NCBI RefSeq assembly: GCF_018704125.1
Contig: NZ_JAGTIS010000010.1
Span: 62,001 to 126,000 of the forward strand
Direction of reading: 5' to 3'
DNA: 64,000 nucleotides
Origin: Metapseudomonas boanensis
GTDB taxonomy: Bacteria > Pseudomonadota > Gammaproteobacteria > Pseudomonadales > Pseudomonadaceae
Of this stretch, positions 1 to 64,000 are shown in pieces (the first letter of the stretch is position 1; every line of letters starts with the position of its first letter). The notes beneath the pieces were generated by a model. That model made no database searches. It saw only the letters and a list, made by a program, of their open reading frames with translations, and was not told where the DNA came from. The position numbers and the translations under genes were made by a program.

Positions 1-224
1 AGGGTGCCGACGATGCGCTCTTCGCTGGCGCCCAGCGGCAGGGTGACGAAGATCCCCTCCGGCAGCAGTTCGGCGATACCGCGCGCCAGGGTCGACTTGG
101 CCATGCCGCGTGGCCCCTCGATCAGCACGCCGCCAAGGCCTGCGTCGATGGCCGCGAGATACAGCGCCAGTTTCAGCTCATCGGCGCCGACTACGGCGGC
201 GAGGGGGAAATGAAGGTCGGTCAT
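1..224 (-). CDS. ChlI/BchI-like AAA+ ATPase (magnesium-chelatase-type), N-terminal part
   Basis: Only the first ~74 residues are in the window; the gene runs off the left edge. The ATG is at 222-224. A Walker A motif GPRGMAKST lies near residues 36-44, in the context of the MgChl I / CobS-like AAA+ family that powers metal insertion into tetrapyrroles. From memory, Pseudomonas commonly carries a ChlI-like gene beside a DAHP synthase gene and cobN, where it is thought to supply ATPase function to aerobic cobaltochelatase. Here it diverges from aroF, while cobN lies at 37.8 kb. The family is clear from the P-loop and surrounding residues; the role in cobalt chelation is inferred. Confidence 0.8.
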
Positions 225-347
225 GGCGGCTTCCTGAAAACGCGTACCGGGCATGGTAGCGAAAGCCCGAACTCCCCGATAGAAATCAGTGATTGAACAG
301 CAGCGAGCGATGCAGTAAGTTGGCCAGCATTCGCTTCGGAGATCGTC

Positions 348-467
348 ATGCCGCACCTCGCTTCCATCCCGTCCACCGCTTGCCAGGCCTCGGCCCCGGC
401 GCGCGTGCGGGTGGCCGCTGCGGCCAGCTATTTCCATGGGTATTGGTTTAGCCACGGGCTGACCTGA
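348..467 (+). CDS. Aromatic-rich leader peptide 1 of aroF (39 aa)
   Basis: Short ORF with a GGAG ribosome-binding site at 338-341, seven bases before the ATG. The first two thirds are Ala/Pro/Arg-rich. Residues 28-34 then hold five aromatics (Tyr28, Phe29, Tyr32, Trp33, Phe34), and the stop at 465-467 precedes a strong Rho-independent terminator by 52 nt. This is the layout of a transcription-attenuation leader, as in trp and phe operons: ribosome stalling at aromatic codons would favour an alternative fold and read-through into aroF, whose product starts aromatic amino-acid synthesis. The peptide itself is probably without function. This is a sequence-based prediction. Confidence 0.72.
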
Positions 468-556
468 TACCCAATCAGGCGGCCCACCTCAAAGGGTCGC
501 CTACCGAAGCACCACGAAACCCCCGGTCGGCAACCCGACCGGGGGTTTTGTTTTTT
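438..556 (+). promoter_or_regulatory. Predicted aroF attenuator (mutually exclusive RNA hairpins)
   Basis: Several pairings can be drawn. GGGTAT at 438-443, within the aromatic codons, can pair with ATACCC at 467-472. A hairpin of AGGCGGCCC (477-485) with GGGTCGCCT (494-502) follows. GCTGACC at 458-464, the last sense codons of leader 1, can pair with GGTCGGC at 525-531, which would break the 5' arm of the terminator at 520-545. That gives an antitermination model driven by stalling near codons 28-29. Pairings were read by eye and energies were not calculated. Confidence 0.5.
520..556 (+). terminator. Rho-independent terminator in the aroF leader
   Basis: Perfect 11-bp stem of CCCCCGGTCGG (520-530) and CCGACCGGGGG (535-545) with a CAAC loop, followed by TTTTGTTTTTT (546-556). 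It stands between a short ORF and aroF in the sense direction, so it acts as a conditional (attenuator) terminator rather than the end of a gene. Confidence 0.9.
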
Positions 557-599
557 CCAGAGCCCACAAGGCCAAGCAAACGTCACACAGGATCGCACC

Positions 600-701
600 A
601 TGATCAGCTATCGCACCTACCCGACCTATTACCGCAACTCCGACTGGCGATTTAGCCGCTTTGCCAATGCCGCCATCCATTTGAGTCGAACACCCAGTTA
701 G
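600..701 (+). CDS. Aromatic-rich leader peptide 2 of aroF (33 aa)
   Basis: A second micro-ORF lies between the terminator and aroF, with an AGGA-type ribosome-binding site about seven bases before the ATG. Within its first 21 codons it has Tyr4, Tyr7, Tyr10, Tyr11, Trp16, Phe18 and Phe21. Such density is hard to explain by chance in a GC-rich spacer. The 44 nt between its stop and aroF are nearly all G/C with self-complementary runs (CCGCGCGCGG type) next to the aroF ribosome-binding site GAGG. It could gate aroF translation or act as a second attenuation step. No known homologue was recognised. Confidence 0.55.
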   Translation: MISYRTYPTYYRNSDWRFSRFANAAIHLSRTPS

Positions 702-745
702 CGCGCCGCGCGCGGAGCAAGCCGCGCCGGCCGAGGAAGCCAGTC

Positions 746-1840
746 ATGAATTCGTCCGTATCCGTTCTGCCCATTACTGTACAGCCGCTCCACGCCATTG
801 CGCTGGAAGCTTCCGTTCCGTCATCGCGCAGCACCCAACCGCTGCCCACCCCCGCCGAACTGCGCCAGCGCCTGCCGCTGGACATCGCCATTGCCCAGCA
901 GATCCAGGCCCAGCGCCAGGCCGTCCGCGCCGTGCTGGATGGCGAGGACCCGCGCCTGCTCGTGGTGGTCGGGCCTTGCTCCATCCACGACGCCGATTCT
1001 GCCCTCGACTACGCTCAGCGCCTGGCGGTGCTGGCGCCACAGGTGAGCGACCAGCTCCTGCTGGTGATGCGTGCCTACGTCGAGAAACCGCGTACCACAG
1101 TGGGCTGGAAAGGCCTGGTCTACGACCCGCACCTGGATGGCAGTGGTGACATGGCCGAGGGGCTGGCGCTGAGCCGTCGGTTGATGCTGGAAATCGCCGA
1201 GCTGGGCCTGCCGTTGGCTACCGAGTTGCTGCAACCGCTGGTGGCCGGTTACTTCGATGACCTGCTGAGCTGGGCGGCCATTGGTGCGCGCACCAGCGAG
1301 TCGCAGATCCATCGCGAACTGGTGAGCGGGCTGGACCTGCCCGTGGGCTTCAAGAACGGCACCGACGGCAGCCTCGGCATCGCCACCGACGCCATGCGCT
1401 CGGCGGCTCATCCGCACCAGCACTTCGGCATCGATGGCCATGGCCGGCCGGCGCTGGTGCAAACGGCTGGCAATGCGGATACCCACCTGGTGCTACGCGG
1501 CGGCCACCAAGGACCGAACCATGATGCGGCCAGCGTGCAGTCGGCCCGTGCTGGTCTGGAGAAACTCGGCATCGCCGCGCGCATCCTGGTCGACTGCAGT
1601 CACGCCAATAGCAGCAAGGATCCCTTGCGCCAGCCAGCCGTGCTGGAAGATGTGATCAGCCAGCGCCTTTCCGGGCAGGAGGCGCTGCGCGGCGTGATGC
1701 TGGAGAGCCACCTGTTCGACGGTGCGCAAGCGTTGTCCTGCGACCTGCGCTACGGCGTGTCGATCACCGACGGCTGCCTGGGTTGGGAGGGGACCGAGCG
1801 TATCCTGCGGGACGCGGCGGAGCGGCTGCGGCAGGGCTGA
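746..1840 (+). CDS. aroF: 3-deoxy-7-phosphoheptulonate (DAHP) synthase, class I
   Basis: 364 aa, normal length for AroF/G/H-type DAHP synthase, which condenses phosphoenolpyruvate and erythrose 4-phosphate in the first step of the shikimate pathway. Visible motifs in order are VVGPCSIHD (~74-82), MRAYVEKPRTTVGWKG (~107-122), GARTSESQ, GFKNGTDG, LRGG, DCSHANSSK (metal and substrate site) and ITDGCLGWE near the C-terminus. The ATG at 746 has GAGG upstream. The leader carries two aromatic-rich ORFs and a terminator, so expression is probably tuned by aromatic aminoacyl-tRNA supply. Which amino acid inhibits the enzyme cannot be told from sequence. The symbol denotes the family rather than the Tyr-sensitive isozyme. 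Confidence 0.93.
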   Translation: MNSSVSVLPITVQPLHAIALEASVPSSRSTQPLPTPAELRQRLPLDIAIAQQIQAQRQAVRAVLDGEDPRLLVVVGPCSIHDADSALDYAQRLAVLAPQVSDQLLLVMRAYVEKPRTTVGWKGLVYDPHLDGSGDMAEGLALSRRLMLEIAELGLPLATELLQPLVAGYFDDLLSWAAIGARTSESQIHRELVSGLDLPVGFKNGTDGSLGIATDAMRSAAHPHQHFGIDGHGRPALVQTAGNADTHLVLRGGHQGPNHDAASVQSARAGLEKLGIAARILVDCSHANSSKDPLRQPAVLEDVISQRLSGQEALRGVMLESHLFDGAQALSCDLRYGVSITDGCLGWEGTERILRDAAERLRQG

Positions 1841-1849
1841 GCTGCGGCT

Positions 1850-1874
1850 GTTGGGTATCGCTGCACTCAACCCG
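1850..1874. repeat. REP-like repeat, GGTTGAGC family (copy after aroF)
   Basis: The sequence reads TTGGGTATCGCTGCACTCAA on the plus strand and matches the core of the inverted REPs at 24100-24130 and 24291-24322. It lies just after the aroF stop. No T-run follows, so it is not a clear terminator. Confidence 0.6.
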
Positions 1875-1983
1875 CATATGACAGGTTTGGCGCACTCATT
1901 CTCCTGCCTGTGGGACATTGGCGGGGCGGATGGCATAGCCAGGCGAGGCTGGTCCGGAATTGGCGATTTGCGCTACATGGCAT

Positions 1984-2385
1984 TCAGTGGCAGCAGCCGG
2001 CTGACTCCAGATCCTTGAGGATCGGGCAATCCGGGCGGTGGTCGCCCTGGCAGGAATCGACCAGCTCTTGCAGGGTGTCCCGCAGGCTGGCCAGTTCGGC
2101 GATCTTGCGGTTGAGTTCATCGATATGATCGCGCGCCAGGGCCTTCACATCGGCGCTGGCGCGCTGGCGGTCTTGCCAGAGTTGCAGCAGCTTGCCGGCC
2201 TCCTCCAGTGAAAAGCCCAGGTCGCGGGAGCGCTTGATGAAGGCCAGGGTGTGCAGGTCCTGGCTGCTGTACTGGCGATATCCGCTGTCGGTACGACCCG
2301 CAGCGGGCAGCAGGCCGATACTCTCGTAGTAGCGGATCATCTTGGCGGTCAGCCCGCTTTTCTTCGCTGCTTGGCCGATGTTCAT
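1984..2385 (-). CDS. cueR: MerR-family copper-responsive regulator CueR
   Basis: 133 aa. The N-terminal winged-helix domain has the MerR signature (MNIGQAAKKSGL, then MIRYYESIGLL, residues 1-27), followed by a long dimerisation helix. A metal loop with two cysteines about eight residues apart (near 112 and 120, SCQGDHRPDC) is typical of Cu(I)/Ag(I)/Au(I) sensors. The C-terminus ends CCH. It follows cueA by 34 nt on the same strand, an arrangement known from P. putida cueAR. CueR activates promoters with a 19-bp spacer, and two such promoters are visible nearby (cueA and copZ). Confidence 0.93.
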   Translation of the reverse strand: MNIGQAAKKSGLTAKMIRYYESIGLLPAAGRTDSGYRQYSSQDLHTLAFIKRSRDLGFSLEEAGKLLQLWQDRQRASADVKALARDHIDELNRKIAELASLRDTLQELVDSCQGDHRPDCPILKDLESAGCCH

Positions 2386-2419
2386 TTGCTGTCCCTCGGG
2401 GGCGCGCTCGTTGGGGTCA

Positions 2420-4801
2420 TTACTTTGGCTTCCAGGTTTTCAGCAGCAGCGCGTTGCTCACCACGCTGACGCTGGACAGGGCCATGGCGGCGCCCGCCAC
2501 CACCGGACTGAGCAGTCCGACGGCTGCCAGCGGGATGCCGACCAGGTTGTAGATGAACGCCCAGAACAGGTTCTGGCGGATCTTCGCATAGGTGCGTCGG
2601 GAGATATCCAGGGCCGCGGGTACCAGGCGTGGGTCGCCGCGCATCAAGGTGATGCCGGCGGCGTGCATGGCGACATCCGTGCCGCCGCCCATGGCGATGC
2701 CAACATCGGCGGCGGCCAGGGCCGGGGCGTCGTTGATGCCGTCGCCGACCATGGCCACCGTCATGCCTCGTGCCTTGAGCGCGGCCACCGTGGCAGCCTT
2801 GTCCGCCGGCAGCACTTCGGCGTGGACCGAGTCGATCCCCAGGGCCTCGGCCACCACCCGGGCGCTGCCACGGTTGTCGCCGGTGATCAGGTGGCTCTGG
2901 ATATGCCGCGCGCGCAGGGCTTCCAGTGCTTCGGCAGCGCCCTCCTTGAGTGTGTCGCCGAAGGCGAACAGGCCGATGACGTGCGGCTGTGGGCCGAGGT
3001 CCAGCAGCCAGGACAGGGTACGGCCTTCGCCTTCCCAGGCGTCGGCCTTGGCGGTCAGCACCCCGGCGTCCAGGCCTTTGTCCTGCAGCAGGCGGAGGTT
3101 GCCCAGGGCCAGCAGACGGCCATCCACGCGCCCCTGGATTCCACGCCCGGCCAGTGCCATGCTCTCGTCCACTGCAGGCACCGCCAGTTGGCGTTCGGCG
3201 CAGGCGTCCAGCACCGCCTTGGCCAGCGGGTGCTCACTGCCGCGCTGCAGGGCTCCGGCCAGTTTCAGCAGTTCTGCTTCATTGCCGTTCTCGGCCGAGA
3301 GGTGGGCGATTCGCGGAGTCCCGGAGGTAAGGGTGCCCGTCTTGTCGAAGGCCACCACATTAACGCCGTGGGCCACTTCCAGTGCTTCGGCGTCCTTGAT
3401 CAGGATGCCGTAACGGGCGGCGACGCCGGTGCCGGCCATGATCGCTGTCGGCGTGGCAAGGCCCAAGGCGCAAGGGCAGGCGATGACCAATACGGCCACC
3501 GCATTGATCAGTGCGATTTCCAGGGGCGCTCCCGCCAGTAGCCAGCCGGTGAGCGTGACCAGAGCGATCAGCAGTACCGCGGGTACGAAGACCTCGCTGA
3601 CCTTGTCCACCAGTTTCTGGATCGGTGCCTTGGCGGCCTGTGCGTCTTCCACCAGGCGGATGATCCGCGCCAGCACGGTCTCCCCACCGAGAGCGGTGGT
3701 GCGGACCAGCAGGCGGCCTTCGCCGTTGATGGCCCCGGCGGTTACCTTGTCACCCGGCTGCTTCGCCACGGGCAGGCTTTCGCCGCTGATCAGCGCCTCG
3801 TCGGCATGGCTTTGGCCTTCGATCACTTCACCGTCGGCCGGGAAGCGCTCGCCGGGTTTGACTACCAGCACATCGTCGAGGCGCAACGCAACGATGGCGA
3901 CGTCTTCCTCCTGGCCGTTGCTCAATCGGGTGGCGCGCTCCGGGCGAAGGGCTTCGAGGGCGCGGATAGCAGAACTGGTCTGGCGTTTGGCGCGGCTCTC
4001 CAGGTATTTGCCGAGCAGGACCAGGGCGATGACCACGGCGGAGGCCTCGAAATACAGGTGTGGCATGCCGCCTGCTGGTGTGGCCCACCATTGGTAGACA
4101 CTCAGCCCATAGCCAGCGCTGGTGCCGATGGCTACCAGCAGGTCCATGTTGCCCGCACCAGCCCTGACCGCTTTCCAGGCTGCACGGTAGAACCGCGCGC
4201 CGAGGACGAACTGCACCGGCGTGGCGAGGGCGAACTGCACCCAAGCCGGCAACATCCAGTGGATGCCCAGCCATTCCAGCGCCATGGGCACCACCAACGG
4301 CAGGGCCAGTGCGATCGCCAGTAACACGGCCCAGCGTTCGCGATGTAGTCGGGTTTCGGCATCGTCGACGGGCGGGTGGCCTGCATCGATTAGCCTCGCC
4401 TGGTAGCCGGCCACAGCCACGGCCCGGATCAGCGCATTGCTATCGGGCTGGCCGAAGAGTTGCAGGTGGGCTCGTTCGCTGGCGAGGTTGACGGTGACAT
4501 CGGCGACGCCGGGCACCTTGCGCAGGGCCCGCTCGACGCGGCCGGCGCAGCTCGCGCAGGTCATGCCCGTGATGGCCAGTTCCAGACGCTGGCTCGGCAC
4601 TTCGTAACCGGCTGCTTCGACGGCTGCAATCAGTGCCGGGAGACTGTCACCCGAGGCTTCGACGCGGGCGTGTTCGGTGGTCAGGTTGACTGTTGCGGCC
4701 TGCACGCCGGGTACCTTGCCGAGCGCGCGCTCGACGCGGCCGACGCAACTGGCGCAGGTCATTCCACTGATGGGCAGGTCGATGGTGGTAAGGCTGGACA
4801 T
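2420..4801 (-). CDS. cueA: Cu(I)-exporting P1B-type ATPase
   Basis: 793 aa. Two N-terminal heavy-metal domains each carry GMTCASC (near residues 13 and 79). The transmembrane metal-site motif is CPC ([11 protein letters not shown]); the phosphorylation motif is DKTGT; the phosphatase loop is SGES and the hinge is [10 protein letters not shown]. Together these define a CopA/CueA copper exporter of the inner membrane that moves cytosolic Cu(I) to the periplasm. It is the first gene of a cueA-cueR unit, transcribed from a CueR-type promoter at 4828-4858. The start ATG at 4799-4801 has GGAGGAT upstream. The symbol cueA follows Pseudomonas usage; copA is equivalent. Confidence 0.95.
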
Positions 4802-4827
4802 GGGACGATCCTCCTTGGATTAAGGAT

Positions 4828-4860
4828 AGGATCAACCTTGACATGAGGTTAAGGTCAAGG
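4828..4860 (-). promoter_or_regulatory. CueR-type promoter/operator of cueA
   Basis: On the minus strand, a -35 TTGACC (4858-4853) is separated by exactly 19 bp from a -10 like GATCCT (4833-4828). An inverted repeat CCTTGAC/GTCAAGG fills the spacer. The over-long spacer with an internal dyad is the hallmark of MerR-family promoters, which need DNA distortion by the activator. The same layout is found before copZ. Confidence 0.85.
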
Positions 4861-4875
4861 GGCTTCTGCGTTCGC

Positions 4876-5001
4876 CGGTTGCGCGGCTGGGCTTTGCGGA
4901 GCCCAACCTACGTTTCTGCCGTTCCCGCAGGAGCGAGCTTGCTCGCGAACTTGGCCCCGCCTTCGCCAGCAAGAACTCGGCGTCCCCCTGGCTCCTACAA
5001 G
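4876..5001. repeat. Two REP-type repeats in the cueA upstream region
   Basis: 4876-4911 is a hairpin-forming unit (GGGCTTTGCGGAGCCC core) ending in CCAACCTACG, like the larger unit at 24716-24813. 4921-5001 holds GAGCGAGCTTGCTCGCGAA and a degenerate inverted partner ending GGCTCCTAC. The second half, read on the minus strand, resembles the copy at 19557-19600. Neither encodes a protein. Confidence 0.7.
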
Positions 5002-5042
5002 GAAACACCACCGGCGATGGGCTGGGGAGCGGGAGAGCGGTG

Positions 5043-5423
5043 TCACTGCCGCGCCGTTGTCGGCACCAGATACAAGCCTTCCGTGCTTTGTACCAGTCGG
5101 AACTTGCGCACTTCACCGGCCACCAAGGTGACGGACTGCTGGCGCAACTGTTCGATGCCTGGTTTGCAAGGACCGGGCCCCAGCAGGCTCAGGCGGATGG
5201 AGAGCGGGCCCGGCGGCAGGTTGAAGGAGACCGCCTGGCCTTGCACCAGGCGTGCAGCCAGCTGGTCCTGGAGGTAGAGACCCACGTCACAGGCGGTGGC
5301 CAACTCGACCCGCTCGCGGGAGATGATCAACACGCCATAGTCGACCTGGGACCGCGCACCAGCCGCTTGCATGCCGGTGAGCAAGGCGAGGGCGAGCAGC
5401 AGGTTGGAACGAAAGCCAGGCAT
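5043..5423 (-). CDS. Hypothetical exported protein (126 aa)
   Basis: Residues 1-24 form a signal peptide (basic start, then LLLALALLTGMQAAGA), with probable signal peptidase I cleavage after an Ala. The mature part is ~100 residues, mostly beta-strand-like. It has two cysteines (in TACDVG and GPCKPG) and a segment FNLPPGPLSIRLSL that recalls PEGA/DUF2846-type domains. No precise family was recognised. It sits between the copper genes and diverges from copZ, sharing the region with the copZ CueR promoter, so a periplasmic role under copper stress is possible but unsupported. Confidence 0.7.
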   Translation of the reverse strand: MPGFRSNLLLALALLTGMQAAGARSQVDYGVLIISRERVELATACDVGLYLQDQLAARLVQGQAVSFNLPPGPLSIRLSLLGPGPCKPGIEQLRQQSVTLVAGEVRKFRLVQSTEGLYLVPTTARQ

Positions 5424-5478
5424 GGTGCGCTCTCCGGCAAGGCACTGTTCCTGCAGTGTAGGAGCATTTCGGTCGGTC

Positions 5479-5509
5479 TTGACCTTGCCATCATGGCAAG
5501 GGTGAGACT
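5479..5509 (+). promoter_or_regulatory. CueR-type promoter/operator of copZ
   Basis: -35 TTGACC at 5479-5484, 19-bp spacer with the dyad CCTTGCCATCATGGCAAGG, then -10 GAGACT at 5504-5509. Spacer length and dyad position match the cueA promoter exactly, which predicts co-induction of copZ and cueA by copper. Confidence 0.85.
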
Positions 5510-5539
5510 GTCAGCGTTATCCACAAACGGAGTTCGATC

Positions 5540-5737
5540 ATGCAGGTATTCAAGGTTCAGGGAATGTCGTGCGGCCATTGTGTGCGCGCCATCACTCAGG
5601 CGGTCCAGGCTCTGGACAAGGCCGCCGAAGTCCAGGTCGATCTGGCAGCAGGCGAGGTGCGGGTCGCCAGCCGGCTGGCCGAGGAACAGGTCGTGGCGGC
5701 CATTCGCGAGGAGGGGTATCAGGTCGAGACGGCCTGA
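5540..5737 (+). CDS. copZ: Copper chaperone CopZ (HMA domain)
   Basis: 65 aa, a single heavy-metal-associated domain with the Cu(I) site MSCGHC at residues 9-14. It shuttles cytosolic Cu(I), typically to the N-terminal domains of a CopA-type ATPase, here plausibly the product of cueA. The ribosome-binding site GGAG lies seven bases before the ATG. It is a single-gene unit behind its own CueR-type promoter. Length and fold are complete for the family. Confidence 0.93.
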   Translation: MQVFKVQGMSCGHCVRAITQAVQALDKAAEVQVDLAAGEVRVASRLAEEQVVAAIREEGYQVETA

Positions 5738-5816
5738 GTCCACTCGTCTGGCTGCCACTTCAGGCAGGGCGTGGGCCAACGGTGGAAGTTGCTGCGCACA
5801 TCCATCATGGCCCGTG

Positions 5817-6437
5817 TCACTCCCAGTCACGCACCAGCCCGGCGAACAACGCATCGACCATGGGTTCGGCATCGCGCAGCGGATCGAACAGGCCGGGGTC
5901 GCGTGTCCAGTCGATGAATAGGCCGATCACCAAGGCATGCACGGCGCGCGAGGCCTGCAGCGGGGTCAGTCCGGCTCGCAGGCGCTCCAGGCAGCCAGGG
6001 CGAGCGAAGAGTTGCTCACCCAGTTGAATGAACTGATTGACGAAGTCCCGGTGGCGTTCCTCCGCTTCGCGCAGTTCTGCGGTGAATTCGCAACGGTGCA
6101 GCAGGATGTTCATCACGCGCTGGCGCTGCGGATCGCGCGCCAGGCTGACGACACCTTCCACGCAGAGGTCGCGCAGGGCTCGCAAGGGGTCCTGGTTGCC
6201 GCAGCCACTCAGGCGTTCGGTCATTTCTTCCGGAGGCAGTCGCACCTGGTTGAGCATTTCGTGGAACAGATGGGCCTTGTTCTGGAAATGCCAATAAACC
6301 GCGCCACGGGTCACCCCGGCAGCACGAGCAATCTGTTCCAGCGACGTATGGGCGACACCGTGCTCGAGGAACAACAGTTCGGCGGCAGAGAGGATGGCGC
6401 TGCGGGTTTTCTCGGCTTCTTCTTTTGTTCTGCGCAT
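5817..6437 (-). CDS. TetR-family repressor, TtgR/AcrR type
   Basis: 206 aa. The N-terminal helix-turn-helix (residues ~8-55) has the AcrR/TtgR-like start RRTKEEAEKTRSAIL and GVTRGAVYWHFQNKAHLF. The C-terminal part is the variable ligand-binding domain and holds MNILLHRCEF, as in TtgR-like proteins. It diverges from an RND adaptor/pump pair, the usual layout for a local pump repressor released by hydrophobic drugs or aromatic compounds. A TTTAC/GTAAA inverted repeat in the shared intergenic region (6512-6535) resembles TtgR/AcrR operators. Which inducer it senses cannot be told. Confidence 0.88.
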   Translation of the reverse strand: MRRTKEEAEKTRSAILSAAELLFLEHGVAHTSLEQIARAAGVTRGAVYWHFQNKAHLFHEMLNQVRLPPEEMTERLSGCGNQDPLRALRDLCVEGVVSLARDPQRQRVMNILLHRCEFTAELREAEERHRDFVNQFIQLGEQLFARPGCLERLRAGLTPLQASRAVHALVIGLFIDWTRDPGLFDPLRDAEPMVDALFAGLVRDWE

Positions 6438-6510
6438 AGCAGTTGGGCTAATACTGTCTAGGCTTCTTATTTGGGGAACAGAGTGTACCGATTATTGCGC
6501 GGAAAACCCT

Positions 6511-6536
6511 GTTTACAAACAAAGGTGCACGTAAAT
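6511..6536 (+). promoter_or_regulatory. Candidate operator of the TetR-type pump repressor
   Basis: An inverted repeat TTTAC (6512-6516) / GTAAA (6531-6535), in the local context TTTACAAACAAAGG, resembles the TtgR operator core (TTACAAACA...GTAA). It lies 47 nt before the adaptor gene in the divergent spacer. It is a match by eye to a known family operator, not tested. Confidence 0.5.
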
Positions 6537-6582
6537 GCATCGCTAGATCGCTTGCCCAACCGGCGTCGTATGGAGACACCTT

Positions 6583-7746
6583 ATGCCGTTTGCCCGTTTA
6601 TTCCCCATCAGCCTCACTCTCCTGATGGCTTTGGCAGGGGGGGCCAAAGCCGCAGATGCTCCATCGGGCGCCCCACCCGTACCGGAAGTGGTGGTGGAGA
6701 TCGCCAAGGCTGGGTCCCTGCCGCTGGTACTCGAGTATTCAGGACGTACGGCGGGTTATCGCGAAGTGGAAGTTCGGGCCCAGGTGAGTGGCATCCTGCA
6801 GCAACGTACCTATCAGGAAGGTAGTCGCGTCAAGCAGGGGCAGGTGCTGTTTCGCATCGACCCGCGCACCTATGAGGCTGCGCTGGCCCGGGCCAAGGGT
6901 GCGCTGGCCCAGGAGCAGGCCCGCTACCGGCAGACCGAGCGCGACCTCAAACGTACCCGCGAACTGCAGAAGAAGGGCTATGCCAGTGAAAGCGAGCTGG
7001 ACAATGCCATTTCCAATTTCGAACAGAGCAAGGCCAACGTAGAGGCCGCCCAGGCCGAGGTCAAGGCGCGGCAGATCGATGTCGACTACACCACCGTCGA
7101 AGCGCCCATCTCCGGTATGACCAGCAAGGAAACCCGCTCCGAAGGCAGCCTGGTGGTGGCCGGAGACCCCAACTCCAGCCTGCTGACCCAGCTGACCCAA
7201 CTCGATCCCATCTACGTCAACTTCGCCTACCCGGACACCGAAGCCGAGCGCCTTCGTGAGGGGGTCAAGAGTGGCAAGCTGGAACTCCCGCCGGATGGCT
7301 TGTTGAGCGCCGATGTCGAGTTCGGCGATGGTTCGACCTATCCGCTGTCGGGGCGGGTGGACTTCACCGACAGTTTCGTCAACACCGGCACCGGAACCGT
7401 CAGTGCCCGCGCAGTCATCCCCAATCCGGAACAGAAGCTGTTACCCGGTATGTTCGTCCGCGTCCTGGTGAAGGGATTCAATCGCAGGGAAGTCGTCACG
7501 GTTCCGGAGCGGGCCCTGGCCCAGGGGCCACGCGGCACCTTTGTCTACGTGGTGGATACCGAAGGCGTGGCACGGGTCAGGCAGGTGAAGACCGGTGACA
7601 CCCGTGATGGCCGCTGGGTCATCGAATCGGGGGTGAGCGACGGTGAGCGCGTGATCGTCGAAGGCTTGCCCAAGGTGCGTCCGGACTCGCCAGTGAAGGC
7701 CATCGAGGCCGGCACCGTCGCCGATCAGTCCACGAAGAAATCCTGA
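6583..7746 (+). CDS. RND efflux periplasmic adaptor (membrane fusion protein)
   Basis: 387 aa. A signal peptide of ~24 residues ends GGAKA-ADA with no lipobox cysteine, so this adaptor appears not to be a lipoprotein, unlike AcrA or MexA. It then has an N-terminal beta-barrel/lipoyl half with VEVRAQVSGIL, a coiled-coil hairpin (~95-170, rich in Glu/Gln/Lys/Ala), the second lipoyl half and a C-terminal membrane-proximal domain. It links an inner-membrane RND pump to an outer-membrane channel. The pump gene follows by 12 nt. It diverges from the TetR gene and lies behind its likely operator. Confidence 0.92.
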   Translation: MPFARLFPISLTLLMALAGGAKAADAPSGAPPVPEVVVEIAKAGSLPLVLEYSGRTAGYREVEVRAQVSGILQQRTYQEGSRVKQGQVLFRIDPRTYEAALARAKGALAQEQARYRQTERDLKRTRELQKKGYASESELDNAISNFEQSKANVEAAQAEVKARQIDVDYTTVEAPISGMTSKETRSEGSLVVAGDPNSSLLTQLTQLDPIYVNFAYPDTEAERLREGVKSGKLELPPDGLLSADVEFGDGSTYPLSGRVDFTDSFVNTGTGTVSARAVIPNPEQKLLPGMFVRVLVKGFNRREVVTVPERALAQGPRGTFVYVVDTEGVARVRQVKTGDTRDGRWVIESGVSDGERVIVEGLPKVRPDSPVKAIEAGTVADQSTKKS

Positions 7747-7758
7747 AGGAGCGCCGCC

Positions 7759-10700
7759 GTGATCTCGCGCTTCTTCATCGACAGGCCGGTGTTTGCCGCC
7801 GTTATCTCCATCATCGTCGTGCTGGCCGGCCTCGCTGCCATGCGCGCGTTGCCCATTGCCCAGTACCCGGAAATCCTGCCGCCGCAGGTTTCGGTGAGCG
7901 CGTCATACCCCGGCGCCAGTTCCCAGGTCATCGCGGAAACCGTCGCCGCTCCGCTGGAGCAGGAAATCAACGGTGTCGAAGGCATGATCTACCAGCTGTC
8001 GAACTCCGATAGCAGCGGTGCCATGAGCCTGACGGTTTACTTCCAGGTCGGTACCGATCCGGACCAGGCCACCATCAACGTCAACAACAAGGTTCAGGCC
8101 GCCCTGGCCAAGCTGCCGGAGGAAGTGCGGCGGCAGGGGGTGAAGGTGGAGAAGAAATCCTCCGACATCCTCCAGGTTGTTACCCTGTTCTCGCCGGATA
8201 ATTCCCGCGACCCGATCTTTATCAGCAACTATGCGCTGATCAACGTGATCGACGAACTCAAGCGCATTCCCGGCGTCGGTGATGCCAGCCAGTTCGGCTC
8301 CAAGGACTATTCCATGCGCATCTGGCTGCGGCCGGACAAGCTGGCGCAGTACAACCTCACCCCGACCGATGTGGTCAACGCGATTCGCGAGCAGAACTCG
8401 CAGTTCGCCGCGGGCAACTTCGGGCAGCAGCCGCTGAACCAACCCCAGGACTTCACCTACACGGTGACGACCCAGGGCCGCTTCACCGATCCGAAAGAAT
8501 TCGAGCAAGTCATCCTCCGATCCGACGCCACCGGCGCCAGCCTGTTGCTCAAAGACGTGGCGCGGGTCGAGCTGGGGGCCCAGTCCTACTCGCTGATGAC
8601 TTCCCTCAACGGCCAGCAGAACGCCGCCTTCGGCATCTACCTGCAACCCGGTGCCAACGCCCTGGACACTGCGGAAGCCGTCAAGGCGACCATGGAACGA
8701 CTGTCCAAACGCTTCCCCGGCGGCATCGCCTACAAGATCCCCTACGACACCACCAAATTCGTGGAGGTCTCGATCGAGGAGGTGATCCACACGTTCTTCG
8801 AAGCCCTGGTGCTGGTGGTGCTGGTGGTCTTCATTTTCCTGCAGAACTGGCGCGCCACGCTGATTCCAGTGCTCGCGATTCCGGTTTCGCTGATCGGTAC
8901 TTTCGCCGGCATGTACGCTCTTGGCTTCTCGATCAACCTGCTGACCTTGTTCGGCATGGTGCTGGCGATCGGTATCGTGGTGGACGATGCCATCGTGGTG
9001 ATCGAGAACGTCGAGCGGGTCATGGCGACCAAGAAGATCGGTCCGCGGGAGGCCGCCATCGAGGCTATGGAGGAGGTGACCGGTCCGATCATCGCCATCG
9101 TCCTGGTGCTCTGCGCGGTGTTCATCCCGGTGGGCTTCCTCGGCGGTCTGGCGGGGCAGATGTACAAACAGTTCGCCATCACCATCGCAGTGTCGGTGGT
9201 GATCTCCGGCATCGTCGCGTTGACGCTGTCGCCAGCGCTCTGCGCCTTGATGCTCAAGCCCGGCCATGGGCAGCCAATTGCGCCATTCCGCTGGTTCAAC
9301 AGCTTGTTCGATCGTATGACGGAAGGGTACGGCGCAGGCGTGCAGTTCTTCCTCAAGCGCTCGCTGCTCGGGCTGGCGCTGTTCGGTGGAATGATCGTCC
9401 TGCTGGTCATTCTCTTCGGCCGGGTACCCGGCTCCCTGGTACCCGATGAGGACCAGGGCTATGTCCTCAACGCGTACTTCCTTCCACCTGCGGCCTCGCT
9501 GACCCGCACCGAGCAGGTCACCAGTGCCGTCACCGAGCAGTTGATGGAGCACCCGGCGGTGCAGGATGTGGTGACCTTCGCCGGCTTCGACATCCTCACC
9601 TTCGGCACGCGCAGCAATGCCGGCGTGTCCTTCATTCCGCTCAAGGACTGGAGCGAACGCACTACCCCGGAACTGGACGCGCGCAACCTGACACGCACCT
9701 TCATGGCCATGGGGGCCGGTCAGAAGGACGCTTTGGTGATGACCTTCAACCCGCCGCCGATCTCCGGCATGAGCACCACCGGCGGCTTCGAGGCCTACAT
9801 CCAGGATCGCAGCGGTGGCACCACCATGCAGCTGCAGGAAGTGGTGCAGAAGTTCCTGGCGGCGGCGGCCAAGCGGCCGGAACTGGCGGGGGTCAACAGC
9901 ACCTTCAACGCCAACGTGCCGCAGTACTACATCGACCTGGACCGCACCAAGGCGCGGGCCTTGGGCGTGGCGATCAACGATGTGTTCACCGCCATGCAGG
10001 CCACCTTCGGCAGCTACTACGTCAACGACTTCAACCTCTATGGCCGCACCTGGCAGGTCAGCCTGCAGTCGGAGTCGGAGTTCCGTCGCAAGCCGGAGGA
10101 TCTGAGCCAGGTCTATGTGCGCTCGGCCAGCGATGATCTGGTCCCGCTGTCGTCCCTGGTTCGGGTGGAGCGCATCCTCGGGCCTGACTCCTATGCGCGG
10201 TTCAACGTCTACCCGGCCGCCAAGGTGCTGGGTGGCCCGGCGCCGGGCTACAGCTCCGGGCAGGCGCTGGCGGCCATGCAGGAGGTGGCCGATGAGGTGC
10301 TGGGTGAGGACTACAGCCTTGGATGGATCGGGTCGGCCTTCCAGGAACTGGGCACCCAGGGCTCCGGCAGTATCGCTTTCGTCTTTGGCCTGATCATGGT
10401 GTTCCTCATCCTCGCCGCCCAGTACGAGCGCTGGACGTTGCCGTTGGCGGTTGTGACTGCCGTACCTTTCGCGGTATTCGGCGCCATCCTTGCGGTGTGG
10501 TTGCGGGGCATCCAGAACGACGTGTACTTCCAGGTCGGTCTGGTGACCCTGATTGGTCTGGGGGCGAAGAATGCAATCCTCATCGTCGAATTCGCCGTGC
10601 TTTGCCGCGAGCAAGGCATGGGCCCGGCACAGGCAGCGTTGGAGGCCGCCAAGCTGCGCTTCCGTCCCATCGTCATGACCTCGCTGGCCTTCATTCTTGG

Positions 10701-10899
10701 CTGCGTACCGCTGGCGATCAGCTCTGGCGCGGGTTCGGCGAGCCGGCACTCCATTGGTACCGGGGTGATCGGGGGCATGCTGGCGGCGACCGTGCTGGCG
10801 ACCTTCATGATTCCGATGTTCTTCATGCTCGTGGAGAAAGCATCGGACTGGATGGCGCAGAAGAAGGCGCCCAAGGCCGAGCAGGTGCATGAGGGCTAG
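7759..10899 (+). CDS. RND multidrug efflux pump, HAE-1 family
   Basis: 1046 aa, the usual size for AcrB/MexB-like pumps. It begins [16 protein letters not shown] (TM1), has a large periplasmic porter domain, TM2-6 around residues ~340-500 with [16 protein letters not shown] (proton-relay Asp pair on TM4), a second porter loop and TM8-12 with [14 protein letters not shown] (TM10 Lys). It exports hydrophobic drugs or solvents by proton antiport. The start is GTG at 7759 behind AAGGAG. No outer-membrane factor gene follows, so the system probably recruits an OprM-like channel encoded elsewhere, as MexXY does. The substrate range is unknown. Confidence 0.94.
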
Positions 10900-10921
10900 C
10901 TAACGGTTGGCATGCGTGTCG

Positions 10922-11019
10922 TGGGTGCAAATTCATTGACAAAGGGGCGCGCAGCGCCCCGGGTGGGGGCGATGGCCGGGCCTGCCGGACCGGTTAGCGA
11001 ATGAATTCACCCCCCACAG
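10922..11019. repeat. Intergenic repeat of the GCGAATTCATTCGC family
   Basis: Left end GTGGGTGCAAATTCATTGAC, an internal hairpin GGGGCGCGCAGCGCCCC, and right end GCGAATGAATTCACC followed by CCCACA. Ends are inverted relative to each other. Other copies are at 15627, 16471, 19487, 19634, 47501 and 53114. It forms the 3' region of the pump gene and the 5' region of the next transporter gene. Confidence 0.7.
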
Positions 11020-11102
11020 AAAAATGTTCTCGGCACAATGCCACTCCCAACCCCTGCTACTATCTGGCGCCTTCTCCGCAATGGATGGCGCCGGCCCTGA
11101 CC

Positions 11103-12287
11103 ATGACTTTCCGGATTCTGCTGATCCTAGGTGCATTGAGCGCCTTCGGCCCCATGGCCATCGATTTCTACCTGCCCAGTTTCCCGGCCTTGGCCGAGGC
11201 ATTCGCCACCGATGTCGAACATGTCCAGCTGAGCCTGGCCTCCTACTTTATCGGCTTGGCCATCGGGCAACTGATCTACGGCCCGCTGGCGGATCGCTTC
11301 GGCCGACGCAAGCCGTTGTTGGTCGGCGTGGCGATATTCATCCTCGCGTCCATCGCCTGTGCCCTGGCACCGAGCCTGGAGTGGCTGATCGGTGCCCGCT
11401 TCGCCCAGGCCCTGGGCGGCTGTGCCGGGATGGTGGTGTCGCGGGCGGTGGTTCGTGACCTGTGCGACCCGATTTCGTCGGCCAAGGTGTTCTCGCAACT
11501 GATGCTGGTGATGGGCCTGGCGCCGATCCTGGCACCGCTGGGGGGAGGCCTCCTGCTCGACCTGTTCGGCTGGTCCTCGATCTTTTATGGGCTGACGCTG
11601 TTCAGCGCGCTGGTGCTGCTCGGCATAGCCTTCTGGTTGCCGGAAACCCTCGCCTCGGAAAGCCCGCGTGCGCCATTACGAGGCGCGGCAGGCCAGTACC
11701 TGCGCTTGTTGAAGGATGGCCAGTTCATTGCGTTCGGTCTCACCGGCGGCCTGGCAATTGCCGGGATGTTCGCCTACATCGCCGGCTCGCCCTTTGTGTT
11801 CATCCAGCTCTACGGCGTGCCGCCGGAAAATTACGGTTGGTTGTTCGGTGCCAACGCGGCGGGCTTCATCCTTGCCGCGCAGGTCAACGCGTACCTCATG
11901 CGCTGGCGTGGTCCGGCGTTCTGGATGCGTCGGATCGTGTGGTTCTACCTGGTCTGCGCGCTGGCGCTGGTGCTGGTGGCTTATCAGCGCACTGATGCGC
12001 TCTGGCCGTTGTTACTACCGCTGTTCGGTTGCATGGCCAGCCTCGGCTGCATCCTGCCCAATGCTTCGGCATGCGCCATGGCCGGCCAGGGCCAGAACGC
12101 AGGCAGCGCTTCGGCATTGATGGGCAGCTTGCAGTTCAGTGTGGCGGCGGGGGCCGCCACACTGGTTGGCGTGCTGCATGACGGCACGGCGATGCCGATG
12201 GCGATGGTCATCGGTCTATGCGGGATAGCGGCGGTTGGCTGCTCGGTATTGACCTGGCACCTGGGCCGAAACAGCCCTGTGCTTTAA
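11103..12287 (+). CDS. Bcr/CflA-type MFS drug transporter
   Basis: ~394 aa from the ATG at 11103 (an in-frame ATG at 11085 is an alternative; earlier in-frame starts fall inside a repeat and are unlikely). Twelve hydrophobic segments are visible. MFS motif A in the TM2-3 loop reads GPLADRFGRRKPLL, and AIDFYLPSFP after TM1 is typical of the Bcr/CflA drug-resistance subfamily. This group exports compounds such as bicyclomycin, chloramphenicol or sulfonamides by proton antiport; the substrate here is unknown. A short gene on the opposite strand overlaps its last four bases. Confidence 0.88.
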   Translation: MTFRILLILGALSAFGPMAIDFYLPSFPALAEAFATDVEHVQLSLASYFIGLAIGQLIYGPLADRFGRRKPLLVGVAIFILASIACALAPSLEWLIGARFAQALGGCAGMVVSRAVVRDLCDPISSAKVFSQLMLVMGLAPILAPLGGGLLLDLFGWSSIFYGLTLFSALVLLGIAFWLPETLASESPRAPLRGAAGQYLRLLKDGQFIAFGLTGGLAIAGMFAYIAGSPFVFIQLYGVPPENYGWLFGANAAGFILAAQVNAYLMRWRGPAFWMRRIVWFYLVCALALVLVAYQRTDALWPLLLPLFGCMASLGCILPNASACAMAGQGQNAGSASALMGSLQFSVAAGAATLVGVLHDGTAMPMAMVIGLCGIAAVGCSVLTWHLGRNSPVL

Positions 12288-12472
12288 CCGGCAGCGCGTT
12301 GGGGCCAACTGGGAAGGACGTGGGGGGCTTTCAAACGGGCCTCCAGGACACTGACGAACTGGCGCGCTTCCGCCTCGTTGCGGAAGCTGACTGCATGCTG
12401 GTCGAGGCATACCTGCCAGGCAGTTCCTTGGGGGGTAGAGGTTGGACGAACGAGTATTTTCACCTCAGACAT
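12284..12472 (-). CDS. Hypothetical small protein (~60 aa)
   Basis: The 62-codon frame starts at the ATG at 12470-12472. GGGAG directly abuts that ATG, so the GTG three codons later (12461-12463), nine bases from GGGAG, may be the true start. The protein is soluble and shows VCLDQHAVSFRNEAEARQF, one Cys and an alpha/beta pattern. It is convergent with the MFS gene and overlaps it by four bases. I do not recognise the family. Confidence 0.5.
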   Translation of the reverse strand: MSEVKILVRPTSTPQGTAWQVCLDQHAVSFRNEAEARQFVSVLEARLKAPHVLPSWPQRAAG

Positions 12473-12629
12473 CTCCCAAAAATGTACGGGGGAGATCAGA
12501 GTGTAGACCTGGCCTGATGGCAGAAAATGATCCAGGTCAACCTCCCGACTGATGGTCGAAGGCAAGGTCTCGGCGCTGTCGTGCTGGTCGTCGGCGACGA
12601 GCGTTGGCGACGCGCCATACCGGCTCGCC

Positions 12630-12675
12630 TAAGCTTCAGCCCAGGTCGAGGGAAATGAGAACTTCTAACATTTCG
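12630..12675 (+). promoter_or_regulatory. Promoter region of PepSY-like gene 1 (duplicated in front of gene 2)
   Basis: TAAGCT at 12630-12635 and ATGAGAACTTCTAACATT at 12655-12672. The second copy has TAAGCT at 13193 and ATGAGAAGTTCTAACATT at 13217-13234. In both, the ATGAGAA block begins exactly 56 nt before the start codon. TAACAT is a plausible -10. The shared upstream TAAG motif suggests one activator for both genes, possibly a PmrA/BqsR-like response regulator (inference). Confidence 0.55.
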
Positions 12676-12710
12676 CCGCGCCCTGCCAATACCGACTCGA
12701 GGGCACCATC

Positions 12711-12992
12711 ATGCGCGCACTTCCGCTGCTCCTCCTGACCATTGCCTGCCCAATGGCGCTTGGCGGCCCACTGTGTACCAACGCCGACAAGGCCCAGTGG
12801 CAGGACCAGGCCAAGTTCCAGGAAAACCTCAAGGCCCAGGGTTACGAGATCAAGAAATTCAAGGTCACGGACGGCAACTGCTACGAGATCTACGGCCTGG
12901 ACAAGGACAAGCGCAAGGTCGAGATCTATTTCGATCCCGTTAGCGGCGACGCGATGCAAGAGGAAGAGGAAGAGGAAGAGGAACAGTACTGA
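12711..12992 (+). CDS. PepSY-like periplasmic protein with poly-Glu tail (paralogue 1)
   Basis: 93 aa with an 18-residue signal peptide (RALPLLLLTIACPMALG). The mature domain has a Cys pair (LCTNADK and GNCYEIYG), KFQENLKAQGYEIKKFKV, and DKDKRKVEIYFDPVSGD, a small PepSY/YpeB-like fold. It is about 80% identical to the next gene over the mature domain. The C-terminus is a run of eight Glu encoded by a GAGGAA repeat. Such proteins are often encoded with b-type cytochromes and two-component systems; the molecular role is unknown. Confidence 0.8.
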   Translation: MRALPLLLLTIACPMALGGPLCTNADKAQWQDQAKFQENLKAQGYEIKKFKVTDGNCYEIYGLDKDKRKVEIYFDPVSGDAMQEEEEEEEEQY

Positions 12993-13191
12993 TAGGCGCT
13001 TCCCGGCAATTGCCTGCGCTGCCGTCGCCAGGGTGAGCTGACGCCGCTGAGCCTTATCTGCATCCGGCCTGCCCCTGGCACGGGTTCGGACGGCGTCGCT
13101 GTGCGGTGTGCGCCTGCCCGATGAGCCTTGGCTGTAATGACTTGCAACGTGCCCATGCGGCGATGCCCGGTGACAGGCTCGGTGGCTTCAC

Positions 13192-13234
13192 TTAAGCTGC
13201 GCATCCCTTTGAGTGAATGAGAAGTTCTAACATT
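13192..13234 (+). promoter_or_regulatory. Promoter region of PepSY-like gene 2
   Basis: TTAAGC at 13192-13197 and ATGAGAAGTTCTAACATT at 13217-13234 lie at the same distance from the start codon (56 nt) as in paralogue 1. The palindromic AGAA-N-TTCT is kept although its centre base differs (C against G). It marks duplication of gene plus promoter. Confidence 0.55.
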
Positions 13235-13272
13235 CGCTCTCGCTGACTCAATAACAATTCGAGGTGTCACCC

Positions 13273-13539
13273 ATGCGCAAACTTCTGCTCCTTTCTCTGG
13301 TTCTGGCCAGCCCGCTCGCTGTTGCCGGCCCCGAGTGCACCACCACTGACAAGGCCCAATGGCAGGACCAGGCCAAGTTCCAGGAGAACCTGAAGGCTCA
13401 GGGTTACGACATCAAGAAGTTCAAGGTCACCGGCGGCAACTGCTACGAGATCTATGGCTGGGACAAGGACAAGCGCAAGGTCGAGGTCTACTTCGACCCG
13501 GTCAGCGGCAAAGTGATCAAGGAAGAGATTGAGGACTGA
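13273..13539 (+). CDS. PepSY-like periplasmic protein (paralogue 2)
   Basis: 88 aa. Signal peptide MRKLLLLSLVLASPLAVAG, then the same small domain as the gene upstream, with two Cys (ECTTTDK, GNCYEIYG) and VEVYFDPVSGKV. It lacks the poly-Glu tail and ends EEIED. The ATG at 13273 has GAGG eight bases upstream, better than the GTG at 13264. Its stop lies only three bases from the start of the cytochrome b561 gene, so the two are probably translated from one mRNA. That suggests a periplasmic partner of the membrane cytochrome (inference from context). Confidence 0.82.
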   Translation: MRKLLLLSLVLASPLAVAGPECTTTDKAQWQDQAKFQENLKAQGYDIKKFKVTGGNCYEIYGWDKDKRKVEVYFDPVSGKVIKEEIED

Positions 13540-13542
13540 TAC

Positions 13543-14085
13543 TTGTCGAGCGAAACCCTGCGCCTATGGGACCCGTTGGTGCGCATCTGCCACTGGATCC
13601 TGGTAGCCGCCTTCATCGGGGATTACTTCCTCAACGAAGCCGGCGACGGCTGGCACCGCTGGCTCGGCTATGCCGCACTGGCGGCGGTGCTGGTACGGCT
13701 GGTGTGGGGTTTCGTCGGCCCTCGCTCCGCGCGTTGGGTGGACTTCTGGCCGACTCCGACGCGCCTCGCCAGGCACTTGCGGGTGCTGGTCAGGGGCGGT
13801 CATATGCATCACCTCGGTCACTCGCCCCTGGGCGGTCTGGTGATGATTCTGATGCTGTTGTTGATGACCGGCCTCGGCATCAGCGGCTTCCTGATGGAAG
13901 AGATCGACTACTTCTGGGGTGAGGACCTGCCCCGGGATATCCATGTATTCATGGCTGACAGCGTGTTCGCGTTGGCCTGCCTGCATGTCTTCGCCGCCAT
14001 CGTGGAAAGTTTTCGCCTGCGCGAGAACCTGCCCTGGTCGATGGTCACCGGCCAACGCCGACGCCCTGCCGAACTGGACGAGTGA
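13543..14085 (+). CDS. Cytochrome b561 / Ni,Fe-hydrogenase-type b cytochrome
   Basis: 180 aa, about four membrane segments. Conserved His residues suit two b hemes: RICHWILVA in TM1, GWHRWLGY before TM2, HMHHLGHSPLGG before TM3 and ALACLHVFAA in TM4. The start is TTG at 13543 with GAGG eight bases upstream. This family moves electrons between quinones and periplasmic partners. Coupling to the PepSY-like genes recalls metal-responsive PepSY/cytochrome b561 operons of pseudomonads. The partner and electron path are unknown. Confidence 0.87.
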   Translation: MSSETLRLWDPLVRICHWILVAAFIGDYFLNEAGDGWHRWLGYAALAAVLVRLVWGFVGPRSARWVDFWPTPTRLARHLRVLVRGGHMHHLGHSPLGGLVMILMLLLMTGLGISGFLMEEIDYFWGEDLPRDIHVFMADSVFALACLHVFAAIVESFRLRENLPWSMVTGQRRRPAELDE

Positions 14086-14208
14086 GCTGAGGTTGGGCCC
14101 CGGCCAGGTCGGTCCGGGTTGTCGCAAGGTCGCAACCAGTGCATATCGGCTCCCCCTCCCTGACCATACTCGGGCTGACCTCAACAGCCGACTACGGAAG
14201 GGACTCCC

Positions 14209-15579
14209 ATGCATGCCCCGGGCTATAGCGCCGCCGAGCGCCTCGAACGTCTACCTCTCAGCGGTTACCACCGACTGATCTTCATCATCATCGCGTTGGC
14301 GTTCTTCTTCGACTCGATGGACCTGGCGATGATGACCTTCCTGCTGGGCTCCATCAAAGCCGAGTTCGGTCTCAGCAGTGCCCAGGCGGGACTGCTGGCC
14401 AGTGCCAGCTTCTTCGGCATGGTGCTCGGCGCCTCCTCCTCGGGGATGCTCGCCGACCGCTTCGGACGCAAGCCGGTGTTCCAATGGAGCATCGTGCTCT
14501 GGGGGGTAGCCAGCTACCTGTGTTCCACCGCTCAGGATGTCGAGACCCTGACCCTGTATCGCGTCCTGCTCGGGATCGGCATGGGCATGGAGTTCCCCAT
14601 CGCCCAGTCGCTGCTCTCGGAAATGATTCCGGCAAAGCGCCGTGGCCGCTACATCGCCCTGATGGACGGCTTCTGGCCGCTGGGCTTCGTCGCCGCTGGG
14701 CTGCTTTCCTACTTGCTGCTGGAGCGCATCGGTTGGCGTGACATCTTCCTGGTGCTGGCCTTCCCGGCGGTCTTCGTGCTCATGATCCGCTTCTTCATTC
14801 CCGAGTCGCCGCGCTGGCTGGAGCAGGTCGGCAAGCTCAAGGCAGCGGACGAGGTGCTGCGCGGCATCGAGAAACGCGTGATGGCGTCCCTGGGCACCTC
14901 GGAGCTGCCCGAGCCCGTGCGCATGCCGCGCCAGGCGGCTCGCGAACCGAGCCTGTTCACCGCGTTCGGCGAACTCTGGTCGCCACGTTTCCGCCAGCGC
15001 ACCTTGATGATCTGGAGCGTCTGGTTCTTCGCGCTGCTGGGCTTCTACGGCCTGACCTCCTGGCTCAGCGCCCTGCTGCAGCAATCGGGCTTCGCCGTGA
15101 CCCAGTCGGTGTACTACACCGTGCTGATCTCCTTGGGCGGCATCCCCGGATTCCTCGTGGCCGCCTGGCTGGTCGAGTGCTGGGGACGCAAGCCGACCTG
15201 CATCATGACTTTGCTCGGCGGCGGTATCATGGCGTTCTGCTACGGGCAGAGCGCCGTGTTCGGCGGCAACCTGGCGCTGCTGATCGGCACCGGGCTGCTG
15301 ATGCAGTTCTTCCTGTTCGGCATGTGGGCGGTGCTCTACACCTACACGCCGGAGCTTTACCCCACCTCAGCCCGCGCTACCGGCTCAGGGTTCGCCTCGG
15401 CCATCGGTCGGGTCGGCTCACTGCTCGGCCCGACACTGACCGGTCTGATCTTCCCGCTCACCGGCCAGGGCGGCGTCTTCGCCCTGGGGGCGCTGTGCTT
15501 TGGCGTTGCCGCATTGGTCGTCTGGGCGTTCGGGATGGAAACCCGTGGGCGGACGTTGGAGGAGCTTTCGGGGGCCTAG
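14209..15579 (+). CDS. MFS transporter (metabolite:H+ symporter / NiaP-like)
   Basis: 456 aa, 12 membrane segments. MFS signature in the TM2-3 loop (GMLADRFGRKPVF), its repeat after TM8 (VECWGRKPT) and sugar-porter-like motifs PESPRWLEQVGK (end of TM6) and PELYPTSARATGSGFA (TM10-11 loop). The opening SAAERLERLPLSGYHR resembles NiaP-type and aromatic-acid transporters. It probably imports a small organic acid, vitamin or aromatic compound by proton symport. No adjacent catabolic genes indicate the substrate. Confidence 0.88.
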   Translation: MHAPGYSAAERLERLPLSGYHRLIFIIIALAFFFDSMDLAMMTFLLGSIKAEFGLSSAQAGLLASASFFGMVLGASSSGMLADRFGRKPVFQWSIVLWGVASYLCSTAQDVETLTLYRVLLGIGMGMEFPIAQSLLSEMIPAKRRGRYIALMDGFWPLGFVAAGLLSYLLLERIGWRDIFLVLAFPAVFVLMIRFFIPESPRWLEQVGKLKAADEVLRGIEKRVMASLGTSELPEPVRMPRQAAREPSLFTAFGELWSPRFRQRTLMIWSVWFFALLGFYGLTSWLSALLQQSGFAVTQSVYYTVLISLGGIPGFLVAAWLVECWGRKPTCIMTLLGGGIMAFCYGQSAVFGGNLALLIGTGLLMQFFLFGMWAVLYTYTPELYPTSARATGSGFASAIGRVGSLLGPTLTGLIFPLTGQGGVFALGALCFGVAALVVWAFGMETRGRTLEELSGA

Positions 15580-15626
15580 GGCTAGGCATGGTGGGGACTG
15601 GTTCGGTCCCCCCTTGGATGCACTAG

Positions 15627-15662
15627 GGGCGGGTTGCGCCGCTTGGCGAATGAATTCGCCCT
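15627..15662. repeat. Partial copy of the GCGAATTCATTCGC repeat family
   Basis: Contains GGCGAATGAATTCGCCCTGG, the right-end core of the family seen complete at 16471-16565. Only one end is clear here. Confidence 0.55.
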
Positions 15663-15767
15663 GGCGGACGTCGGGCAGCGGACAGGGTGGGGCGCGTCTT
15701 GAATCGAAGGCTATTCCTGACACGCGGGTCAAGTTAGAATGCGCGCCGTCGTGGCGACCCCGCCGCA

Positions 15768-15801
15768 ACATGGGTTCCCTCACCCCATCGGCAAAAAGGA
15801 T
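15768..15801 (+). promoter_or_regulatory. preQ1-I riboswitch controlling translation of yhhQ
   Basis: P1 is ATGGG (15770-15774) with CCCAT (15784-15788). The loop starts with the conserved TTC, then CCT (15778-15780), which can pair with AGG (15797-15799) as the P2 pseudoknot across an A-rich linker (GCAAAA). The C-rich stretch before the 3' arm of P1 holds the ligand-binding C. The P2 strand AGG is part of the Shine-Dalgarno AAGGA, so ligand binding would hide it. The arrangement matches preQ1-I aptamers such as that of Thermoanaerobacter, and the next gene is the expected queuosine-precursor transporter. Confidence 0.85.
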
Positions 15802-15811
15802 GCGAACCAGC

Positions 15812-16465
15812 ATGCCCGTTGTGATCCCTGCGGTCTGGTGCCCGGCGCTGGCCGGCCTGATCGTTTTCCATATCCTCATCATCATTGCCAGCAACTACCT
15901 GGTGCAGCTACCCATGACCCTGTTCGGCTGGCAGACCACCTGGGGCGCATTCAGCTTTCCGTTCATCTTCCTGGCCACCGACCTGACCGTGCGCCTGCTC
16001 GGCAAGCAGGCGGCGCGGCAGGTCATCGCGCGAGTCATGCTGCCGGCGCTGGCGGCCTCCTACGTGGTGTCGGTGCTGTTCCAGGAGGCGGCGTTCCGCG
16101 GCCTGGATTCGTTGCTGGAGTTCAACACCTTTGTCGCACGTATCTCGCTGGCGAGTTTCCTGGCTTACGCGCTCGGCCAGGTGCTGGACATCCAGGTCTT
16201 TGACCGTCTGCGGCATATGCGTCAGTGGTGGATCGCCCCGGTGGCCTCGACCATTGCCGGCAACCTGCTGGACACCTTCACCTTCTTCTCCGTTGCTTTC
16301 TGGCACAGCGACAACGCTTTCATGGCCGAGAACTGGATGGAGATCGCCACCGTGGACTACGGCGTGAAACTTGTCGTGAGCCTGGTGCTGTTCGTACCAC
16401 TGTATGGGGTGCTGCTGGGCGGCATCCTGCGGGCGATGACGCCGAAGGCGGCGCAATCGGCCTAA
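15812..16465 (+). CDS. yhhQ: Queuosine precursor transporter YhhQ (preQ0/preQ1 uptake)
   Basis: 217 aa from the ATG at 15812, with AAGGA 11 bases upstream; the frame upstream of it has no support. About six hydrophobic segments. GWQTTWGAFSFPFIFLATDLTVRLLG near residues 37-62 is the hallmark of the YhhQ/QueT-like (DUF165) family, as is the later segment with GNLLDTFTFF. It imports 7-deazaguanine precursors for tRNA queuosine. The preQ1-I riboswitch in its leader gives independent support and implies shut-off when preQ1 is plentiful. Confidence 0.93.
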   Translation: MPVVIPAVWCPALAGLIVFHILIIIASNYLVQLPMTLFGWQTTWGAFSFPFIFLATDLTVRLLGKQAARQVIARVMLPALAASYVVSVLFQEAAFRGLDSLLEFNTFVARISLASFLAYALGQVLDIQVFDRLRHMRQWWIAPVASTIAGNLLDTFTFFSVAFWHSDNAFMAENWMEIATVDYGVKLVVSLVLFVPLYGVLLGGILRAMTPKAAQSA

Positions 16466-16470
16466 GGGCG

Positions 16471-16565
16471 TTGTGGGGGCGAATTCTTCCGCAGGCCGTT
16501 GGCCTGCCTTGCCGACTCACTCGGGGCCGCAGCGCGACCCTTTGCGAATGAATTCGCACCCACAG
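16471..16565. repeat. GCGAATTCATTCGC-family intergenic repeat (complete copy)
   Basis: Begins TTGTGGGGGCGAATTCTTCC, contains the inverted pair GCAGGCC/GGCCTGC, and ends with CGCGACCCTTTGCGAATG plus AATTCGCACCCACA. The last ~40 bases are nearly identical to the right end of the copy at 53114-53213. It separates the convergent yhhQ and deaminase genes. Confidence 0.75.
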
Positions 16566-16584
16566 GTTTCTGCCCTGGGGCTCC

Positions 16585-18058
<1,474 letters not shown>

Positions 18059-18643
18059 TCAGAGCCGCTTGAGCTCCAAACGTCCCCGGCTGATGTCTCG
18101 CAGCAGCCTTTCCAGCCCCGCGGTCTGGCCCTCAGGCAGGGCCAGCACCAGTTCGGCGCCATCGGCGTCGAAGCTTTCGCTTTCCAGCAGTGCCTCGAAT
18201 TCGCCGAGGCGGGCCTTCAGTACTGGCAGTTCGGCGAAGCCCGGATGGCAGCTGACGCGGCTACGCGCCACCAGCTCAGTGCGCTGCCCAGCTTGCAGGC
18301 ACTTGGCGGCGCTGCCGCCGTAGGCGCGAGCCAGGCCGCCGGTGCCGAGTTGGATGCCGCCGTACCAGCGGATCACCAGCACCGCCACCTGGTCGCAATC
18401 CTGCCCCTCGATGGCCGCGAGTATCGGGCGGCCAGCCGTACCGCCGGGCTCGCCGTCGTCGCTGAATCGGTATTGGTTGCCGACCTTCCAGGCCCAGCAA
18501 TTGTGCGAGGCGCTCGCCTCGGACAGGCGCGCAATGAACGCCTGCGCCTCGGCCGCGCTGGTGACCGGCGCAGCATGGGCGATGAAGCGGCTCTTCTTGA
18601 TCTCCTCGCGGTATTCGCAAGGTATGGACAAGGTGAATGGCAT
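18059..18643 (-). CDS. YigZ/IMPACT family protein
   Basis: 194 aa from the ATG at 18641-18643, which overlaps the TGA of the upstream TetR gene by one base (TGATG), arguing for this start over one further upstream. The UPF0029 domain has KKSRFIAHAAPV, HNCWAW, FSDDGEPGGTAGRPIL and VIRWYGGIQLGTGGLARAYG, all diagnostic. A C-terminal DUF1949-like domain follows from ~residue 135. YigZ-type proteins are linked to regulation of translation in eukaryotic homologues; bacterial function is unclear. Translationally coupled to the TetR gene. Confidence 0.9.
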   Translation of the reverse strand: MPFTLSIPCEYREEIKKSRFIAHAAPVTSAAEAQAFIARLSEASASHNCWAWKVGNQYRFSDDGEPGGTAGRPILAAIEGQDCDQVAVLVIRWYGGIQLGTGGLARAYGGSAAKCLQAGQRTELVARSRVSCHPGFAELPVLKARLGEFEALLESESFDADGAELVLALPEGQTAGLERLLRDISRGRLELKRL

Positions 18644-19308
18644 CAGGCGGTCGGCGGAGTCAGACCGCAACCTTTGAGGATGATGTGGATAAGATTCTGC
18701 GTGGCCGACTCGAAGTCATCCTTGGTCAGGCGCTTGCGCCCGGTGACGCGGCAGATTTGCGCGCCGAAATCGGCGTAGTGCTGCGTGCTGCCCCAGAGCA
18801 GGAAGATCAGGTGTACCGGATCGACCGGGTCCAGCTTGCCGGCGGCGATCCAGGCCTCGAACACTGCGGCGCGGCCACGGAACCAGTCGCGGTAATCCTG
18901 GTTGAAGTGCTGTTCCAGGCAACTACCGCCGCTGATCACCTCCATTGCGAAGATCTTCGAGGCCAGCGGATAGCGGCGCGAGAACTCCATCTTGGCGCGA
19001 ATGTAGCGGGCCAGTGCTTCGGCCGGATCATCCTCGGCGGTAAGGGTGTTGAAGGTGCTGTCCCACAGATCGAGGATGTTGCTCAGCACCGCGATGTACA
19101 GGCCAAGCTTGTTACTGAAGTAGTAATGCAGGTTGGCCTTTGGCAGCCCGGCCCGGACTGCGATGGTATTCATGCTGGTGCCCTTGAAGCCGTGCCGGGC
19201 GAACTCTTCTTCAGCGGCGGCCAGAATCAGCTCTTCGTTCTTCTGGCGGATGCGGCCGACGGGTTTGGCGGATGGGGTCGGGCTGTGGGCGGGCACCAGT
19301 GAGGTCAT
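18643..19308 (-). CDS. TetR-family regulator, RutR-like
   Basis: 221 aa. After a 20-residue disordered N-terminus the helix-turn-helix spans ~22-66 with GRIRQKNEELILAAAEEEFA and GLPKANLHYYFSNKLGLY. The C-terminal domain (HFNQDYRDWFRGRAAVFEAW) is of the RutR/YcdC type, whose members sense pyrimidines or related compounds. Its location next to purine and beta-alanine catabolism fits nitrogen-compound regulation, since beta-alanine is a product of uracil degradation (inference). The downstream YigZ-like gene is coupled by TGATG. Confidence 0.87.
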   Translation of the reverse strand: MTSLVPAHSPTPSAKPVGRIRQKNEELILAAAEEEFARHGFKGTSMNTIAVRAGLPKANLHYYFSNKLGLYIAVLSNILDLWDSTFNTLTAEDDPAEALARYIRAKMEFSRRYPLASKIFAMEVISGGSCLEQHFNQDYRDWFRGRAAVFEAWIAAGKLDPVDPVHLIFLLWGSTQHYADFGAQICRVTGRKRLTKDDFESATQNLIHIILKGCGLTPPTA

Positions 19309-19728
19309 CAGGCCTTCCAGATTGTGTGGGAATGGGCGAGTGCACTGATAGCGCAGTGCCCGCGCCGATACAAGCTATTACGCAAGAAAAACCGATGTGG
19401 CGGTCAGCTTTTTTGTACTGAAGGCCCTTGGTGAAAATTGGCGGTACCCATATCCCCAATAGGTTCATGCAAGGCCGAACCGGCGGTCCGGTTTGCGAAT
19501 TCATTGGCTCTGTCGGCGTTAGCTGTTGCTAGCCATCAAAGGTCGGGCTGAGAGCCCTGTAGGAGCGAGGGGGGACGCCGAGTTCTTGCTCGCGAAATGA
19601 GCCCGTTCGCCTGCCAGTGACAACACTTAACTGGGACAGAGCCAATGAATTTGCCCCCACAGGTCCGGGTTGCTCCTCTGTGGGTGAGAATTCATTCGCA
19701 AAGCAGGCCAACGGCCTGCCCGTTGTAC
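19309..19728. repeat. 420-bp gene-free region with three repeat units
   Basis: 19487-19510 holds TTGCGAATTCATTGGC and 19634-19720 holds CCAATGAATTTGCCC, CCCACAGG and GTGAGAATTCATTCGC, both members of the GCGAATTCATTCGC family. 19557-19600 is a REP with GTAGGAGCGAGG at the left and TTCTTGCTCGCGAA at the right. The first part (19309-19480) is the upstream region of the TetR gene. No ORF is supported. Confidence 0.6.
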
Positions 19729-20649
19729 TCAACTGGTCGCCGCCAGCGCCTCCAGGAAACTCTCCAGTACCAGGTGCGGTCGCCGTCCCTTGCGCGTCAC
19801 CGAGGCAAGGGACAGGTCATAGAAGCGGGCCGTCGGCTTCAGCGCCCGCAGGCGGCCCTGTTGCACCCAGAAGGTGGCGTAGTGGTCCGGCAGATAGCCG
19901 ATATAGCGCCCGGTGAGGATGAGGAAGGCCATACCCTCGCGGTCCGAGGCGCTGGCGCTGCAATTGAGTACCTGGTACTGCGCCTGGATGTCCGCCGGTA
20001 GCCGGAAGGTGGGGGCGATGGCTTCCTGCTCGTTGAGCCGTGCATCGCTGAGCTGCGCGTCGTCGGCGTAGAACAGCGGGTGGCCGACCGCGCAGTAGAG
20101 CAGCGAACGCTCGTCGTACAGCGGCTGATATTCCAGGCCGGAAAGGGCGACCGTCTGCGGCACCACGCCGACGTGCAGGCGACCGTCGAGCACGCCTTGT
20201 TCCACCTCGCTCGGCGGCGTCATGCGGATATTGATCCGCACGTCTGGCCCAAGGGCCTTCAAACGCGACAAGGCGTGGGTGATGCGCATGTGCGGCAGCG
20301 TCACCAGGTTGTCGGTGAGGCCGATGTTCAGCTCGCCACGCAGGTGCTGGTGCAGGCCGTTGACCTCGGTCCGAAAGCTCTCCAGCGCCGCCAGCAGCTG
20401 CATTGACGACTGATAAACCTCGCGACCTTCCTCCGTCAGCGCGAAGCCGGCTCGTCCGCGCTGGCACAGGCGCAGACCGAGGCGCTGTTCCAGGTCACTC
20501 ATCTGCTGGCTGATGGCGGAACGGCCGATACCAAGCACGCTCTCGGCGGCGGAAAAGCCGCCGCATTCCACGACGCTGCGGAAGATGCGCAACAGGCGGA
20601 TATCGAAGTCGCTGACCTGCGCCAGCGGTTCGGGGCGGCGGCTGCTCAT
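19729..20649 (-). CDS. bauR: LysR-type activator of beta-alanine catabolism (BauR-like)
   Basis: 306 aa. The N-terminal winged helix (residues ~14-75) has FRSVVECGGFSAAESVLGIG and SAISQQMSDLEQRLGLRLCQR; the rest is a periplasmic-binding-like effector domain. It diverges from bauA with a 148-bp AT-richer spacer, the arrangement of bauR and bauABC in P. aeruginosa, where the regulator responds to beta-alanine. The identity rests mainly on context, since LysR sequence alone does not give the ligand. Confidence 0.83.
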   Translation of the reverse strand: MSSRRPEPLAQVSDFDIRLLRIFRSVVECGGFSAAESVLGIGRSAISQQMSDLEQRLGLRLCQRGRAGFALTEEGREVYQSSMQLLAALESFRTEVNGLHQHLRGELNIGLTDNLVTLPHMRITHALSRLKALGPDVRINIRMTPPSEVEQGVLDGRLHVGVVPQTVALSGLEYQPLYDERSLLYCAVGHPLFYADDAQLSDARLNEQEAIAPTFRLPADIQAQYQVLNCSASASDREGMAFLILTGRYIGYLPDHYATFWVQQGRLRALKPTARFYDLSLASVTRKGRRPHLVLESFLEALAATS

Positions 20650-20797
20650 GGTTTACTAACCTCTAACCTAAAGATTTGAAAAGTTGGATTTTCGTGACTT
20701 TATTCTCGTGGCAATGTCGGCAGCAAGTAGCGCGTAGTTCCCGTTTACATCCCCTTGCCCCGGACGGGCGAGGGCAGAACAAGACAGAGGCCACTCC

Positions 20798-22144
20798 ATG
20801 AACATGCCGCAGACCGCATCTCTCTCTCTGGCCAGCCAACTGAAGCTGGACGCCCACTGGATGCCCTTCTCCGCCAACCGTAACTTCCATCGCGATCCGC
20901 GCTTCATCGTCGGCGCCGAAGGCAGCTGGCTGATCGATGAGCAGGGGCGTCGTGTCTATGACAGCCTCTCCGGCCTGTGGACTTGCGGCGCCGGCCACTC
21001 GCGCAAGGAAATCCAGGAAGCCGTGGCCAAGCAGCTCGGCACCCTCGACTACTCCCCGGGTTTCCAGTACGGCCATCCGCTGTCCTTCCAGTTGGCCGAG
21101 AAGATCGCCAACCTCACGCCGGGTGAACTGAACCACGTGTTCTTTACCGGTTCCGGCTCCGAGTGCGCCGACACCGCGATCAAGATGGCCCGTGCCTACT
21201 GGCGCCTGAAAGGCCAGCCGGCCAAGACCAAGCTGATCGGCCGCGCCCGGGGCTACCACGGTGTGAACGTCGCCGGCACCGCGCTGGGCGGCATCGGCGG
21301 CAACCGCAAGATGTTCGGCCAGCTGATGGACGTCGACCACCTGCCGCACACCCTGCAACCGGGCCTGGCGTTCACCAAAGGCGCGGCCGAGACGGGCGGC
21401 GTCGAGCTGGCCAACGAACTGCTCAAGCTGATCGAGCTGCACGACGCGTCGAACATCGCCGCGGTGATCGTCGAGCCGATGTCCGGCTCTGCCGGCGTCA
21501 TCGTGCCGCCGGCAGGCTACCTGCAGCGCCTGCGCGAGATCTGCGACCAGCACAATATCCTGCTGATCTTCGACGAAGTGATCACCGCCTTCGGCCGCAT
21601 GGGCAAGATGACTGGCGCCGAATACTTCGGCGTGACCCCGGACCTGATGAACGTCGCCAAGCAGATCACCAACGGCGCCATCCCCATGGGCGCGGTGATC
21701 GCCAGCCGCGAGATCTACCAGACCTTCATGAACCAGGCGACGCCGGAATACGCCGTCGAGTTCACCCACGGCTACACCTACTCCGCCCACCCGGTGGCCT
21801 GCGCCGCTGGCCTCGCCGCCCTGGAGCTGCTGGAGAAGGAAAACCTGGTGCAGCAATCCGCCGAGCTCGCCCCGCACTTCGAGAAGGCCATCCATGGCCT
21901 GAAAGGCGCCAAGCACGTCATCGACATCCGCAACTGCGGCCTGGCCGGCGCCCTGCAACTGGCCCCGCGCGACGGCGATGCCATTGTGCGTCCGTTCGAG
22001 GCCGGCATGGCGCTGTGGAAGGCTGGCTTCTACGTGCGCTTCGGTGGCGACACCCTGCAGTTCGGGCCGACCTTCAACGCCAAGCCGGAAGAGCTGGACC
22101 GCGTGTTCGACGCCGTCGGCCAGGCTCTGCAGGGCATTGCCTGA
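20798..22144 (+). CDS. bauA: Beta-alanine:pyruvate (omega-amino acid) aminotransferase
   Basis: 448 aa class-III aminotransferase. The PLP lysine is Lys288 (NVAKQITNGAIPMGAV), in the same position as in known Pseudomonas omega-transaminases. GSGSECADTAIKMA (phosphate cup) near 118 and IFDEVITAFGRMG near 258 (PLP-binding Asp) are intact. It transfers the amino group of beta-alanine to pyruvate, giving malonate semialdehyde and alanine. It is first of bauABC and overlaps bauB by one base. Regulated in all likelihood by the divergent LysR protein. Confidence 0.95.
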   Translation: MNMPQTASLSLASQLKLDAHWMPFSANRNFHRDPRFIVGAEGSWLIDEQGRRVYDSLSGLWTCGAGHSRKEIQEAVAKQLGTLDYSPGFQYGHPLSFQLAEKIANLTPGELNHVFFTGSGSECADTAIKMARAYWRLKGQPAKTKLIGRARGYHGVNVAGTALGGIGGNRKMFGQLMDVDHLPHTLQPGLAFTKGAAETGGVELANELLKLIELHDASNIAAVIVEPMSGSAGVIVPPAGYLQRLREICDQHNILLIFDEVITAFGRMGKMTGAEYFGVTPDLMNVAKQITNGAIPMGAVIASREIYQTFMNQATPEYAVEFTHGYTYSAHPVACAAGLAALELLEKENLVQQSAELAPHFEKAIHGLKGAKHVIDIRNCGLAGALQLAPRDGDAIVRPFEAGMALWKAGFYVRFGGDTLQFGPTFNAKPEELDRVFDAVGQALQGIA

Positions 22145-22431
22145 TGAGCCAGCGTCCCCAGGCCGTGCCCACCGTGCAGGTGGACAACGACGAAGTGATC
22201 GTCACCGAGTGGCGTTTCGCTCCCGGTTCCGAAACCGGCCGGCATTGCCACGGTTACGACTACGTGGTGGTGCCGATGACCAACGGCACCTTGCTGCTGG
22301 AAACTCCTGAGGGCGACAAACACGCCCCTCTGGTGGTCGGGCAGAGCTACTTCCGCAAGGCCGGTGTGGAACACAACGTGATCAACGCCAGCGACCACGA
22401 AGTGGTCTTCGTGGAAACCGAAATCAAGTAA
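22144..22431 (+). CDS. bauB: Small cupin protein of the beta-alanine operon
   Basis: 95 aa, one cupin domain. The metal-type His residues are in GRHCHGYDYVVVP (residues ~32-44) and the second motif lies near EHNVINAS (~75-82). The ATG overlaps the bauA stop (CTGATGA). Same place as bauB in P. aeruginosa. A role in handling beta-alanine intermediates is assumed from the operon; the reaction is not known to me. Confidence 0.85.
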   Translation: MSQRPQAVPTVQVDNDEVIVTEWRFAPGSETGRHCHGYDYVVVPMTNGTLLLETPEGDKHAPLVVGQSYFRKAGVEHNVINASDHEVVFVETEIK

Positions 22432-22446
22432 TGCACGGTCTGCGCC

Positions 22447-22481
22447 CTCTCCCTCCGGGAGAGGGCTGGGGTGAGGGAAGC
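22447..22481. repeat. CCCTCTCCC/GGGAGAGGG intergenic repeat
   Basis: CCCTCTCCCTCCGGGAGAGG with GCTGGGGTGAGGG following. Shorter relatives are at 28783-28804 and 31084-31110. It lies between bauB and bauC and may form a hairpin that affects mRNA stability of the operon. Confidence 0.6.
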
Positions 22482-22528
22482 AACCTCCCCGCGGACTCAC
22501 CGAACAAAGCCCTACAAGAGAAACGACC

Positions 22529-24025
22529 ATGAGCAGCATCCCGCACCTGATCAACGGCGAACGCATTGCCGAGCAAGGCCGCAGCACTGACGTGTTCAAC
22601 CCGTCCACCGGCGAAGCCGTACACAAGGTTGGCCTGGCCAGCCGCGCGACCGTGCAGCAGGCCATCGATGCCGCCAAGGCTGCCTTTCCTGCCTGGCGCA
22701 ATACCCCTCCGGCCAAGCGCGCCCAGGTGCTGTTCCGCTTCAAGCAACTGCTGGAACAGAACGAGGCGGTGATCGCCAAGCTGATCAGCGAAGAGCATGG
22801 CAAGACCCTGGAAGACGCCGCAGGTGAACTCAAGCGCGGCATCGAGAACGTCGAATACGCCTGCGCTGCCCCGGAAATCCTCAAGGGCGAGTACAGCCGC
22901 AACGTCGGTCCGAACATCGACGCCTGGAGCGACTTCCAACCGCTGGGTGTGGTCGCCGGCATCACTCCGTTCAACTTCCCGGCCATGGTGCCGCTGTGGA
23001 TGTACCCGCTGGCTATTGCCTGTGGAAACACCTTCATCCTCAAGCCTTCCGAGCGCGACCCGAGCTCCACCCTGCTGATCGCCGAACTGTTCCACCAGGC
23101 TGGCCTGCCCAAGGGCGTGCTGAACGTGGTCAACGGCGACAAGGAAGCCGTGGACGCGCTGATCGAAGCGCCGGAAGTCAAAGCCATCAGCTTCGTTGGC
23201 TCGACTCCGATCGCCGAGTACATCTATAGCGAAGGCGCCAAGCGCGGCAAGCGCGTGCAGGCCCTGGGCGGCGCAAAGAACCACGCCGTGTTGATGCCCG
23301 ACGCCGACCTCGACAATGCCGTCAGCGCGCTGATGGGCGCGGCCTACGGTTCCTGCGGCGAGCGCTGCATGGCCATCTCCGTGGCCGTGTGTGTGGGTGA
23401 CCAGATTGCCGACGCGTTGGTCGAGAAGATCGTCCCGCAGATCAAGGCGCTGAAAATCGGCGCCGGCACCTCTTGCGGCCTGGACATGGGCCCGCTGGTC
23501 ACCGGAGCGCACCTGGACAAGGTCACCGGTTACGTGGAAGACGGCGTCAAGGCCGGCGCCCAATTGGTGGTCGACGGTCGCGGCATCCAGGTCGAAGGCA
23601 ATGAAAACGGCTTCTTCCTTGGCGGCTGCCTGTTCGACCGCGTGACCCCGGACATGCGCATCTACCAGGAAGAAATCTTCGGCCCGGTGCTCTGCATCGT
23701 CCGCGTCAACAGCCTCGAAGACGCCATGCAGCTGATCAATGACCACGAATACGGCAACGGCACCTGCATCTTCACTCGCGATGGTGAAGCCGCCCGCCTG
23801 TTCTGCGACGAGATCGAAGTCGGCATGGTGGGCGTCAACGTACCGCTGCCGGTTCCGGTGGCCTACCACAGCTTCGGCGGCTGGAAGCGCTCCCTGTTCG
23901 GCGACCTGCATGCCTACGGCCCGGACGGCGTGCGCTTCTACACCCGTCGCAAGGCCATCACCCAGCGCTGGCCGCAGCGCGCCACACACGAGGCAGCGCA
24001 ATTCGCGTTCCCGAGCAATGGTTGA
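22529..24025 (+). CDS. bauC: Malonate-/methylmalonate-semialdehyde dehydrogenase (CoA-acylating)
   Basis: 498 aa, MmsA-type aldehyde dehydrogenase. NAD-fold motif ISFVGSTPIAEYIY near 220-235; the active-site cysteine is in GSCGERCMAIS (~residues 274-284); GVNVPLPVPVAYHSFGG near the C-terminus is typical of MmsA. In the bau pathway it turns malonate semialdehyde from BauA into acetyl-CoA and CO2. It follows bauB by ~97 nt containing a repeat, and a strong terminator follows at 24045. Confidence 0.93.
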   Translation: MSSIPHLINGERIAEQGRSTDVFNPSTGEAVHKVGLASRATVQQAIDAAKAAFPAWRNTPPAKRAQVLFRFKQLLEQNEAVIAKLISEEHGKTLEDAAGELKRGIENVEYACAAPEILKGEYSRNVGPNIDAWSDFQPLGVVAGITPFNFPAMVPLWMYPLAIACGNTFILKPSERDPSSTLLIAELFHQAGLPKGVLNVVNGDKEAVDALIEAPEVKAISFVGSTPIAEYIYSEGAKRGKRVQALGGAKNHAVLMPDADLDNAVSALMGAAYGSCGERCMAISVAVCVGDQIADALVEKIVPQIKALKIGAGTSCGLDMGPLVTGAHLDKVTGYVEDGVKAGAQLVVDGRGIQVEGNENGFFLGGCLFDRVTPDMRIYQEEIFGPVLCIVRVNSLEDAMQLINDHEYGNGTCIFTRDGEAARLFCDEIEVGMVGVNVPLPVPVAYHSFGGWKRSLFGDLHAYGPDGVRFYTRRKAITQRWPQRATHEAAQFAFPSNG

Positions 24026-24044
24026 TCGGGATTGAGTGGTGAAG

Positions 24045-24076
24045 AAAAGGCCAGTCGAGAGACTGGCCTTTTTGCT
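24045..24076 (+). terminator. Terminator after bauC
   Basis: Stem AAAGGCCAGTC / GACTGGCCTTT with a GAGA loop and a T-run. Nearly identical in sequence to the terminator at 26250-26283. Confidence 0.9.
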
Positions 24077-24099
24077 TGAGGAGTGATGACGAGCAGCCC

Positions 24100-24322
24100 G
24101 TAGGATGGGTTGAGCGCAGCGATACCCATCAGCTATCACCGCTCCCCCACGTCCCCCTGAAGCTCGCCAATATGTTCGGTGAGCAGGCGGCTGTCACGGC
24201 CAGCGAGATTCAGGGTGAAGAACCAGGTTGCGCCTGGGGTCTGGTCGCGACGGTAATTGGTCATTGATTGGCTTCCTTGTCATGGGGAGTGATGGGTATC
24301 GCTGCGCTCAACCACATCCTAC
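24100..24322. mobile_element. REP-flanked RAYT remnant (~220 bp)
   Basis: Left REP GTAGGATGGGTTGAGCGCAG at 24100 (to 24130), and an inverted right REP from 24291 to 24322 (GATGGGTATCGCTGCGCTCA, then CATCCTAC). Between them, on the minus strand, is the first ~40 codons of a REP-associated tyrosine transposase. The structure looks like a RAYT locus with its inverted REPs after loss of most of the transposase gene. Confidence 0.75.
24136..24264 (-). pseudogene. Truncated REP-associated tyrosine transposase (RAYT, TnpA-REP)
   Basis: 42 codons from the ATG at 24262-24264. It starts MTNYRRDQTPGATWFFTLNL, the recognisable N-terminus of RAYT (IS200/IS605-related Y1 transposase) proteins, which begin with a similar YRR...GGTWFFT(V/L)NL. 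The frame continues to GRDSRLLTEHIGEL and then stops. The HUH motif and catalytic Tyr of full-length proteins (~150 aa or more) are absent, so it cannot be active. The stop lies at the junction with the left REP. Confidence 0.8.
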
Positions 24323-24708
24323 GAGTCGACATGGCATGGGACCTGCCCCCACGGCATCCACCGCTCGCCTTGCCACTCCAGCAGCATCAGGCCCTGGCAT
24401 TGCCAGCTGAGTATGACGCGGTGGGGCAACTCGCTATCCGGAGCGTGCTGGTCGCGCAGAGTGGGGATCACTTCGCGGGTCGGCCATTCATCGAGCTGGT
24501 GGTATTCGGGATGGCCGAAGCGGATCAGGGCCTTGTAGAGGCCGGCTTCGTTGATGACGTGGATGACTTCTTCATTGCCGTCGGTGTAGCGAACAGGAAC
24601 ACGCCGGGTCTCAAAGGGCTTCAGGAGGCGGTGCAGGGTTTGCGGGTGGTGCAGGCTGAGCTGGCGGGTGAAGTCGTAGGCGGCTAACCAGGGTTGGTTG
24701 TCGCTCAT
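24319..24708 (-). CDS. BRO-N domain protein (phage antirepressor-like)
   Basis: ~129 aa from the ATG at 24706-24708 (a GTG one codon upstream is also possible). Residues ~5-95 resemble the BRO family N-terminal DNA-binding domain: NQPWLAAYDFTRQL, HVINEAGLYKALIRFGHPEY and EWPTREVIPTLRDQ. The tail has QGLMLLEWQGERWMPWG and no second phage domain. Such short BRO-N genes occur in pseudomonads outside prophages; function is unknown. It ends where the RAYT/REP unit begins, and its promoter region is a REP hairpin. Confidence 0.65.
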   Translation of the reverse strand: MSDNQPWLAAYDFTRQLSLHHPQTLHRLLKPFETRRVPVRYTDGNEEVIHVINEAGLYKALIRFGHPEYHQLDEWPTREVIPTLRDQHAPDSELPHRVILSWQCQGLMLLEWQGERWMPWGQVPCHVDS

Positions 24709-24715
24709 CACGCCG

Positions 24716-24813
24716 CGTAGGTTGCGGCTGAGCTAAGCGAAGCCCAACGTTTCGGGCGAGGCGCCGCTGTTGGGCTTCGCTGCGCTTGCGGAACGCAGCC
24801 CGGCCCAACCTAC
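24716..24813. repeat. Long REP-type inverted repeat (GTAGGTTG family)
   Basis: Left arm GTAGGTTGCGGCTGAGC...AAGCGAAGCCCAAC and right arm GTTGGGCTTCGCTGCGCTTG...CCCAACCTAC; together a large imperfect hairpin. Its last bases (CTAC on the plus strand) supply the TAG stop of the FAD oxidase gene at 24810-24812. A short relative lies at 4876-4911. Confidence 0.75.
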
Positions 24814-26099
24814 CGGTTCAAGCGGCAGGTATCGAAAGCGTCACGGGCCTGGAAGGCGGTGTAGGTCATCTGTGCGGCGAGCAAGCCGGCGAGGCCGAAG
24901 GTACGGGTCAGGCCAAAGTGGCTGAATCCCGCGGGAATGGGCGTTGATCGGGCGATGGCGTCTGCCAGGACTTCCCCGGCCACGGTGGTCGGCGCCATGC
25001 CGTGGCCGCCGAATCCGATAGCGTGCCAGATGCCGGCTTCGTTCTGGCCGATCTGTGCCATCTGGTGGCGGCCGTAGCTCATCAGGCCGCCCCAGGCGTA
25101 CTGGACCTCGACATCTTCCAGCTGTGGATAAACCGATATCAGGTCCTGTTTCAGCAGGGCGGCGATGGCGTCCGGTCGACGGTCCAGGATGGAGATGCGG
25201 CCACCCCAGAGGATCCGGGAATCGGCGAGCGGCCGGTAGTAATCGAAGGCGAAGCGGGTGTCGTAGATCGCCGAGCGGCAGTCGATGGCGTCCTTGAGCC
25301 GTTCGCCCAGCGGCTCGGTAGCCATGACGTAGGTGGCGATGGGCAGCACCGCGCGCTCGATGGGGCGGTACACGCCACGCGCATAGCCGCCGCCGGAGAA
25401 GACTACATGCTCGGCATGCACCTCGCCGCCCTCGGTGTGTACCACGTAGCGGCCGGCGCGCCGCTCGATGGCCAGCGCCGCTGAACCTTCGAAGATACGC
25501 ACGCCGAGCCGGGCTGCCGTGCGGGCGACGCCACAGACGTACTTGAGTGGATGGAAGTGGAAGGCGTTGCGTTCCAGCAGACCGCCGAAGTAGCGGTCGG
25601 TTTTTAGTTGCTCCCTGAGCTGGCCGGCCGGGATGGGTTCCCAGTGGACACCGTAGGCCGCCTTCATCAGCTGGCGGGGTTCCTCCAGGCGGGCCGGGTC
25701 GTTGAACCAGTTGGCGAGGATCACGCCTTCGTCCACCAGATCGCAGTCGATGTTGTATTGCCGGACACGGTGGCGAATCAGATCCACGGCGTCGATGGTC
25801 AAGCGGTAGAGGCGCCGCGCTTCCTCGGCGCCCAGGGTGGCGAGCAGGTCAGCGTTGCCCAGGCTGTAGCCACCGAAGACGAAACCACCGTTGCGCCCCG
25901 AGGCGCCATGGCCGACGCTGTGCGACTCCAGCACCACCACGTCGGTGATACCGCGTTCGGCCAGGCCCAGGGCAGTCGAGAGGCCAGCCAGCCCGCCGCC
26001 AAGGATGCAGACGCTCGTGTCGATCCGGCCGGACTGGGCGGGGAAGGTCGGTTTGTCGACCGTGGCTTCGTAGAAGGTCTGGGAAAATGGGCTTTGCAT
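24810..26099 (-). CDS. FAD-dependent amine/amino-acid oxidase (DAO family, PuuB/OrdL-like)
   Basis: 429 aa. The Rossmann FAD motif SVCILGGGLAGLSTALGLAE starts near residue 29. GHGASGRNGGFVFGG (~62-76) is characteristic of gamma-glutamylputrescine oxidase-like enzymes, and WGGLMSYGRHQMAQIG and GFGGHGMAPTTVAGEVLA lie near the C-terminus. It probably oxidises a primary or secondary amine or an N-substituted amino acid with O2; the substrate is unknown. No polyamine genes flank it. Its stop lies in a REP unit, so its original 3' end may have been replaced. Confidence 0.87.
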   Translation of the reverse strand: MQSPFSQTFYEATVDKPTFPAQSGRIDTSVCILGGGLAGLSTALGLAERGITDVVVLESHSVGHGASGRNGGFVFGGYSLGNADLLATLGAEEARRLYRLTIDAVDLIRHRVRQYNIDCDLVDEGVILANWFNDPARLEEPRQLMKAAYGVHWEPIPAGQLREQLKTDRYFGGLLERNAFHFHPLKYVCGVARTAARLGVRIFEGSAALAIERRAGRYVVHTEGGEVHAEHVVFSGGGYARGVYRPIERAVLPIATYVMATEPLGERLKDAIDCRSAIYDTRFAFDYYRPLADSRILWGGRISILDRRPDAIAALLKQDLISVYPQLEDVEVQYAWGGLMSYGRHQMAQIGQNEAGIWHAIGFGGHGMAPTTVAGEVLADAIARSTPIPAGFSHFGLTRTFGLAGLLAAQMTYTAFQARDAFDTCRLNR

Positions 26100-26249
26100 C
26101 AGTCGCTCCTGTCCGTGAGGGTTTGCCCCTGCGCCTGTCGGTTAGTTGAACGACTGTTTAGCGTCATGGGTGGGGGAGGGCAACCGAATATTCCTCCGCA
26201 TGTCATTCCGTGAGGGAATGTTTTGCGAACTGGCAGCAGTTCGTAGGGC

Positions 26250-26283
26250 AAAAGAAAAAGGCCAGTCGCGAGACTGGCCTTTT
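26250..26283. terminator. Bidirectional terminator upstream of the FAD oxidase / after fabV
   Basis: Stem AAAAGGCCAGTC / GACTGGCCTTTT with a GCGA loop. A-run on one side and T-run on the other, so it can end fabV (minus strand). The hairpin is the same as after bauC apart from one loop base. Confidence 0.85.
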
Positions 26284-26287
26284 GCTT

Positions 26288-26312
26288 GTTGGGTATCGCG
26301 TGGCTCAACCCA
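26288..26312. repeat. REP-like repeat overlapping the fabV stop codon
   Basis: GTTGGGTATCGCGTGGCTCA then ACCC. It is a variant of the GGTTGAGCGCAGCGATACCC unit. The fabV stop TGA (26305-26307) lies within its GGTTGAGC part. Confidence 0.6.
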
Positions 26313-27513
26313 GTTCGATGCAGTCGAACTGAACCGCTGGCGATACGTCGGCGTCGTAGTCGATGTCCTTGCGCTCGAAGCCGAACAGCTTCAGGAACTC
26401 GTGCTTGTAGCCGGCGTAGTCGGTGAGCTGGAACAGGCTTTCGGTGGTCACCTGCGGCCACAGCGCCTTGCACTCGCCTTGGACGTCGTCGCGCAGTTCC
26501 CAGTCGTCCAGACGCAGGCGATGCTCACCGTCGGTCTCGGCTGCCTGGCCGTCCTCGCGATAGAGACGCTCGCGGAACAGACGGTTGAGTTGTTCGATGG
26601 TGCCCTCGTGCAGACCCTTGTCCTTCATCACCTTGTAGACCAGCGCGATGTACAGCGGCATTGCGGGGATCGCGGCGCTCGCCTGGGTCACTACGGACTT
26701 CAGCACTGCCACATTGGCGCCGCCGTTGCGTTTCTGCAGGCGCGCATCAAGGCGCAGGGCAGTGGCGTCGAGGTCGGCCTTGGCCTTGCCCAGCGCGCCG
26801 TGCCAGTAGATCGGCCAGGTGATTTCGGTGCCGATGTAGCTGAACGCTACGCTGCGAGCGCCCGGCGCCAGCGCGTCGGCACGCTCCAGGGCATCGATCC
26901 ACAGTTCCCAGTCCTGGCCACCCATCACGGTGACGGTGTCTTCGATTTCCTGCTCGTTGGCCGGCTCGATCGAGGCCTGGATGATGGTGTCCTTGTTGGT
27001 GTCGATCGCGGTGGAGGTGTAGGTCTCACCGATCGGCTTCAGTGCCGAACGCTTCAGTTCGCCTGAGCCGGGCAGCTTGCGCACCGGCGAAGCCAGCGAG
27101 TAGACCACCAGGTCAACCTGGCCACCCATCTCGTTCTTGATCAGTTCAATGGTCTTTGCGCGGGCTTCGTCGGAGAAGGCGTCGCCATTGATGGAGCGGC
27201 TGTAGAGGCCTTCCGCCTTGGCGAACTTGTCGAACGCTGCAGCGTTGTACCAGCCGGCGGTGCCGGGTTTGCTCTCGGTGCTGGGCTTCTCGAAGAACAC
27301 GCCCAGGGTGTCGGCACCGTAACCGAATGCGGCGGTAATCCGCGCCGCCAGGCCGTAGCCGCTGGAAGCGCCAATCACCAGGACCTTCTTCGGCCCGTCA
27401 GTGCGCACACCACGCGCGCGAGTCGCTTCGATCTGATCGCGTACGTTGAGCTCGCAGCCCAGCGGATGCGTGGTGGTACAGATGAAACCGCGTACTTTGG
27501 GATGGATGATCAA
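26305..27513 (-). CDS. fabV: Enoyl-[acyl-carrier-protein] reductase FabV
   Basis: 402 aa. The start is TTG at 27511-27513 ([19 protein letters not shown]), with GAGG eight bases upstream; other FabV proteins begin at this point with Met. NAD-binding motif [18 protein letters not shown] (~46-63). The FabV active-site pattern Tyr-X8-Lys is present in [21 protein letters not shown] (~233-253). It performs the last reduction of fatty-acid elongation and is the isozyme that makes P. aeruginosa insensitive to triclosan. Single gene, ended by the hairpin at 26250. Confidence 0.94.
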
Positions 27514-27768
27514 CTTGTATACCTCACCAGGGAATGCGCCTGCCGTATCCGAATGCCTCTCTGGAGGCTGGTCATTCAAATGCCGACAAGCGTTGTCGCG
27601 AAATGGGTGCCCGATATTAGCGCAAGGAGTCGGGTTTATGGTTCGTTGCGGCCAGCGATTGGCGACGCACCGTGAAATGGACGCAGGTCGACGCCGATCA
27701 GACACGTCTTGATGGATATCACATCGATGTTTCCCACGCGGGTGATGGGCCGGGTGGCTCCAGATCGG

Positions 27769-28569
27769 CTATTTGCCGGACTTGCGATTGCGCACGTACA
27801 GCGACTCGCCGCCGCTGGCGCTGCTGCCCCTGACCTGGATCTCGAAACGTTTGTTCTGTCCCTTGACCAGGTCGCTGAGCTTCTTGAACCCATAAAGGCG
27901 GGCATCGAAGGCCGGGCGTAGCTTGCTGATGTTCTGGCCAAGGGCGCCGAGCTGGATCCAGCCGTCTTCGTCGGAGACGTCGTCAATCAGCTTGGCGATG
28001 AAGTCCACCGGCACCTTCTGCGGCTTGGGTTTCGCTTCTTCCCTGGGCTGTTCGCTAGGGGGTTCCCCCGCTACGACGGGCTGTGGTTTGTCACTGCTGC
28101 TGACCTGGGCTTCGGCGCGGAGGATTTCAGTGTAGATGAACTTGTCGCAGGCAACGACGAAGGGCTTGGGCGTTTTCTCTTCGCCGAAGCCGTAGACGCT
28201 GAGCCCTTCTTCACGCAGGCGTGCGGCGAGTCGTGTGAAGTCGCTGTCGCTGGAGACCAGGCAGAAACCGTCGAAGCGTCGTGTGTAGAGCAGGTCCATG
28301 GCGTCGATGATCAGGGCGCTGTCGGTGGCGTTCTTGCCCTTGGTGTAGGCGAACTGCTGGATAGGCTGGATGGAGTGGTCGAGCAGGACCTTCTTCCAGC
28401 TCCCAAGTTGGGGCCCGGTCCAGTCGCCGTAGATGCGTTTGACGCTGGCAACGCCGTACTTGGCGATTTCCTCGAACAGGCCTTCGATGATGGCGGCCGG
28501 TGCGTTGTCGGCATCGATCAACACCGCGAGGTGCTTCTGCTGACGCGTGGACTGCGGTTTGATGGCCAT
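27769..28569 (-). CDS. NYN (PIN-like) domain protein with C-terminal OST-HTH/LOTUS domain
   Basis: 266 aa from the ATG at 28567-28569. The N-terminal NYN domain (~12-150) shows LAVLIDADNAPAAIIEGLF and, in the second half, ATDSALIIDAMDLLYTRRFD and FCLVSSDSDFTRLAARLREEG; the aspartates fit a metal-dependent RNase site. A Pro/Lys-rich linker (~170-195) leads to a LOTUS-like domain (DFIAKLIDDVSDEDGWIQLGALGQNI...LYGFKKLSDLVKGQ). The combination suggests RNA binding plus cleavage. Bacterial members are widely present but, to my knowledge, little characterised. Single gene upstream of fabV, with a 255-bp gap. Confidence 0.88.
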   Translation of the reverse strand: MAIKPQSTRQQKHLAVLIDADNAPAAIIEGLFEEIAKYGVASVKRIYGDWTGPQLGSWKKVLLDHSIQPIQQFAYTKGKNATDSALIIDAMDLLYTRRFDGFCLVSSDSDFTRLAARLREEGLSVYGFGEEKTPKPFVVACDKFIYTEILRAEAQVSSSDKPQPVVAGEPPSEQPREEAKPKPQKVPVDFIAKLIDDVSDEDGWIQLGALGQNISKLRPAFDARLYGFKKLSDLVKGQNKRFEIQVRGSSASGGESLYVRNRKSGK

Positions 28570-28782
28570 GGTTCGTCCTTGCTGGGGGAGGGCTGAACAT
28601 ACTGCGGTTGGGCGCCGGAGCGCCATGGGGCGGATGTACGTTCGGTCGACCGGCAGTGAAGGTGAAGCAGATTGAACCTTTGAAGCCCAGCGGCTCTGGG
28701 CACCTTGTTTCTAGTCTCGTGGAGCCAACCTGGGGCAAGGCGTTGGTGAGGGGGAGCGGGGGAGGAACTTCGAGCGGAGCCC

Positions 28783-28804
28783 CCCTCTCCCTGAAAGAGA
28801 GAGG
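28783..28804. repeat. Short CCCTCTCCC-type inverted repeat
   Basis: CCCCTCTCCCTGAAAGAGAG and flanking bases just after the end of the PhnA-like gene. It can form a hairpin but has no strong T-run. A related copy stands at 22447. Confidence 0.45.
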
Positions 28805-28817
28805 GAGCCAAGCGGCG

Positions 28818-29159
28818 TCAGACCTTGCGGACGAACTCCGACTTCAGCTTCATGGCGCCGATGCCGTCGATCTTGCAGTCGATGTCGTGGTCGCCGTCGA
28901 CCAGGCGGATGTTCTTGACCTTGGTGCCGACCTTGACCACCAGCGAGGAGCCTTTGACCTTGAGGTCCTTGATGACGGTGATGGTGTCGCCGTCCTGGAG
29001 GACATTACCAACGGAGTCCTTGATCACCTTCTCGTCGCTGGCGGTTTCGGCGGAGGCGTCAGCGGGCCATTCGTAGGCGCACTCCGGGCAGATCAGCTGG
29101 GCGCCGTCTTGGTAAGTGTATTCGGAGTTGCATTTGGGGCAGGGCGGCAGAGTGCTCAC
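28818..29159 (-). CDS. PhnA/YjdM family zinc-ribbon protein
   Basis: 113 aa from a GTG at 29157-29159, with GAGG five bases upstream. The N-terminal zinc ribbon has [16 protein letters not shown] and [10 protein letters not shown] (four Cys). The C-terminal SH3-like part includes [23 protein letters not shown]. Named after E. coli phnA (yjdM), whose product is not required for phosphonate use; its role is unknown. Length is normal. An in-frame upstream ATG would add ~28 unlikely residues. Confidence 0.88.
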
Positions 29160-29259
29160 GGAAACCTCGATATCAGGCGTGGAAAAACCGCATATTGTAT
29201 AGGGGATCTTGTCGAATTGGGGCGTTCTTCCTGTAGACAGGGGCATGTTGTGCAGGGAC

Positions 29260-29739
29260 TCAGGGTGTGTCCCGGGGCTCGGGAATGCTGATCACGCCCG
29301 CGTTGGTAAAGCGACGGGTGCCCCAGAGTCCGCCGCCCAGTTTGCCACGCAACCTGTAGGGCACATGCTGCACCGGGCCATTTTCGGTGATCCCCCAGGC
29401 TTGCCGCAGTAGGGAAAAGGCGGAAATGGTCACCGGGACTTCGATCAGGCTCTCACCGAACCCATTCACAACACCGCCCCGGCTGCTGACGCCGCTGGCG
29501 AGTGGTAGGCCGTTGACGTCCAGTTCCAGTGCTACGCCGTTGTAGTTGATGGCCGCTTCATTAGGGTTCTGTATCCGCAGCTTGAGATTGAAGCGCATTT
29601 CCAGTCCCGCGCCGGGTAGCGGCTGCATGCCTGCCAGATCGACGCGCTACGGATCTCGTTGGCCAAGGCTGCCACAGCCAGCAAGCAGAAGGGCCAGAAA
29701 GGTGCCAGCGATCGGCCTGGAGAGTCTGGGATAGCGCAT
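29260..29739 (-). pseudogene. LEA14/WHy-domain lipoprotein gene with an in-frame amber codon
   Basis: From the ATG at 29737-29739 the frame gives a lipoprotein signal (LALLLAGC lipobox, Cys22) and GSLGQRDP, then a TAG at 29647-29649, and continues in the same frame with RVDLAGMQPLPGAGLEMRF through a LEA14 (water stress/hypersensitivity) domain to 29260. Intact homologues read on through this point, typically with a hydrophobic residue before RVDL, so one base change (TTG to TAG, for example) explains it. An internal ATG at 29626-29628 could start an unexported 122-aa form. It is either a real nonsense mutation or a sequencing error. Confidence 0.75.
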
Positions 29740-29805
29740 GCAGGCTGCCCCTTCGGGAATCTGCCTTGAGTAAAGAACAGGCTGGCGGCTGCGTCTTTGG
29801 GTGCC

Positions 29806-30265
29806 CACAAATTCTGTGGAGCGCACTGTGGATATCTTTTGGATACTTCGTCAGGGCGCCCGTACTTGCTGTGCCAGCGGCGGTTGCTCGGTCATTGATC
29901 GCCCGGGGTGCAACTCGTGCATGGGCGAGGCATTGTCGCCGGTGATTCGGGATACCCACGGATTCTGTGGAGCAAGTTGTGGATAAGTTCTGAATGCTTA
30001 TCTGCAAGGCCCAAGTTTAAAGGCTTTGAAGCGGTTGCTTGGTTTTTGTACAGGTGGGTTGTGGTCAAGGATCTGTGGGTTGCACCGGGAAGGTCTCTGG
30101 CCTGCGTTTGCGAAAGAATTCGCTCACACACACGGGACTTTGGCGCGAGCTGGAACAAGCGGAGATGCACACAGAATCTGTGGGGCTCTCTGTGGATATC
30201 TTCGGGATAAACGTCTGGGTTGCCCATGATGGCTGGGCTGGAAGCAGTTGCTTGGTTCTTGAGCG
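29806..30265. repeat. Three direct imperfect repeats (~100 bp each) with DnaA-box-like cores
   Basis: Copies begin near 29806, 29956 and 30167. Each opens with an inverted CCACA-N5-TGTGG (ATTCTGTGGAGC), followed by TGTGGATA(A/T) at 29827, 29978 and 30191, then a region sharing GCGGTTGCT(T/C)GGT ~50-60 bases on. The middle copy contains a perfect DnaA box (reverse of TTATCCACA). The stretch from 29740 to 30267 contains no credible gene. Confidence 0.65.
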
Positions 30266-30267
30266 GT

Positions 30268-31017
30268 TCAGTCGTATTCGGCTGCTTCGTGGTCGCCAAG
30301 CAGGCGGCGTTGACGGGGTGAGCAGGCAGCCAGGACTGTGGGGTTGAAGTGCCAGTCCAGGTAAGGGGAGAACTTCTGCGCCACCATGCGGCGTCCGTAA
30401 TGCACCTGCAGCAGGTAGCGGGTGCGGTCGGGGGTGCGGTTGCGGCTGCCGGCATGCCAGAGCTCGCTTCGGAAGATGAGCACATCTCCGGCCTTGCACA
30501 GCACTGGCCGGGCAGCCTGCCCGTGCCAGCGGGTTTCGCCGGGCGCGGGTCTGCGGCCGGCGCGGTGGCTGCCGGGAATCACCAGCGTGGGGCAGAGGTC
30601 GGCGTCGATGTCGTCGAGGTAGAGGTGTGCGGTGCAGATCTGCATCGGCAGCTGGAATCCCGGGTCGGCCAGCAGCGCCTCGGGCAGTTCCATCACCAGG
30701 TAGTCCAGATGCAGGTCAGCACCGATGAAGCCTGGATGGCTGCGCCAGGCGGTCTGGCCAACGACGTGGCAGTCCAGCCCGAGCGCGGCTTCGGCCAGTT
30801 CGATGACACCCGGCAGGTCGAGGTAGGGCAGCCAGGATGGGGCACGGTTGAACACGCACTTGAAATGGTCGTCGAGCAGGCCGATGTAGTCCCAGTGGAT
30901 GGGCTGGAGCTGGTCGATGGCAAGACGCAGGGCCTTGACCTGCTGGGTGTCCAGAATGCCGGGGAGGAGGGTGAAGCCCTGGGTGTGGAGGGCCTTGAGG
31001 TGTTGGGCGATATCCAT
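30268..31017 (-). CDS. Phytanoyl-CoA dioxygenase (PhyH) family protein
   Basis: 249 aa from the ATG at 31015-31017. Fe(II)/2-oxoglutarate dioxygenase features: HLDYLVME (HxD iron ligands near residue 105), distal His in SELWHAGSRNRTPDRTRYLL (~194-213) and the following Arg for 2-oxoglutarate. HLYLDDIDADLCPTLVIPGSH fits the PhyH fold. It hydroxylates an unknown substrate; members act on lipids, ectoine and secondary metabolites. It stands alone between a repeat cluster and the NAT gene. Confidence 0.85.
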   Translation of the reverse strand: MDIAQHLKALHTQGFTLLPGILDTQQVKALRLAIDQLQPIHWDYIGLLDDHFKCVFNRAPSWLPYLDLPGVIELAEAALGLDCHVVGQTAWRSHPGFIGADLHLDYLVMELPEALLADPGFQLPMQICTAHLYLDDIDADLCPTLVIPGSHRAGRRPAPGETRWHGQAARPVLCKAGDVLIFRSELWHAGSRNRTPDRTRYLLQVHYGRRMVAQKFSPYLDWHFNPTVLAACSPRQRRLLGDHEAAEYD

Positions 31018-31119
31018 GGTGAGGTCTTCCCGGTCGGGGATGACTTCAGAGTGGCACTGGTTTGCGGGCGGAGCCAGTCGGCGTTGCCCTCTCCCCATGG
31101 TGGAGAGGGCGGCAGCGCC

Positions 31120-31956
31120 TCACGCCTTTAACAACCCCTCCAGCCTAACCCGCAGCGGCTCGATGTCTTCCTCGACCAACCCGATCCGGAAGTCGTCAAG
31201 CAGCGTTTCGATGATCTGCTCGGCGCTCTCCAGCGTGCGGCTGTCCACTCGGCCATCGACATAGCGACGGTTGAAGGTGCCATTGGCCAAAGTGAGGCGG
31301 CTGTCGCCTTCGGTGCGGGCGATCATCAGCATCTGGCGGAAGATGCTGTCGGGATGGGTGGAGGTGTACCAGTTGCGGGCGATGTAATCGACCCAAGGGC
31401 TGGGCGTCAGGTTGAATCGGTAGACCGCCACCCAACCCTGTTCCGGCCGGTGGTTTTCCAGTTGCAGCTCGCCGCTGGCGTCATCCTGCGAGCGCAGCCG
31501 GAATGGGAAATCCGGCAGCTCGGTGCCATCCAGCGGCATGGCGCGGAAGGGCGTGGCGGAGCCGAAACCGACGTCGACGAGAAATGGGCCCTCGTCCAGC
31601 TGCACGCGCAGCGCCAGGTGAGACTGCATGGTTTGCGGGGCGTCCAGCGGCAGGCCCCAGCGTACGCGGGCGATGAGCAGTTCGACGGGATAGCCAAGAC
31701 CGAGTAGCAGGCGGGCGAACAGCGAGTTGAGCTCGAAGCAGTAGCCGCCGCGTTGTCGCTCGACGACTTTGGCGAATACCGCATTGGCCTCGATGGCGAT
31801 GGGCCGGTCGAGCAGGACATCGACATTCTCGAAGGCCACGCGCTGCTGGTGGGCGGCAATCAGCCGGTCGAGGGTCGCCAGGTCGGCTCGCTGTGGCGCA
31901 GGTACGTCCAGGTAGCGCAGGTAGGTTTCCATCTGCTGTGGGTTCAGCGCGTGCAT
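31120..31956 (-). CDS. Arylamine N-acetyltransferase (NAT)
   Basis: 278 aa, normal length. The catalytic triad is visible: Cys in RQRGGYCFELNSLF (~68-81), His in MQSHLALRV (~111) and Asp in FLVDVGFG (~127). The N-terminal motif QRVAFENVDVLLDRP is typical. It moves acetyl from acetyl-CoA to arylamines and hydrazines by a ping-pong mechanism; the physiological substrate in pseudomonads is not settled. A CCTCTCC/GGAGAGG repeat lies just downstream (31084-31110). Confidence 0.92.
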   Translation of the reverse strand: MHALNPQQMETYLRYLDVPAPQRADLATLDRLIAAHQQRVAFENVDVLLDRPIAIEANAVFAKVVERQRGGYCFELNSLFARLLLGLGYPVELLIARVRWGLPLDAPQTMQSHLALRVQLDEGPFLVDVGFGSATPFRAMPLDGTELPDFPFRLRSQDDASGELQLENHRPEQGWVAVYRFNLTPSPWVDYIARNWYTSTHPDSIFRQMLMIARTEGDSRLTLANGTFNRRYVDGRVDSRTLESAEQIIETLLDDFRIGLVEEDIEPLRVRLEGLLKA

Positions 31957-32361
31957 GGGGAGTCAGCTCCGTGACAGTAGAGCGAGGATGCTAGCAGAAC
32001 GGGTTCGATTAGCCGCTACCTCCTGCAGCGGTGTTTTTCTTAAGCAACGGTCATTGTAAAAAATAAAAAACTATCGAGTCGCAGGATGGTGGCGATATCT
32101 GCTCTATGTAGGGGCTTCCAGTCGATTTGTGGATTTTGCTCACCAGGCATTCTGTCGATTTTTATGCTCACCAGCATCGTAATTGTTTGACATATTTTAC
32201 GTCTTTGGCAGACTGCGCGACCGTGGCAAGTGCCCGAGGTCCTGTAATCCAGGACTCGCCACGCCAATAACAAAAACTTCGTCCGTCGTGGTGCCCTGTG
32301 CGAGCCCCCTTCCTCGGCAGGTTTCCAGACCCCGACTGTCGTGCCTCTGGAACAAGAACAA
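31957..32361. other. 405-bp intergenic region upstream of the sodium:solute symporter
   Basis: AT-richer than its surroundings around 32040-32215, with TTGACATATTTTACG at 32187-32201 as a possible -35 region. GGCAAGTGCC lies at 32224-32233, and AATAACAAAAAC at 32267-32278 is AT-rich. No riboswitch class or ORF was recognised. It probably contains a long 5' leader of the symporter gene. Confidence 0.4.
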
Positions 32362-33807
32362 ATGCTGATCTGGTTTGTCGCGGTTTACCTGCTGATCACG
32401 GTGGGTGTCGGTTTCTACGCATCCACTCGAGTCAAAAACTCCAAGGACTTCGCGGCCGGTGGCCGGAGCATGTCCTTCCCCCTGGTTGCGGCGATGGTGT
32501 TCGCCACCTGGTTCGGTTCGGAAGCCGTGCTGGGTATCCCCGCGACTTTCATCGAGGAAGGCTTCGCCGGGATTGTCGAAGACCCCTTTGGCTCCTTCGG
32601 TTGCCTGATGCTGGTGGGCCTGATCTTCGCCCGTCCGCTCTACCGCATGAACCTGCTGACCATCGGTGACTTCTTCCGCAAGCGCTTCGGCCCGAACGTG
32701 GAAATGATCACCAGTCTGGTCATCATCGGCTCTTACCTGGGCTGGGTAGCAGCACAGCTCACTGCGCTTGGCGTGGTGTTCAACGTGCTGTCGGACGGCT
32801 CCATCACCACTACCCAAGGCATGCTGATCGGCACAGCCATCGTGCTGCTCTACACCCTGTTCGGCGGTATGTGGTCCGTGGCCCTGACCGACTTCATGCA
32901 GATGATCATCATCGTTGTCGGACTGGTCTACCTGACCTGGCTGGTCGGTGACATGGCGGGCGGTCCCGAGCCGGTGATCACGCATGCGGCATCGGAGGGC
33001 AAGTTCGCCTTCATGCACAGCTTCGAGCCGAAGGACATCGTGGCCTTCATCGCAGCGGCTGTGACCATGATGTTCGGCTCCATTCCGCAGCAGGACGTGT
33101 ATGCCCGGGTGATGTCGGCCAAGACCGAGAACATCGCTGCGCGTGCATCCATGACCGGCGCGGTGTTCTACCTCTCCTTCTGCATGTTGCCAATCTTCCT
33201 GACCTACGCCGCCTCGATGATCGACCCGGCCATGGTGCAGAAGTGGCTGGCGGAGGATTCGCAGATGATCCTGCCGCACCTGATCATGGAGCGTACGCCG
33301 CTGTTCGCGCAGATCATGTTCTTCGGCGCGCTGCTGTCGGCGATCATGTCCACCGCTTCCGGTACCTTGCTGGCGCCTTCGGTGACCTTCACCGAGAACG
33401 TGCTCAAACGCTTCATCCCGGACATGAACGATCGCCAGTTCCTGCTGGCCATGCGTCTCAGCGTACTCGCCATGACCGTGGCGACCTCGGTGTTTGCGCT
33501 GTACTCCGACGCGAGCATCTACGAGATGGTCGGCAACGCCTACAAGGTGACCCTGGTTGCCGCTGTAGTGCCGCTGTTCGCCGGTCTGTTCTGGAAGCGC
33601 GCGACCACCCAGGGTGCCTTGGTGGCCATCGCCTTCGGTCTGCTGTCCTGGATCTACCTGGAAGCGACCTACCAGGAAACCGACTTCTGGCCGCCGCAGC
33701 TGGCAGGGTTGATGCTCAGCGCGCTGGGCATGCTGATCGGCTCGCTGCTGCCGCAGTTCGTAGGCACCCGCCGCGAGTCGCTGGAAGCAGCTCCGGCCAA
33801 CGCCTGA
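32362..33807 (+). CDS. Sodium:solute symporter (SSS family)
   Basis: 481 aa from the ATG at 32362; a GTG at 32341 would add seven residues. About 13 membrane segments. STRVKNSKDFAAGGRSMSFPL near the N-terminus, FGSEAVLGIPATFIEEGFAGI and GGMWSVALTDFMQMIIIVVGL are typical of SSS transporters of organic acids, sugars or choline-type compounds. The C-terminus ends soon after the last membrane segment, so there is no fused kinase domain. Substrate unknown. It has a long AT-rich leader and a REP pair plus terminators downstream. Confidence 0.9.
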   Translation: MLIWFVAVYLLITVGVGFYASTRVKNSKDFAAGGRSMSFPLVAAMVFATWFGSEAVLGIPATFIEEGFAGIVEDPFGSFGCLMLVGLIFARPLYRMNLLTIGDFFRKRFGPNVEMITSLVIIGSYLGWVAAQLTALGVVFNVLSDGSITTTQGMLIGTAIVLLYTLFGGMWSVALTDFMQMIIIVVGLVYLTWLVGDMAGGPEPVITHAASEGKFAFMHSFEPKDIVAFIAAAVTMMFGSIPQQDVYARVMSAKTENIAARASMTGAVFYLSFCMLPIFLTYAASMIDPAMVQKWLAEDSQMILPHLIMERTPLFAQIMFFGALLSAIMSTASGTLLAPSVTFTENVLKRFIPDMNDRQFLLAMRLSVLAMTVATSVFALYSDASIYEMVGNAYKVTLVAAVVPLFAGLFWKRATTQGALVAIAFGLLSWIYLEATYQETDFWPPQLAGLMLSALGMLIGSLLPQFVGTRRESLEAAPANA

Positions 33808-33942
33808 TTGCCGGCTTGATGAAAAGGCCCCGCCTCGTGCGTAATGCTGGTCACTTAGGCATTGGCGGCAGCGCATATGAGGAGGGGCGTGATCGGCCTT
33901 CGGAGCAGTCTGCCACCTCAAGCCCGATTTCATGAAGGCCCT

Positions 33943-34000
33943 GTAGGAGCGAGCTCTGCTCGCGAAGGAGGCGGGTTTGCGAGCAGAGCTCGCTCCTACG
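33943..34000. repeat. Inverted REP pair (GTAGGAGCGAGCTCTGCTCGCGAA)
   Basis: Left unit GTAGGAGCGAGCTCTGCTCG and inverted right unit CGAGCAGAGCTCGCTCCTAC separated by a short GC linker; a classic Pseudomonas BIME-like doublet. The same family is at 4921, 19557, 41585 and 63850. Confidence 0.85.
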
Positions 34001-34049
34001 AGAGATACTTGCCCAACAGAAACAACTTCGTGATGGTGTAAAACCAAAA

Positions 34050-34087
34050 ACGCCGCCCTCCTGCTGAAGGAAAAGCGGCGTTTTTTC
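34050..34087 (+). terminator. Terminator downstream of the symporter
   Basis: AACGCCGC paired with GCGGCGTT around a ~18-nt A/G-rich loop, then TTTTTT. Probably ends the symporter transcript. Confidence 0.75.
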
Positions 34088-34103
34088 TTATGTGAACAGC
34101 ATT

Positions 34104-34127
34104 ACCCGCCTCGTGCGGGGCTTTTTT
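34104..34127 (+). terminator. Second terminator-like hairpin
   Basis: CCCGC-CTCGT-GCGGG with CTTTTTT after it. It follows the first terminator by 17 nt; the two may act in tandem. Confidence 0.6.
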
Positions 34128-34233
34128 GTGGACGCAATCAGCGTTCCTTTACCCTGCCTCCTCTCTATTACGGGCGAGGGGACGGGGACGCGGGGCACTC
34201 CGGATGAATCTGCCCCCCGCAAGAAGCCAAGCC

Positions 34234-34518
34234 TCAGGCATTCCATTCCAATTGCAGTTCTTCCTGCCAGGCCACCCGGACGAAGTGGCTGCCAACGATT
34301 TCCTGTAGGCGGTCGAGGCCCTCTTGCGTCTGGCTTTCCACGCTGAGGGTCAGACCGTCGCCTTCGGCGCGGAGCAGGCCAAGGCCAAGGTCGAATTCGA
34401 TGCGGCCTCGTTGCTCGTCGAACTCCACCGTGACCCGGTGGGCGAAGTGCTTGCACAGGCGGCTGATGTAGCGCGCGGGGGTGGGGGTGGCGACGTAAGC
34501 GGATGCGGTAAGGGTCAT
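34234..34518 (-). CDS. DUF2218 domain protein
   Basis: 94 aa from the ATG at 34516-34518. TPARYISRLCKHFAHRV followed by FDEQRGRIEFDLGLGLLRAEGDGLTLSVES and FVRVAWQEELQLEW matches the small DUF2218 fold, often encoded near iron/siderophore or oxidoreductase genes. Function unknown. It lies 14 nt after the NAD(P)-binding protein gene on the same strand and is probably co-transcribed with it. Confidence 0.82.
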   Translation of the reverse strand: MTLTASAYVATPTPARYISRLCKHFAHRVTVEFDEQRGRIEFDLGLGLLRAEGDGLTLSVESQTQEGLDRLQEIVGSHFVRVAWQEELQLEWNA

Positions 34519-34532
34519 GCTGACTCCTGGGC

Positions 34533-35174
34533 TCAATAGCTGACGGTAAAGCGTTGGCGGAGGTGCTGCGGTTGTTCCAGTTCGTCGACGATGGCCACCG
34601 CGAGGTCGGCCACCGAAATGCTTGCCGGGTGATCGCCACTCATCAGCAACTGGTCGCCGCCAATACGGAACTTGCCGGTGCGCTCGCCGGGCTGGAGCAA
34701 GGCCGGCGGGGAGAGAAAGGTCCAGTCCAGTGCGGTTTCTTCACGGATCAGGTTGAGGGCCTGGCGCGCGCCTTCGGCGCCTTCCTTGTATTCGGCGGGA
34801 AACTCCGGCGTGTCGATCAGTTGCAGGCCGGGCGCGACGTAGAGGCTGCCGGCTCCGCCAATCACCAGCAGGCGCTTGACGTCGGCCTGTTTTACACCGT
34901 CGAAGATCGCCCGGGTGCCCTGGATAAAGCGCTCACGGATGTCCGGGGTACCCCAGCCCGGGTTGAATGCGTGGACCACGGCATCGTGGTCGGTCACGGC
35001 CTGGGCAATGGATGCGACGTCATAGGCATCGGCTTTCTGCGGCGTCAGGTTGACGTGCTGCAGCAGCTTCTCCGGGTGGCGGACGATGGCGGTTACCTGG
35101 TGGCCACGTTGCAGGGTTTCGTTGAGAACGGCTGCGCCGACAAAGCCGCTGGCGCCGATCAGGGCGATTTTCAT
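34533..35174 (-). CDS. NAD(P)-binding NmrA/SDR-like oxidoreductase
   Basis: 213 aa. N-terminal Rossmann motif MKIALIGASGFVGAAVLNE (GxxGxxG) and the atypical-SDR features VTAIVRHPEKL, VVHAFNPGWG and RLLVIGGAGSLYVAPG; there is no classical YxxxK. Often annotated as an NAD(P)H-binding or flavin-reductase-like protein. It diverges from a LysR regulator gene with a 102-bp spacer, the usual layout for a LysR target. Substrate unknown. Confidence 0.85.
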   Translation of the reverse strand: MKIALIGASGFVGAAVLNETLQRGHQVTAIVRHPEKLLQHVNLTPQKADAYDVASIAQAVTDHDAVVHAFNPGWGTPDIRERFIQGTRAIFDGVKQADVKRLLVIGGAGSLYVAPGLQLIDTPEFPAEYKEGAEGARQALNLIREETALDWTFLSPPALLQPGERTGKFRIGGDQLLMSGDHPASISVADLAVAIVDELEQPQHLRQRFTVSY

Positions 35175-35276
35175 GGGGCATCTCTTGGGTAGGTTTTGAG
35201 GTGATGCATAATCGCTGCTGGATAATGGTTCGAAAAAGTGCCTGAAGGTGGTTTGACAATTAAGCGGAGCTTACGA

Positions 35277-36170
35277 ATGGAGCAGCTCAAACGCATGGCG
35301 GTGTTCGCCACTGTGGTCGATAAGGGAAGCATGGTGGCCGCCGCCGAGGCCCTGGGCATGACTGCCTCGGCGGTGAGCCAGCAGATTCGCAAGCTGGAGC
35401 AGGAGACCCAGGTCAGCCTGTTGCACCGCACCACCCGCAAGCTGACCCTGACCGAGGCCGGCGCGGTGTTCTACCGCAGTTGCGCCCAGGTGCTGGAGCT
35501 GGCCCAGCAGGCCGAGCAGCGCCTGGCGGAATTGCGCGATGCCCCGGTGGGGGAGTTGCGCATCGCCGCGCCGGTGGGGTTTTCCGGCAAGCCGCTGACC
35601 GATGCGCTGGCGCCCTTGCTGGATGCGCACCCGGGGCTGAGCCTGCAATTGTTCTTCCACGACGAGCAAGTCGACCTGATCGAGCGGCGCATCGATCTGG
35701 CCATCCGCGTTGGTCGCCAGGAAGATTCCAGCCTGGTGGCGCGGCACCTCGGCGACTGGCCCACGGTACTCTGCTGTGCGCCGGCCTACCTTGCGCGCAA
35801 GGGGCCAATCCAGCGGCCCGAGCAGTTGCTGGTGCTGGACTGGATCACCCTCAACGGTGAGCGCCAGCTGCGTCAGTTGGTCCTCCAGGGGCCGGGCGGC
35901 GAGGAGCAGCGCCTGCGGATCGAAAGCCGGGTGGGTTGCAACAATATTATGTCGGTACGCAGTTTCACCCAGGCGGGGATGGGTGTGTCGCTGCAGCCGG
36001 AGCCTGAAATCCGCGAGGAACTGGCCAGCGGTCGGCTGTTGGCGCTGCTGCCGGAGTGGCAGCCGGCGGATATCGGCATCTATATCGTTACGCCGCGAAG
36101 AGACGCACAACCGGCCAAGGTGCGCTACGCCATCGAAGCCCTTCGTCACACGCTGCTGCGACGTGGATAG
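35277..36170 (+). CDS. LysR-family regulator (AaeR/DsdC-like clade)
   Basis: 297 aa from the ATG at 35277, with GGAG nine bases upstream. The N-terminal winged helix (residues 1-60) has MAVFATVVDKGSMVAAAEAL and SAVSQQIRKLEQETQVSLLH. The effector domain has VGELRIAAPVGFSGKPL and IDLAIRVGRQEDSSLVARHL, typical of the large CrgA-like group. It most likely controls the divergent SDR-DUF2218 pair; its inducer is unknown. Confidence 0.88.
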   Translation: MEQLKRMAVFATVVDKGSMVAAAEALGMTASAVSQQIRKLEQETQVSLLHRTTRKLTLTEAGAVFYRSCAQVLELAQQAEQRLAELRDAPVGELRIAAPVGFSGKPLTDALAPLLDAHPGLSLQLFFHDEQVDLIERRIDLAIRVGRQEDSSLVARHLGDWPTVLCCAPAYLARKGPIQRPEQLLVLDWITLNGERQLRQLVLQGPGGEEQRLRIESRVGCNNIMSVRSFTQAGMGVSLQPEPEIREELASGRLLALLPEWQPADIGIYIVTPRRDAQPAKVRYAIEALRHTLLRRG

Positions 36171-36243
36171 GCGAGCGGCCTCGCATGCCGTATAACGTCG
36201 CTCAACAATGCCCTGATCGCCCGAGGTTGCCTGTAGCACACGC

Positions 36244-37140
36244 ATGAAGACGCCAAAACGCATTGAGCCATTGGTGGAAGATGGCCTGATCGACGAAGTC
36301 GTGAGACCGCTGATGAGCGGCAAGGAGGCTTCGGTGTACGTGGTGCGCTGCGGCGATGAGCTGCGCTGCGCCAAGGTCTACAAGGAAGCCAACAAGCGCG
36401 GCTTCCGCCAGGCCGCCGAGTACCAGGAAGGCCGCAAGGTCCGCAACAGCCGCGATGCCCGGGCCATGGCCAAGGGCTCCAAGTACGGTCGCCGCGAGCG
36501 CGAGGATGCCTGGCAGAACGCCGAAGTGGCGGCGCTCTTCCGCCTGGCCAACGCCGGGGTCAGGGTGCCTAAGCCCTACGACTACCTGGACGGCGTGCTG
36601 CTCATGGAACTGGTCTCCGATGGCGAGGGCGACGCCGCGCCGCGACTCAATGACGTCGATCTGACGCCTGAGGACGCACGCGAATTCCACGCCTTCATGA
36701 TCGGCGAGATCGTCAAGATGCTCTGTGCCGGCCTGGTCCATGGCGACCTGTCCGAATTCAACGTGCTACTCGACCCCTACGGCCCGGTGATCATCGACCT
36801 GCCGCAGGCGGTGGATGCCGCCGGCAACAACCACGCCTTCCGCATGCTGGAGCGGGATGTCGGCAACATGGCTGAGTATTTCGGCCAGTTCGCTCCCGAG
36901 CTCAAGTTCACCCGCTACGCCAAGGAAATGTGGGCCCTCTATGAGGAAGGGAAGCTGACCCCGGAGACACCGCTCACCGGGCAGTTCGTCGAACCGGAAG
37001 CCGCCGCCGACATTGATTCGGTGATGCGCGAGATCAAGGCCGCCCTGGCCGATGAGGCACGGCGCAAGGCCGCCCTGGCGGAGCAGGATGCGCCCGCCGA
37101 CCGAGACGAGCCGCCGCCGCCACCCTGGATGAACCACTGA
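36244..37140 (+). CDS. RIO1-family serine protein kinase
   Basis: 298 aa. RIO kinase domain: glycine-poor P-loop MSGKEASVYVVRCGDELRCAKVYKE (~24-48, with catalytic Lys), catalytic loop LVHGDLSEFNVLL (~164-176) and metal-binding IIDLPQAVDA (~181-190). The C-terminal ~40 residues are charged and end in a Pro run (PPPPPWMNH). Bacterial RIO kinases are small ATP-dependent enzymes of unknown substrate. Single gene, 73 nt after the LysR gene. Confidence 0.9.
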   Translation: MKTPKRIEPLVEDGLIDEVVRPLMSGKEASVYVVRCGDELRCAKVYKEANKRGFRQAAEYQEGRKVRNSRDARAMAKGSKYGRREREDAWQNAEVAALFRLANAGVRVPKPYDYLDGVLLMELVSDGEGDAAPRLNDVDLTPEDAREFHAFMIGEIVKMLCAGLVHGDLSEFNVLLDPYGPVIIDLPQAVDAAGNNHAFRMLERDVGNMAEYFGQFAPELKFTRYAKEMWALYEEGKLTPETPLTGQFVEPEAAADIDSVMREIKAALADEARRKAALAEQDAPADRDEPPPPPWMNH

Positions 37141-37230
37141 GACAACGTTGCGAGCCCTTGGGGCCTCCCGGCTTGACCAGTCTGGTTCTGCGCACGATCC
37201 TTATCCGCTGTATTGATGTGGAGATGTGAC

Positions 37231-37698
37231 ATGCAAGGGCAAGCTGAAGTCGTCGAGTACCTCAAGGACCTTCTACGCGGAGAACTGGCCGCCCGCGACC
37301 AGTACTTCCTGCACTCGCGGATGTACCAGGACTGGGGCTTCACCAAGCTCTACGAGCGTATCAATCACGAGATGGAGGAGGAGACTCAGCACGCCGATGC
37401 CCTGCTGCAGCGCATCCTGTTCCTGGAAAGCTCGCCGGATATGCGCCCCAAGACCATCCATCCAGGCCAGACCGTGCCGGACATGCTGCGCGCTGACCTC
37501 AAGCTGGAGTACGACGTGCGTGCCGCGTTGAGCAAGGGCATTACCCTGTGTGAGAAGCACAAGGACTACGTCAGCCGCGACATTCTCACTGCCCAGTTAA
37601 AGGACACCGAGGAAGACCACGCGTACTGGCTTGAGCAGCAGCTCGGCCTGATCGACCGCATCGGCCTGCAGAATTACCTGCAATCGCAGGCGTCCTGA
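37231..37698 (+). CDS. ftnA: Bacterial ferritin FtnA (formerly BfrA)
   Basis: 155 aa from the ATG at 37231. Ferroxidase ligands: [16 protein letters not shown] (Glu18 region), [11 protein letters not shown] (Glu51, His54) and LEYD, EEDHAY in helices C and D. It matches P. aeruginosa FtnA in the start (MQG) and in [18 protein letters not shown]. Position 52, where heme-binding BfrB has Met, is Thr here, in line with an FtnA-type subunit that does not bind heme. It stores iron as a 24-mer. Followed by a REP pair. Confidence 0.92.
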
Positions 37699-37730
37699 TC
37701 TCACCGCTGTACCTTGGTTCGTAGGATGGG

Positions 37731-37812
37731 GCGGGCGGCGTTCCGTGAGTATCGGGATACCCATCGATCGCCGCACCAATGTTGGCTATCGCTGCGCTTC
37801 ACCCATCCTACG
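37731..37812. repeat. Inverted REP pair (GTAGGATGGG...CCCATCCTAC)
   Basis: Left GTAGGATGGGGCGGGCGGCG with GATACCCATCG, right GGCTATCGCTGCGCTTCACC with CATCCTAC. Same family as 24100-24322. It lies between the convergent ftnA and cobN genes. Confidence 0.8.
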
Positions 37813-37832
37813 CTAGAGGCCTCGGCAGCAGG

Positions 37833-40800
37833 TCACTGCTCCTCGATATCCAGCATCAGGTTCTCGATCGCTTCCCGGTATTCCCCCGGGTTTTCCCACA
37901 GCCCGCGTTGTTGCGCTTCTACCAATCGCTCGGCAATGTCGCGCAGTGCTTCGGGGTTGTGCTGCTGGATGAAGGACCGCGTGTCGGCGTCCAGCAGGTA
38001 GGCATCGGCCAACAATTTGTACTGGTGGTCGTCGACCAGTTCGCTGGTGGCGTCGAAGGCAAACAGGTAGTCGACGGTGGCCGCCAGTTCGAACGCGCCC
38101 TTGTAACCGTGACGCTTCATGCCGGCGATCCACTTGGGATTGGCGGCCCGTGAGCGCACCACACGACTCAGCTCCTCTTTGAGGCTGCGGATTCGCGGCA
38201 GGTCCGGCTGGCTGTGGTCGCCGTGGTAGCTGGCGACCTTCGCACCGCGCAGGGTTTCGGCTGCTGCGAGCATGCCGCCCTGGAACTGGTAGTAATCGTT
38301 GGAATCGAGGATGTCGTGCTCGCGGTTGTCCTGGTTGTGCAGCACCGCCTGCAAGCGCTCCAGGCGCTGGGCGAAGCGCTCGCGCGCCGGTGTGCCGGCA
38401 TCCTGGGCGCCATAGGCGTAGCCACCCCAGTTGAGGTAGACCTCGGCCAGCTCGGCACGGTCCTGCCATTGGCGTTCTTCGATGGCCCCCTGCACGCCCG
38501 CGCCGTAGGCACCGGGCTGGGCGCCAAAGATGCGCCAACCGGCTTGCAGGCGAGCGTCTTCGGCATTCAGACCGTCCGCTGCGAGGCGCACGCTTTCCTG
38601 CTTCACGCGGGCGGCCAGGGGGTTCAAGTCTTCGGGCTCGTCCAGGCCGGCCACCGCCTGCACGGCGGCATCGAACAGACGGATGAGGTTGGCGAAGGCA
38701 TCGCGGAAGAAGCCGGACACGCGCAGGGTGACGTCCACCCGCGGGCGGTCGAGTAAGGACAGCGGCAGGATCTCGAAGTCCTCCACGCGCTGGCTGCCGG
38801 CCTGCCACACTGGGCGTACGCCCATCAGGGCCAGGGCCTGGGCGATGTCGTCGCCGCCGGTGCGCATGGTGGCGGTGCCCCAGACCGAGAGGCCGAGCTG
38901 GCGCAGATGGTCGCCGTGGTCCTGCAGGTGGCGTTCCAGCAACAGGCTCGCGGACTGGAAGCCCAGGCGCCAGGCAGTGGGCGTGGGCAGGTTGCGCACG
39001 TCCACGGTGAAGAAGTTGCGCCCGGTGGGCAGCACGTCCAGGCGTCCACGGCTGGGCGCGCCGCTGGGGCCGGGCGGGACGAAGCGGCCTTCCAGCGCCG
39101 CCAGCACGCCGCCGATCTCGCCGCTGCCGCAGGCATCCAGCGTGGGCGCGATGACCGTGTGCAGGTTGTGGATGACTGCATCACTGGCGGGGCCGACGGA
39201 TTCGAAATCCGCTGTCTCGATCATCCGTAGCGCAAGCAGTTCCAGGCGTTCACGGGTGTCGCCATTGCTCCGCCAGGGCTCGTTGCTCACGGCTTCCAGA
39301 ACGCCGGGGCGCGGGCCTTCCCAGTCTTCGGCCCAGTTGCAGTCCAGCGGGTCACGGCCCAGTTGCAGGTCAGCGGCCAAGGCGCGCAGCAGGCTGGCGT
39401 TGGCGCCTCGGCCATCGCCACGGGGGACGCGTACCAGTGAGAGCAGTGTGTCGTCACGCAGGCGCCCACTGGGGGCTTCGCCGAACACGTGCAGGCCGTC
39501 GCGAATCTGCGATTCCTTGAGGTCGCAGAGGTAGGCATCGAGTTGTGGCAGCCAGCTTTCCGGATCGTCGCTGAGGCTGAGGTTCAGCTCGCGGTCCAGG
39601 GCAGTGGCTTTCACCAGTTCGAGGATTTCCCCGCGCAGCTGCACGGCACGGCGCGGGTCGAGCAGGGAGGCATCGTAGTACTCGTCGGCCAGGCGTTCGA
39701 GGTCACGCAGCGGGCCGTAGTTTTCGGCGCGGGTCAGCGGTGGCATCAGGTGGTCGATGATCACCGCCTGGGCGCGGCGCTTGGCCTGGGCGCCCTCGCC
39801 GGGATCGTTGACGATGAAGGGATAGATGTTGGGCAGTGGGCCCATCACCGCATCTGGCCAGCATTCTTCCGAAAGGCCGACGCCCTTGCCCGGCAGCCAT
39901 TCCAGGTTGCCGTGCTTGCCGACATGGATCAGGGCATCGGCGGCGAAGACTTCGCGCAGCCAGAAGTAGAAGGCAAGGTAGCCGTGGGGCGGTACCAGGG
40001 CAGCATCATGGTAGATGGCCGCCGGGTCCAGCTGGTAGCCGCGCGCCGGCTGGATGCCGACGAAAGCGAGGCCGAAGCGCAGGCCGGCGACCATCATCCG
40101 ACCATTGCGGAACATCGGGTCCTGCTGCGGTTCGCCCCAGCGTTCGCGCACCGCGCGCTGGTTGGCCTCGGGCAGGCGGGCGAAGCAGGCGAGGTAGTCG
40201 GGGAGTGCCAGGCTCTGGGCGCAAGGGCGCAGATCGAGGCTGTCGAGGTCGTTGCTGACGCCGCCGAGCAGCTTGTGGATAAGTGCTGTGCCGCTGTCCG
40301 GCAGGCCTGCCACGGGATAACCCTCGGTTTCCAGCGCACGGAGGATGTTCAGGGCGGCCGCTGGTGTGTCCAGACCCACGCCGTTGCCGATGCGGCCATC
40401 GCGAGTGGGGTAATTGGCCAGGATGAGGGCGACGCGTTTGTCGGCATTGGCCTTGCGTGCCAGCAAGCACCAGCGCCGCGCTAGTTCGGCGACGAAATCC
40501 ATGCGCTCCGGTTGCGGCAGGTAGCAGACCACGTCGCTCTGGCTGCGCTCGCTGCGCCAGGCCAGGCCCTTGAAGCTGATGGGGCGTGTGATGATCCGTC
40601 CATCCAACTCCGGCAGGGCGATGTGCATGGCAAGGTCTCGGGGACCGAGGCCTTGCGGGTTGTCGCGCCAGAGCGGTTCGTTATCCAGCGAGCAAATGGC
40701 CTGCAGCACGGGGATATCGCGCCTGAATGGGCGCCGTCTGGGCGCGTCAGGGTTGGACTGGGCGAAGCCGGTGGTGTTGATGATCAGCTCGGCCTGCGCT

Positions 40801-41567
40801 TCGTCCAGCCAATTTTCCACAGTTTCCAGGCACGCTGCTTCCTTGAGGCTGGCGACGGCGATGGGCAGTGGATTCAGGCCCAGGGCGGCCAGGCGTTCGC
40901 AGAAAGCGTCGATAAAGGCGGTGTTCGCCGCTTGCAGGTGGGTGCGGTAGAAGAGCAGGGCGGCGACGGGCTGATCGGGGCGCCAGCCCGCCTGCCAGTG
41001 CGTCAGTTCGGCCTGCGGCTGGCGCGGGTGGTAGATCGCTACGCGGGGCAGGGCACGGGGCTCGCTCCAGGGATGGTCGCGCCCCAGCCATTGGCTGGCG
41101 ATAAAGCCGAAGAGTTGCCGGGCATTGTCCAGGCCACCCTGGCGCAGGTACTGCCAGAGGCGATCCGCGTCCTCGACCGGCACGTTGCACAGGCTGGCCA
41201 GCTCTGGGTCGGGGCGGTCATCGCCGGGAACCAGGATGAGCTTTGCGCCACGCTCGGCCAGGGTCACCAGCTGTTCAATGCCGTAGCGCCAGTAACCGAC
41301 GCCGCCATGCACCGAGATCAGGATCACCTTGGCGTGCTGCAGCACCTCATCGACGTAGAGGTCGACCGAGGCGTGGTTCTGCAGCTGCATTGGGTTGGCC
41401 AGGCGCAGGCTTGGATAGTCCGCCGGCAGTTCGCGGGCGGCCTCGGCCAGCAGCGCCAGATGCGAGTCGCCGCTGCAGAGGATCACCAGTTCGGCGGGCG
41501 TCTGCGCCAGATGGGCGATACCGTCGTCGGGGACGAAGCCGCCGGGCTGGGTGCGCAGGAGGTGCAT
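37833..41567 (-). CDS. cobN: Aerobic cobaltochelatase subunit CobN
   Basis: 1244 aa, typical size of the large CobN subunit, which holds hydrogenobyrinate a,c-diamide and inserts Co2+ with ATPase partners (CobS/CobT or ChlI/ChlD-like). Conserved stretches include HGGVGYWRYGIEQL, INTTGFAQSNPDAPRRR, LILANYPTRDGRIGNGVGLD, YLAFYFWLREVFAADALIHVGKHGNLEWLPGKGVGLSEECWP (~525-565) and SNDYYQFQGGMLAAAE near the C-terminus. It follows cobW on the same strand after a REP pair. The unit is preceded by a cobalamin riboswitch, so B12 should repress it. A possible ATPase partner begins at the left edge of the window. Confidence 0.95.
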   Translation of the reverse strand: MHLLRTQPGGFVPDDGIAHLAQTPAELVILCSGDSHLALLAEAARELPADYPSLRLANPMQLQNHASVDLYVDEVLQHAKVILISVHGGVGYWRYGIEQLVTLAERGAKLILVPGDDRPDPELASLCNVPVEDADRLWQYLRQGGLDNARQLFGFIASQWLGRDHPWSEPRALPRVAIYHPRQPQAELTHWQAGWRPDQPVAALLFYRTHLQAANTAFIDAFCERLAALGLNPLPIAVASLKEAACLETVENWLDEAQAELIINTTGFAQSNPDAPRRRPFRRDIPVLQAICSLDNEPLWRDNPQGLGPRDLAMHIALPELDGRIITRPISFKGLAWRSERSQSDVVCYLPQPERMDFVAELARRWCLLARKANADKRVALILANYPTRDGRIGNGVGLDTPAAALNILRALETEGYPVAGLPDSGTALIHKLLGGVSNDLDSLDLRPCAQSLALPDYLACFARLPEANQRAVRERWGEPQQDPMFRNGRMMVAGLRFGLAFVGIQPARGYQLDPAAIYHDAALVPPHGYLAFYFWLREVFAADALIHVGKHGNLEWLPGKGVGLSEECWPDAVMGPLPNIYPFIVNDPGEGAQAKRRAQAVIIDHLMPPLTRAENYGPLRDLERLADEYYDASLLDPRRAVQLRGEILELVKATALDRELNLSLSDDPESWLPQLDAYLCDLKESQIRDGLHVFGEAPSGRLRDDTLLSLVRVPRGDGRGANASLLRALAADLQLGRDPLDCNWAEDWEGPRPGVLEAVSNEPWRSNGDTRERLELLALRMIETADFESVGPASDAVIHNLHTVIAPTLDACGSGEIGGVLAALEGRFVPPGPSGAPSRGRLDVLPTGRNFFTVDVRNLPTPTAWRLGFQSASLLLERHLQDHGDHLRQLGLSVWGTATMRTGGDDIAQALALMGVRPVWQAGSQRVEDFEILPLSLLDRPRVDVTLRVSGFFRDAFANLIRLFDAAVQAVAGLDEPEDLNPLAARVKQESVRLAADGLNAEDARLQAGWRIFGAQPGAYGAGVQGAIEERQWQDRAELAEVYLNWGGYAYGAQDAGTPARERFAQRLERLQAVLHNQDNREHDILDSNDYYQFQGGMLAAAETLRGAKVASYHGDHSQPDLPRIRSLKEELSRVVRSRAANPKWIAGMKRHGYKGAFELAATVDYLFAFDATSELVDDHQYKLLADAYLLDADTRSFIQQHNPEALRDIAERLVEAQQRGLWENPGEYREAIENLMLDIEEQ

Positions 41568-41584
41568 GGCGGGACTCCAGATGG

Positions 41585-41645
41585 TGTAGGAGCGAGCGTG
41601 CTCGCGAAGGGTTTGCCGCGATTCGCGAGCACGCTCGCTCTTACG
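41585..41645. repeat. Inverted REP pair between cobW and cobN
   Basis: GTAGGAGCGAGCGTGCTCGC and its inverted partner GCGAGCACGCTCGCTCTTAC. It sits in the operon spacer (115 nt) and could stabilise or attenuate the cobW-cobN mRNA. Confidence 0.85.
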
Positions 41646-41682
41646 ATCCGATCAGCTCGGTAGGAGGGGTTGGGCGCAGTGA

Positions 41683-42735
41683 TCAGGCGAGTGCGGTTCT
41701 CAATTCATTGGCAATCACCGCCTGGTCAAGCTCCTGTCCAATCACCACAAGCCTTGTGCCACGGGCTTCGCCATTCAGCCACTGGCGATCGAAGTGCTTG
41801 TCGAAGCGCTTGCCGACGCCCTGGATCAGCAGGCGCATGGGTTTGCCGGGGATGGCGGCGAAACCCTTGATGCGCAGGATGTCGTGGCGCTCCACGAGTT
41901 GGCTGAGGGCGTCGAGCAGGGGCCGTTCCTCGACCTCCGGGAGGTCGACGTGGAAGGAGTCGAACTCGTCATGGTCGTGGTCTTCGTGCCCTTCGTGGTC
42001 GTGGTGGGTGGGGCGGCTGTCGATGTGCAGTTCGGCCTCTGCATTCAGGCCCAGCAGCACGGAGAGCGGCAGCTTGCCGCTGCTGGCTTCAACGATCTTC
42101 ACCGCTGGCGGCAGCTCTTCGGCGACTTCGGCGCGTACGGCAGCCAGGACTTCGGCTTCCAGCAGGTCGGCCTTGTTGAGGATTACCAGGTCAGCGCTGG
42201 CGAGCTGGTCTTCGAACAGTTCGTGCAGGGGCGACTCGTGGTCGAGGTTCGGATCCTGCTTGCGCTGTTCATCCACTTGCTCGGGGTGTGCGGCGAAGGT
42301 GCCGGCGGCGACGGCGGGGCTGTCGACCACGGTGATTACCGCATCCACGGTGCAGGCGTTGCGGATTTCCGGCCACTGGAAGGCCTGTACCAGTGGCTTG
42401 GGCAGCGCCAGGCCCGAGGTTTCGATAAGAATCTGGTCGAGGTCGCCACGGCGTGCGACCAGTTCGCGCATCACTGGGAAGAACTCTTCCTGCACGGTGC
42501 AGCACAGGCAACCGTTAGCCAGTTCGAAGACGCGGCCCACGGCCTCTTCCTCGCTGCAGCCGATGGAGCACTGTTTGAGGATCTCACCATCGATGCCCAG
42601 TTCGCCGAACTCGTTGACGATGACTGCGATGCGGCGGCCTTCGGCATTGTCGAGCATGTGGCGGAGCAGGGTGGTCTTACCGGCACCGAGGAAGCCGGTG
42701 ACGATGGTGACGGGGAGTTTGGCCAGGGTTTTCAT
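41683..42735 (-). CDS. cobW: CobW-type GTPase metallochaperone
   Basis: 350 aa from the ATG at 42733-42735. G3E GTPase motifs: P-loop GFLGAGKTTLLRH (~14-26), metal motif GCLCC (~77-81), IETSGLA, and NKADLLEA (G4). A His/Asp-rich stretch (THHDHEGHEDHDHDEFD, ~240-258) precedes the C-terminal CobW_C domain. It supplies or senses metal, presumably Co2+, for the chelatase encoded next, in a unit controlled by a cobalamin riboswitch. An upstream extension of the frame runs into the leader and is not credible. Confidence 0.93.
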   Translation of the reverse strand: MKTLAKLPVTIVTGFLGAGKTTLLRHMLDNAEGRRIAVIVNEFGELGIDGEILKQCSIGCSEEEAVGRVFELANGCLCCTVQEEFFPVMRELVARRGDLDQILIETSGLALPKPLVQAFQWPEIRNACTVDAVITVVDSPAVAAGTFAAHPEQVDEQRKQDPNLDHESPLHELFEDQLASADLVILNKADLLEAEVLAAVRAEVAEELPPAVKIVEASSGKLPLSVLLGLNAEAELHIDSRPTHHDHEGHEDHDHDEFDSFHVDLPEVEERPLLDALSQLVERHDILRIKGFAAIPGKPMRLLIQGVGKRFDKHFDRQWLNGEARGTRLVVIGQELDQAVIANELRTALA

Positions 42736-42847
42736 GCGCGGCAGCCCTTTGCTGGGAATCGATCGGATCGGCGGGCGTGCAGGACGAAGGCGCGGGTGGT
42801 CCCGGCCTGAATTCGCCACCGGATCACCCCGCCCGGTTGTCAGAAAG

Positions 42848-43016
42848 CGTTGCGAGGCAGGTCTCCTGGCTCACAGCCTGGCGCGGTGCGCCGTCTTTCC
42901 GCCTTCCCGCCCAAGGGCAGTGGCTGTGGATAAGACTTCAGCTGTTCACAGTTGCGGGGGCAGCCGTGGCCTTGACCACGTTCCCTCTTAGCTCCGACGC
43001 ATGGTCGGAGAACCTC
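42848..43016 (-). promoter_or_regulatory. Cobalamin riboswitch of the cobW-cobN unit
   Basis: Read on the minus strand, TAAGAGGGAACGTGG near 42975-42990 is followed by GGCTGCCCCCGCAACTGTGA and ends with the B12 box region AGCCAGGAGACCTGCC (~42854-42874). These are the conserved core elements of the AdoCbl aptamer. About 110 nt separate it from the cobW ATG; no clear terminator was seen, so control may be translational. Confidence 0.92.
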
Positions 43017-43104
43017 GAAAGGGCAGAAGGCTACGCAGCACGCCAACGGCGGTCAATCACGGGAGTTGACGCCTTGTCGGACTCATGGTGTCCTAGCACG
43101 GTTT

Positions 43105-43295
43105 TTTCAGGTGCCCTGCGTCGTCGCGCGCGGGGTGAAACGGGAAGCCGGTGCGTCCATCTCGGACCAGTCCGGCGCTGCCCCCGCAACGGTAGGCGAA
43201 CGTAGGGATCGGTAGGCCACTGTGTCGTTGAGACATGGGAAGGCGATCCCGCTCTGCAACATGCAGGCGTCGCAAGCCCGGAGACCGGCCTGGAA
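43105..43295 (+). promoter_or_regulatory. Cobalamin riboswitch of cbtB-cbtA
   Basis: Core elements in order: GGGGTGAAACGGGAAGCCGG (43132-43151), GCTGCCCCCGCAACGGTAGG (43177-43196) and the B12 box AAGCCCGGAGACCGGCCTG (43274-43292). GC-rich hairpin-forming sequence (CCCGCGGTGGGCGGG, 43313-43327) follows before cbtB at 43419. It lies back to back with the minus-strand riboswitch of cobW, about 90 bp apart. Confidence 0.93.
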
Positions 43296-43418
43296 GCTCA
43301 GAGTTTGGCAAACCCGCGGTGGGCGGGCGCAAGCCGGAAGCGTGGACGCGCTTGTGTCCGCGTCCCTCGCGCATGCACCCTTCTGCCAATATCAGTCGTC
43401 ATTGCAGAGGGAACTTCC

Positions 43419-43604
43419 ATGTCCAGCAGCGCCTTGTCTCAATCCGCAGTCGCCTCGTCTTCACTGACCAAGCGCCTGGTCCTGGCCATCAGCGCCGGGC
43501 TGATTGGTCTCTCGCTCGTCTACTTCGCCGGCTTCTCTCATCTCGAGGCTGTACACAACGCTGCTCACGACACCCGCCACAGTGCCGGCTTCCCCTGCCA
43601 CTGA
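43419..43604 (+). CDS. cbtB: CbtB, small subunit of a cobalt transporter
   Basis: 61 aa from the ATG at 43419, with GAGGGAA upstream. One membrane segment (RLVLAISAGLIGLSLVYFAG), then a His-rich tail (HLEAVHNAAHDTRHSAGFPCH) typical of CbtB, thought to bind Co2+. It stands between the cobalamin riboswitch and cbtA, so uptake of cobalt should be shut off when B12 is sufficient. Confidence 0.93.
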   Translation: MSSSALSQSAVASSSLTKRLVLAISAGLIGLSLVYFAGFSHLEAVHNAAHDTRHSAGFPCH

Positions 43605-43614
43605 GGAGGTTTCG

Positions 43615-44325
43615 ATGATCAAGCGTATTGCCCAGACCGCAGGTTTTGCCGGTCTGATCGCCGCCGTGCTGCTGACCCTATTGCAGAGCTTGTGGGTCAC
43701 CCCGTTGATTCTCCAGGCGGAAACCTACGAGACGGCCGAGCCCGCCGCCCAAGTGGAGCACGCCCACGAGCATGAGGCTTCCGGCGCCGTCGCCGCACAT
43801 AGCCATGAGCACGATGCCGAAGCTTGGGCGCCGGAAGATGGCTGGCAGCGCGCGCTGTCTACCGGAGGTAGCAATCTGGTGGTCGCGGTCGGCTTTGCTC
43901 TGATCCTCGCCGGACTGTTCAGCCTGCGCGGCCCGAGCCGCGCGTGGCAGGGCTTGCTCTGGGGGCTGGGCGGTTTCGCCACCTTCACGCTGGCGCCTTC
44001 CATTGGATTGCCGCCCGAACTGCCGGGAACTGCCGCCGCCGATCTGGCTCAGCGCCAGGTCTGGTGGATCGGCACCGCCGCCTCCACTGCCGTCGGGCTG
44101 GCGCTGATCGCCTTTGGCCGCCACTGGATCCTGCGCGTCGCAGGTCTGGCGCTGCTGCTGATTCCTCATGTAGTGGGTGCGCCTCAGCCCGAAGTGCACT
44201 CCAGCCTGGCGCCGCAAGCCCTGACCCATGAGTTCATCGCAGCCTCGCTGATTACTAACGCGCTGTTCTGGGTTGCCCTTGGTTGGGCGGCTGCCTGGCT
44301 CTACCAGCGGCACGCTCAAGCGTGA
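43615..44325 (+). CDS. cbtA: CbtA, membrane subunit of a cobalt transporter
   Basis: 236 aa from the ATG at 43615, with GAGGAGG upstream. About five membrane segments. A periplasmic His-rich loop after TM1 (VEHAHEHEASGAVAAHSHEH, ~48-67) and GLPPELPGTAAADLAQRQVWW match CbtA. It works with CbtB in cobalt uptake for cobalamin synthesis. Ten nt follow the cbtB stop, and the pair forms an operon behind a cobalamin riboswitch, ended by a terminator at 44341. Confidence 0.93.
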   Translation: MIKRIAQTAGFAGLIAAVLLTLLQSLWVTPLILQAETYETAEPAAQVEHAHEHEASGAVAAHSHEHDAEAWAPEDGWQRALSTGGSNLVVAVGFALILAGLFSLRGPSRAWQGLLWGLGGFATFTLAPSIGLPPELPGTAAADLAQRQVWWIGTAASTAVGLALIAFGRHWILRVAGLALLLIPHVVGAPQPEVHSSLAPQALTHEFIAASLITNALFWVALGWAAAWLYQRHAQA

Positions 44326-44340
44326 GCCTGCGCAAGTCCA

Positions 44341-44383
44341 ACCCCTCAGGCGGTGTTACCGCCTGCGGGGTTTTGTTTTTTTT
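44341..44383 (+). terminator. Terminator after cbtA
   Basis: CCCCTCAGGCGGT paired with ACCGCCTGCGGGG around GTT, then a run of TTTTGTTTTTTTT. It stands 13 nt before cobE on the same strand, so cobE-cobM would need read-through or a separate promoter. Confidence 0.88.
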
Positions 44384-44395
44384 CAGGGGGCGGCC

Positions 44396-44806
44396 ATGAG
44401 GTTGGTGGCGGGCCTTGGCTGTCGGCGCGGCTGCTCGGCCGAAGAGCTTCGGGGTCTGTTGATGCAGTGCCTTGCCGAAGCCGACCGGCCGCTCAGCACG
44501 CTGGTTGCGTTGGCCAGCAGCGAGCACAAGGCCGGTGAACCGGGTTTGCATGACTTGGCCCAGCAACTGGGGTTGCCCCTTCATTGCCTGCCGAGCGCGC
44601 GCTTGGCGGCCTACGATGGACAACTCCAGCAAGCTTCGGACCTGGTCCTGCGTACCACCGGCAGCGCTGGTGTCGCCGAAGCTGCAGCCTTGGCCCAGGC
44701 ATTTGCCTTGTCCGACGGATCAGCCGAACTGCTTATCGAGAAACGCTGCAGCGCCAGCGCGACCTGCGCCCTGGCCTGCATTGATGATGAGGCGCAGCAG
44801 CCATGA
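44396..44806 (+). CDS. cobE: CobE, cobalamin biosynthesis protein (CbiG C-terminal domain)
   Basis: 136 aa from the ATG at 44396. MRLVAGLGCRRGCSAEELRGLL and the following ASSEHKAGEPGLHDLAQQLGLPL and SGSAGVAEAAAL-like pattern fit the CobE/GbiG C-terminal domain, needed in aerobic B12 synthesis although its precise role is unclear. It overlaps cobM by four bases (ATGA). The frame upstream of 44396 runs through the terminator and is not coding. Confidence 0.88.
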   Translation: MRLVAGLGCRRGCSAEELRGLLMQCLAEADRPLSTLVALASSEHKAGEPGLHDLAQQLGLPLHCLPSARLAAYDGQLQQASDLVLRTTGSAGVAEAAALAQAFALSDGSAELLIEKRCSASATCALACIDDEAQQP

Positions 44807-45576
44807 CGGTCTATTTCATCGGCGCCGGTCCCGGTGATCCGGAACTCATCACGGTCAAGGGGCAGCGGCTGATCCGCACCTGCCCGGTGATTCTCTACGC
44901 CGGCTCGCTGGTGCCAGAGGCCGTACTGGAAGGACATAACGCCGAGCGGGTGGTGAACACGGCCGAACTGCACTTGGAGGAGATCGTAGCGCTCCTGGCT
45001 GAGGCCCATCGCAAGGGGCAGGATGTGGCGCGGGTGCATTCCGGCGACCCTTCTCTATATGGCGCCATCGGCGAGCAGATCCGCCATTTGCGCGAACTGG
45101 GGATTTCCTACGAAGTAGTGCCGGGGGTGACAGCCACCGCTGCCTGCGCCGCGCTGCTCGGTTGTGAGCTGACCCTGCCGGACATCTCGCAAACCCTGAT
45201 CCTCACCCGCTACGCCAGCAAGACGCGAATGCCCGAAGGTGAAGCACTGGGCGACCTGGCCCGCCACCGCGCGACCATGGCCATCCACCTTGGGGTCAAC
45301 CAGTTGGCGAACATCGTCGACGAATTGCTCCCGCATTACGGCTCCGCCTGCCCGATAGCGGTGATTCATCGTGCCAGCTGGCCGGACCAGGATCAGGTAA
45401 CCGGCACCCTGGCCGATATCCTGCCGAAGGTCGTAGCCAAAGGATTCCGCCGGACCGCGCTGATTCTGGTCGGACGGGTGCTGGGCGCCGAGGGCTTTGC
45501 CGACTCCTCGCTCTATTGCGCTGGCCATGGCCACTTGTTCCGCCCACCGGGAGGAGCTGAGCCGCCACGCGGCTAG
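44803..45576 (+). CDS. cobM: Precorrin-4 C11-methyltransferase CobM
   Basis: 257 aa. SAM-dependent tetrapyrrole methyltransferase: MTVYFIGAGPGDPELITVKG (1-20), VARVHSGDPSLYGAIGEQI (~75-93), VVPGVTATAACAALLGCELTLP and LGVNQLANIVDELL are family signatures, with the CobM/CbiF spacing. It methylates C11 of precorrin-4 in the aerobic pathway. Coupled to cobE by ATGA. It is the only corrin-ring methyltransferase gene in the window. Confidence 0.95.
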   Translation: MTVYFIGAGPGDPELITVKGQRLIRTCPVILYAGSLVPEAVLEGHNAERVVNTAELHLEEIVALLAEAHRKGQDVARVHSGDPSLYGAIGEQIRHLRELGISYEVVPGVTATAACAALLGCELTLPDISQTLILTRYASKTRMPEGEALGDLARHRATMAIHLGVNQLANIVDELLPHYGSACPIAVIHRASWPDQDQVTGTLADILPKVVAKGFRRTALILVGRVLGAEGFADSSLYCAGHGHLFRPPGGAEPPRG

Positions 45577-45674
45577 TGACGTCTGGCCACTAAACACGCA
45601 GAATGCGAATTTTATGCGGCGGGTTCCCACCCCACGCGATCCTTCTAACCGGCCTTGAGCGACCTGATTTCCCT

Positions 45675-46559
45675 ATGCGAATGCGCTTGATGCTGTTGGG
45701 TGGCGGCAATGCACTTGGACAGGCGCTGATTCGCCTCGGCGCCGAAGAAGACATTGGCTTTCTCGCGCCGCGTCCGCCCGAACAGGGCTGGGACGCCGCC
45801 AGCCTGACCCAGCTGCTCGACGACACACGGCCCGACGCCGTGATCAACCTTGCCTACTACTTCGACTGGTTCCAGGCCGAAGCGGTCGATGCCGCCCGGT
45901 TGGCTGCCCAGGAACGTGGCGTCGAGCGACTTGCCGAGCTTTGTCAGCACCACGGCATCATCCTGCTGCAACCGTCGAGCTACAGGGTGTTCGACGGTTC
46001 GCGGGCCACCGCCTACAGCGAGAAGGACGAAACCGTGCCGCGCAGTCAGCGTGGCCAGGCACTCTGGCGCATGGAGCAGAGCGTGCGTGCGGTATGCCCC
46101 AAACATGTGCTGCTGCGTTTCGGATGGCTGCTGGATGACAGTCGGGAAGGTTCGGTTGGCCGCTTCCTCCAGCGTGCTGAAAAGGACGGCGAGATATCCC
46201 TGGCGGATGACCGTCGCGGCAACCCGACACCGGCAGATGATGCTGCTCGCGTTCTACTTGCCGTGCTCAAGCAGCTCGATTGCCAGGCGCCGCTCTGGGG
46301 CACCTACCACTACGGCGGCCATGAGGCCACCACGCCGCTGGCCCTGGGCCAGGCCTTGCTCAGTGAGGCGCGCAGCCTGCATCCGCTGAACGTGCAGGAC
46401 ATCCTGCCCCAGGCCCACGCGGCCCGTCCCGATGCGGCAGACGAGCCGCAGAATGCGGTGCTGGCCTGCAAGAAGATTCTCCATACCTTCGGCATCAAGC
46501 CGCGTGCCTGGCGCGCGGCCCTGCCGACTCTTCTGGATCGTTACTACCGTCATGGCTGA
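45675..46559 (+). CDS. RmlD-like NAD(P)-dependent sugar-nucleotide reductase
   Basis: 294 aa from the ATG at 45675. Atypical SDR of the RmlD/dTDP-4-dehydrorhamnose reductase type: MLLGGGNALGQALIRLG near the N-terminus, PDAVINLAYYFDW, ILLQPSSYRVFDG and FGWLLDDSREGSVGRFLQR. The Rossmann glycines are GGGNALG. A YxxxK-type dyad is not obvious (WRMEQ instead). It overlaps the next epimerase gene by eight bases. A pair of SDR enzymes upstream of an OmpW porin gene also occurs, as I recall, in P. aeruginosa (PA4069-PA4067). Substrate unknown. Confidence 0.82.
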   Translation: MRMRLMLLGGGNALGQALIRLGAEEDIGFLAPRPPEQGWDAASLTQLLDDTRPDAVINLAYYFDWFQAEAVDAARLAAQERGVERLAELCQHHGIILLQPSSYRVFDGSRATAYSEKDETVPRSQRGQALWRMEQSVRAVCPKHVLLRFGWLLDDSREGSVGRFLQRAEKDGEISLADDRRGNPTPADDAARVLLAVLKQLDCQAPLWGTYHYGGHEATTPLALGQALLSEARSLHPLNVQDILPQAHAARPDAADEPQNAVLACKKILHTFGIKPRAWRAALPTLLDRYYRHG

Positions 46560-47481
46560 CTCCCCCATCCTGATTACTGGTGGTGCCGGTTTCATTGGAT
46601 CGCACCTGACCGACGCACTGCTTGCCAAAGGCCACAGCGTCCGAGTTCTGGATAACCTGTCCACGGGCCGTCGCAGCAACCTGCCGCTGGAAAACCCCCG
46701 GCTTGAACTGATCGAAGGCGATGTCGCCGATGCGGCCCTGCTGGCACGTCTCATGGCCGGCTGCAAAGCGGTCGCGCATCTGGCGGCGGTGGCTTCGGTT
46801 CAGGCTTCGGTTGACGATCCGGTGGCGACCCACCAGAGCAACTTCGTCGGCACCCTGAACGTGTGCGAAGCCATGCGCCTGCAAGGCGTGAAGCGCGTAC
46901 TGTTCGCTTCCAGCGCAGCGGTTTACGGACAGAACGGCGAGGGCCAGGCGATTGATGAGGAAACCCCCAAGGCGCCCCTGACGCCCTACGCTGCCGACAA
47001 ATTGGCCAGTGAGCATTACCTGGACTTCTACCGTCGGCAGCATGGGTTGGAGCCGGCGGTTTTCCGTTTTTTCAATATTTTTGGGCCGCGCCAGGACCCG
47101 TCCTCGCCTTATTCGGGTGTGATCAGCATCTTCACCGAGCGCGCTCTGGCCGGTTTGCCGATCACGGTGTTCGGCGATGGCGAGCAGACTCGCGATTTCG
47201 TCTATATCGGCGATCTGGTGCAAGTGCTGGTGCAGGCACTGGAGCAGCCTGCTGTCGAAGCCGGTGCAGTGAACGTCGGCCTCAACCAGGCCACCAGCCT
47301 CAAGCAGTTGCTGGCGGCCATCGAGGGAGTGCTGGGCGGGTTGCCTGCGATCACCTATGCCGCACCGCGCGCCGGGGATATTCGTCACTCGCGAGCTTGC
47401 AATGCCCGTTTGTTGCAGCGCTTCGACTTCCCGCAAGCGACGCCGCTGGGCGTGGGTGTTGCTCGCCTGCTGGGCCGCTGA
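46552..47481 (+). CDS. NAD-dependent sugar-nucleotide epimerase/dehydratase
   Basis: 309 aa extended SDR. ILITGGAGFIGSHLTDALL (5-23), LAAVASVQASVDDP, FASSAAVYG (Ser), PYAADKLASEHYLDFY (YxxxK of this class with Tyr and Lys) and FRFFNIFGPRQDPSSPYSG. Similar to UDP-glucose 4-epimerases and related enzymes of surface polysaccharide synthesis. The start ATG at 46552 lies inside the last codons of the upstream RmlD-like gene, so the two are coupled. Product not known. Confidence 0.9.
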   Translation: MADSPILITGGAGFIGSHLTDALLAKGHSVRVLDNLSTGRRSNLPLENPRLELIEGDVADAALLARLMAGCKAVAHLAAVASVQASVDDPVATHQSNFVGTLNVCEAMRLQGVKRVLFASSAAVYGQNGEGQAIDEETPKAPLTPYAADKLASEHYLDFYRRQHGLEPAVFRFFNIFGPRQDPSSPYSGVISIFTERALAGLPITVFGDGEQTRDFVYIGDLVQVLVQALEQPAVEAGAVNVGLNQATSLKQLLAAIEGVLGGLPAITYAAPRAGDIRHSRACNARLLQRFDFPQATPLGVGVARLLGR

Positions 47482-47500
47482 GCCGGTATCAGGGACTTAT

Positions 47501-47600
47501 CTTGTAGGGGCGAGTTCATTCGCCAAGGGCTGCGCGGCAGCCCCTACAAGTCCAAAGGGCAGACCTTTGCTCTGCTTGGCAAATGATTTCTTCCCTACAG
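47501..47600. repeat. Intergenic repeats, GCGAATTCATTCGC family and CTTGTAGGGG hairpin
   Basis: CTTGTAGGGGCGAGTTCATT at 47501, an inner GGCTGCGCGGCAGCC hairpin, and CCCCTACAAG at 47541-47550 inverting the start. A decayed second half with TTGGCAAATGATTTC follows to ~47600. Located between convergent genes. Confidence 0.65.
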
Positions 47601-47627
47601 TGTTTTTCCTCGCATTCGTGCCCACAA

Positions 47628-47655
47628 AAAAGGCGCCGGAAGGCGCCTTTGAACG
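47628..47655 (-). terminator. Terminator of the OmpW-family gene
   Basis: AAAGGCGCC-GGAA-GGCGCCTTT with the A-run on the plus strand (AAAAAA before the stem), so the T-run follows on the minus strand, downstream of the porin gene. It may also end the epimerase transcript. Confidence 0.85.
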
Positions 47656-47679
47656 GGGATATCCCCAGGGAATGCTCGG

Positions 47680-48351
47680 TTAGAAGCGATAGCCGACACC
47701 GACCATGTAGACCCACGGGTCCACGTCCACGTCCACTTTCACTTTGCCAACACCGGCCAGGTTGGTGGTGGCCTCGGTGTCGATGTCGAGGTACCACACC
47801 GCAGCGTTGAGCAGCACGTTCTCAGTCAGCATATAGTCCATGCCCGCCTCGAAGCCAAGGCCCCAGGAGTCATCCAGCTCCAGATTGCTGAAGCCCTGGC
47901 CTTTGCGCTGGCTGGTCAGGTCTTCATCGAAGAACATGGTGTAGTTCAGGCCTGCACCGACGTAGGGCTGGAATGCAGAGCTGGACTCCATTGGGTAGTA
48001 CTGCAGGGTCAGGGTCGGCGGCAGATGCTTGATGTCGGCCAGCTTGCCGTCCAGTGCGCCAAGACCCTTGACGCCTACTTCATGCTTGAACGGAGTGGCG
48101 GCCAGCAGGCCGATGCCGACGTGGTCGGTGAACATGTAGGTGCCGGTCAGACCCAGCTGGGTGTCGCTGTCCAGAGTTGCCTTGGTGCCCGCGACCTTGG
48201 TACCGGCGATGGACAGGTCGGAGCTGTCCTCACGGGGATCGACGGTGGCTGCGCCTGCACGGACGATCACGTCGCCGGCCTTGTGGGCTTGGGCAAGAGG
48301 GGACGCGATGGCGAGAGCGAGCAGAGACGCGGTCAGAAGGTGCTTGTGCAT
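47680..48351 (-). CDS. oprG: Outer-membrane protein OprG (OmpW family)
   Basis: 223 aa. Signal peptide MHKHLLTASLLALAIASPLAQA, then HKAGDVIVRAGAATVDP, the characteristic OmpW start, and alternating beta-strands of an eight-stranded barrel ending in WVYMVGVGYRF (C-terminal Phe). TLTLQYYPM and YVGAGLNYTMFFDE are typical of OprG/OmpW. It forms a hydrophobic channel; P. aeruginosa OprG is linked to small-molecule diffusion and responds to iron and oxygen state. Single gene with terminator. Confidence 0.9.
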   Translation of the reverse strand: MHKHLLTASLLALAIASPLAQAHKAGDVIVRAGAATVDPREDSSDLSIAGTKVAGTKATLDSDTQLGLTGTYMFTDHVGIGLLAATPFKHEVGVKGLGALDGKLADIKHLPPTLTLQYYPMESSSAFQPYVGAGLNYTMFFDEDLTSQRKGQGFSNLELDDSWGLGFEAGMDYMLTENVLLNAAVWYLDIDTEATTNLAGVGKVKVDVDVDPWVYMVGVGYRF

Positions 48352-48490
48352 GGATGGCTCCAGTCAGTCCTGAATTTTGGTTGGCTAGGCGCAGTTTCTT
48401 TGACAGCAGGTATCCGTGTTTTGACCCAGAGCAATGCTGGGCGGGATGCCCGGCCTAGAGCGGCGGATTGTCGCAGGGGCCCGCTGCAAC

Positions 48491-49009
48491 TCAGTTGGTC
48501 GGCGTTTCGTACGGGTAAATCTTGCTGGCTTCCATCTGGTAGCCGGCTTCGGCCAGTTCGCTGCTGATGGGCTTGACCTGCAGCGGACCTTCAATCCAGA
48601 ACGGCTGGTACAGCGCATCCATCCGTACGCCCAGTTCACTGGTCACATGGACGATCTGGTTCGATGGTGGCGGCGGTACGTGGATGCAGGCGCCGAAGTA
48701 GGGCACCAGCAGGAACTCGGTGACACGGCCCTCCTCAGTCACATCGAGCGGAACGATGTAGCCGGGTAGTTTCACTTCCTGGCTATCCAGCGCCTCGACC
48801 ACAGGGGCCGCCGGCGATTGCTGGGTTGCGGCAGGGCCGGACTCCGCTGCCAGGGCGTCGGAGAGTTGCGACAGGTCGTGGATGGCGGCTGGCGGCGGAG
48901 GTGGCGGGGCGTCCGCCGGGATCATCTCGGACCAGGTCAGCTCACGCACCTCACTAGCCCAGAGTGGCGTGGTGACGATCAAGAGGAGGGCCAGCAGGTT
49001 GCGCTTCAT
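48491..49009 (-). CDS. DUF3299 periplasmic protein of the zinc cluster
   Basis: 172 aa from the ATG at 49007-49009. Signal peptide MKRNLLALLLIVTTPLWA, a Pro-rich stretch (PADAPPPPPPAA, ~32-43), then the DUF3299 core with VKLPGYIVPLD and EFLLVPYFGACIHVPPPPSNQ. The Cys-Ile-His element is conserved in the family and may bind metal. It begins seven bases after the permease stop. Last gene of a four-gene set with a Zur-like box at its head. Confidence 0.87.
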   Translation of the reverse strand: MKRNLLALLLIVTTPLWASEVRELTWSEMIPADAPPPPPPAAIHDLSQLSDALAAESGPAATQQSPAAPVVEALDSQEVKLPGYIVPLDVTEEGRVTEFLLVPYFGACIHVPPPPSNQIVHVTSELGVRMDALYQPFWIEGPLQVKPISSELAEAGYQMEASKIYPYETPTN

Positions 49010-49016
49010 CAGATTC

Positions 49017-50279
49017 TCACAGGCGGATGGATAGGCCGTCGGCCAGCGACTGCCGATAGGCTTGCCAGGCTGGCACTGCACCCATCAACAGGGCGGCCGC
49101 CAGAATAGCGCCGAGCAGCGCCCACTCATAGAGACTCGGGAACGCCAGCGGCAGGTAGAGGCCGTAACTGGCCTGCACATAGCCCTGGCTGATGCCGATA
49201 CCGAGGTACAACAGGGCAACGCCGAGCGCCGCTCCTGCCAGGGCAAGGGTGACGGCTTCCAGGACCAGCAGGCTGCCGATGTGCCAGGGGCGGGCGCCCA
49301 CCGAACGGAGGATGGCCATCTCCCGGCGGCGCTCATTGAGGCTCGTCAGGATGGCGGTGAGCATGCCGATCAACCCGGTCAGCACGACAAACAGAGAAAC
49401 CACGAAAAGTGCTTTCTCCGCCGTGCCCATCAGGCTCCAGAGCTCCTGCAGGGCAACGCCGGGGAGGGTCGCCAGCAACGGTTCGCCGCGAAACTCGTTG
49501 ATCTGCCGCTGCAAGGCGAAGGTGGCGATCTTGCTGTTGAGCCCGAGCAGGAAGGCGGTGATTGCCTTGGGCTGCAGGTCCATCGCCCGAGCCTGTTCGG
49601 CACTGACCTTGCCTTGGCCGCGTGCCGGCACGCCGTTCTGCCAGTCGACGTGCAGCGCTTCCATGCCGGCGAGGGAGATGTGCAGCGTGCGGTCCACTGG
49701 GGTGCCGGTGCGCCCGAGTATGCCGACCACGGTGAACGGCTTGTCGTCATGCTGCGTCAGGCTGACAGTGCTGACGCCGTGAGCTAGGACGATCTTGTCG
49801 CCAAGCTTGTGATGCAGGGCTTCGGCCACTTCGGCGCCCAGCACCACCTCGAACATATCGGCGAAGGGCTTGCCCCGGGCCAACTGCAGCGGTTGGCCGT
49901 GGCCGTAGCGGTAGTGCTGGAAGTAGGCAGGGCTGGTGCCCATCACCCGGTAGCCGCGGTGGGAGTCGCCGAGGGAAATGGGGATGGCCCACTTCACGCG
50001 GCGGTCCTGGGCAATGGCTTCGAAGCTGTCCCAGCGGATGTTGTTGGTGGCGTTGCCGATGCGGAATACGGAATACAGGAGCAGGTTCACCGAACCGGAG
50101 CGGGCGCCGACGATCAGGTCGGTGCCACTGATGGTGCTGGCGAAACTGGCGCGAGCTTCGGTGCGGACACGCTCCACGGCCAGCAGCAGGCAGACCGATA
50201 GTGCGATGGCAAAGACTGTCAGCAGGGCAGTGAAGCGGCGGTTGGCCAGGCTGGCCAGGGCCAGGCGCAGCAGATACAT
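49017..50279 (-). CDS. ABC transporter permease, FtsX/MacB-like
   Basis: 420 aa. TM1 near residues 15-38, a long periplasmic MacB-type domain (~40-270), then three membrane segments of the FtsX domain (TAEKALFVVSLFVVLTGLIGM, ALAGAALGVALLYLGI and WALLGAILAAALLMGAV). NERRREMAILRSVGARPWHIG is the usual FtsX loop contacting the ATPase. It follows the ATPase gene by one base. Such permeases extract lipoproteins or drive periplasmic work rather than classical import; here in the zinc-starvation gene set. Confidence 0.9.
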   Translation of the reverse strand: MYLLRLALASLANRRFTALLTVFAIALSVCLLLAVERVRTEARASFASTISGTDLIVGARSGSVNLLLYSVFRIGNATNNIRWDSFEAIAQDRRVKWAIPISLGDSHRGYRVMGTSPAYFQHYRYGHGQPLQLARGKPFADMFEVVLGAEVAEALHHKLGDKIVLAHGVSTVSLTQHDDKPFTVVGILGRTGTPVDRTLHISLAGMEALHVDWQNGVPARGQGKVSAEQARAMDLQPKAITAFLLGLNSKIATFALQRQINEFRGEPLLATLPGVALQELWSLMGTAEKALFVVSLFVVLTGLIGMLTAILTSLNERRREMAILRSVGARPWHIGSLLVLEAVTLALAGAALGVALLYLGIGISQGYVQASYGLYLPLAFPSLYEWALLGAILAAALLMGAVPAWQAYRQSLADGLSIRL

Positions 50280-50280
50280 C

Positions 50281-50988
50281 TCAAACCTCCAGAGGGCGCG
50301 CGGCGTGATTCAGGTCGGCCAGCGACAGGCTACGGTCAAACAGGGACGCCAGGCTCTGGTCATGGCTGACGAACAGCAAGCTGGCGCCGGCTTCACGGCA
50401 CTCGGCGAAGAGCAGTCGCAGGAAAGCTTCGCGGGCATCGGCATCGAGCGCCGAGGTAGGTTCGTCGGCGATCACCAGTTCCGGTTGGCCGATCAGTGCG
50501 CGGGCAGCGGCGACCCGCTGCTGCTGGCCGATGGAGAGGGCATCAGCTCGACGTCCCAGCAGATCTTCCTTGAGACCGAGGTGGCGTAGCAGTGTTGCGG
50601 CGGCCTGGTCGACACTGCCGTGGCGCTGGCGCGCGCGTTCGGTGCGCAAGCGGGAGAAGTGGCAGGGCAGCTCGACGTTCTCGCGCACCGAGAGAAACGG
50701 CAGCAGGTTGAATTGCTGGAAGATGTAACCGGTGTGGCCGACTCGAAAACGATCACGGGCGCTGGGGGAGAGCTGAGTCAACTCCTGGCCGAGCAGTCGG
50801 ATGCTACCGCGATTGGGGTTCTGCACGCCGCCCAGCAGGCCGAGCAGTGTGGTTTTGCCACTGCCGCTGGGCCCCTTGAGGAACAGGCTTTCGCCTCGTT
50901 GCAGACGGAACTCGGGGATATCCAACAGTTCCGGGTGGCCGGGCCAGGCAAAGCCCAGCCCCTGGAGTTCGATCAGTGTCTGGCTCAT
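50281..50988 (-). CDS. ABC transporter ATP-binding protein, LolD/MacB-like
   Basis: 235 aa. Walker A GPSGSGKTTLL (~38-48), Q-loop FQQFNLLPFL, signature LSIGQQQRVAAARAL, Walker B LVIADEPTSALD and switch His in FVSHDQS. Sequence order and length fit the LolD/MacB group that pairs with FtsX-type permeases, here encoded one base downstream. Part of the gene set headed by the zinc-binding protein at 51029. Confidence 0.93.
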   Translation of the reverse strand: MSQTLIELQGLGFAWPGHPELLDIPEFRLQRGESLFLKGPSGSGKTTLLGLLGGVQNPNRGSIRLLGQELTQLSPSARDRFRVGHTGYIFQQFNLLPFLSVRENVELPCHFSRLRTERARQRHGSVDQAAATLLRHLGLKEDLLGRRADALSIGQQQRVAAARALIGQPELVIADEPTSALDADAREAFLRLLFAECREAGASLLFVSHDQSLASLFDRSLSLADLNHAARPLEV

Positions 50989-51028
50989 GGATGGCCAGCC
51001 GGGTTGCTCCGGCTGGTTCTACGTTGGG

Positions 51029-51625
51029 TTAGAAACTGAGAGTGGTGTTGTCGCGGGTGAGTTCGGCACCTTGTTGCCCCCGCGGACCGATCAGTTGTAC
51101 CTGAATTTTCTCGGTTGCAGGGAAGCGCTTGAAGAGTTGCGTGAGGTCCAGTTGCTGCAGGGCGTCGGGAGCCTGACAGGTCATCTGGTAATGGGCGTGA
51201 ACGTTGCTGTGCTCACGTTCGTGACCCTTGGCATGGTCTTCATGGGGCTCACCGTCATGGTGTGGCTCGTCGCCGAACAGTGGGCTCTCCAATTCCTGGG
51301 AGGCAACCGCGCAGATTGCCGCGTTAGGAATGCCGAAGAGAACCAGTGGCTGCACCAGTTCATCATGGGCAGCGGCGGCCTTGGCCTTGTCCGATGCGCT
51401 TCGGGCCGCGTGCTCGAAACCGACCAGGTTCATCGCCGGGCTGTCCAGCTCCAGTTCCAGGGTGTTTCCGTCCAGGGCAGCATTCAAGCGCGCGATGCCA
51501 TGCTCGTGAGTTTCAAGGCTGCCGTGCGCTTCTTGTTCGTGACCGTGGTCATGTCCGTAGGGCTGAGCGTGGGCGGTGGTCAGGGGTAGCAAGGCAAATG
51601 GCAGGGCGAGGAACAGGTGACGCAT
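51029..51625 (-). CDS. ZrgA-like DUF2796 zinc-binding periplasmic protein
   Basis: 198 aa from the ATG at 51623-51625. Signal peptide MRHLFLALPFALLPLTTAHA. Two His-rich clusters: PYGHDHGHEQEAHGSLETHE just after cleavage (~23-42) and HHDGEPHEDHAKGHEREHSN (~120-145). DUF2796 scaffold with HGIARLNAALDGNTLELEL. Family members in Vibrio (ZrgA) and P. aeruginosa are zinc-related and Zur-controlled. It heads the set of ABC ATPase, permease and DUF3299 genes and has a Zur-like box 22 nt upstream. Confidence 0.9.
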   Translation of the reverse strand: MRHLFLALPFALLPLTTAHAQPYGHDHGHEQEAHGSLETHEHGIARLNAALDGNTLELELDSPAMNLVGFEHAARSASDKAKAAAAHDELVQPLVLFGIPNAAICAVASQELESPLFGDEPHHDGEPHEDHAKGHEREHSNVHAHYQMTCQAPDALQQLDLTQLFKRFPATEKIQVQLIGPRGQQGAELTRDNTTLSF

Positions 51626-51644
51626 AGCGCTCTCCGGGAAATTT

Positions 51645-51664
51645 AGCGTTACGTTATAACAATT
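51645..51664 (-). promoter_or_regulatory. Zur-box-like operator of the zinc cluster
   Basis: On the minus strand the sequence reads TTGTTATAACGTAACGC: half-sites GTTAT and GTAAC around a short centre, very close to the gammaproteobacterial Zur palindrome (GTTATAN2ATAAC type). It lies just upstream of the zinc-binding protein ATG and would repress the cluster when zinc is sufficient. Confidence 0.75.
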
Positions 51665-51743
51665 TTTGCTTGCTTGGCCAACCTGCTTGGCGCCCGATGA
51701 CCGGCGTGGGAGCATTACTGACAGTCTTTTGAAGGAGTCGGAC

Positions 51744-52088
51744 ATGCTGCGTATTCGCGGGCATATCGGGGAATGGCCGGTCGATCTTACGGTGGAGATG
51801 GATGCCGAGGACTGGGACCGGCTGACCAGCCGCCTGACGGCCGAGGCGGTCGCCGTACCGCCGGGTGCGGTAGCCAGGCCGACTGAGCGTGGCGATGCGT
51901 TATGGGAGACCGCACAGCAGCTGTTGCGTGACGCCGGGCAGATGGAGGGGCCGCGGTTGTTGGCTGAGCTGGAAGCCCTGGCTGGTGGTGCGGCAGCGGG
52001 CAAGCGCCTGTTGGTGCGGCTGCGTCACAGTGAGCAGGTGCTTGTAGAGGTCGGCGAGGATGCGCCGCTATACATCTGGCGCGGTTGA
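51744..52088 (+). CDS. Conserved hypothetical protein (114 aa)
   Basis: ATG at 51744 with GAAGGAG about nine bases upstream. Soluble acidic protein: MLRIRGHIGEWPVDLTVEMD at the N-terminus, helical ALWETAQQLLRDAG and LLAELEALAGG in the middle and LLVRLRHSEQVLVEVGEDAP at the end. I do not recognise a domain. It diverges from the zinc-binding protein gene, so the Zur-like box could also affect it. In P. aeruginosa the same position holds a short hypothetical gene (PA4062, from memory). Confidence 0.75.
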   Translation: MLRIRGHIGEWPVDLTVEMDAEDWDRLTSRLTAEAVAVPPGAVARPTERGDALWETAQQLLRDAGQMEGPRLLAELEALAGGAAAGKRLLVRLRHSEQVLVEVGEDAPLYIWRG

Positions 52089-52098
52089 TAGCCAATTG

Positions 52099-52124
52099 GT
52101 AGCCCGGACTTCAGTCCGGGCTAC
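52099..52124. repeat. Perfect inverted repeat (GTAGCCCGGACT/AGTCCGGGCTAC)
   Basis: 12-bp arms around TC. Located between convergent genes, 11 nt after the hypothetical gene. A Pseudomonas REP-like hairpin that can act as a transcript end, though without a T-run. Confidence 0.8.
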
Positions 52125-52145
52125 GAGGGAGGGCGGAACAGTTGC

Positions 52146-53015
52146 TCAATAGATCGCCTGATACAGCTTGCGGCGGTAAGTGGTAACCAGTGGGTGGTCA
52201 TTGCCCAGCAGGTCGAATACCTGGAGCAGGGTCTTGTGCGGCAGGCCGTCGGCATAGCTGCGGTTGCGGACGAATAGCTTGAGCAGACCATCCAGCGCCG
52301 GCTCGTATTGCTGGCGGGAGAGCTGCTGGATCGACAACTGATAGAGCGCCTCGTCGTCACCCGCGTCCTGGGCCAGGCGAGACTTCAGGCTGGCCACTTC
52401 CGGCAGATCGGCCGCCTGGCGCAGGAAGGTCAGTTGGGCGCGGGCACCGGCCAGGGCCTGTTTGTGTTCGTCGCTCTTCACTGCATTCAGCACGGCTTCC
52501 GCTTCACCCAGTTCGCCACGCTCGGCGAGGCAGCGTCCATAAAGGATCAGCGCGGCAGCGTTGGTGTTGTCTTCGGTCAGCAGTTGCTTGAGCAGGTTTT
52601 CGGCTTCGCCGATGCGACCCTCGGCAAACAGAGCCTGGGCGCTGTCCAGCAGGTTGCCTTGGGGCGTGGCCGGCTGCTGCACGTGGGGTTCAAGCATCGT
52701 GCGGATAGCCGATTCGGGCTGCGCGCCAGCGAAACCGTCGACCGGCTGACCGTCCTTGAACAGCACCACGGTGGGCAAGCTGCGGATCCCGAAGCGCATC
52801 ACGATGTCCTGCTCGATATCGCAGTTGACCTTGGCCAGCAACAGCTCGCCTTGATAGGACTCGGTGATTTGTGCCAGCAGCGGCATCAGGGCTTTGCAGG
52901 GGGCGCACCAGTCAGCCCAGAAATCCACCAGTACGGGTTTCTGGAAGGAGCTCTGGATCACCGCCTGGTCGAAGTCGGCGCCGGTGGTATCGAAGATGTA
53001 AGGGCTGTCGCTCAT
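52146..53015 (-). CDS. Thioredoxin-TPR co-chaperone, CnoX/YbbN family
   Basis: 289 aa. N-terminal thioredoxin domain (~1-110) with a redox site WCAPC in VDFWADWCAPCKALMPLL; the C-terminal part has TPR-like helices (LFAEGRIGEAENLLKQLL; YGRCLAERGELGEAEAVL; and a last region ending LGNDHPLVTTYRRKLYQAIY). E. coli CnoX lacks the CXXC, while Pseudomonas-type homologues keep two cysteines, so this one could have thiol reductase activity. It protects proteins under oxidative or chlorine stress. Single gene. Confidence 0.9.
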   Translation of the reverse strand: MSDSPYIFDTTGADFDQAVIQSSFQKPVLVDFWADWCAPCKALMPLLAQITESYQGELLLAKVNCDIEQDIVMRFGIRSLPTVVLFKDGQPVDGFAGAQPESAIRTMLEPHVQQPATPQGNLLDSAQALFAEGRIGEAENLLKQLLTEDNTNAAALILYGRCLAERGELGEAEAVLNAVKSDEHKQALAGARAQLTFLRQAADLPEVASLKSRLAQDAGDDEALYQLSIQQLSRQQYEPALDGLLKLFVRNRSYADGLPHKTLLQVFDLLGNDHPLVTTYRRKLYQAIY

Positions 53016-53113
53016 CTGAAGTCTCGAAAGCGCAAGAGATGTGCGAACTATAAAGGTGGCAGCGGCTGGACGGATACAGCGGAATGGCTCTCTACCATGG
53101 CCGGGGCGGTTTC

Positions 53114-53213
53114 TTGTGGGGGCGAATTCATTCGCGAACCGGGTCGAAGACCCGGCCGTGGACGTCCAGAGGGGGCCGCTGCGCGACCCATTGCGAAGGA
53201 ATTCGCACCCAAA
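53114..53213. repeat. GCGAATTCATTCGC-family repeat (complete copy)
   Basis: TTGTGGGGGCGAATTCATTC at the left, GGGTCGAAGACCCGG hairpin inside, and CGCTGCGCGACCCATTGCGA plus AGGAATTCGCACCC at the right, nearly the same right end as 16471-16565. It lies between the thioredoxin gene promoter side and the methyltransferase 3' end. Confidence 0.75.
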
Positions 53214-53239
53214 GGCATCTGCAGCTCGCCACTGAACAG

Positions 53240-53893
53240 TCAGCGAATGGCGTGATACAGGCTCACGTTGCGAAATTCCGCGGGCTCGGCCAGGTCCGGC
53301 CAGGTGCAGGCGTCCAGCACCGCCAGGCGGGTGTACAGCGGGTGCTGGAAGTCGCGCACGCGCGAGTCGGCCACCAGGGCTTGGCGGCCGCGGGTGAGGA
53401 AGTGGTCGAGCAGTGGCAGGTTGGCGCGGTCGTAGAGCACATCGGCGACGATGATCAGGTCGAAGCGATCCTGCTCCCGGAAGAAGTCCGCCGAATAGCT
53501 GAGCGTCACGCCGTTCAGCTCGGCGTTGGCACGGCAGGCCTCCAGGGCCAGAGGGTCCAGGTCGCAGGCTACGACTTCAGCGGCGCCGGCCTTGGCGGCG
53601 GCGATGGCGGCAACCCCCGAGCCGGTACCAAAGTCGAGTACGCGCTTGCCGACGACCCAGTCGGGCTTTTCCGCCAGCCAGCGTGCCAGGGCTAGGCCGC
53701 TGGCCCAGCAGAAGCACCAGTAGGGCGGTTCCTCGAGTATGCGGCGGGTTTCCTCGGGGCTGAAGGCGCGATCCATGTTGTCAGCGTCGATCAGCCAGAG
53801 TTTGAGGTCGGTGCCTGGGAGGGTTTCCGCACTGAGGCGGGCGTCGCCGAGCAACTGACTGAGCGCCTGCTGCAAGTGTTGCGGGGCAATCAT
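53240..53893 (-). CDS. Class I SAM-dependent methyltransferase (ETFB-KMT/PrmA-like)
   Basis: 217 aa. SAM motif I RVLDFGTGSGVAAIAAAKAG (~83-102), post-I ACDLDPLALEACRANAELNG, and motif with LIIVADVLYDRANLPLLDHF (the V-A-D-V-x-Y pattern of lysine methyltransferases). N-terminal region has EEPPYWCFCWASGLALARWL. It resembles electron-transfer-flavoprotein beta-subunit and PrmA-like lysine methyltransferases; target unknown. Its ATG overlaps the stop of the upstream lipoprotein gene (ATGA). Confidence 0.85.
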   Translation of the reverse strand: MIAPQHLQQALSQLLGDARLSAETLPGTDLKLWLIDADNMDRAFSPEETRRILEEPPYWCFCWASGLALARWLAEKPDWVVGKRVLDFGTGSGVAAIAAAKAGAAEVVACDLDPLALEACRANAELNGVTLSYSADFFREQDRFDLIIVADVLYDRANLPLLDHFLTRGRQALVADSRVRDFQHPLYTRLAVLDACTWPDLAEPAEFRNVSLYHAIR

Positions 53894-54315
53894 GGGGCCG
53901 GTACCAGTTGCAGTGTGCCGAGGGCGCGGCTTTCGGGCTGGGTGATGAGCAACGGGTTGAGCCTCTGGATCAGGCGGCCGGACTGGCTGACACGGGCGCG
54001 TAACTCTACCCGCTCGCCCCTTGGGAAGGTCTCGGGGTTGAACAGCAGGCGAAAGGGCAGGGGATCGCCGTTGCCATTCAGTAGTTGGCTGCCGAGCAGG
54101 CGTAGCGGGCGGTCACGGCCATCGACTTGCAACAGCGCGAGCTCCACTTCGCTGCCGGCTGGCGGCTGTTGCAGGACGCCGCTGAGCTCGCGCAAGTGGG
54201 CGGGTGTCGCGGCCTCGACCTTGGGGGATGGGGCCACAGGCTTGGCTGGTGCCGGCGGCTCGCTGGAACAGGCGGCCAACAGGCCGGCGAGGAGCAGGGG
54301 AATGTAGGGGCGCAT
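53890..54315 (-). CDS. YbaY-family lipoprotein
   Basis: 141 aa from the ATG at 54313-54315. Lipobox LLAACSS (Cys16), a Pro/Ala-rich linker and a beta-rich domain with SGVLQQPPAGSEVELALLQV, LPFRLLFNPETFPRGERVEL and RARVSQSGRLIQR, the pattern of YbaY-like (type III secretion lipochaperone-like) proteins. Outer-membrane anchoring is expected (no Asp after Cys). Overlaps the methyltransferase gene by four bases. Function unknown. Confidence 0.85.
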   Translation of the reverse strand: MRPYIPLLLAGLLAACSSEPPAPAKPVAPSPKVEAATPAHLRELSGVLQQPPAGSEVELALLQVDGRDRPLRLLGSQLLNGNGDPLPFRLLFNPETFPRGERVELRARVSQSGRLIQRLNPLLITQPESRALGTLQLVPAP

Positions 54316-54505
54316 GCTGGGTTCCTGAGCTGTGCGAGTCTGCCCATGGGCAACGTCCAGCGTTGGCAACCGCTGCGTCCTGCGCGCATGCGCAAGAACC
54401 TGAACAGACTCTGTGCGCGGGCCTTATAGCGCAAAGCCGGCGGCTTGTCTTGCCCTCGGGATGCGCTACCATGGTCCACCTTTTGCCAATGCCTGCTGCC
54501 ACGCC

Positions 54506-54970
54506 ATGCACTGTCCCTTCTGCGGCGCCCACGACACCAAAGTCATCGATTCACGGCTGGTTGCCGAGGGCGACCAGGTGCGCCGTCGGCGCGAGTGCCT
54601 GGCTTGCGAGGAGCGCTTTACCACCTTCGAGACCGCCGAACTGGTCATGCCCCGGCTGATCAAGCAGGACGGCAGCCGCCAGCCTTTCGACGAGGACAAG
54701 CTGCGTGCCGGCATGCAGCGTGCGCTCGAAAAGCGGCCAGTCAGCGTCGAACGCCTCGAAGCTGCCATTGCCCATATCAAGCACAAGCTGCGCGCCACCG
54801 GTGAGCGCGAAGTGAAGTCGAGGGTCCTGGGTGAACTGGTGATGGCCGAGCTGCAAAAGCTCGACGAGGTCGCCTACATTCGCTTCGCCTCGGTTTACCG
54901 CCGCTTCCAGGACCTCAACGAATTCCGCGAGGAAATCGAACGCCTGGCCCGCGAGCCATCGAAAGACTAA
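54506..54970 (+). CDS. nrdR: Transcriptional repressor NrdR
   Basis: 154 aa from the ATG at 54506. N-terminal zinc ribbon with [17 protein letters not shown] and [16 protein letters not shown] (four Cys), then the ATP-cone ([20 protein letters not shown], ~50-90). It represses ribonucleotide reductase genes in response to ATP/dATP. The next gene ribD starts on its stop codon (TAATG), an arrangement conserved in pseudomonads. Confidence 0.97.
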
Positions 54971-56088
54971 TGGACAGCAACGACCAGGCCTACATGGCCC
55001 GCGCCCTCGAGTTGGCGCGCAAAGGCATCTATTCCACCCATCCCAACCCCCGCGTAGGTTGTGTCATCGTGCGCGGCGGGCAGATCGTGGGCGAAGGCTG
55101 GCATGTCCGTGCCGGGGAACCCCATGCCGAAGTGCATGCCCTGCGCCAGGCTGGCAACCTTGCTCGCGGTGCCACCGCCTACGTCACCTTGGAGCCTTGC
55201 AGTCACCACGGTCGCACGCCACCCTGCGCCGATGCGCTGGTGACTGCTGGTGTCGCCCGGGTGGTGGCTGCCATGCAGGACCCCAACCCGCAGGTGGCTG
55301 GCCGTGGCCTCAAGCGCCTGGCGGATGCGGGCATCGATGTGCAGAGCGGCGTGCTCGAGGCCGATGCACGGGCGCTCAACGTTGGCTTCATCAAGCGCAT
55401 GGAGCAGGGCCTGCCCTTTGTGCGGGTCAAGCTGGCAATGAGCCTGGACGGTCGCACGGCCATGGCCAGCGGCGAGAGCCAGTGGATCACCGGCCCCGAA
55501 GCACGCGCTGCGGTACAGCGCCTGCGGGCTCGCTCCAGTGTGGTGCTGACGGGTGCCGATACGGTTCTGGCCGATGGCGCGCGCCTTACCGTGCGTCCGG
55601 ACGAGCTGGGGCTGAATGCCGAGCTCACTGCCCTGGCGCTCAGTCGTCCGCCACTGCGGGTGCTGGTCGATGGCCGCCTGCGGGTGCCACTCGATGCTCC
55701 GTTCTTTCAGGCAGGTCCTGCGTTGGTGGCCACCTGTGCCGCAGTTGAGTCAGGTGAGCCTTTCAAGGCGGCGGGTCATGAGCTGTTGTGCGTCCCGGGT
55801 ATGGATGGCCAGGTCGATCTGCGCCAACTGTTGCGGGAGCTGGCCGCGCGTGGAGCCAGCGAGGTATTGGTCGAAGCCGGACCGCGCCTGGCAGGGGCGT
55901 TCGCCAGTGCCGGGCTGGTGGATGAGTACCAGCTGTTCGTCGCCGCCAAGTTCCTCGGCTCCAGCGCGCGCCCGTTGCTGGACTGGCCGCTGGCGCGAAT
56001 GGCCGAGGCCCCAGAACTGAAAATCCTCGAGATGCGTGCGGTCGGCGACGACTGGCGCGTCATCGCCGTGCCTCGCCGCGACAGCTGA
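54970..56088 (+). CDS. ribD: Bifunctional pyrimidine deaminase/reductase RibD
   Basis: 372 aa. The deaminase domain has zinc motifs HAEVHALRQAG (~51) and TLEPCSHHGRTPPCADAL (~75-92); the reductase domain starts near residue 150 with PFVRVKLAMSLDGRTAMASGESQWITG and has GADTVLADGARLTVR. It carries out the second and third steps of riboflavin synthesis. Overlaps nrdR by one base. An FMN riboswitch lies after it, so it is outside that switch's direct reach. Confidence 0.97.
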   Translation: MDSNDQAYMARALELARKGIYSTHPNPRVGCVIVRGGQIVGEGWHVRAGEPHAEVHALRQAGNLARGATAYVTLEPCSHHGRTPPCADALVTAGVARVVAAMQDPNPQVAGRGLKRLADAGIDVQSGVLEADARALNVGFIKRMEQGLPFVRVKLAMSLDGRTAMASGESQWITGPEARAAVQRLRARSSVVLTGADTVLADGARLTVRPDELGLNAELTALALSRPPLRVLVDGRLRVPLDAPFFQAGPALVATCAAVESGEPFKAAGHELLCVPGMDGQVDLRQLLRELAARGASEVLVEAGPRLAGAFASAGLVDEYQLFVAAKFLGSSARPLLDWPLARMAEAPELKILEMRAVGDDWRVIAVPRRDS

Positions 56089-56180
56089 ACACTGGCCTGG
56101 GCGCATCGCGCGATGGGGCGATGCAACTTCCCCGTGACTGTGATAAAACGCCTGCCAGTCATGTTCAATGCATGGCTGAA

Positions 56181-56524
56181 ACGTTCTCAGGGCGGGGTGC
56201 AAGTCCCCACCGGCGGTAATTGCGCGCAAGGCGCAGAGCCCGCGAGCGCTTGCTTGCAAGAGCCTTCTCACGATTAGGCGAGCTAGAGCGAGACAAGGTG
56301 CAACGACCAACGGGAGTAACAGCCATAGGCTGGCCCGAAGGGGGAGCGCCAGCGAATCAAACAACCGAGGAAGCGGAGTTTACGACTGTAAATGAGCATT
56401 CCGAGGCTGTTTTTAACGCCGTATCGCCGACGCGCAGCAAATCGTGGGCTGGCTCCCAGGCAGGGTCAGCAGACCTGGTGAGATCCCAGGGCCGACGGTA
56501 ACAGTCCGGATGAAGAGAGAACGG
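56181..56524 (+). promoter_or_regulatory. FMN riboswitch (RFN element) with a ~200-nt P4 extension
   Basis: 5' conserved half: TTCTCAGGGCGGGGTGCAAG, then CCCCACCGGCGGTAATT and GAGCCCGCGAGCGC (56184-56250). 3' half: GGTCAGCAGACCTGGTGAGA, GGGCCGACGGTAACAGTCCGG (minus its last base) and ATGAAGAGAGAACGG (56464-56524). Between them, 56251-56460 extends one arm: GAGCC (56260-56264) pairs with GGCTC (56451-56455), and CACGATT (56269-56275) with AATCGTG (56440-56446). Inside are further hairpins such as TTTACGACTGTAAA. The aptamer core seems intact. Confidence 0.93.
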
Positions 56525-56584
56525 GATTGCCTGCATAGGCTCAGGTACCTTCGTGCCTGCGTATATCCCATTCGATCCGAAAGC

Positions 56585-56606
56585 CCTGTTTTTCACGAAA
56601 CAGGAG
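56585..56606 (+). promoter_or_regulatory. Shine-Dalgarno-sequestering hairpin downstream of the FMN aptamer
   Basis: CCTGTTT (56585-56591) pairs with AAACAGG (56598-56604) around TTCACG. The 3' arm contains part of the AGGAG (56602-56606) that serves the ATG at 56615. No T-run follows, so this looks like a translational expression platform. Confidence 0.6.
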
Positions 56607-56614
56607 TTCCATCG

Positions 56615-56755
56615 ATGTCACAAGCAACAGTCCAATCCCTACCGACGCCGGCGGCCTGCCTGAGCGCGGGCGAGGGGAGGGCGCCTATAATGCGTCTTCT
56701 GCCGGCCCGCGCCGGCCTGGTTCTAGCCCTGGAGGCCCCATGTTCACCGGCATAA
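56615..56755 (+). CDS. 46-codon ORF directly behind the FMN riboswitch, overlapping ribE
   Basis: ATG at 56615 with AGGAG eight bases upstream, the ribosome-binding site hidden by the hairpin at 56585-56604. It encodes a peptide beginning MSQATVQSLPTPAACLSAGE and ending LALEAPCSPA. The TAA at 56753-56755 lies 14 nt inside ribE, so translation of this ORF would run across the ribE start. I read it as a coupling or leader ORF, not a recognised protein. TATAAT at 56686-56691 inside it is a candidate -10 for a separate ribE promoter. Confidence 0.5.
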   Translation: MSQATVQSLPTPAACLSAGEGRAPIMRLLPARAGLVLALEAPCSPA

Positions 56756-57402
56756 TCGAAGCCATTGGCACCATTCGCGCGCTGACCCCGAAGGGCGGTG
56801 ACGTCCGCGTCCTGGTGGAAACCGGCAAGCTGGACCTGGGCGACGTCAAGCTGGGCGACAGCATCGCGGTCAATGGCGTCTGCCTGACCGCCGTCGAGCT
56901 GCCGGGCAACGGCTTCTGGGCCGATGTCAGCCGCGAGACCCTGGCCCGTTCGGCATTCGACGACCTCAAGCCAGGCAGCCGAGTCAACCTGGAAAAGGCC
57001 CTGACTCCCTCGAGCCGCCTTGGCGGCCATCTGGTCAGCGGCCATGTCGACGGCGTCGGCGAAGTCGTGGCGCGGGAAGACAACGCCCGTGCCGTTCAAT
57101 TCAGGATCCGCGCACCGCGTGAACTGGCGAAATACATTGCCCTGAAAGGGTCGATCACCGTCGACGGCACGAGCCTGACGGTGAACGCGGTGAATGGTGC
57201 CGAGTTCGAGCTGACCATCGTCCCGCACACCCTGGGCGAGACCATCATGGCCGACTACCGGCCCGGGCGCCGGGTCAACCTCGAGGTGGACCTGCTGGCC
57301 CGCTACCTGGAACGCCTGCTGCTGGGCGACAAGGCTGCGGAGCCCCAGGCGTCCGGCCTGACTGAAAGCTTCCTGGCCGAACACGGCTACCTCAAACACT
57401 GA
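56740..57402 (+). CDS. ribE: Riboflavin synthase, alpha chain
   Basis: 220 aa made of two similar lumazine-binding repeats: MFTGIIEAIGTIRALTPKGG with SIAVNGVCLTAVELPGNGFWADV, and HLVSGHVDGVGEVV with GSITVDGTSLTVNAVNGAEFELTIVPHTLGET. Converts two 6,7-dimethyl-8-ribityllumazines to riboflavin. GGAGG lies four bases before the ATG. Reached by the FMN riboswitch leader; overlaps the 46-codon ORF. Called ribC or ribE in different species. Confidence 0.96.
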   Translation: MFTGIIEAIGTIRALTPKGGDVRVLVETGKLDLGDVKLGDSIAVNGVCLTAVELPGNGFWADVSRETLARSAFDDLKPGSRVNLEKALTPSSRLGGHLVSGHVDGVGEVVAREDNARAVQFRIRAPRELAKYIALKGSITVDGTSLTVNAVNGAEFELTIVPHTLGETIMADYRPGRRVNLEVDLLARYLERLLLGDKAAEPQASGLTESFLAEHGYLKH

Positions 57403-57419
57403 ATTCATAAGGAGGGCCC

Positions 57420-58514
57420 ATGGCTCTCAACACGATTGATGAACTGATCGAAGACATCCGCCAGGGCAAGATGGTCATCCTCATGGATGACGAGGATCGC
57501 GAGAACGAAGGCGACCTGATCATGGCCTCCGAGTGCGTGCAAGCCGAGCACATCAACTTCATGGCCAGGTTCGCTCGCGGCCTGATCTGCATGCCGATGA
57601 CCCGCGAACGCTGCGAGCTGCTCAAGCTGCCGCTGATGGCACCGCGCAACGGTTCCGGCTTCGGCACAAAGTTCACCGTCTCCATCGAAGCGGCCGAGGG
57701 CGTGACTACCGGCATTTCCGCCGCTGACCGCGCCCGCACCGTGCAGGTAGCCGCCGCCAAGAGCGCCAAGGCCGAGGACATCGTCAGCCCCGGTCACATC
57801 TTCCCGCTGATGGCCCAGCCGGGCGGCGTGCTGGCCCGTGCCGGCCACACCGAAGCGGCCTGCGACCTGGCTCGTATGGCGGGCTTCGAGCCCAGCGGTG
57901 TGATCTGCGAAATCATGAATGACGACGGCACCATGTCCCGTCGCCCCGAGCTGGAGGCCTTCGCCGCCGAGCACGGGATCAAGATCGGCACCATCGCCGA
58001 CCTCATCCATTACCGCCTGATCCATGAGCGCACCATCGAGCGCATCGCCGAGCAACCGTTGGACAGCGAAGTGGGCCACTTCAACCTGGTGACCTACCGC
58101 GACTCCGTCGAAGGCGACATCCACATGGCCCTGACTCTGGGTACCATCAGCCCCGATGAGCCGACCCTGGTGCGGGTGCACAACATGGACCCGCTGCGCG
58201 ACCTGTTCATGGTCAACCAGGCTGGTCGCTGGAGCCTGCGGGCCGCCATGTCCGCCGTGGCCAAGGCCGGCAGCGGCGTGGTGCTGTTGCTGGGCAATCC
58301 GCTGACCGGTCCGCAGCTGCTGGCCCACCTGGAGCGTCAGCTCGGTGCGGATGCCAAGGTCACCAACCCGACGACCTATAGCACCGTGGGTGCCGGTTCG
58401 CAGATTCTGCGTGACCTCGGGGTGCGCAAGATGCGCCTGATGAGTTCGCCGATGAAGTTCAATGCGATATCCGGTTTCGACCTGGAAGTTGTAGAATACT
58501 TGCCCGCTGAATGA
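57420..58514 (+). CDS. ribBA: DHBP synthase with degenerate GTP cyclohydrolase II domain (RibBA-type)
   Basis: 364 aa. The RibB half is intact: MVILMDDEDRENEGDLIMAS (~18-37), RGLICMPMTRERCELL, TGISAADRARTV and RAGHTEAACDLARMAG, forming 3,4-dihydroxy-2-butanone 4-phosphate. From ~residue 210 the RibA-like half (GHFNLVTYRDSVEGDIHMAL...VRVHNMDPLRDLF) lacks the three zinc-binding Cys found in true GTP cyclohydrolase II, so this half is probably inactive. A full ribA stands at 62030. AAGGAGG precedes the ATG. Often named ribB in Pseudomonas. Confidence 0.95.
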   Translation: MALNTIDELIEDIRQGKMVILMDDEDRENEGDLIMASECVQAEHINFMARFARGLICMPMTRERCELLKLPLMAPRNGSGFGTKFTVSIEAAEGVTTGISAADRARTVQVAAAKSAKAEDIVSPGHIFPLMAQPGGVLARAGHTEAACDLARMAGFEPSGVICEIMNDDGTMSRRPELEAFAAEHGIKIGTIADLIHYRLIHERTIERIAEQPLDSEVGHFNLVTYRDSVEGDIHMALTLGTISPDEPTLVRVHNMDPLRDLFMVNQAGRWSLRAAMSAVAKAGSGVVLLLGNPLTGPQLLAHLERQLGADAKVTNPTTYSTVGAGSQILRDLGVRKMRLMSSPMKFNAISGFDLEVVEYLPAE

Positions 58515-58520
58515 CCCGCA

Positions 58521-58549
58521 GGGCCCCGGCCAAAGAATGGTCGGGGCCC
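58521..58549 (+). terminator. Strong hairpin between ribBA and ribH
   Basis: GGGCCCCGGCC paired with GGTCGGGGCCC around AAAGAAT. Only scattered Ts follow (TCGCTCTTTAATT), so it may be a weak terminator or an mRNA processing/stability element within the operon. Confidence 0.5.
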
Positions 58550-58577
58550 TCGCTCTTTAATTGACGAGAACTCGCCC

Positions 58578-59054
58578 ATGTCCCTGAAGACCATCGAAGG
58601 TACCTTCATCGCCCCCAAAGGCCGCTATGCCCTGGTGGTCGGCCGTTTCAACAGCTTCGTCGTCGAAAGCCTGGTGAGTGGCGCCGTAGACGCCCTGGTT
58701 CGCCACGGTGTTCGTGAAGACGACATCACCCTGATTCGCGCTCCAGGCGCCTTTGAAATCCCGCTGGTAGCCCAGAAGGTCGCCCAGCAAGGCGAGTACT
58801 CCGCCATCATCGCCCTCGGCGCGGTCATTCGTGGCGGCACCCCGCACTTCGAATACGTAGCCGGTGAATGCACCAAGGGCCTGGCCCAGGTTTCCATGGA
58901 GTTCGGCGTTCCGGTCGCCTTCGGCGTCCTCACCGTCGACTCCATCGAGCAGGCCATCGAGCGTTCCGGCACCAAAGCAGGCAACAAGGGCGCTGAAGCT
59001 GCCCTGTCCGCCCTGGAGATGGTCAGCCTGCTGGCTGCCCTGGAGGCCAAGTGA
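58578..59054 (+). CDS. ribH: 6,7-dimethyl-8-ribityllumazine synthase
   Basis: 158 aa. [63 protein letters not shown] and [19 protein letters not shown] are the classical lumazine synthase motifs, with the catalytic His in the GTPHFE stretch. Joins the RibB product to the RibD product. It overlaps nusB by four bases (GTGA). Confidence 0.97.
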
Positions 59055-59524
59055 GCAACGCAGACGGTTCGGCGCCCAAGGCACCGAAAGGCAAGATCGC
59101 AGCCCGTCGCCAGGCCCGCAGCCTGGCGATGCAAGCGCTGTACTCGTGGCATATCGCCGGCCAGGCACTCAACGAGATCGAGGCGCAGTTCCGCGTCGAC
59201 AACGATTTCAGCACCGTCGACGGCGCCTACTTCCACGAGATCCTGCACGGCGTGCCCCGCCTGAAGACTGAGATCGACGCAGCCTTCCTGCCCTGCCTGG
59301 ATCGCGCCCTCGAGGAAGTTGATCCGGTCGAACTGGCGATCCTGCGCCTGTCCACCTACGAGCTGATGAACCGTGTCGATGTGCCTTATCGCGTGGTCAT
59401 CAACGAAGGTATCGAACTGGCCAAGGTGTTCGGCGCTACCGACGGGCACAAATTCGTCAACGGCGTGCTGGACAAGCTGGCTCCGCGCCTTCGTGCAGCG
59501 GAAGTCCGTGGCGGCAAGCGCTGA
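59051..59524 (+). CDS. nusB: Transcription antitermination factor NusB
   Basis: 157 aa from a GTG that overlaps the ribH stop. [21 protein letters not shown] (~14-34) is the Arg-rich boxA-RNA-binding start, followed by all-helical NusB fold with [21 protein letters not shown] and [31 protein letters not shown]. Binds boxA with NusE (S10) during rRNA transcription. The ribH-nusB-thiL order is common in gammaproteobacteria. Confidence 0.97.
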
Positions 59525-59538
59525 TCGCAGCCTGGCCT

Positions 59539-60507
59539 GTGGGTGAGTTCGAGCTGATCCGTCGCTTCTTCGCCTCTGCCGCCTGTGCGGCCGGAGGCGA
59601 AGGCATTGCCCTGGGCATCGGCGATGATTGTGCCTTGTTGCACCTGCCGGCCGGCGAACAGCTTGCAGTGTCTACCGACACCCTGGTGTCCGGGGTGCAT
59701 TTCCCCCAGGACGCCGACCCCTATCGCCTCGGCCAGCGCGCCCTGGCAGTTTCCGCCAGTGACCTGGCCGCCATGGGCGCCACGCCCCTGGCCTTCACCC
59801 TGGCGCTCACCCTGCCCGATGCCCGGGTCGACTGGCTCGAGGAATTTGCCCTCGGCTTGTCCAGCATGGCCCGCGACTGCCACCTGAGCCTGGTTGGCGG
59901 CGACACCACCCGTGGCCCGCTGAGCCTGACCCTCACCGTCTTCGGCCGCGTGCCGGCCGGTCGCGCCCTGACCCGCGCCGGGGCACGCCCAGGTGACCTG
60001 CTTTGCGTCGGTGGCAGCCTGGGTGATGGTGCCGGCGCCTTGCCGCTGGTGCTGGGGGAGCGCGAGGACAGCAGCCCCGAGGCGCATTACCTGCTGCAGC
60101 GCTACTGGGCCCCGCAGCCCCAACTGGCCCTGGGCCAAGCCTTGCGCGGGCGAGCGACTGCCGCGCTGGATATCTCCGATGGCCTGTTGGCTGACTGTGG
60201 CCATATCGCCGCGGCGTCTTCTGTGGCGCTGTGGGTAGAGGCCGCGCGCCTGCCTCTGTCGCCAGCCCTTCAACAACTGTTCCCAAGGGATTTCGCGCTC
60301 AACTGTGCGTTGGCCGGTGGTGATGATTACCGCCTGGCCTTTACCCTTCCCGCGAACGAACTGCCTGCCGTCCAGGCCGCCTGGCCGGATGTCCGCGTGG
60401 TTGGCCGGGTCGAGGCCGGGCAGGGCGTCCATCTGCTGGACGCGGCCGGGAACGAATCACGGCCACCAGCGCTGGGTTATCAACATTTCGGGAGTCAAGG
60501 TGACTGA
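59539..60507 (+). CDS. thiL: Thiamine-monophosphate kinase
   Basis: 322 aa from a GTG at 59539. GEFELIRRFFA at the start, IALGIGDDCALLHLPAGEQL (~25-44), TDTLVSGVHFP, DLAAMGATPLAFTLALTLP and LVGGDTTRGPLSLTLTVFG (Asp-rich metal/ATP sites) match ThiL. Makes thiamine pyrophosphate from thiamine monophosphate. The end overlaps pgpA by eight bases, so the two are coupled. The ribosome-binding site before the GTG is weak. Confidence 0.95.
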   Translation: MGEFELIRRFFASAACAAGGEGIALGIGDDCALLHLPAGEQLAVSTDTLVSGVHFPQDADPYRLGQRALAVSASDLAAMGATPLAFTLALTLPDARVDWLEEFALGLSSMARDCHLSLVGGDTTRGPLSLTLTVFGRVPAGRALTRAGARPGDLLCVGGSLGDGAGALPLVLGEREDSSPEAHYLLQRYWAPQPQLALGQALRGRATAALDISDGLLADCGHIAAASSVALWVEAARLPLSPALQQLFPRDFALNCALAGGDDYRLAFTLPANELPAVQAAWPDVRVVGRVEAGQGVHLLDAAGNESRPPALGYQHFGSQGD

Positions 60508-61000
60508 TCGCGAATCGGCCTCTACACAGCCGATCCCCCATTCGGTATGGAGCAACCCCTGGCATTTCATCGCCTTCGGTTTCGGTTCCGGCACATTGCC
60601 CAAGGCGCCCGGCACCTGGGGCTCGATGGTGGCGCTGCCGTTCATCCCGTTGTGGCAGATGCTGCCCGACTGGGGCTACTGGCTGATGCTCGGGGTGACC
60701 ATGCTGTTTGGCTTCTGGCTCTGCGGCAAGGTGGCCGATGACCTGCGCGTGCATGACCATGAAGGCATCGTCTGGGACGAGATGGTCGGCATGTGGATCA
60801 CCCTCTGGCTGGTGCCGGAAGGCTGGCACTGGCTCCTGCTAGGCTTTGTAGTGTTCCGGGTGATGGATATCGTCAAGCCCTGGCCGATCCACTGGATCGA
60901 CCGTCACGTCCATGGCGGCGTGGGGATCATGCTCGATGACGTGCTGGCCGGCGTGTTCGCCTGGTTGGCAATGCAGCTGATTATCTGGGGCCTGGCCTAA
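60500..61000 (+). CDS. pgpA: Phosphatidylglycerophosphatase A
   Basis: 166 aa from a GTG at 60500, with GGGAG five bases upstream. FGSGTLPKAPGTWGSMVALP, GIVWDEMVGMWITLW, RVMDIVKPWPIHWIDRHVHGGVGIMLDDVLAG carry the conserved acidic residues of the PgpA family; three to four membrane segments. Removes phosphate from phosphatidylglycerophosphate in the inner membrane. Overlaps the thiL end, as in other pseudomonads. Confidence 0.95.
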   Translation: MTDRESASTQPIPHSVWSNPWHFIAFGFGSGTLPKAPGTWGSMVALPFIPLWQMLPDWGYWLMLGVTMLFGFWLCGKVADDLRVHDHEGIVWDEMVGMWITLWLVPEGWHWLLLGFVVFRVMDIVKPWPIHWIDRHVHGGVGIMLDDVLAGVFAWLAMQLIIWGLA

Positions 61001-61047
61001 GGCTCCAGGGAGCATTCGTCGGGAGGGGGCCTGCGGGAGGGCGGGTG

Positions 61048-61273
61048 ATGCGCCATTGGATACTGGGTGTTCTGATCGCCTGCCTCGTCCTGCCCGTGGC
61101 GCGGGCACAAGACCTACCGTCAAGTGAAATTCGCCTGGCCAGTGAAGTCTGGCCGCAACATACCAAGGCTGACGGCACTGGTCGCCAGTGGCGAGTTGCG
61201 TCCACTGTTCAAACGCTGGAAGCAGCCTTACCCCTTCGACAAGGACCTGGAGACGCCCCATGCCGCGCAGTGA
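61048..61273 (+). pseudogene. Solute-binding protein gene with large internal deletion
   Basis: The first ~36 codons give a signal peptide (HWILGVLIACLVLPVARA) and the mature start PSSEIRLASEVWPQHTKADG typical of a family-3-like periplasmic binding protein. From ~61170, a different frame encodes the normal end of such proteins, LTALVASGELRPLFKRWKQP and then [14 protein letters not shown], with the stop at 61271-61273. About 200 central codons are missing, and the two ends are out of frame. The deleted gene's tail still overlaps the ATG of the protease gene at 61260. Confidence 0.75.
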
Positions 61274-61913
61274 GTCATACCTGGCAGCCCTCATCCTGCT
61301 GACCGTTGCGAACTTCGCCGGAGCGGCCCAGGTGCAGGTCGTCGGGCTTTTTCCCGGCGCCGCGGTGATCAACGTCGACGGCCAGCGCAAGCTGGTGAAG
61401 GTCGGGCAGACTGGCCCGGGCGGCGTCCAGGTGATCAGCGCCGACAGCAAGGGCGCGGTGCTGCGGGTCGACGGTGTCGAGCGCGCTTATGGGCTGTCCC
61501 GGGAATACAACGAGATGGGCAGCACCGGCTCACCGCAGAAGACGCAGCTGAGTGTCGCTCGCGGTAACGATGGCCACTTCCAGGTGGCGGGTTCGATCGA
61601 TGGCCACCCGGTGCAATTTTTGATCGATACCGGCGCGACCAGTGTGGCGATGAACGAGAACCAGGCACGTCGCCTGGGCATCGATTACCGGGTGACCGGG
61701 CTGCCGATGAAGGCCAGTACCGCAGCAGGTACCGTCAACGCCTGGCGCGTGAAGTTCGACCGCGTCAAGGTCGGGGCCATCGAGGTGCTTGGCGTCGAAG
61801 GCGCAGTCATCGAGGGCGGGGCCCCGGTCGACGTGCTGCTGGGCATGAGCTTTCTCAACCGTGTCCGTTGGCGCGAAGAACAAGGTGTGCTGATGCTGGA
61901 GTCCAAATTCTAG
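61260..61913 (+). CDS. Periplasmic retropepsin-like aspartic protease
   Basis: 217 aa from the ATG at 61260. N-terminal signal-like segment [18 protein letters not shown]. The C-terminal half has [23 protein letters not shown] (~120-142), with the DTGA catalytic motif, and [20 protein letters not shown], as in the bacterial clan-AA aspartic protease family (TIGR02281-like). Probably active as a dimer in the periplasm; substrate unknown. The start lies inside the tail of the deleted binding-protein gene. Confidence 0.87.
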
Positions 61914-62029
61914 GGGCCCGCCGTGGCCGTGATCGACCAATTCGATACTTATCCCCAACCATTCAATCTGACTCGCCGGATAGTGCTGCTGCTACAATGC
62001 CGGCCTTGCGAATCTCCAGGAGTTTCTCG

Positions 62030-62644
62030 GTGTCTGTCGTCTTTGTCGCCGCCTCCCAGCTGCCCACACCTTTCGGCGTGTTCACCATGCATGGCTTCCT
62101 CGATGAGGCCAATGGCAAGGAACACGTAGCCCTGACCCTTGGCGAGGTGGCCGACGGTGCGCCCGTGCTGGGCCGCCTGCACTCCGAATGCCTGACCGGC
62201 GATGCGCTCTTCAGCCTGCGCTGTGATTGCGGGTTCCAGCTGGAGGCAGCCCTGCGTGCCATCGCCAATGAAGGCCGCGGCGTGCTCCTCTACCTGCGTC
62301 AGGAAGGGCGCGGTATCGGCCTGCTGAACAAGATCCGCGCCTATGAGCTGCAGGATGGTGGGGCGGATACCGTGGAAGCGAACGAGCGCCTGGGGTTCGG
62401 CGCTGACCAGCGTGACTACGCCATGTGCCAGCCGATGCTCGAGCACCTGGGCATTACCGCCGTGAAGCTGATGACCAACAACCCGCGCAAGGTCAAGGCG
62501 CTGGAAAGCTACGGCCTCAATGTGGCCGAGCGAGTCCCGCTGCAGACCGGCCTCAATCCGCATAATCGCAAGTACCTGGCCACCAAGGCCGGCAAGCTTG
62601 GGCACATGCTCGGCAACCTGCATCAGGCGGAAGCCGAGTCTTGA
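62030..62644 (+). CDS. ribA: GTP cyclohydrolase II
   Basis: 204 aa from a GTG at 62030, with CCAGGAG eight bases upstream. Zinc-site motif [24 protein letters not shown] (~47-70, three Cys), [22 protein letters not shown] and [15 protein letters not shown] are all intact. It opens riboflavin synthesis by converting GTP to the pyrimidine precursor, and makes up for the degenerate cyclohydrolase half of RibBA. TACAAT at 61993-61998 may be the -10 of its promoter. The next gene starts on its stop (TTGA). Confidence 0.96.
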
Positions 62645-63060
62645 GCCGGCCCGAGGTTCGCCGCCGGTTGTCCGCGGCCTGGTGGTGCCAGCTGGGCCTG
62701 ACCCTGTCGCCGCTGTTCCTGGTCAGCCTGTTGTTCGGCGATCGTGAACCTCTGCTGCCCGTGCTGCAGATGCCGATGTTCATAGCCGGGCTGGCCTCGA
62801 TGTTCCTCAGTCTGCGGTTGTTCAGCGGCTACAAGCGCGCCTTGGTGGCGACTGAGGCCGCACTGGACGGACCTGAAGAACCGGCAGCCTGGGAAGCCCT
62901 GGCCAACAGCCGGCGCCGCGCTTTCCTGGCCGCGGGACTGCCGGCCTGGATCGCCGCCCTGGGCGTATTCGTCGGCCTCAATGGCGTCGCCCTGTTCCTC
63001 CTTGCCTTGAGCAGCGTCGTGTTGCTCTACCTCTATCGAATTCCCCGCCAACTCGCCTGA
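62641..63060 (+). CDS. Hypothetical membrane protein (139 aa)
   Basis: Start TTG at 62641 overlapping the ribA stop. Two pairs of hydrophobic segments: [16 protein letters not shown] and [17 protein letters not shown], then, after a cytoplasmic helix, [19 protein letters not shown] and [17 protein letters not shown]. No known family recognised; the same position in P. aeruginosa holds a hypothetical gene (PA4046, from memory). Its TGA overlaps the ATG of the next gene (TGATG). Confidence 0.8.
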
Positions 63061-63857
63061 TGCGCCGGCTTACCGCTCTCCTGCTGCTCTGCCTGGCGTT
63101 GCCCGCTGCGGCCCAGTTGCGGGTGGTGAGCCTGGCGCCGTCGCTGAGCGAGGTGATGCTCGAACTCGAGGCGGGCGACATGCTGGTCGGCGTGCTCGAT
63201 GCCGGAGAACGACCGGCCGCCCTGGCTGGCCTGCCCTCGGTTGGACGCTATGGCCAGCTGCAGGCAGAAAGCCTGCTGAGCCTGAAGCCCGATCTGGTGC
63301 TGCTCTGGCCCGATAGCGTTGGTGCCGCCGGCCGCGAGCAGTTGCGCAAGCTCGACGTCCCGCAGTTGGTCGTGGCTCCGCGCGACCTCGTGCAACTGGC
63401 CGGAGCCTTCGCCGAGATCGGCGCACGTATCGGTCGGCCGGAAAAGGGGCGCCAGTTGGCAGAGCGGTTCGCAGCGGGGCTCGCCGAGTTGCGCCAGCGT
63501 TACCGCCGCGCGGTGCCGCTTCCGGTTTTCTATCAAGTGTGGGATCAGCCGCTCTATACGTTGGGCGGCCAGCAGATCATCAGTGATGCGTTGCGCGTCT
63601 GCGGGGCTGAGAATGTCTTTGCCGAGCTAGCCCTGCCGGCACCGCAGGTCAGTGTCGAAGCCGTGCTGCAGCGCAATCCTCAGGTCATCCTGGTCAGCGA
63701 GCCCGCCCAGGTCAAGGCCTGGGAGGCCTGGCCGCAGTTGGCGGCGGTGCGCAACAAACAAGTCTGGCCCGTGCCCGATCGCGGCCTGGAGCGGCCGAGT
63801 TTCCAGATGCTGGGGGCGATGGAGGCGCTGTGCCAGCTACTGGCGCGCGCCCCGTAG
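63060..63857 (+). CDS. Cobalamin-binding periplasmic protein, BtuF-like
   Basis: 265 aa. Signal peptide [19 protein letters not shown], then LRVVSLAPSLSEVMLELEAGD (typical BtuF/FepB-type start), SLLSLKPDLVLLWPDS and YTLGGQQIISDALRVCGAENVFAEL. It fits the cluster-A-3 helical-backbone binding proteins that carry cobalamin or chelated iron. No btuC/btuD genes are adjacent. Its stop TAG (63855-63857) lies inside a REP hairpin. Coupled to the upstream membrane protein by TGATG. Confidence 0.85.
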   Translation: MRRLTALLLLCLALPAAAQLRVVSLAPSLSEVMLELEAGDMLVGVLDAGERPAALAGLPSVGRYGQLQAESLLSLKPDLVLLWPDSVGAAGREQLRKLDVPQLVVAPRDLVQLAGAFAEIGARIGRPEKGRQLAERFAAGLAELRQRYRRAVPLPVFYQVWDQPLYTLGGQQIISDALRVCGAENVFAELALPAPQVSVEAVLQRNPQVILVSEPAQVKAWEAWPQLAAVRNKQVWPVPDRGLERPSFQMLGAMEALCQLLARAP

Positions 63858-63883
63858 GAGCGAGCAAGCTCGCTCCTACGGGG
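63850..63883. terminator. REP hairpin between convergent BtuF-like and dxs genes
   Basis: CCCCGTAGGAGCGAGC pairs perfectly with GCTCGCTCCTACGGGG around AA: 16-bp arms. It contains the BtuF-like gene's stop codon and ends at the dxs stop. There is no T-run, so it probably acts as a REP-type transcript barrier. Confidence 0.75.
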
Positions 63884-64000
63884 TCATTGGTCCAGCAAGG
63901 CCATCCGCGTGCGGATCGATGCTTCGATACCCGCGGCATCCAGACCGCATTCGGCGAGCATTTCCGCCGGCTTGGCGTGTTCGACGTAGTAGTCCGGCAG
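63884..64000 (-). CDS. dxs: 1-deoxy-D-xylulose-5-phosphate synthase (C-terminal 38 aa)
   Basis: The frame enters from the right edge and ends with TGA at 63884-63886. The visible part reads [20 protein letters not shown] then [18 protein letters not shown], the well-conserved C-terminus of Pseudomonas Dxs. dxs lies at this place relative to ribA in P. aeruginosa. The enzyme makes DXP from pyruvate and glyceraldehyde 3-phosphate for isoprenoid, thiamine and pyridoxal synthesis. Confidence 0.85.

Follow-up and report, generated by a model that had tools for sequence, protein, structure and literature searches.

A leader made up of a short aromatic-rich reading frame (ORF1) and the RNA that Rfam catalogues as P15 precedes an aroF-type DAHP synthase gene in Metapseudomonas boanensis. 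Its sequence predicts a ribosome-mediated transcription attenuator of that gene, a reading to which we assign a probability of roughly 0.8. The leader lies in a 64,000-nucleotide window, meaning the whole stretch of DNA that was analyzed (contig NZ_JAGTIS010000010.1, positions 62,001 to 126,000), and all coordinates refer to this window and to its plus strand unless stated otherwise. The anatomy of the leader is conserved in the Pseudomonadaceae loci that carry it, it accompanies this type of aroF gene, and several of its helices co-vary. From this we infer ribosome stalling, termination, a response to amino acids and a second regulatory step at another aromatic leader ORF (ORF2).

Leader anatomy and the distribution of P15

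The gene at 746–1840 encodes an aroF-type DAHP synthase of 364 amino acids, matching the NCBIfam aroFGH equivalog at 440 bits (cut-off 173). Upstream of it, promoter-like boxes (TTGAAC-17-TAAGTT, 293–321) would put the start of the leader RNA probably near position 328. The TTG and TA of these boxes are kept in an alignment of 105 upstream regions, and a stricter sigma-70 scan of the same region reported zero sites. ORF1 (348–467), read directly from the sequence, comprises 39 codons from ATG to TGA and is preceded by a GGAG ribosome-binding site (338–341) that is likewise kept in the 105-sequence alignment. Near its C-terminal end the peptide reads Y-F-H-G-Y-W-F, placing two Tyr, two Phe and one Trp within seven positions. 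The aromatic stretch GGGTATTGGTTTAGC is unchanged in 99 of 105 loci; because it is near-fixed despite the opposite codon preference that these loci show in their aroF stretches (TAC 347 versus TAT 86; TTC 265 versus TTT 46), we regard it as more than chance.

Downstream of ORF1, sequence and fold both indicate an intrinsic terminator (520–556), consisting of segment E (520–531), a loop, segment F (535–545) and a T-run. Its stem, CCCCCGGTCGG (520–530) against CCGACCGGGGG (535–545), is a perfect, G+C-rich 11-bp helix that grows to 17 pairs (514–551) before the T-run. The region 348–556 folds at −112.6 kcal/mol (z = −6.6), and none of 200 shuffles did as well. ORF1 thus has the features expected of an attenuator leader, being short and combining the GGAG site with a cluster of codons for Tyr, Phe and Trp, the end products of the pathway, and an intrinsic terminator separates it from a gene that belongs to this pathway. 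An earlier sequence-only reading of this DNA had described the 39-codon frame with its good ribosome-binding site, the five aromatic codons within seven and the perfect 11-bp stem with T-run ahead of a DAHP synthase gene, and each of these descriptions held.

Positions 425–545 are a full-length member of Rfam family RF00627 (P15, Pseudomonas sRNA), matching model positions 1–119 at 94.4 bits (gathering score 70, E = 6e-19). The family is catalogued as an sRNA, and here it forms the 3' part of the leader; the Rfam model excludes the ORF1 start, the promoter-like site and ORF2. Both the Rfam identity and ORF2 (600–701) were absent from the sequence-only reading. P15 matched in 31 of 57 relatives, in all 18 genomes of the genus, and in 113 of 148 genomes of the family, 110 of them above the cut-off. 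At the level of the class, 7 of 369 genomes matched, and the two above the cut-off both belong to the Pseudomonadaceae. The window's own genome contains a single P15 match and no further one, and its other DAHP synthase gene (L112) has no aromatic leader above the threshold of our script.

Each of the 110 Pseudomonadaceae P15 loci carries both an aromatic ORF1 and an aromatic ORF2; three of the 113 matching genomes (G023, G084 and G132) lie outside this set. Our orientation script kept 105 of the 110 loci. The other five (L022, L087, L103, L109 and L110) were read separately, contain both ORFs and are outside the pair counts and energy tests. Aromatic codons and terminator are therefore conserved among orthologues, a check that the sequence-only reading had proposed and that we ran on the family loci. 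We assembled a second, named set of 80 loci among at least 118 P15 matches, spanning Pseudomonas, Stutzerimonas, Halopseudomonas, Denitrificimonas and a few MAGs. A DAHP synthase gene lies just downstream of P15 in all 71 loci of this set that could be judged, the remaining nine being too short, and ORF2 is present in 77 of the 80, the exceptions being two loci cut by the sequence end and L179. Conversely, a test of ten among the 35 P15-less family members showed that all ten lack this aroF paralogue, and at E = 1e-60 or better they have only another DAHP synthase, 51–53% identical.

Beyond the family, two of eight genomes of other families (G041 and G054) encode two DAHP synthases each, and one of each pair (L132 and L113) is preceded by an aromatic leader without a P15 match. 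Leader peptides of such distant loci include WWFGYGFYFSQ (L113), FFFGYYFSQ (L132), MYFYGYWFSR (L133), SGYWFIRYGF (L134) and VGYWYWF (L136). L133 and L134, from another family of the class, have leaders that resemble P15 but score under its cut-off (69.8 and 43.5 bits); these leaders have GYWF peptides and precede DAHP synthases 62% and 56% identical to that of the window; the small ORF after the leader is less aromatic in both. To judge from these peptides, more distant relatives keep the aromatic-leader idea with an altered RNA. For L135 and L137, which are among the five weak matches at class level, the available flanking DNA contains no DAHP synthase gene, and these matches are probably due to chance.

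A search by title and abstract among open-licence papers listed none that presents P15 as an attenuator or as the leader of a Pseudomonas DAHP synthase. The P. aeruginosa gene, which we take to be PA2943, is named in one open-licence paper only, in an expression table. P15, aroF, DAHP and leader peptide are absent from the main text of a study of 3' ends in P. aeruginosa (PMC8297930), as are P15, aroF, aroG, DAHP and aromatic from a study of premature terminators (PMC2965389).

Alternative pairings and ribosome placement

The leader can be laid out as a his-leader-like series of segments in which A:B, C:D and E:F compete with B:C and D:E. Segment A (GGGTAT, 438–443), defined by its pairing with B, overlaps the control codons GGG TAT TGG TTT. 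Segment B (GGGCTGACCTGATACCC, 456–472), placed by sequence and alignment, holds the ORF1 stop codon TGA at 465–467. Segment C (TCAGGCGGCCC, 475–485) is supported by the B:C swap test, and segment D (GGGTCGCCTACC, 494–505) by its pairings with C and E.

We counted paired cells in alignment A1, which retains 68 of the 105 sequences (<97% alike), and found 393 of 406 for A:B, 447 of 476 for C:D, 670 of 680 for E:F and 407 of 408 for D:E. For the terminating set (A:B, C:D and E:F) as a whole, 96.7% of cells are paired across these distinct sequences. Eight cells of this set show two-sided change, a number reached by none of 500 shuffles; further pair types were not above shuffles, 496 of 500 being as high. 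Within A:B, one pair shows two-sided change, in two sequences, and compensated versions are visible by eye in L103 (GGGTAC/GTACCC) and L110 (TGCAT/ATGCA).

A fixed-column structure of B:C and D:E taken as a whole was not above letter shuffles. Fixed-column co-variation is absent for B:C because this helix slides, and we therefore compared each locus's own arms with arms swapped between loci. By this measure B:C gave a clear signal (1 of 10,000 permutations as good), followed by A:B (127 of 10,000), and there was no signal for C:D (1,393 of 10,000), for E:F (867 of 10,000, with only four distinct representatives) or for D:E (1,325 of 10,000), which also has zero two-sided changes. As a predicted helix, B:C is supported by co-variation and D:E by conservation only.

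The columns of segment E bear on this point. In the upper terminator stem, E column 108 takes no part in D:E, and in 6 of 68 sequences it has changed along with F. D:E involves six E columns. Five of them are invariant, even at 107:118, where F loses the pair in 9 of 68 sequences; the sixth has T in place of C in 3 of 68 and still pairs with D, as G-U. The lower-stem columns 101–104, likewise unused by D, never change either, and the constraint on E is for this reason a weak hint for D:E.

We then computed how a ribosome on ORF1 might shift these folds, placing its footprint on the RNA made up to segment E in 105 loci. We express the results as a pairing index (summed pair probabilities divided by the nominal helix length), values of which can pass 1. 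The index for B:C was 0.38 with no ribosome, 0.70–1.04 with the ribosome from Phe-2 to Phe of YFxGYWF, and 0.00 with the ribosome at the stop codon. The corresponding values for D:E were 0.14, 0.22–0.28 on the aromatic stretch and 0.10. A ribosome at the control codons and one at the stop codon thus favor opposite folds in the computation, with a small shift in D:E, the predicted population of which stays low even with a stalled ribosome.

These results are consistent with the following mechanism. RNA polymerase would start near 328 and a ribosome would translate ORF1. When charged tRNA for Tyr, Trp or Phe runs low, that ribosome would stall on the codons overlapping segment A, allowing B to pair with C; D would then be free for E, the E:F terminator would be blocked and aroF would be transcribed. 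With plentiful charged tRNA, the ribosome would reach the TGA inside B, C:D and E:F would form and transcription would stop near 550, leaving a short RNA of ~225 nt that is probably Rfam's sRNA P15. Without translation, A:B, C:D and E:F would form, which should also terminate transcription.

The sequence-only reading had proposed an attenuator too, and that interpretation passed the sequence test it had set itself; the switch it drew proved wrong in detail. Its four motifs, GCTGACC (458–464), GGTCGGC (525–531), GGGTAT (438–443) and ATACCC (467–472), are all located as it described, and the GGGTAT:ATACCC pairing is the A:B helix counted above, conserved in 393 of 406 cells. The co-variation that it suggested looking for in the alternative folds was found for the terminating set (0 of 500 shuffles) and for B:C (1 of 10,000 permutations), and was lacking for D:E and for the antiterminator it had named, 458–464 with 525–531. 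That antiterminator is thermodynamically possible in the window, where all seven bases pair with one G-U, and in L007 of the same genus, and in L012 and L007 it is part of the fold predicted with a ribosome at Trp. Across alignment A1 it is not conserved, with 354 of 474 cells paired and two central columns unpaired in 55 and 56 of 68 sequences, and own arms did no better than swapped ones (2,607 of 10,000 permutations as good), so we consider it improbable that this pairing is the switch. Still slightly less probable, in our judgment, is that P15 is a free-standing, trans-acting small RNA to which the leader ORF is incidental. The Rfam name 'Pseudomonas sRNA P15' suggests as much, and Livny et al. 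are said to have reported P15 in 2006. The Rfam model also begins at 425, within ORF1. Were this the true 5' end, the RNA could not serve for translation of ORF1, which counts against an attenuator. The excerpted text of PMC2375449 names P15 as one of the sRNAs that Livny et al. detected. Against a purely trans-acting RNA stand the aromatic leader ORF kept in every one of the 110 loci, the DAHP synthase gene directly after P15 wherever the named set could be judged (71 of 71, among 80 loci) and the absence of this paralogue from all ten P15-less family members tested; moreover, a terminated leader RNA would be detectable as an sRNA anyway. A trans role could exist in addition to attenuation.

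The second leader ORF

All 110 loci carry ORF2 between the terminator and aroF. In the window it spans 600–701 (33 codons, MISYRTYPTYYRNSDWRFSRFANAAIHLSRTPS-TAG, beginning MISYRTYPTYYRNSDWRFSR) behind an AGGA ribosome-binding site (589–592) that is kept in a 104-sequence alignment, and among the 105 loci measured its end lies 35–49 nt from aroF. Locus L022 has an extra ~100–150 bases between terminator and ORF2. Aromatic residues make up a mean of 19% of ORF2 compared to 3.8% of AroF (34 representatives). Trp-Arg-Phe occurs in ORF2 in 101 of 105 loci and is written TGG-CGA-TTT in 97 of these 101; CGA accounts for 70 of the 2,094 Arg codons in the aroF stretches.

A hairpin, H1 (705–731), separates the ORF2 stop codon from the aroF ribosome-binding site. 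It folds better than the mean of 200 shuffles in 34 of 34 group representatives (mean z = −3.3), and its arms co-vary, none of 10,000 permutations being as good as the own arms in 44 representatives. RNAalifold returned no structure for H1 on alignment A2 (67 of the 105 sequences) because this alignment misregisters the arms.

The aroF ribosome-binding site GAGGA and its spacer GCCAGTC occupy 733–745, a placement that rests on the sequence and on swap and ribosome tests. In minimum free energy folds of the window, the spacer (739–745) can pair with GACTGGC at 642–648, which covers the Asp and Trp codons of ORF2 and the first base of the Arg codon. Across the family, a spacer pairs more strongly with its own ORF2 than with those of other loci (0 of 20,000 as good), and L020, L083 and L084 use other ORF2 bases with a correspondingly altered spacer. 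For the ORF2 energy tests we used 34 group representatives, 33 of which have the Trp codon. ORF2:spacer pairing beat shuffled spacers in 27 of the 34 groups (Stouffer −7.2). With a ribosome at the ORF2 Trp, the aroF start became easier to open in 26 of 33 groups, the mean change in opening energy being −1.44 kcal/mol compared to about +0.1 kcal/mol with shuffled spacers. With the ribosome on the ORF2 stop codon the aroF start was harder to open, the difference between stop and Trp being 2.41 kcal/mol versus −0.06 to 0.60 for shuffled and 0.98–1.51 for swapped spacers, which thus keep a third to a half of the effect. Synonymous-codon controls indicated that codon choice does not favor ORF2:spacer pairing (Stouffer −1.1 and +0.8).

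For the window's own sequence, placing the ribosome at Trp left the opening energy unchanged (8.5 to 8.5 kcal/mol), and only early codons gave an opening (5.5 kcal/mol at Tyr7). Among 17 loci of the genus, 8 showed a drop in opening energy of 1 kcal/mol or more with the ribosome at Trp. The fold of 557–790 in the window is not unusually stable (z = +0.61).

We tentatively predict from these calculations that ORF2 is a second, translational attenuator, the signal for which is seen across the family but not in the window taken by itself. RNA that reads through the terminator would meet ORF2, whose aromatic codons would probably provide a second check, at translation. Pairing by the sequence around the ORF2 Trp codon would cover the aroF spacer or ribosome-binding site, and stalling of a ribosome at that codon would free the aroF start. 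Taken together with ORF1, this would amount to two ribosome-stalling attenuators in series on one gene, reading the same three amino acids at the passage of RNA polymerase and then at translation, an arrangement for which we judge the odds to be a little short of even.

Other roles for ORF2 draw on some of the same observations. It might keep the read-through RNA translated, and so protected against Rho, or supply aroF with reinitiating ribosomes, H1 serving as a spacer; the 35–49 nt between ORF2 and aroF with H1 in between (105 loci) and a codon choice untuned for pairing would suit such a role. Neither function needs 19% aromatic residues or a near-fixed TGG-CGA-TTT (97 of 101), and the stalled-ribosome calculations run in the direction of an attenuator; we regard this explanation as rather unlikely, and yet as a serious competitor. 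Very unlikely, by comparison, is a conserved microprotein with a function of its own. Trp-Arg-Phe in 101 of 105 loci would be in keeping with one, as would the C-terminal Arg-Thr-x-x seen by eye in many loci, but before WRF changes show no third-position excess (0.31/0.35/0.34 compared to 0.27/0.17/0.56 in aroF), and neither leader peptide of the window had an NCBIfam match at E = 1.

Outside these loci, L179 (an Alcanivorax MAG; minus strand, last 1,031 bases) has P15 and the terminator directly before the DAHP synthase gene without ORF2, and we saw no ORF2 in L113 or L132. ORF2 is therefore a separable module, and since an aromatic leader occurs without it in other families (L113, L132 and L179), the second leader may have been added later.

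Relation to known leaders and neighboring genes

Leaders that read several amino acids exist for ilv and thr, and the his leader has the A–F segment layout. The present leader shares with the his leader (RF00514) and with trp and phe leaders the control codons over segment A, the serial alternative hairpins and the terminator. It scored 29.4 bits against RF00514 (gathering score 49), which excludes it from that family; the layout is similar, and the control codons are aromatic rather than His.

Two small ORFs in series, mgtM and mgtP, are also found in the Salmonella mgtCBR leader. That leader responds to ATP and proline, and ermB-type leaders respond to macrolides. As excerpted in PMC8274638, ermB is a translational attenuator with two leader peptides. 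Both systems resemble ours in having two serial small ORFs ahead of one gene, and neither is known to have two aromatic leaders flanking an intrinsic terminator.

Attenuation before a DAHP synthase gene is already known from Corynebacterium glutamicum, where, according to excerpts of PMC11802643, the aroR peptide contains Phe-Tyr-Phe and responds to Phe limitation (Neshat et al. 2014). The aroR-aroF system has in common with ours an aromatic leader peptide and transcription attenuation, and differs, as excerpted, from the Tyr, Phe and Trp codons, the other clade and the second leader ORF found here. Because aroR reads Phe and Tyr, the claim of the sequence-only reading that one peptide for several amino acids would be unlike known leaders went too far. 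For Acholeplasma, the available text of PMC8632094 proposes the uORFC-13-1 motif upstream of aroF, which contains one Phe codon or more and is exclusive to that genus and environmental sequences; it shares with the present leader a Phe-codon uORF and a terminator before the DAHP synthase gene, and has a single uORF versus two here. Judged against the open-licence papers searched, what appears to be new is the mixture of Tyr, Phe and Trp codons in ORF1 and the second aromatic leader in series.

If our reading is correct, a catalogued sRNA, P15, becomes the probable control device of the entry enzyme of the aromatic pathway in Pseudomonas, Stutzerimonas, Halopseudomonas and their relatives, and a single message carrying mixed aromatic codons would be subject to transcriptional and translational attenuation in series. 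Under the two-step reading, the lack of Tyr, Phe and Trp could be integrated at a single entry enzyme, whose response could be steep and AND-like. Such a case would bear on the way bacteria sense the multiple end products of branched pathways, and on the engineering of P. putida for aromatic compounds.

The intergenic region of the leader is shared with a divergent gene, the start of which occupies window positions 1–224 on the minus strand; by eye its product resembles, we presume, a magnesium-chelatase ATPase subunit. On the other side of aroF, minus-strand ORFs together span 1984–4801, and by eye they look like a MerR/CueR-type regulator (1984–2385) and a copper P-type ATPase (2420–4801).
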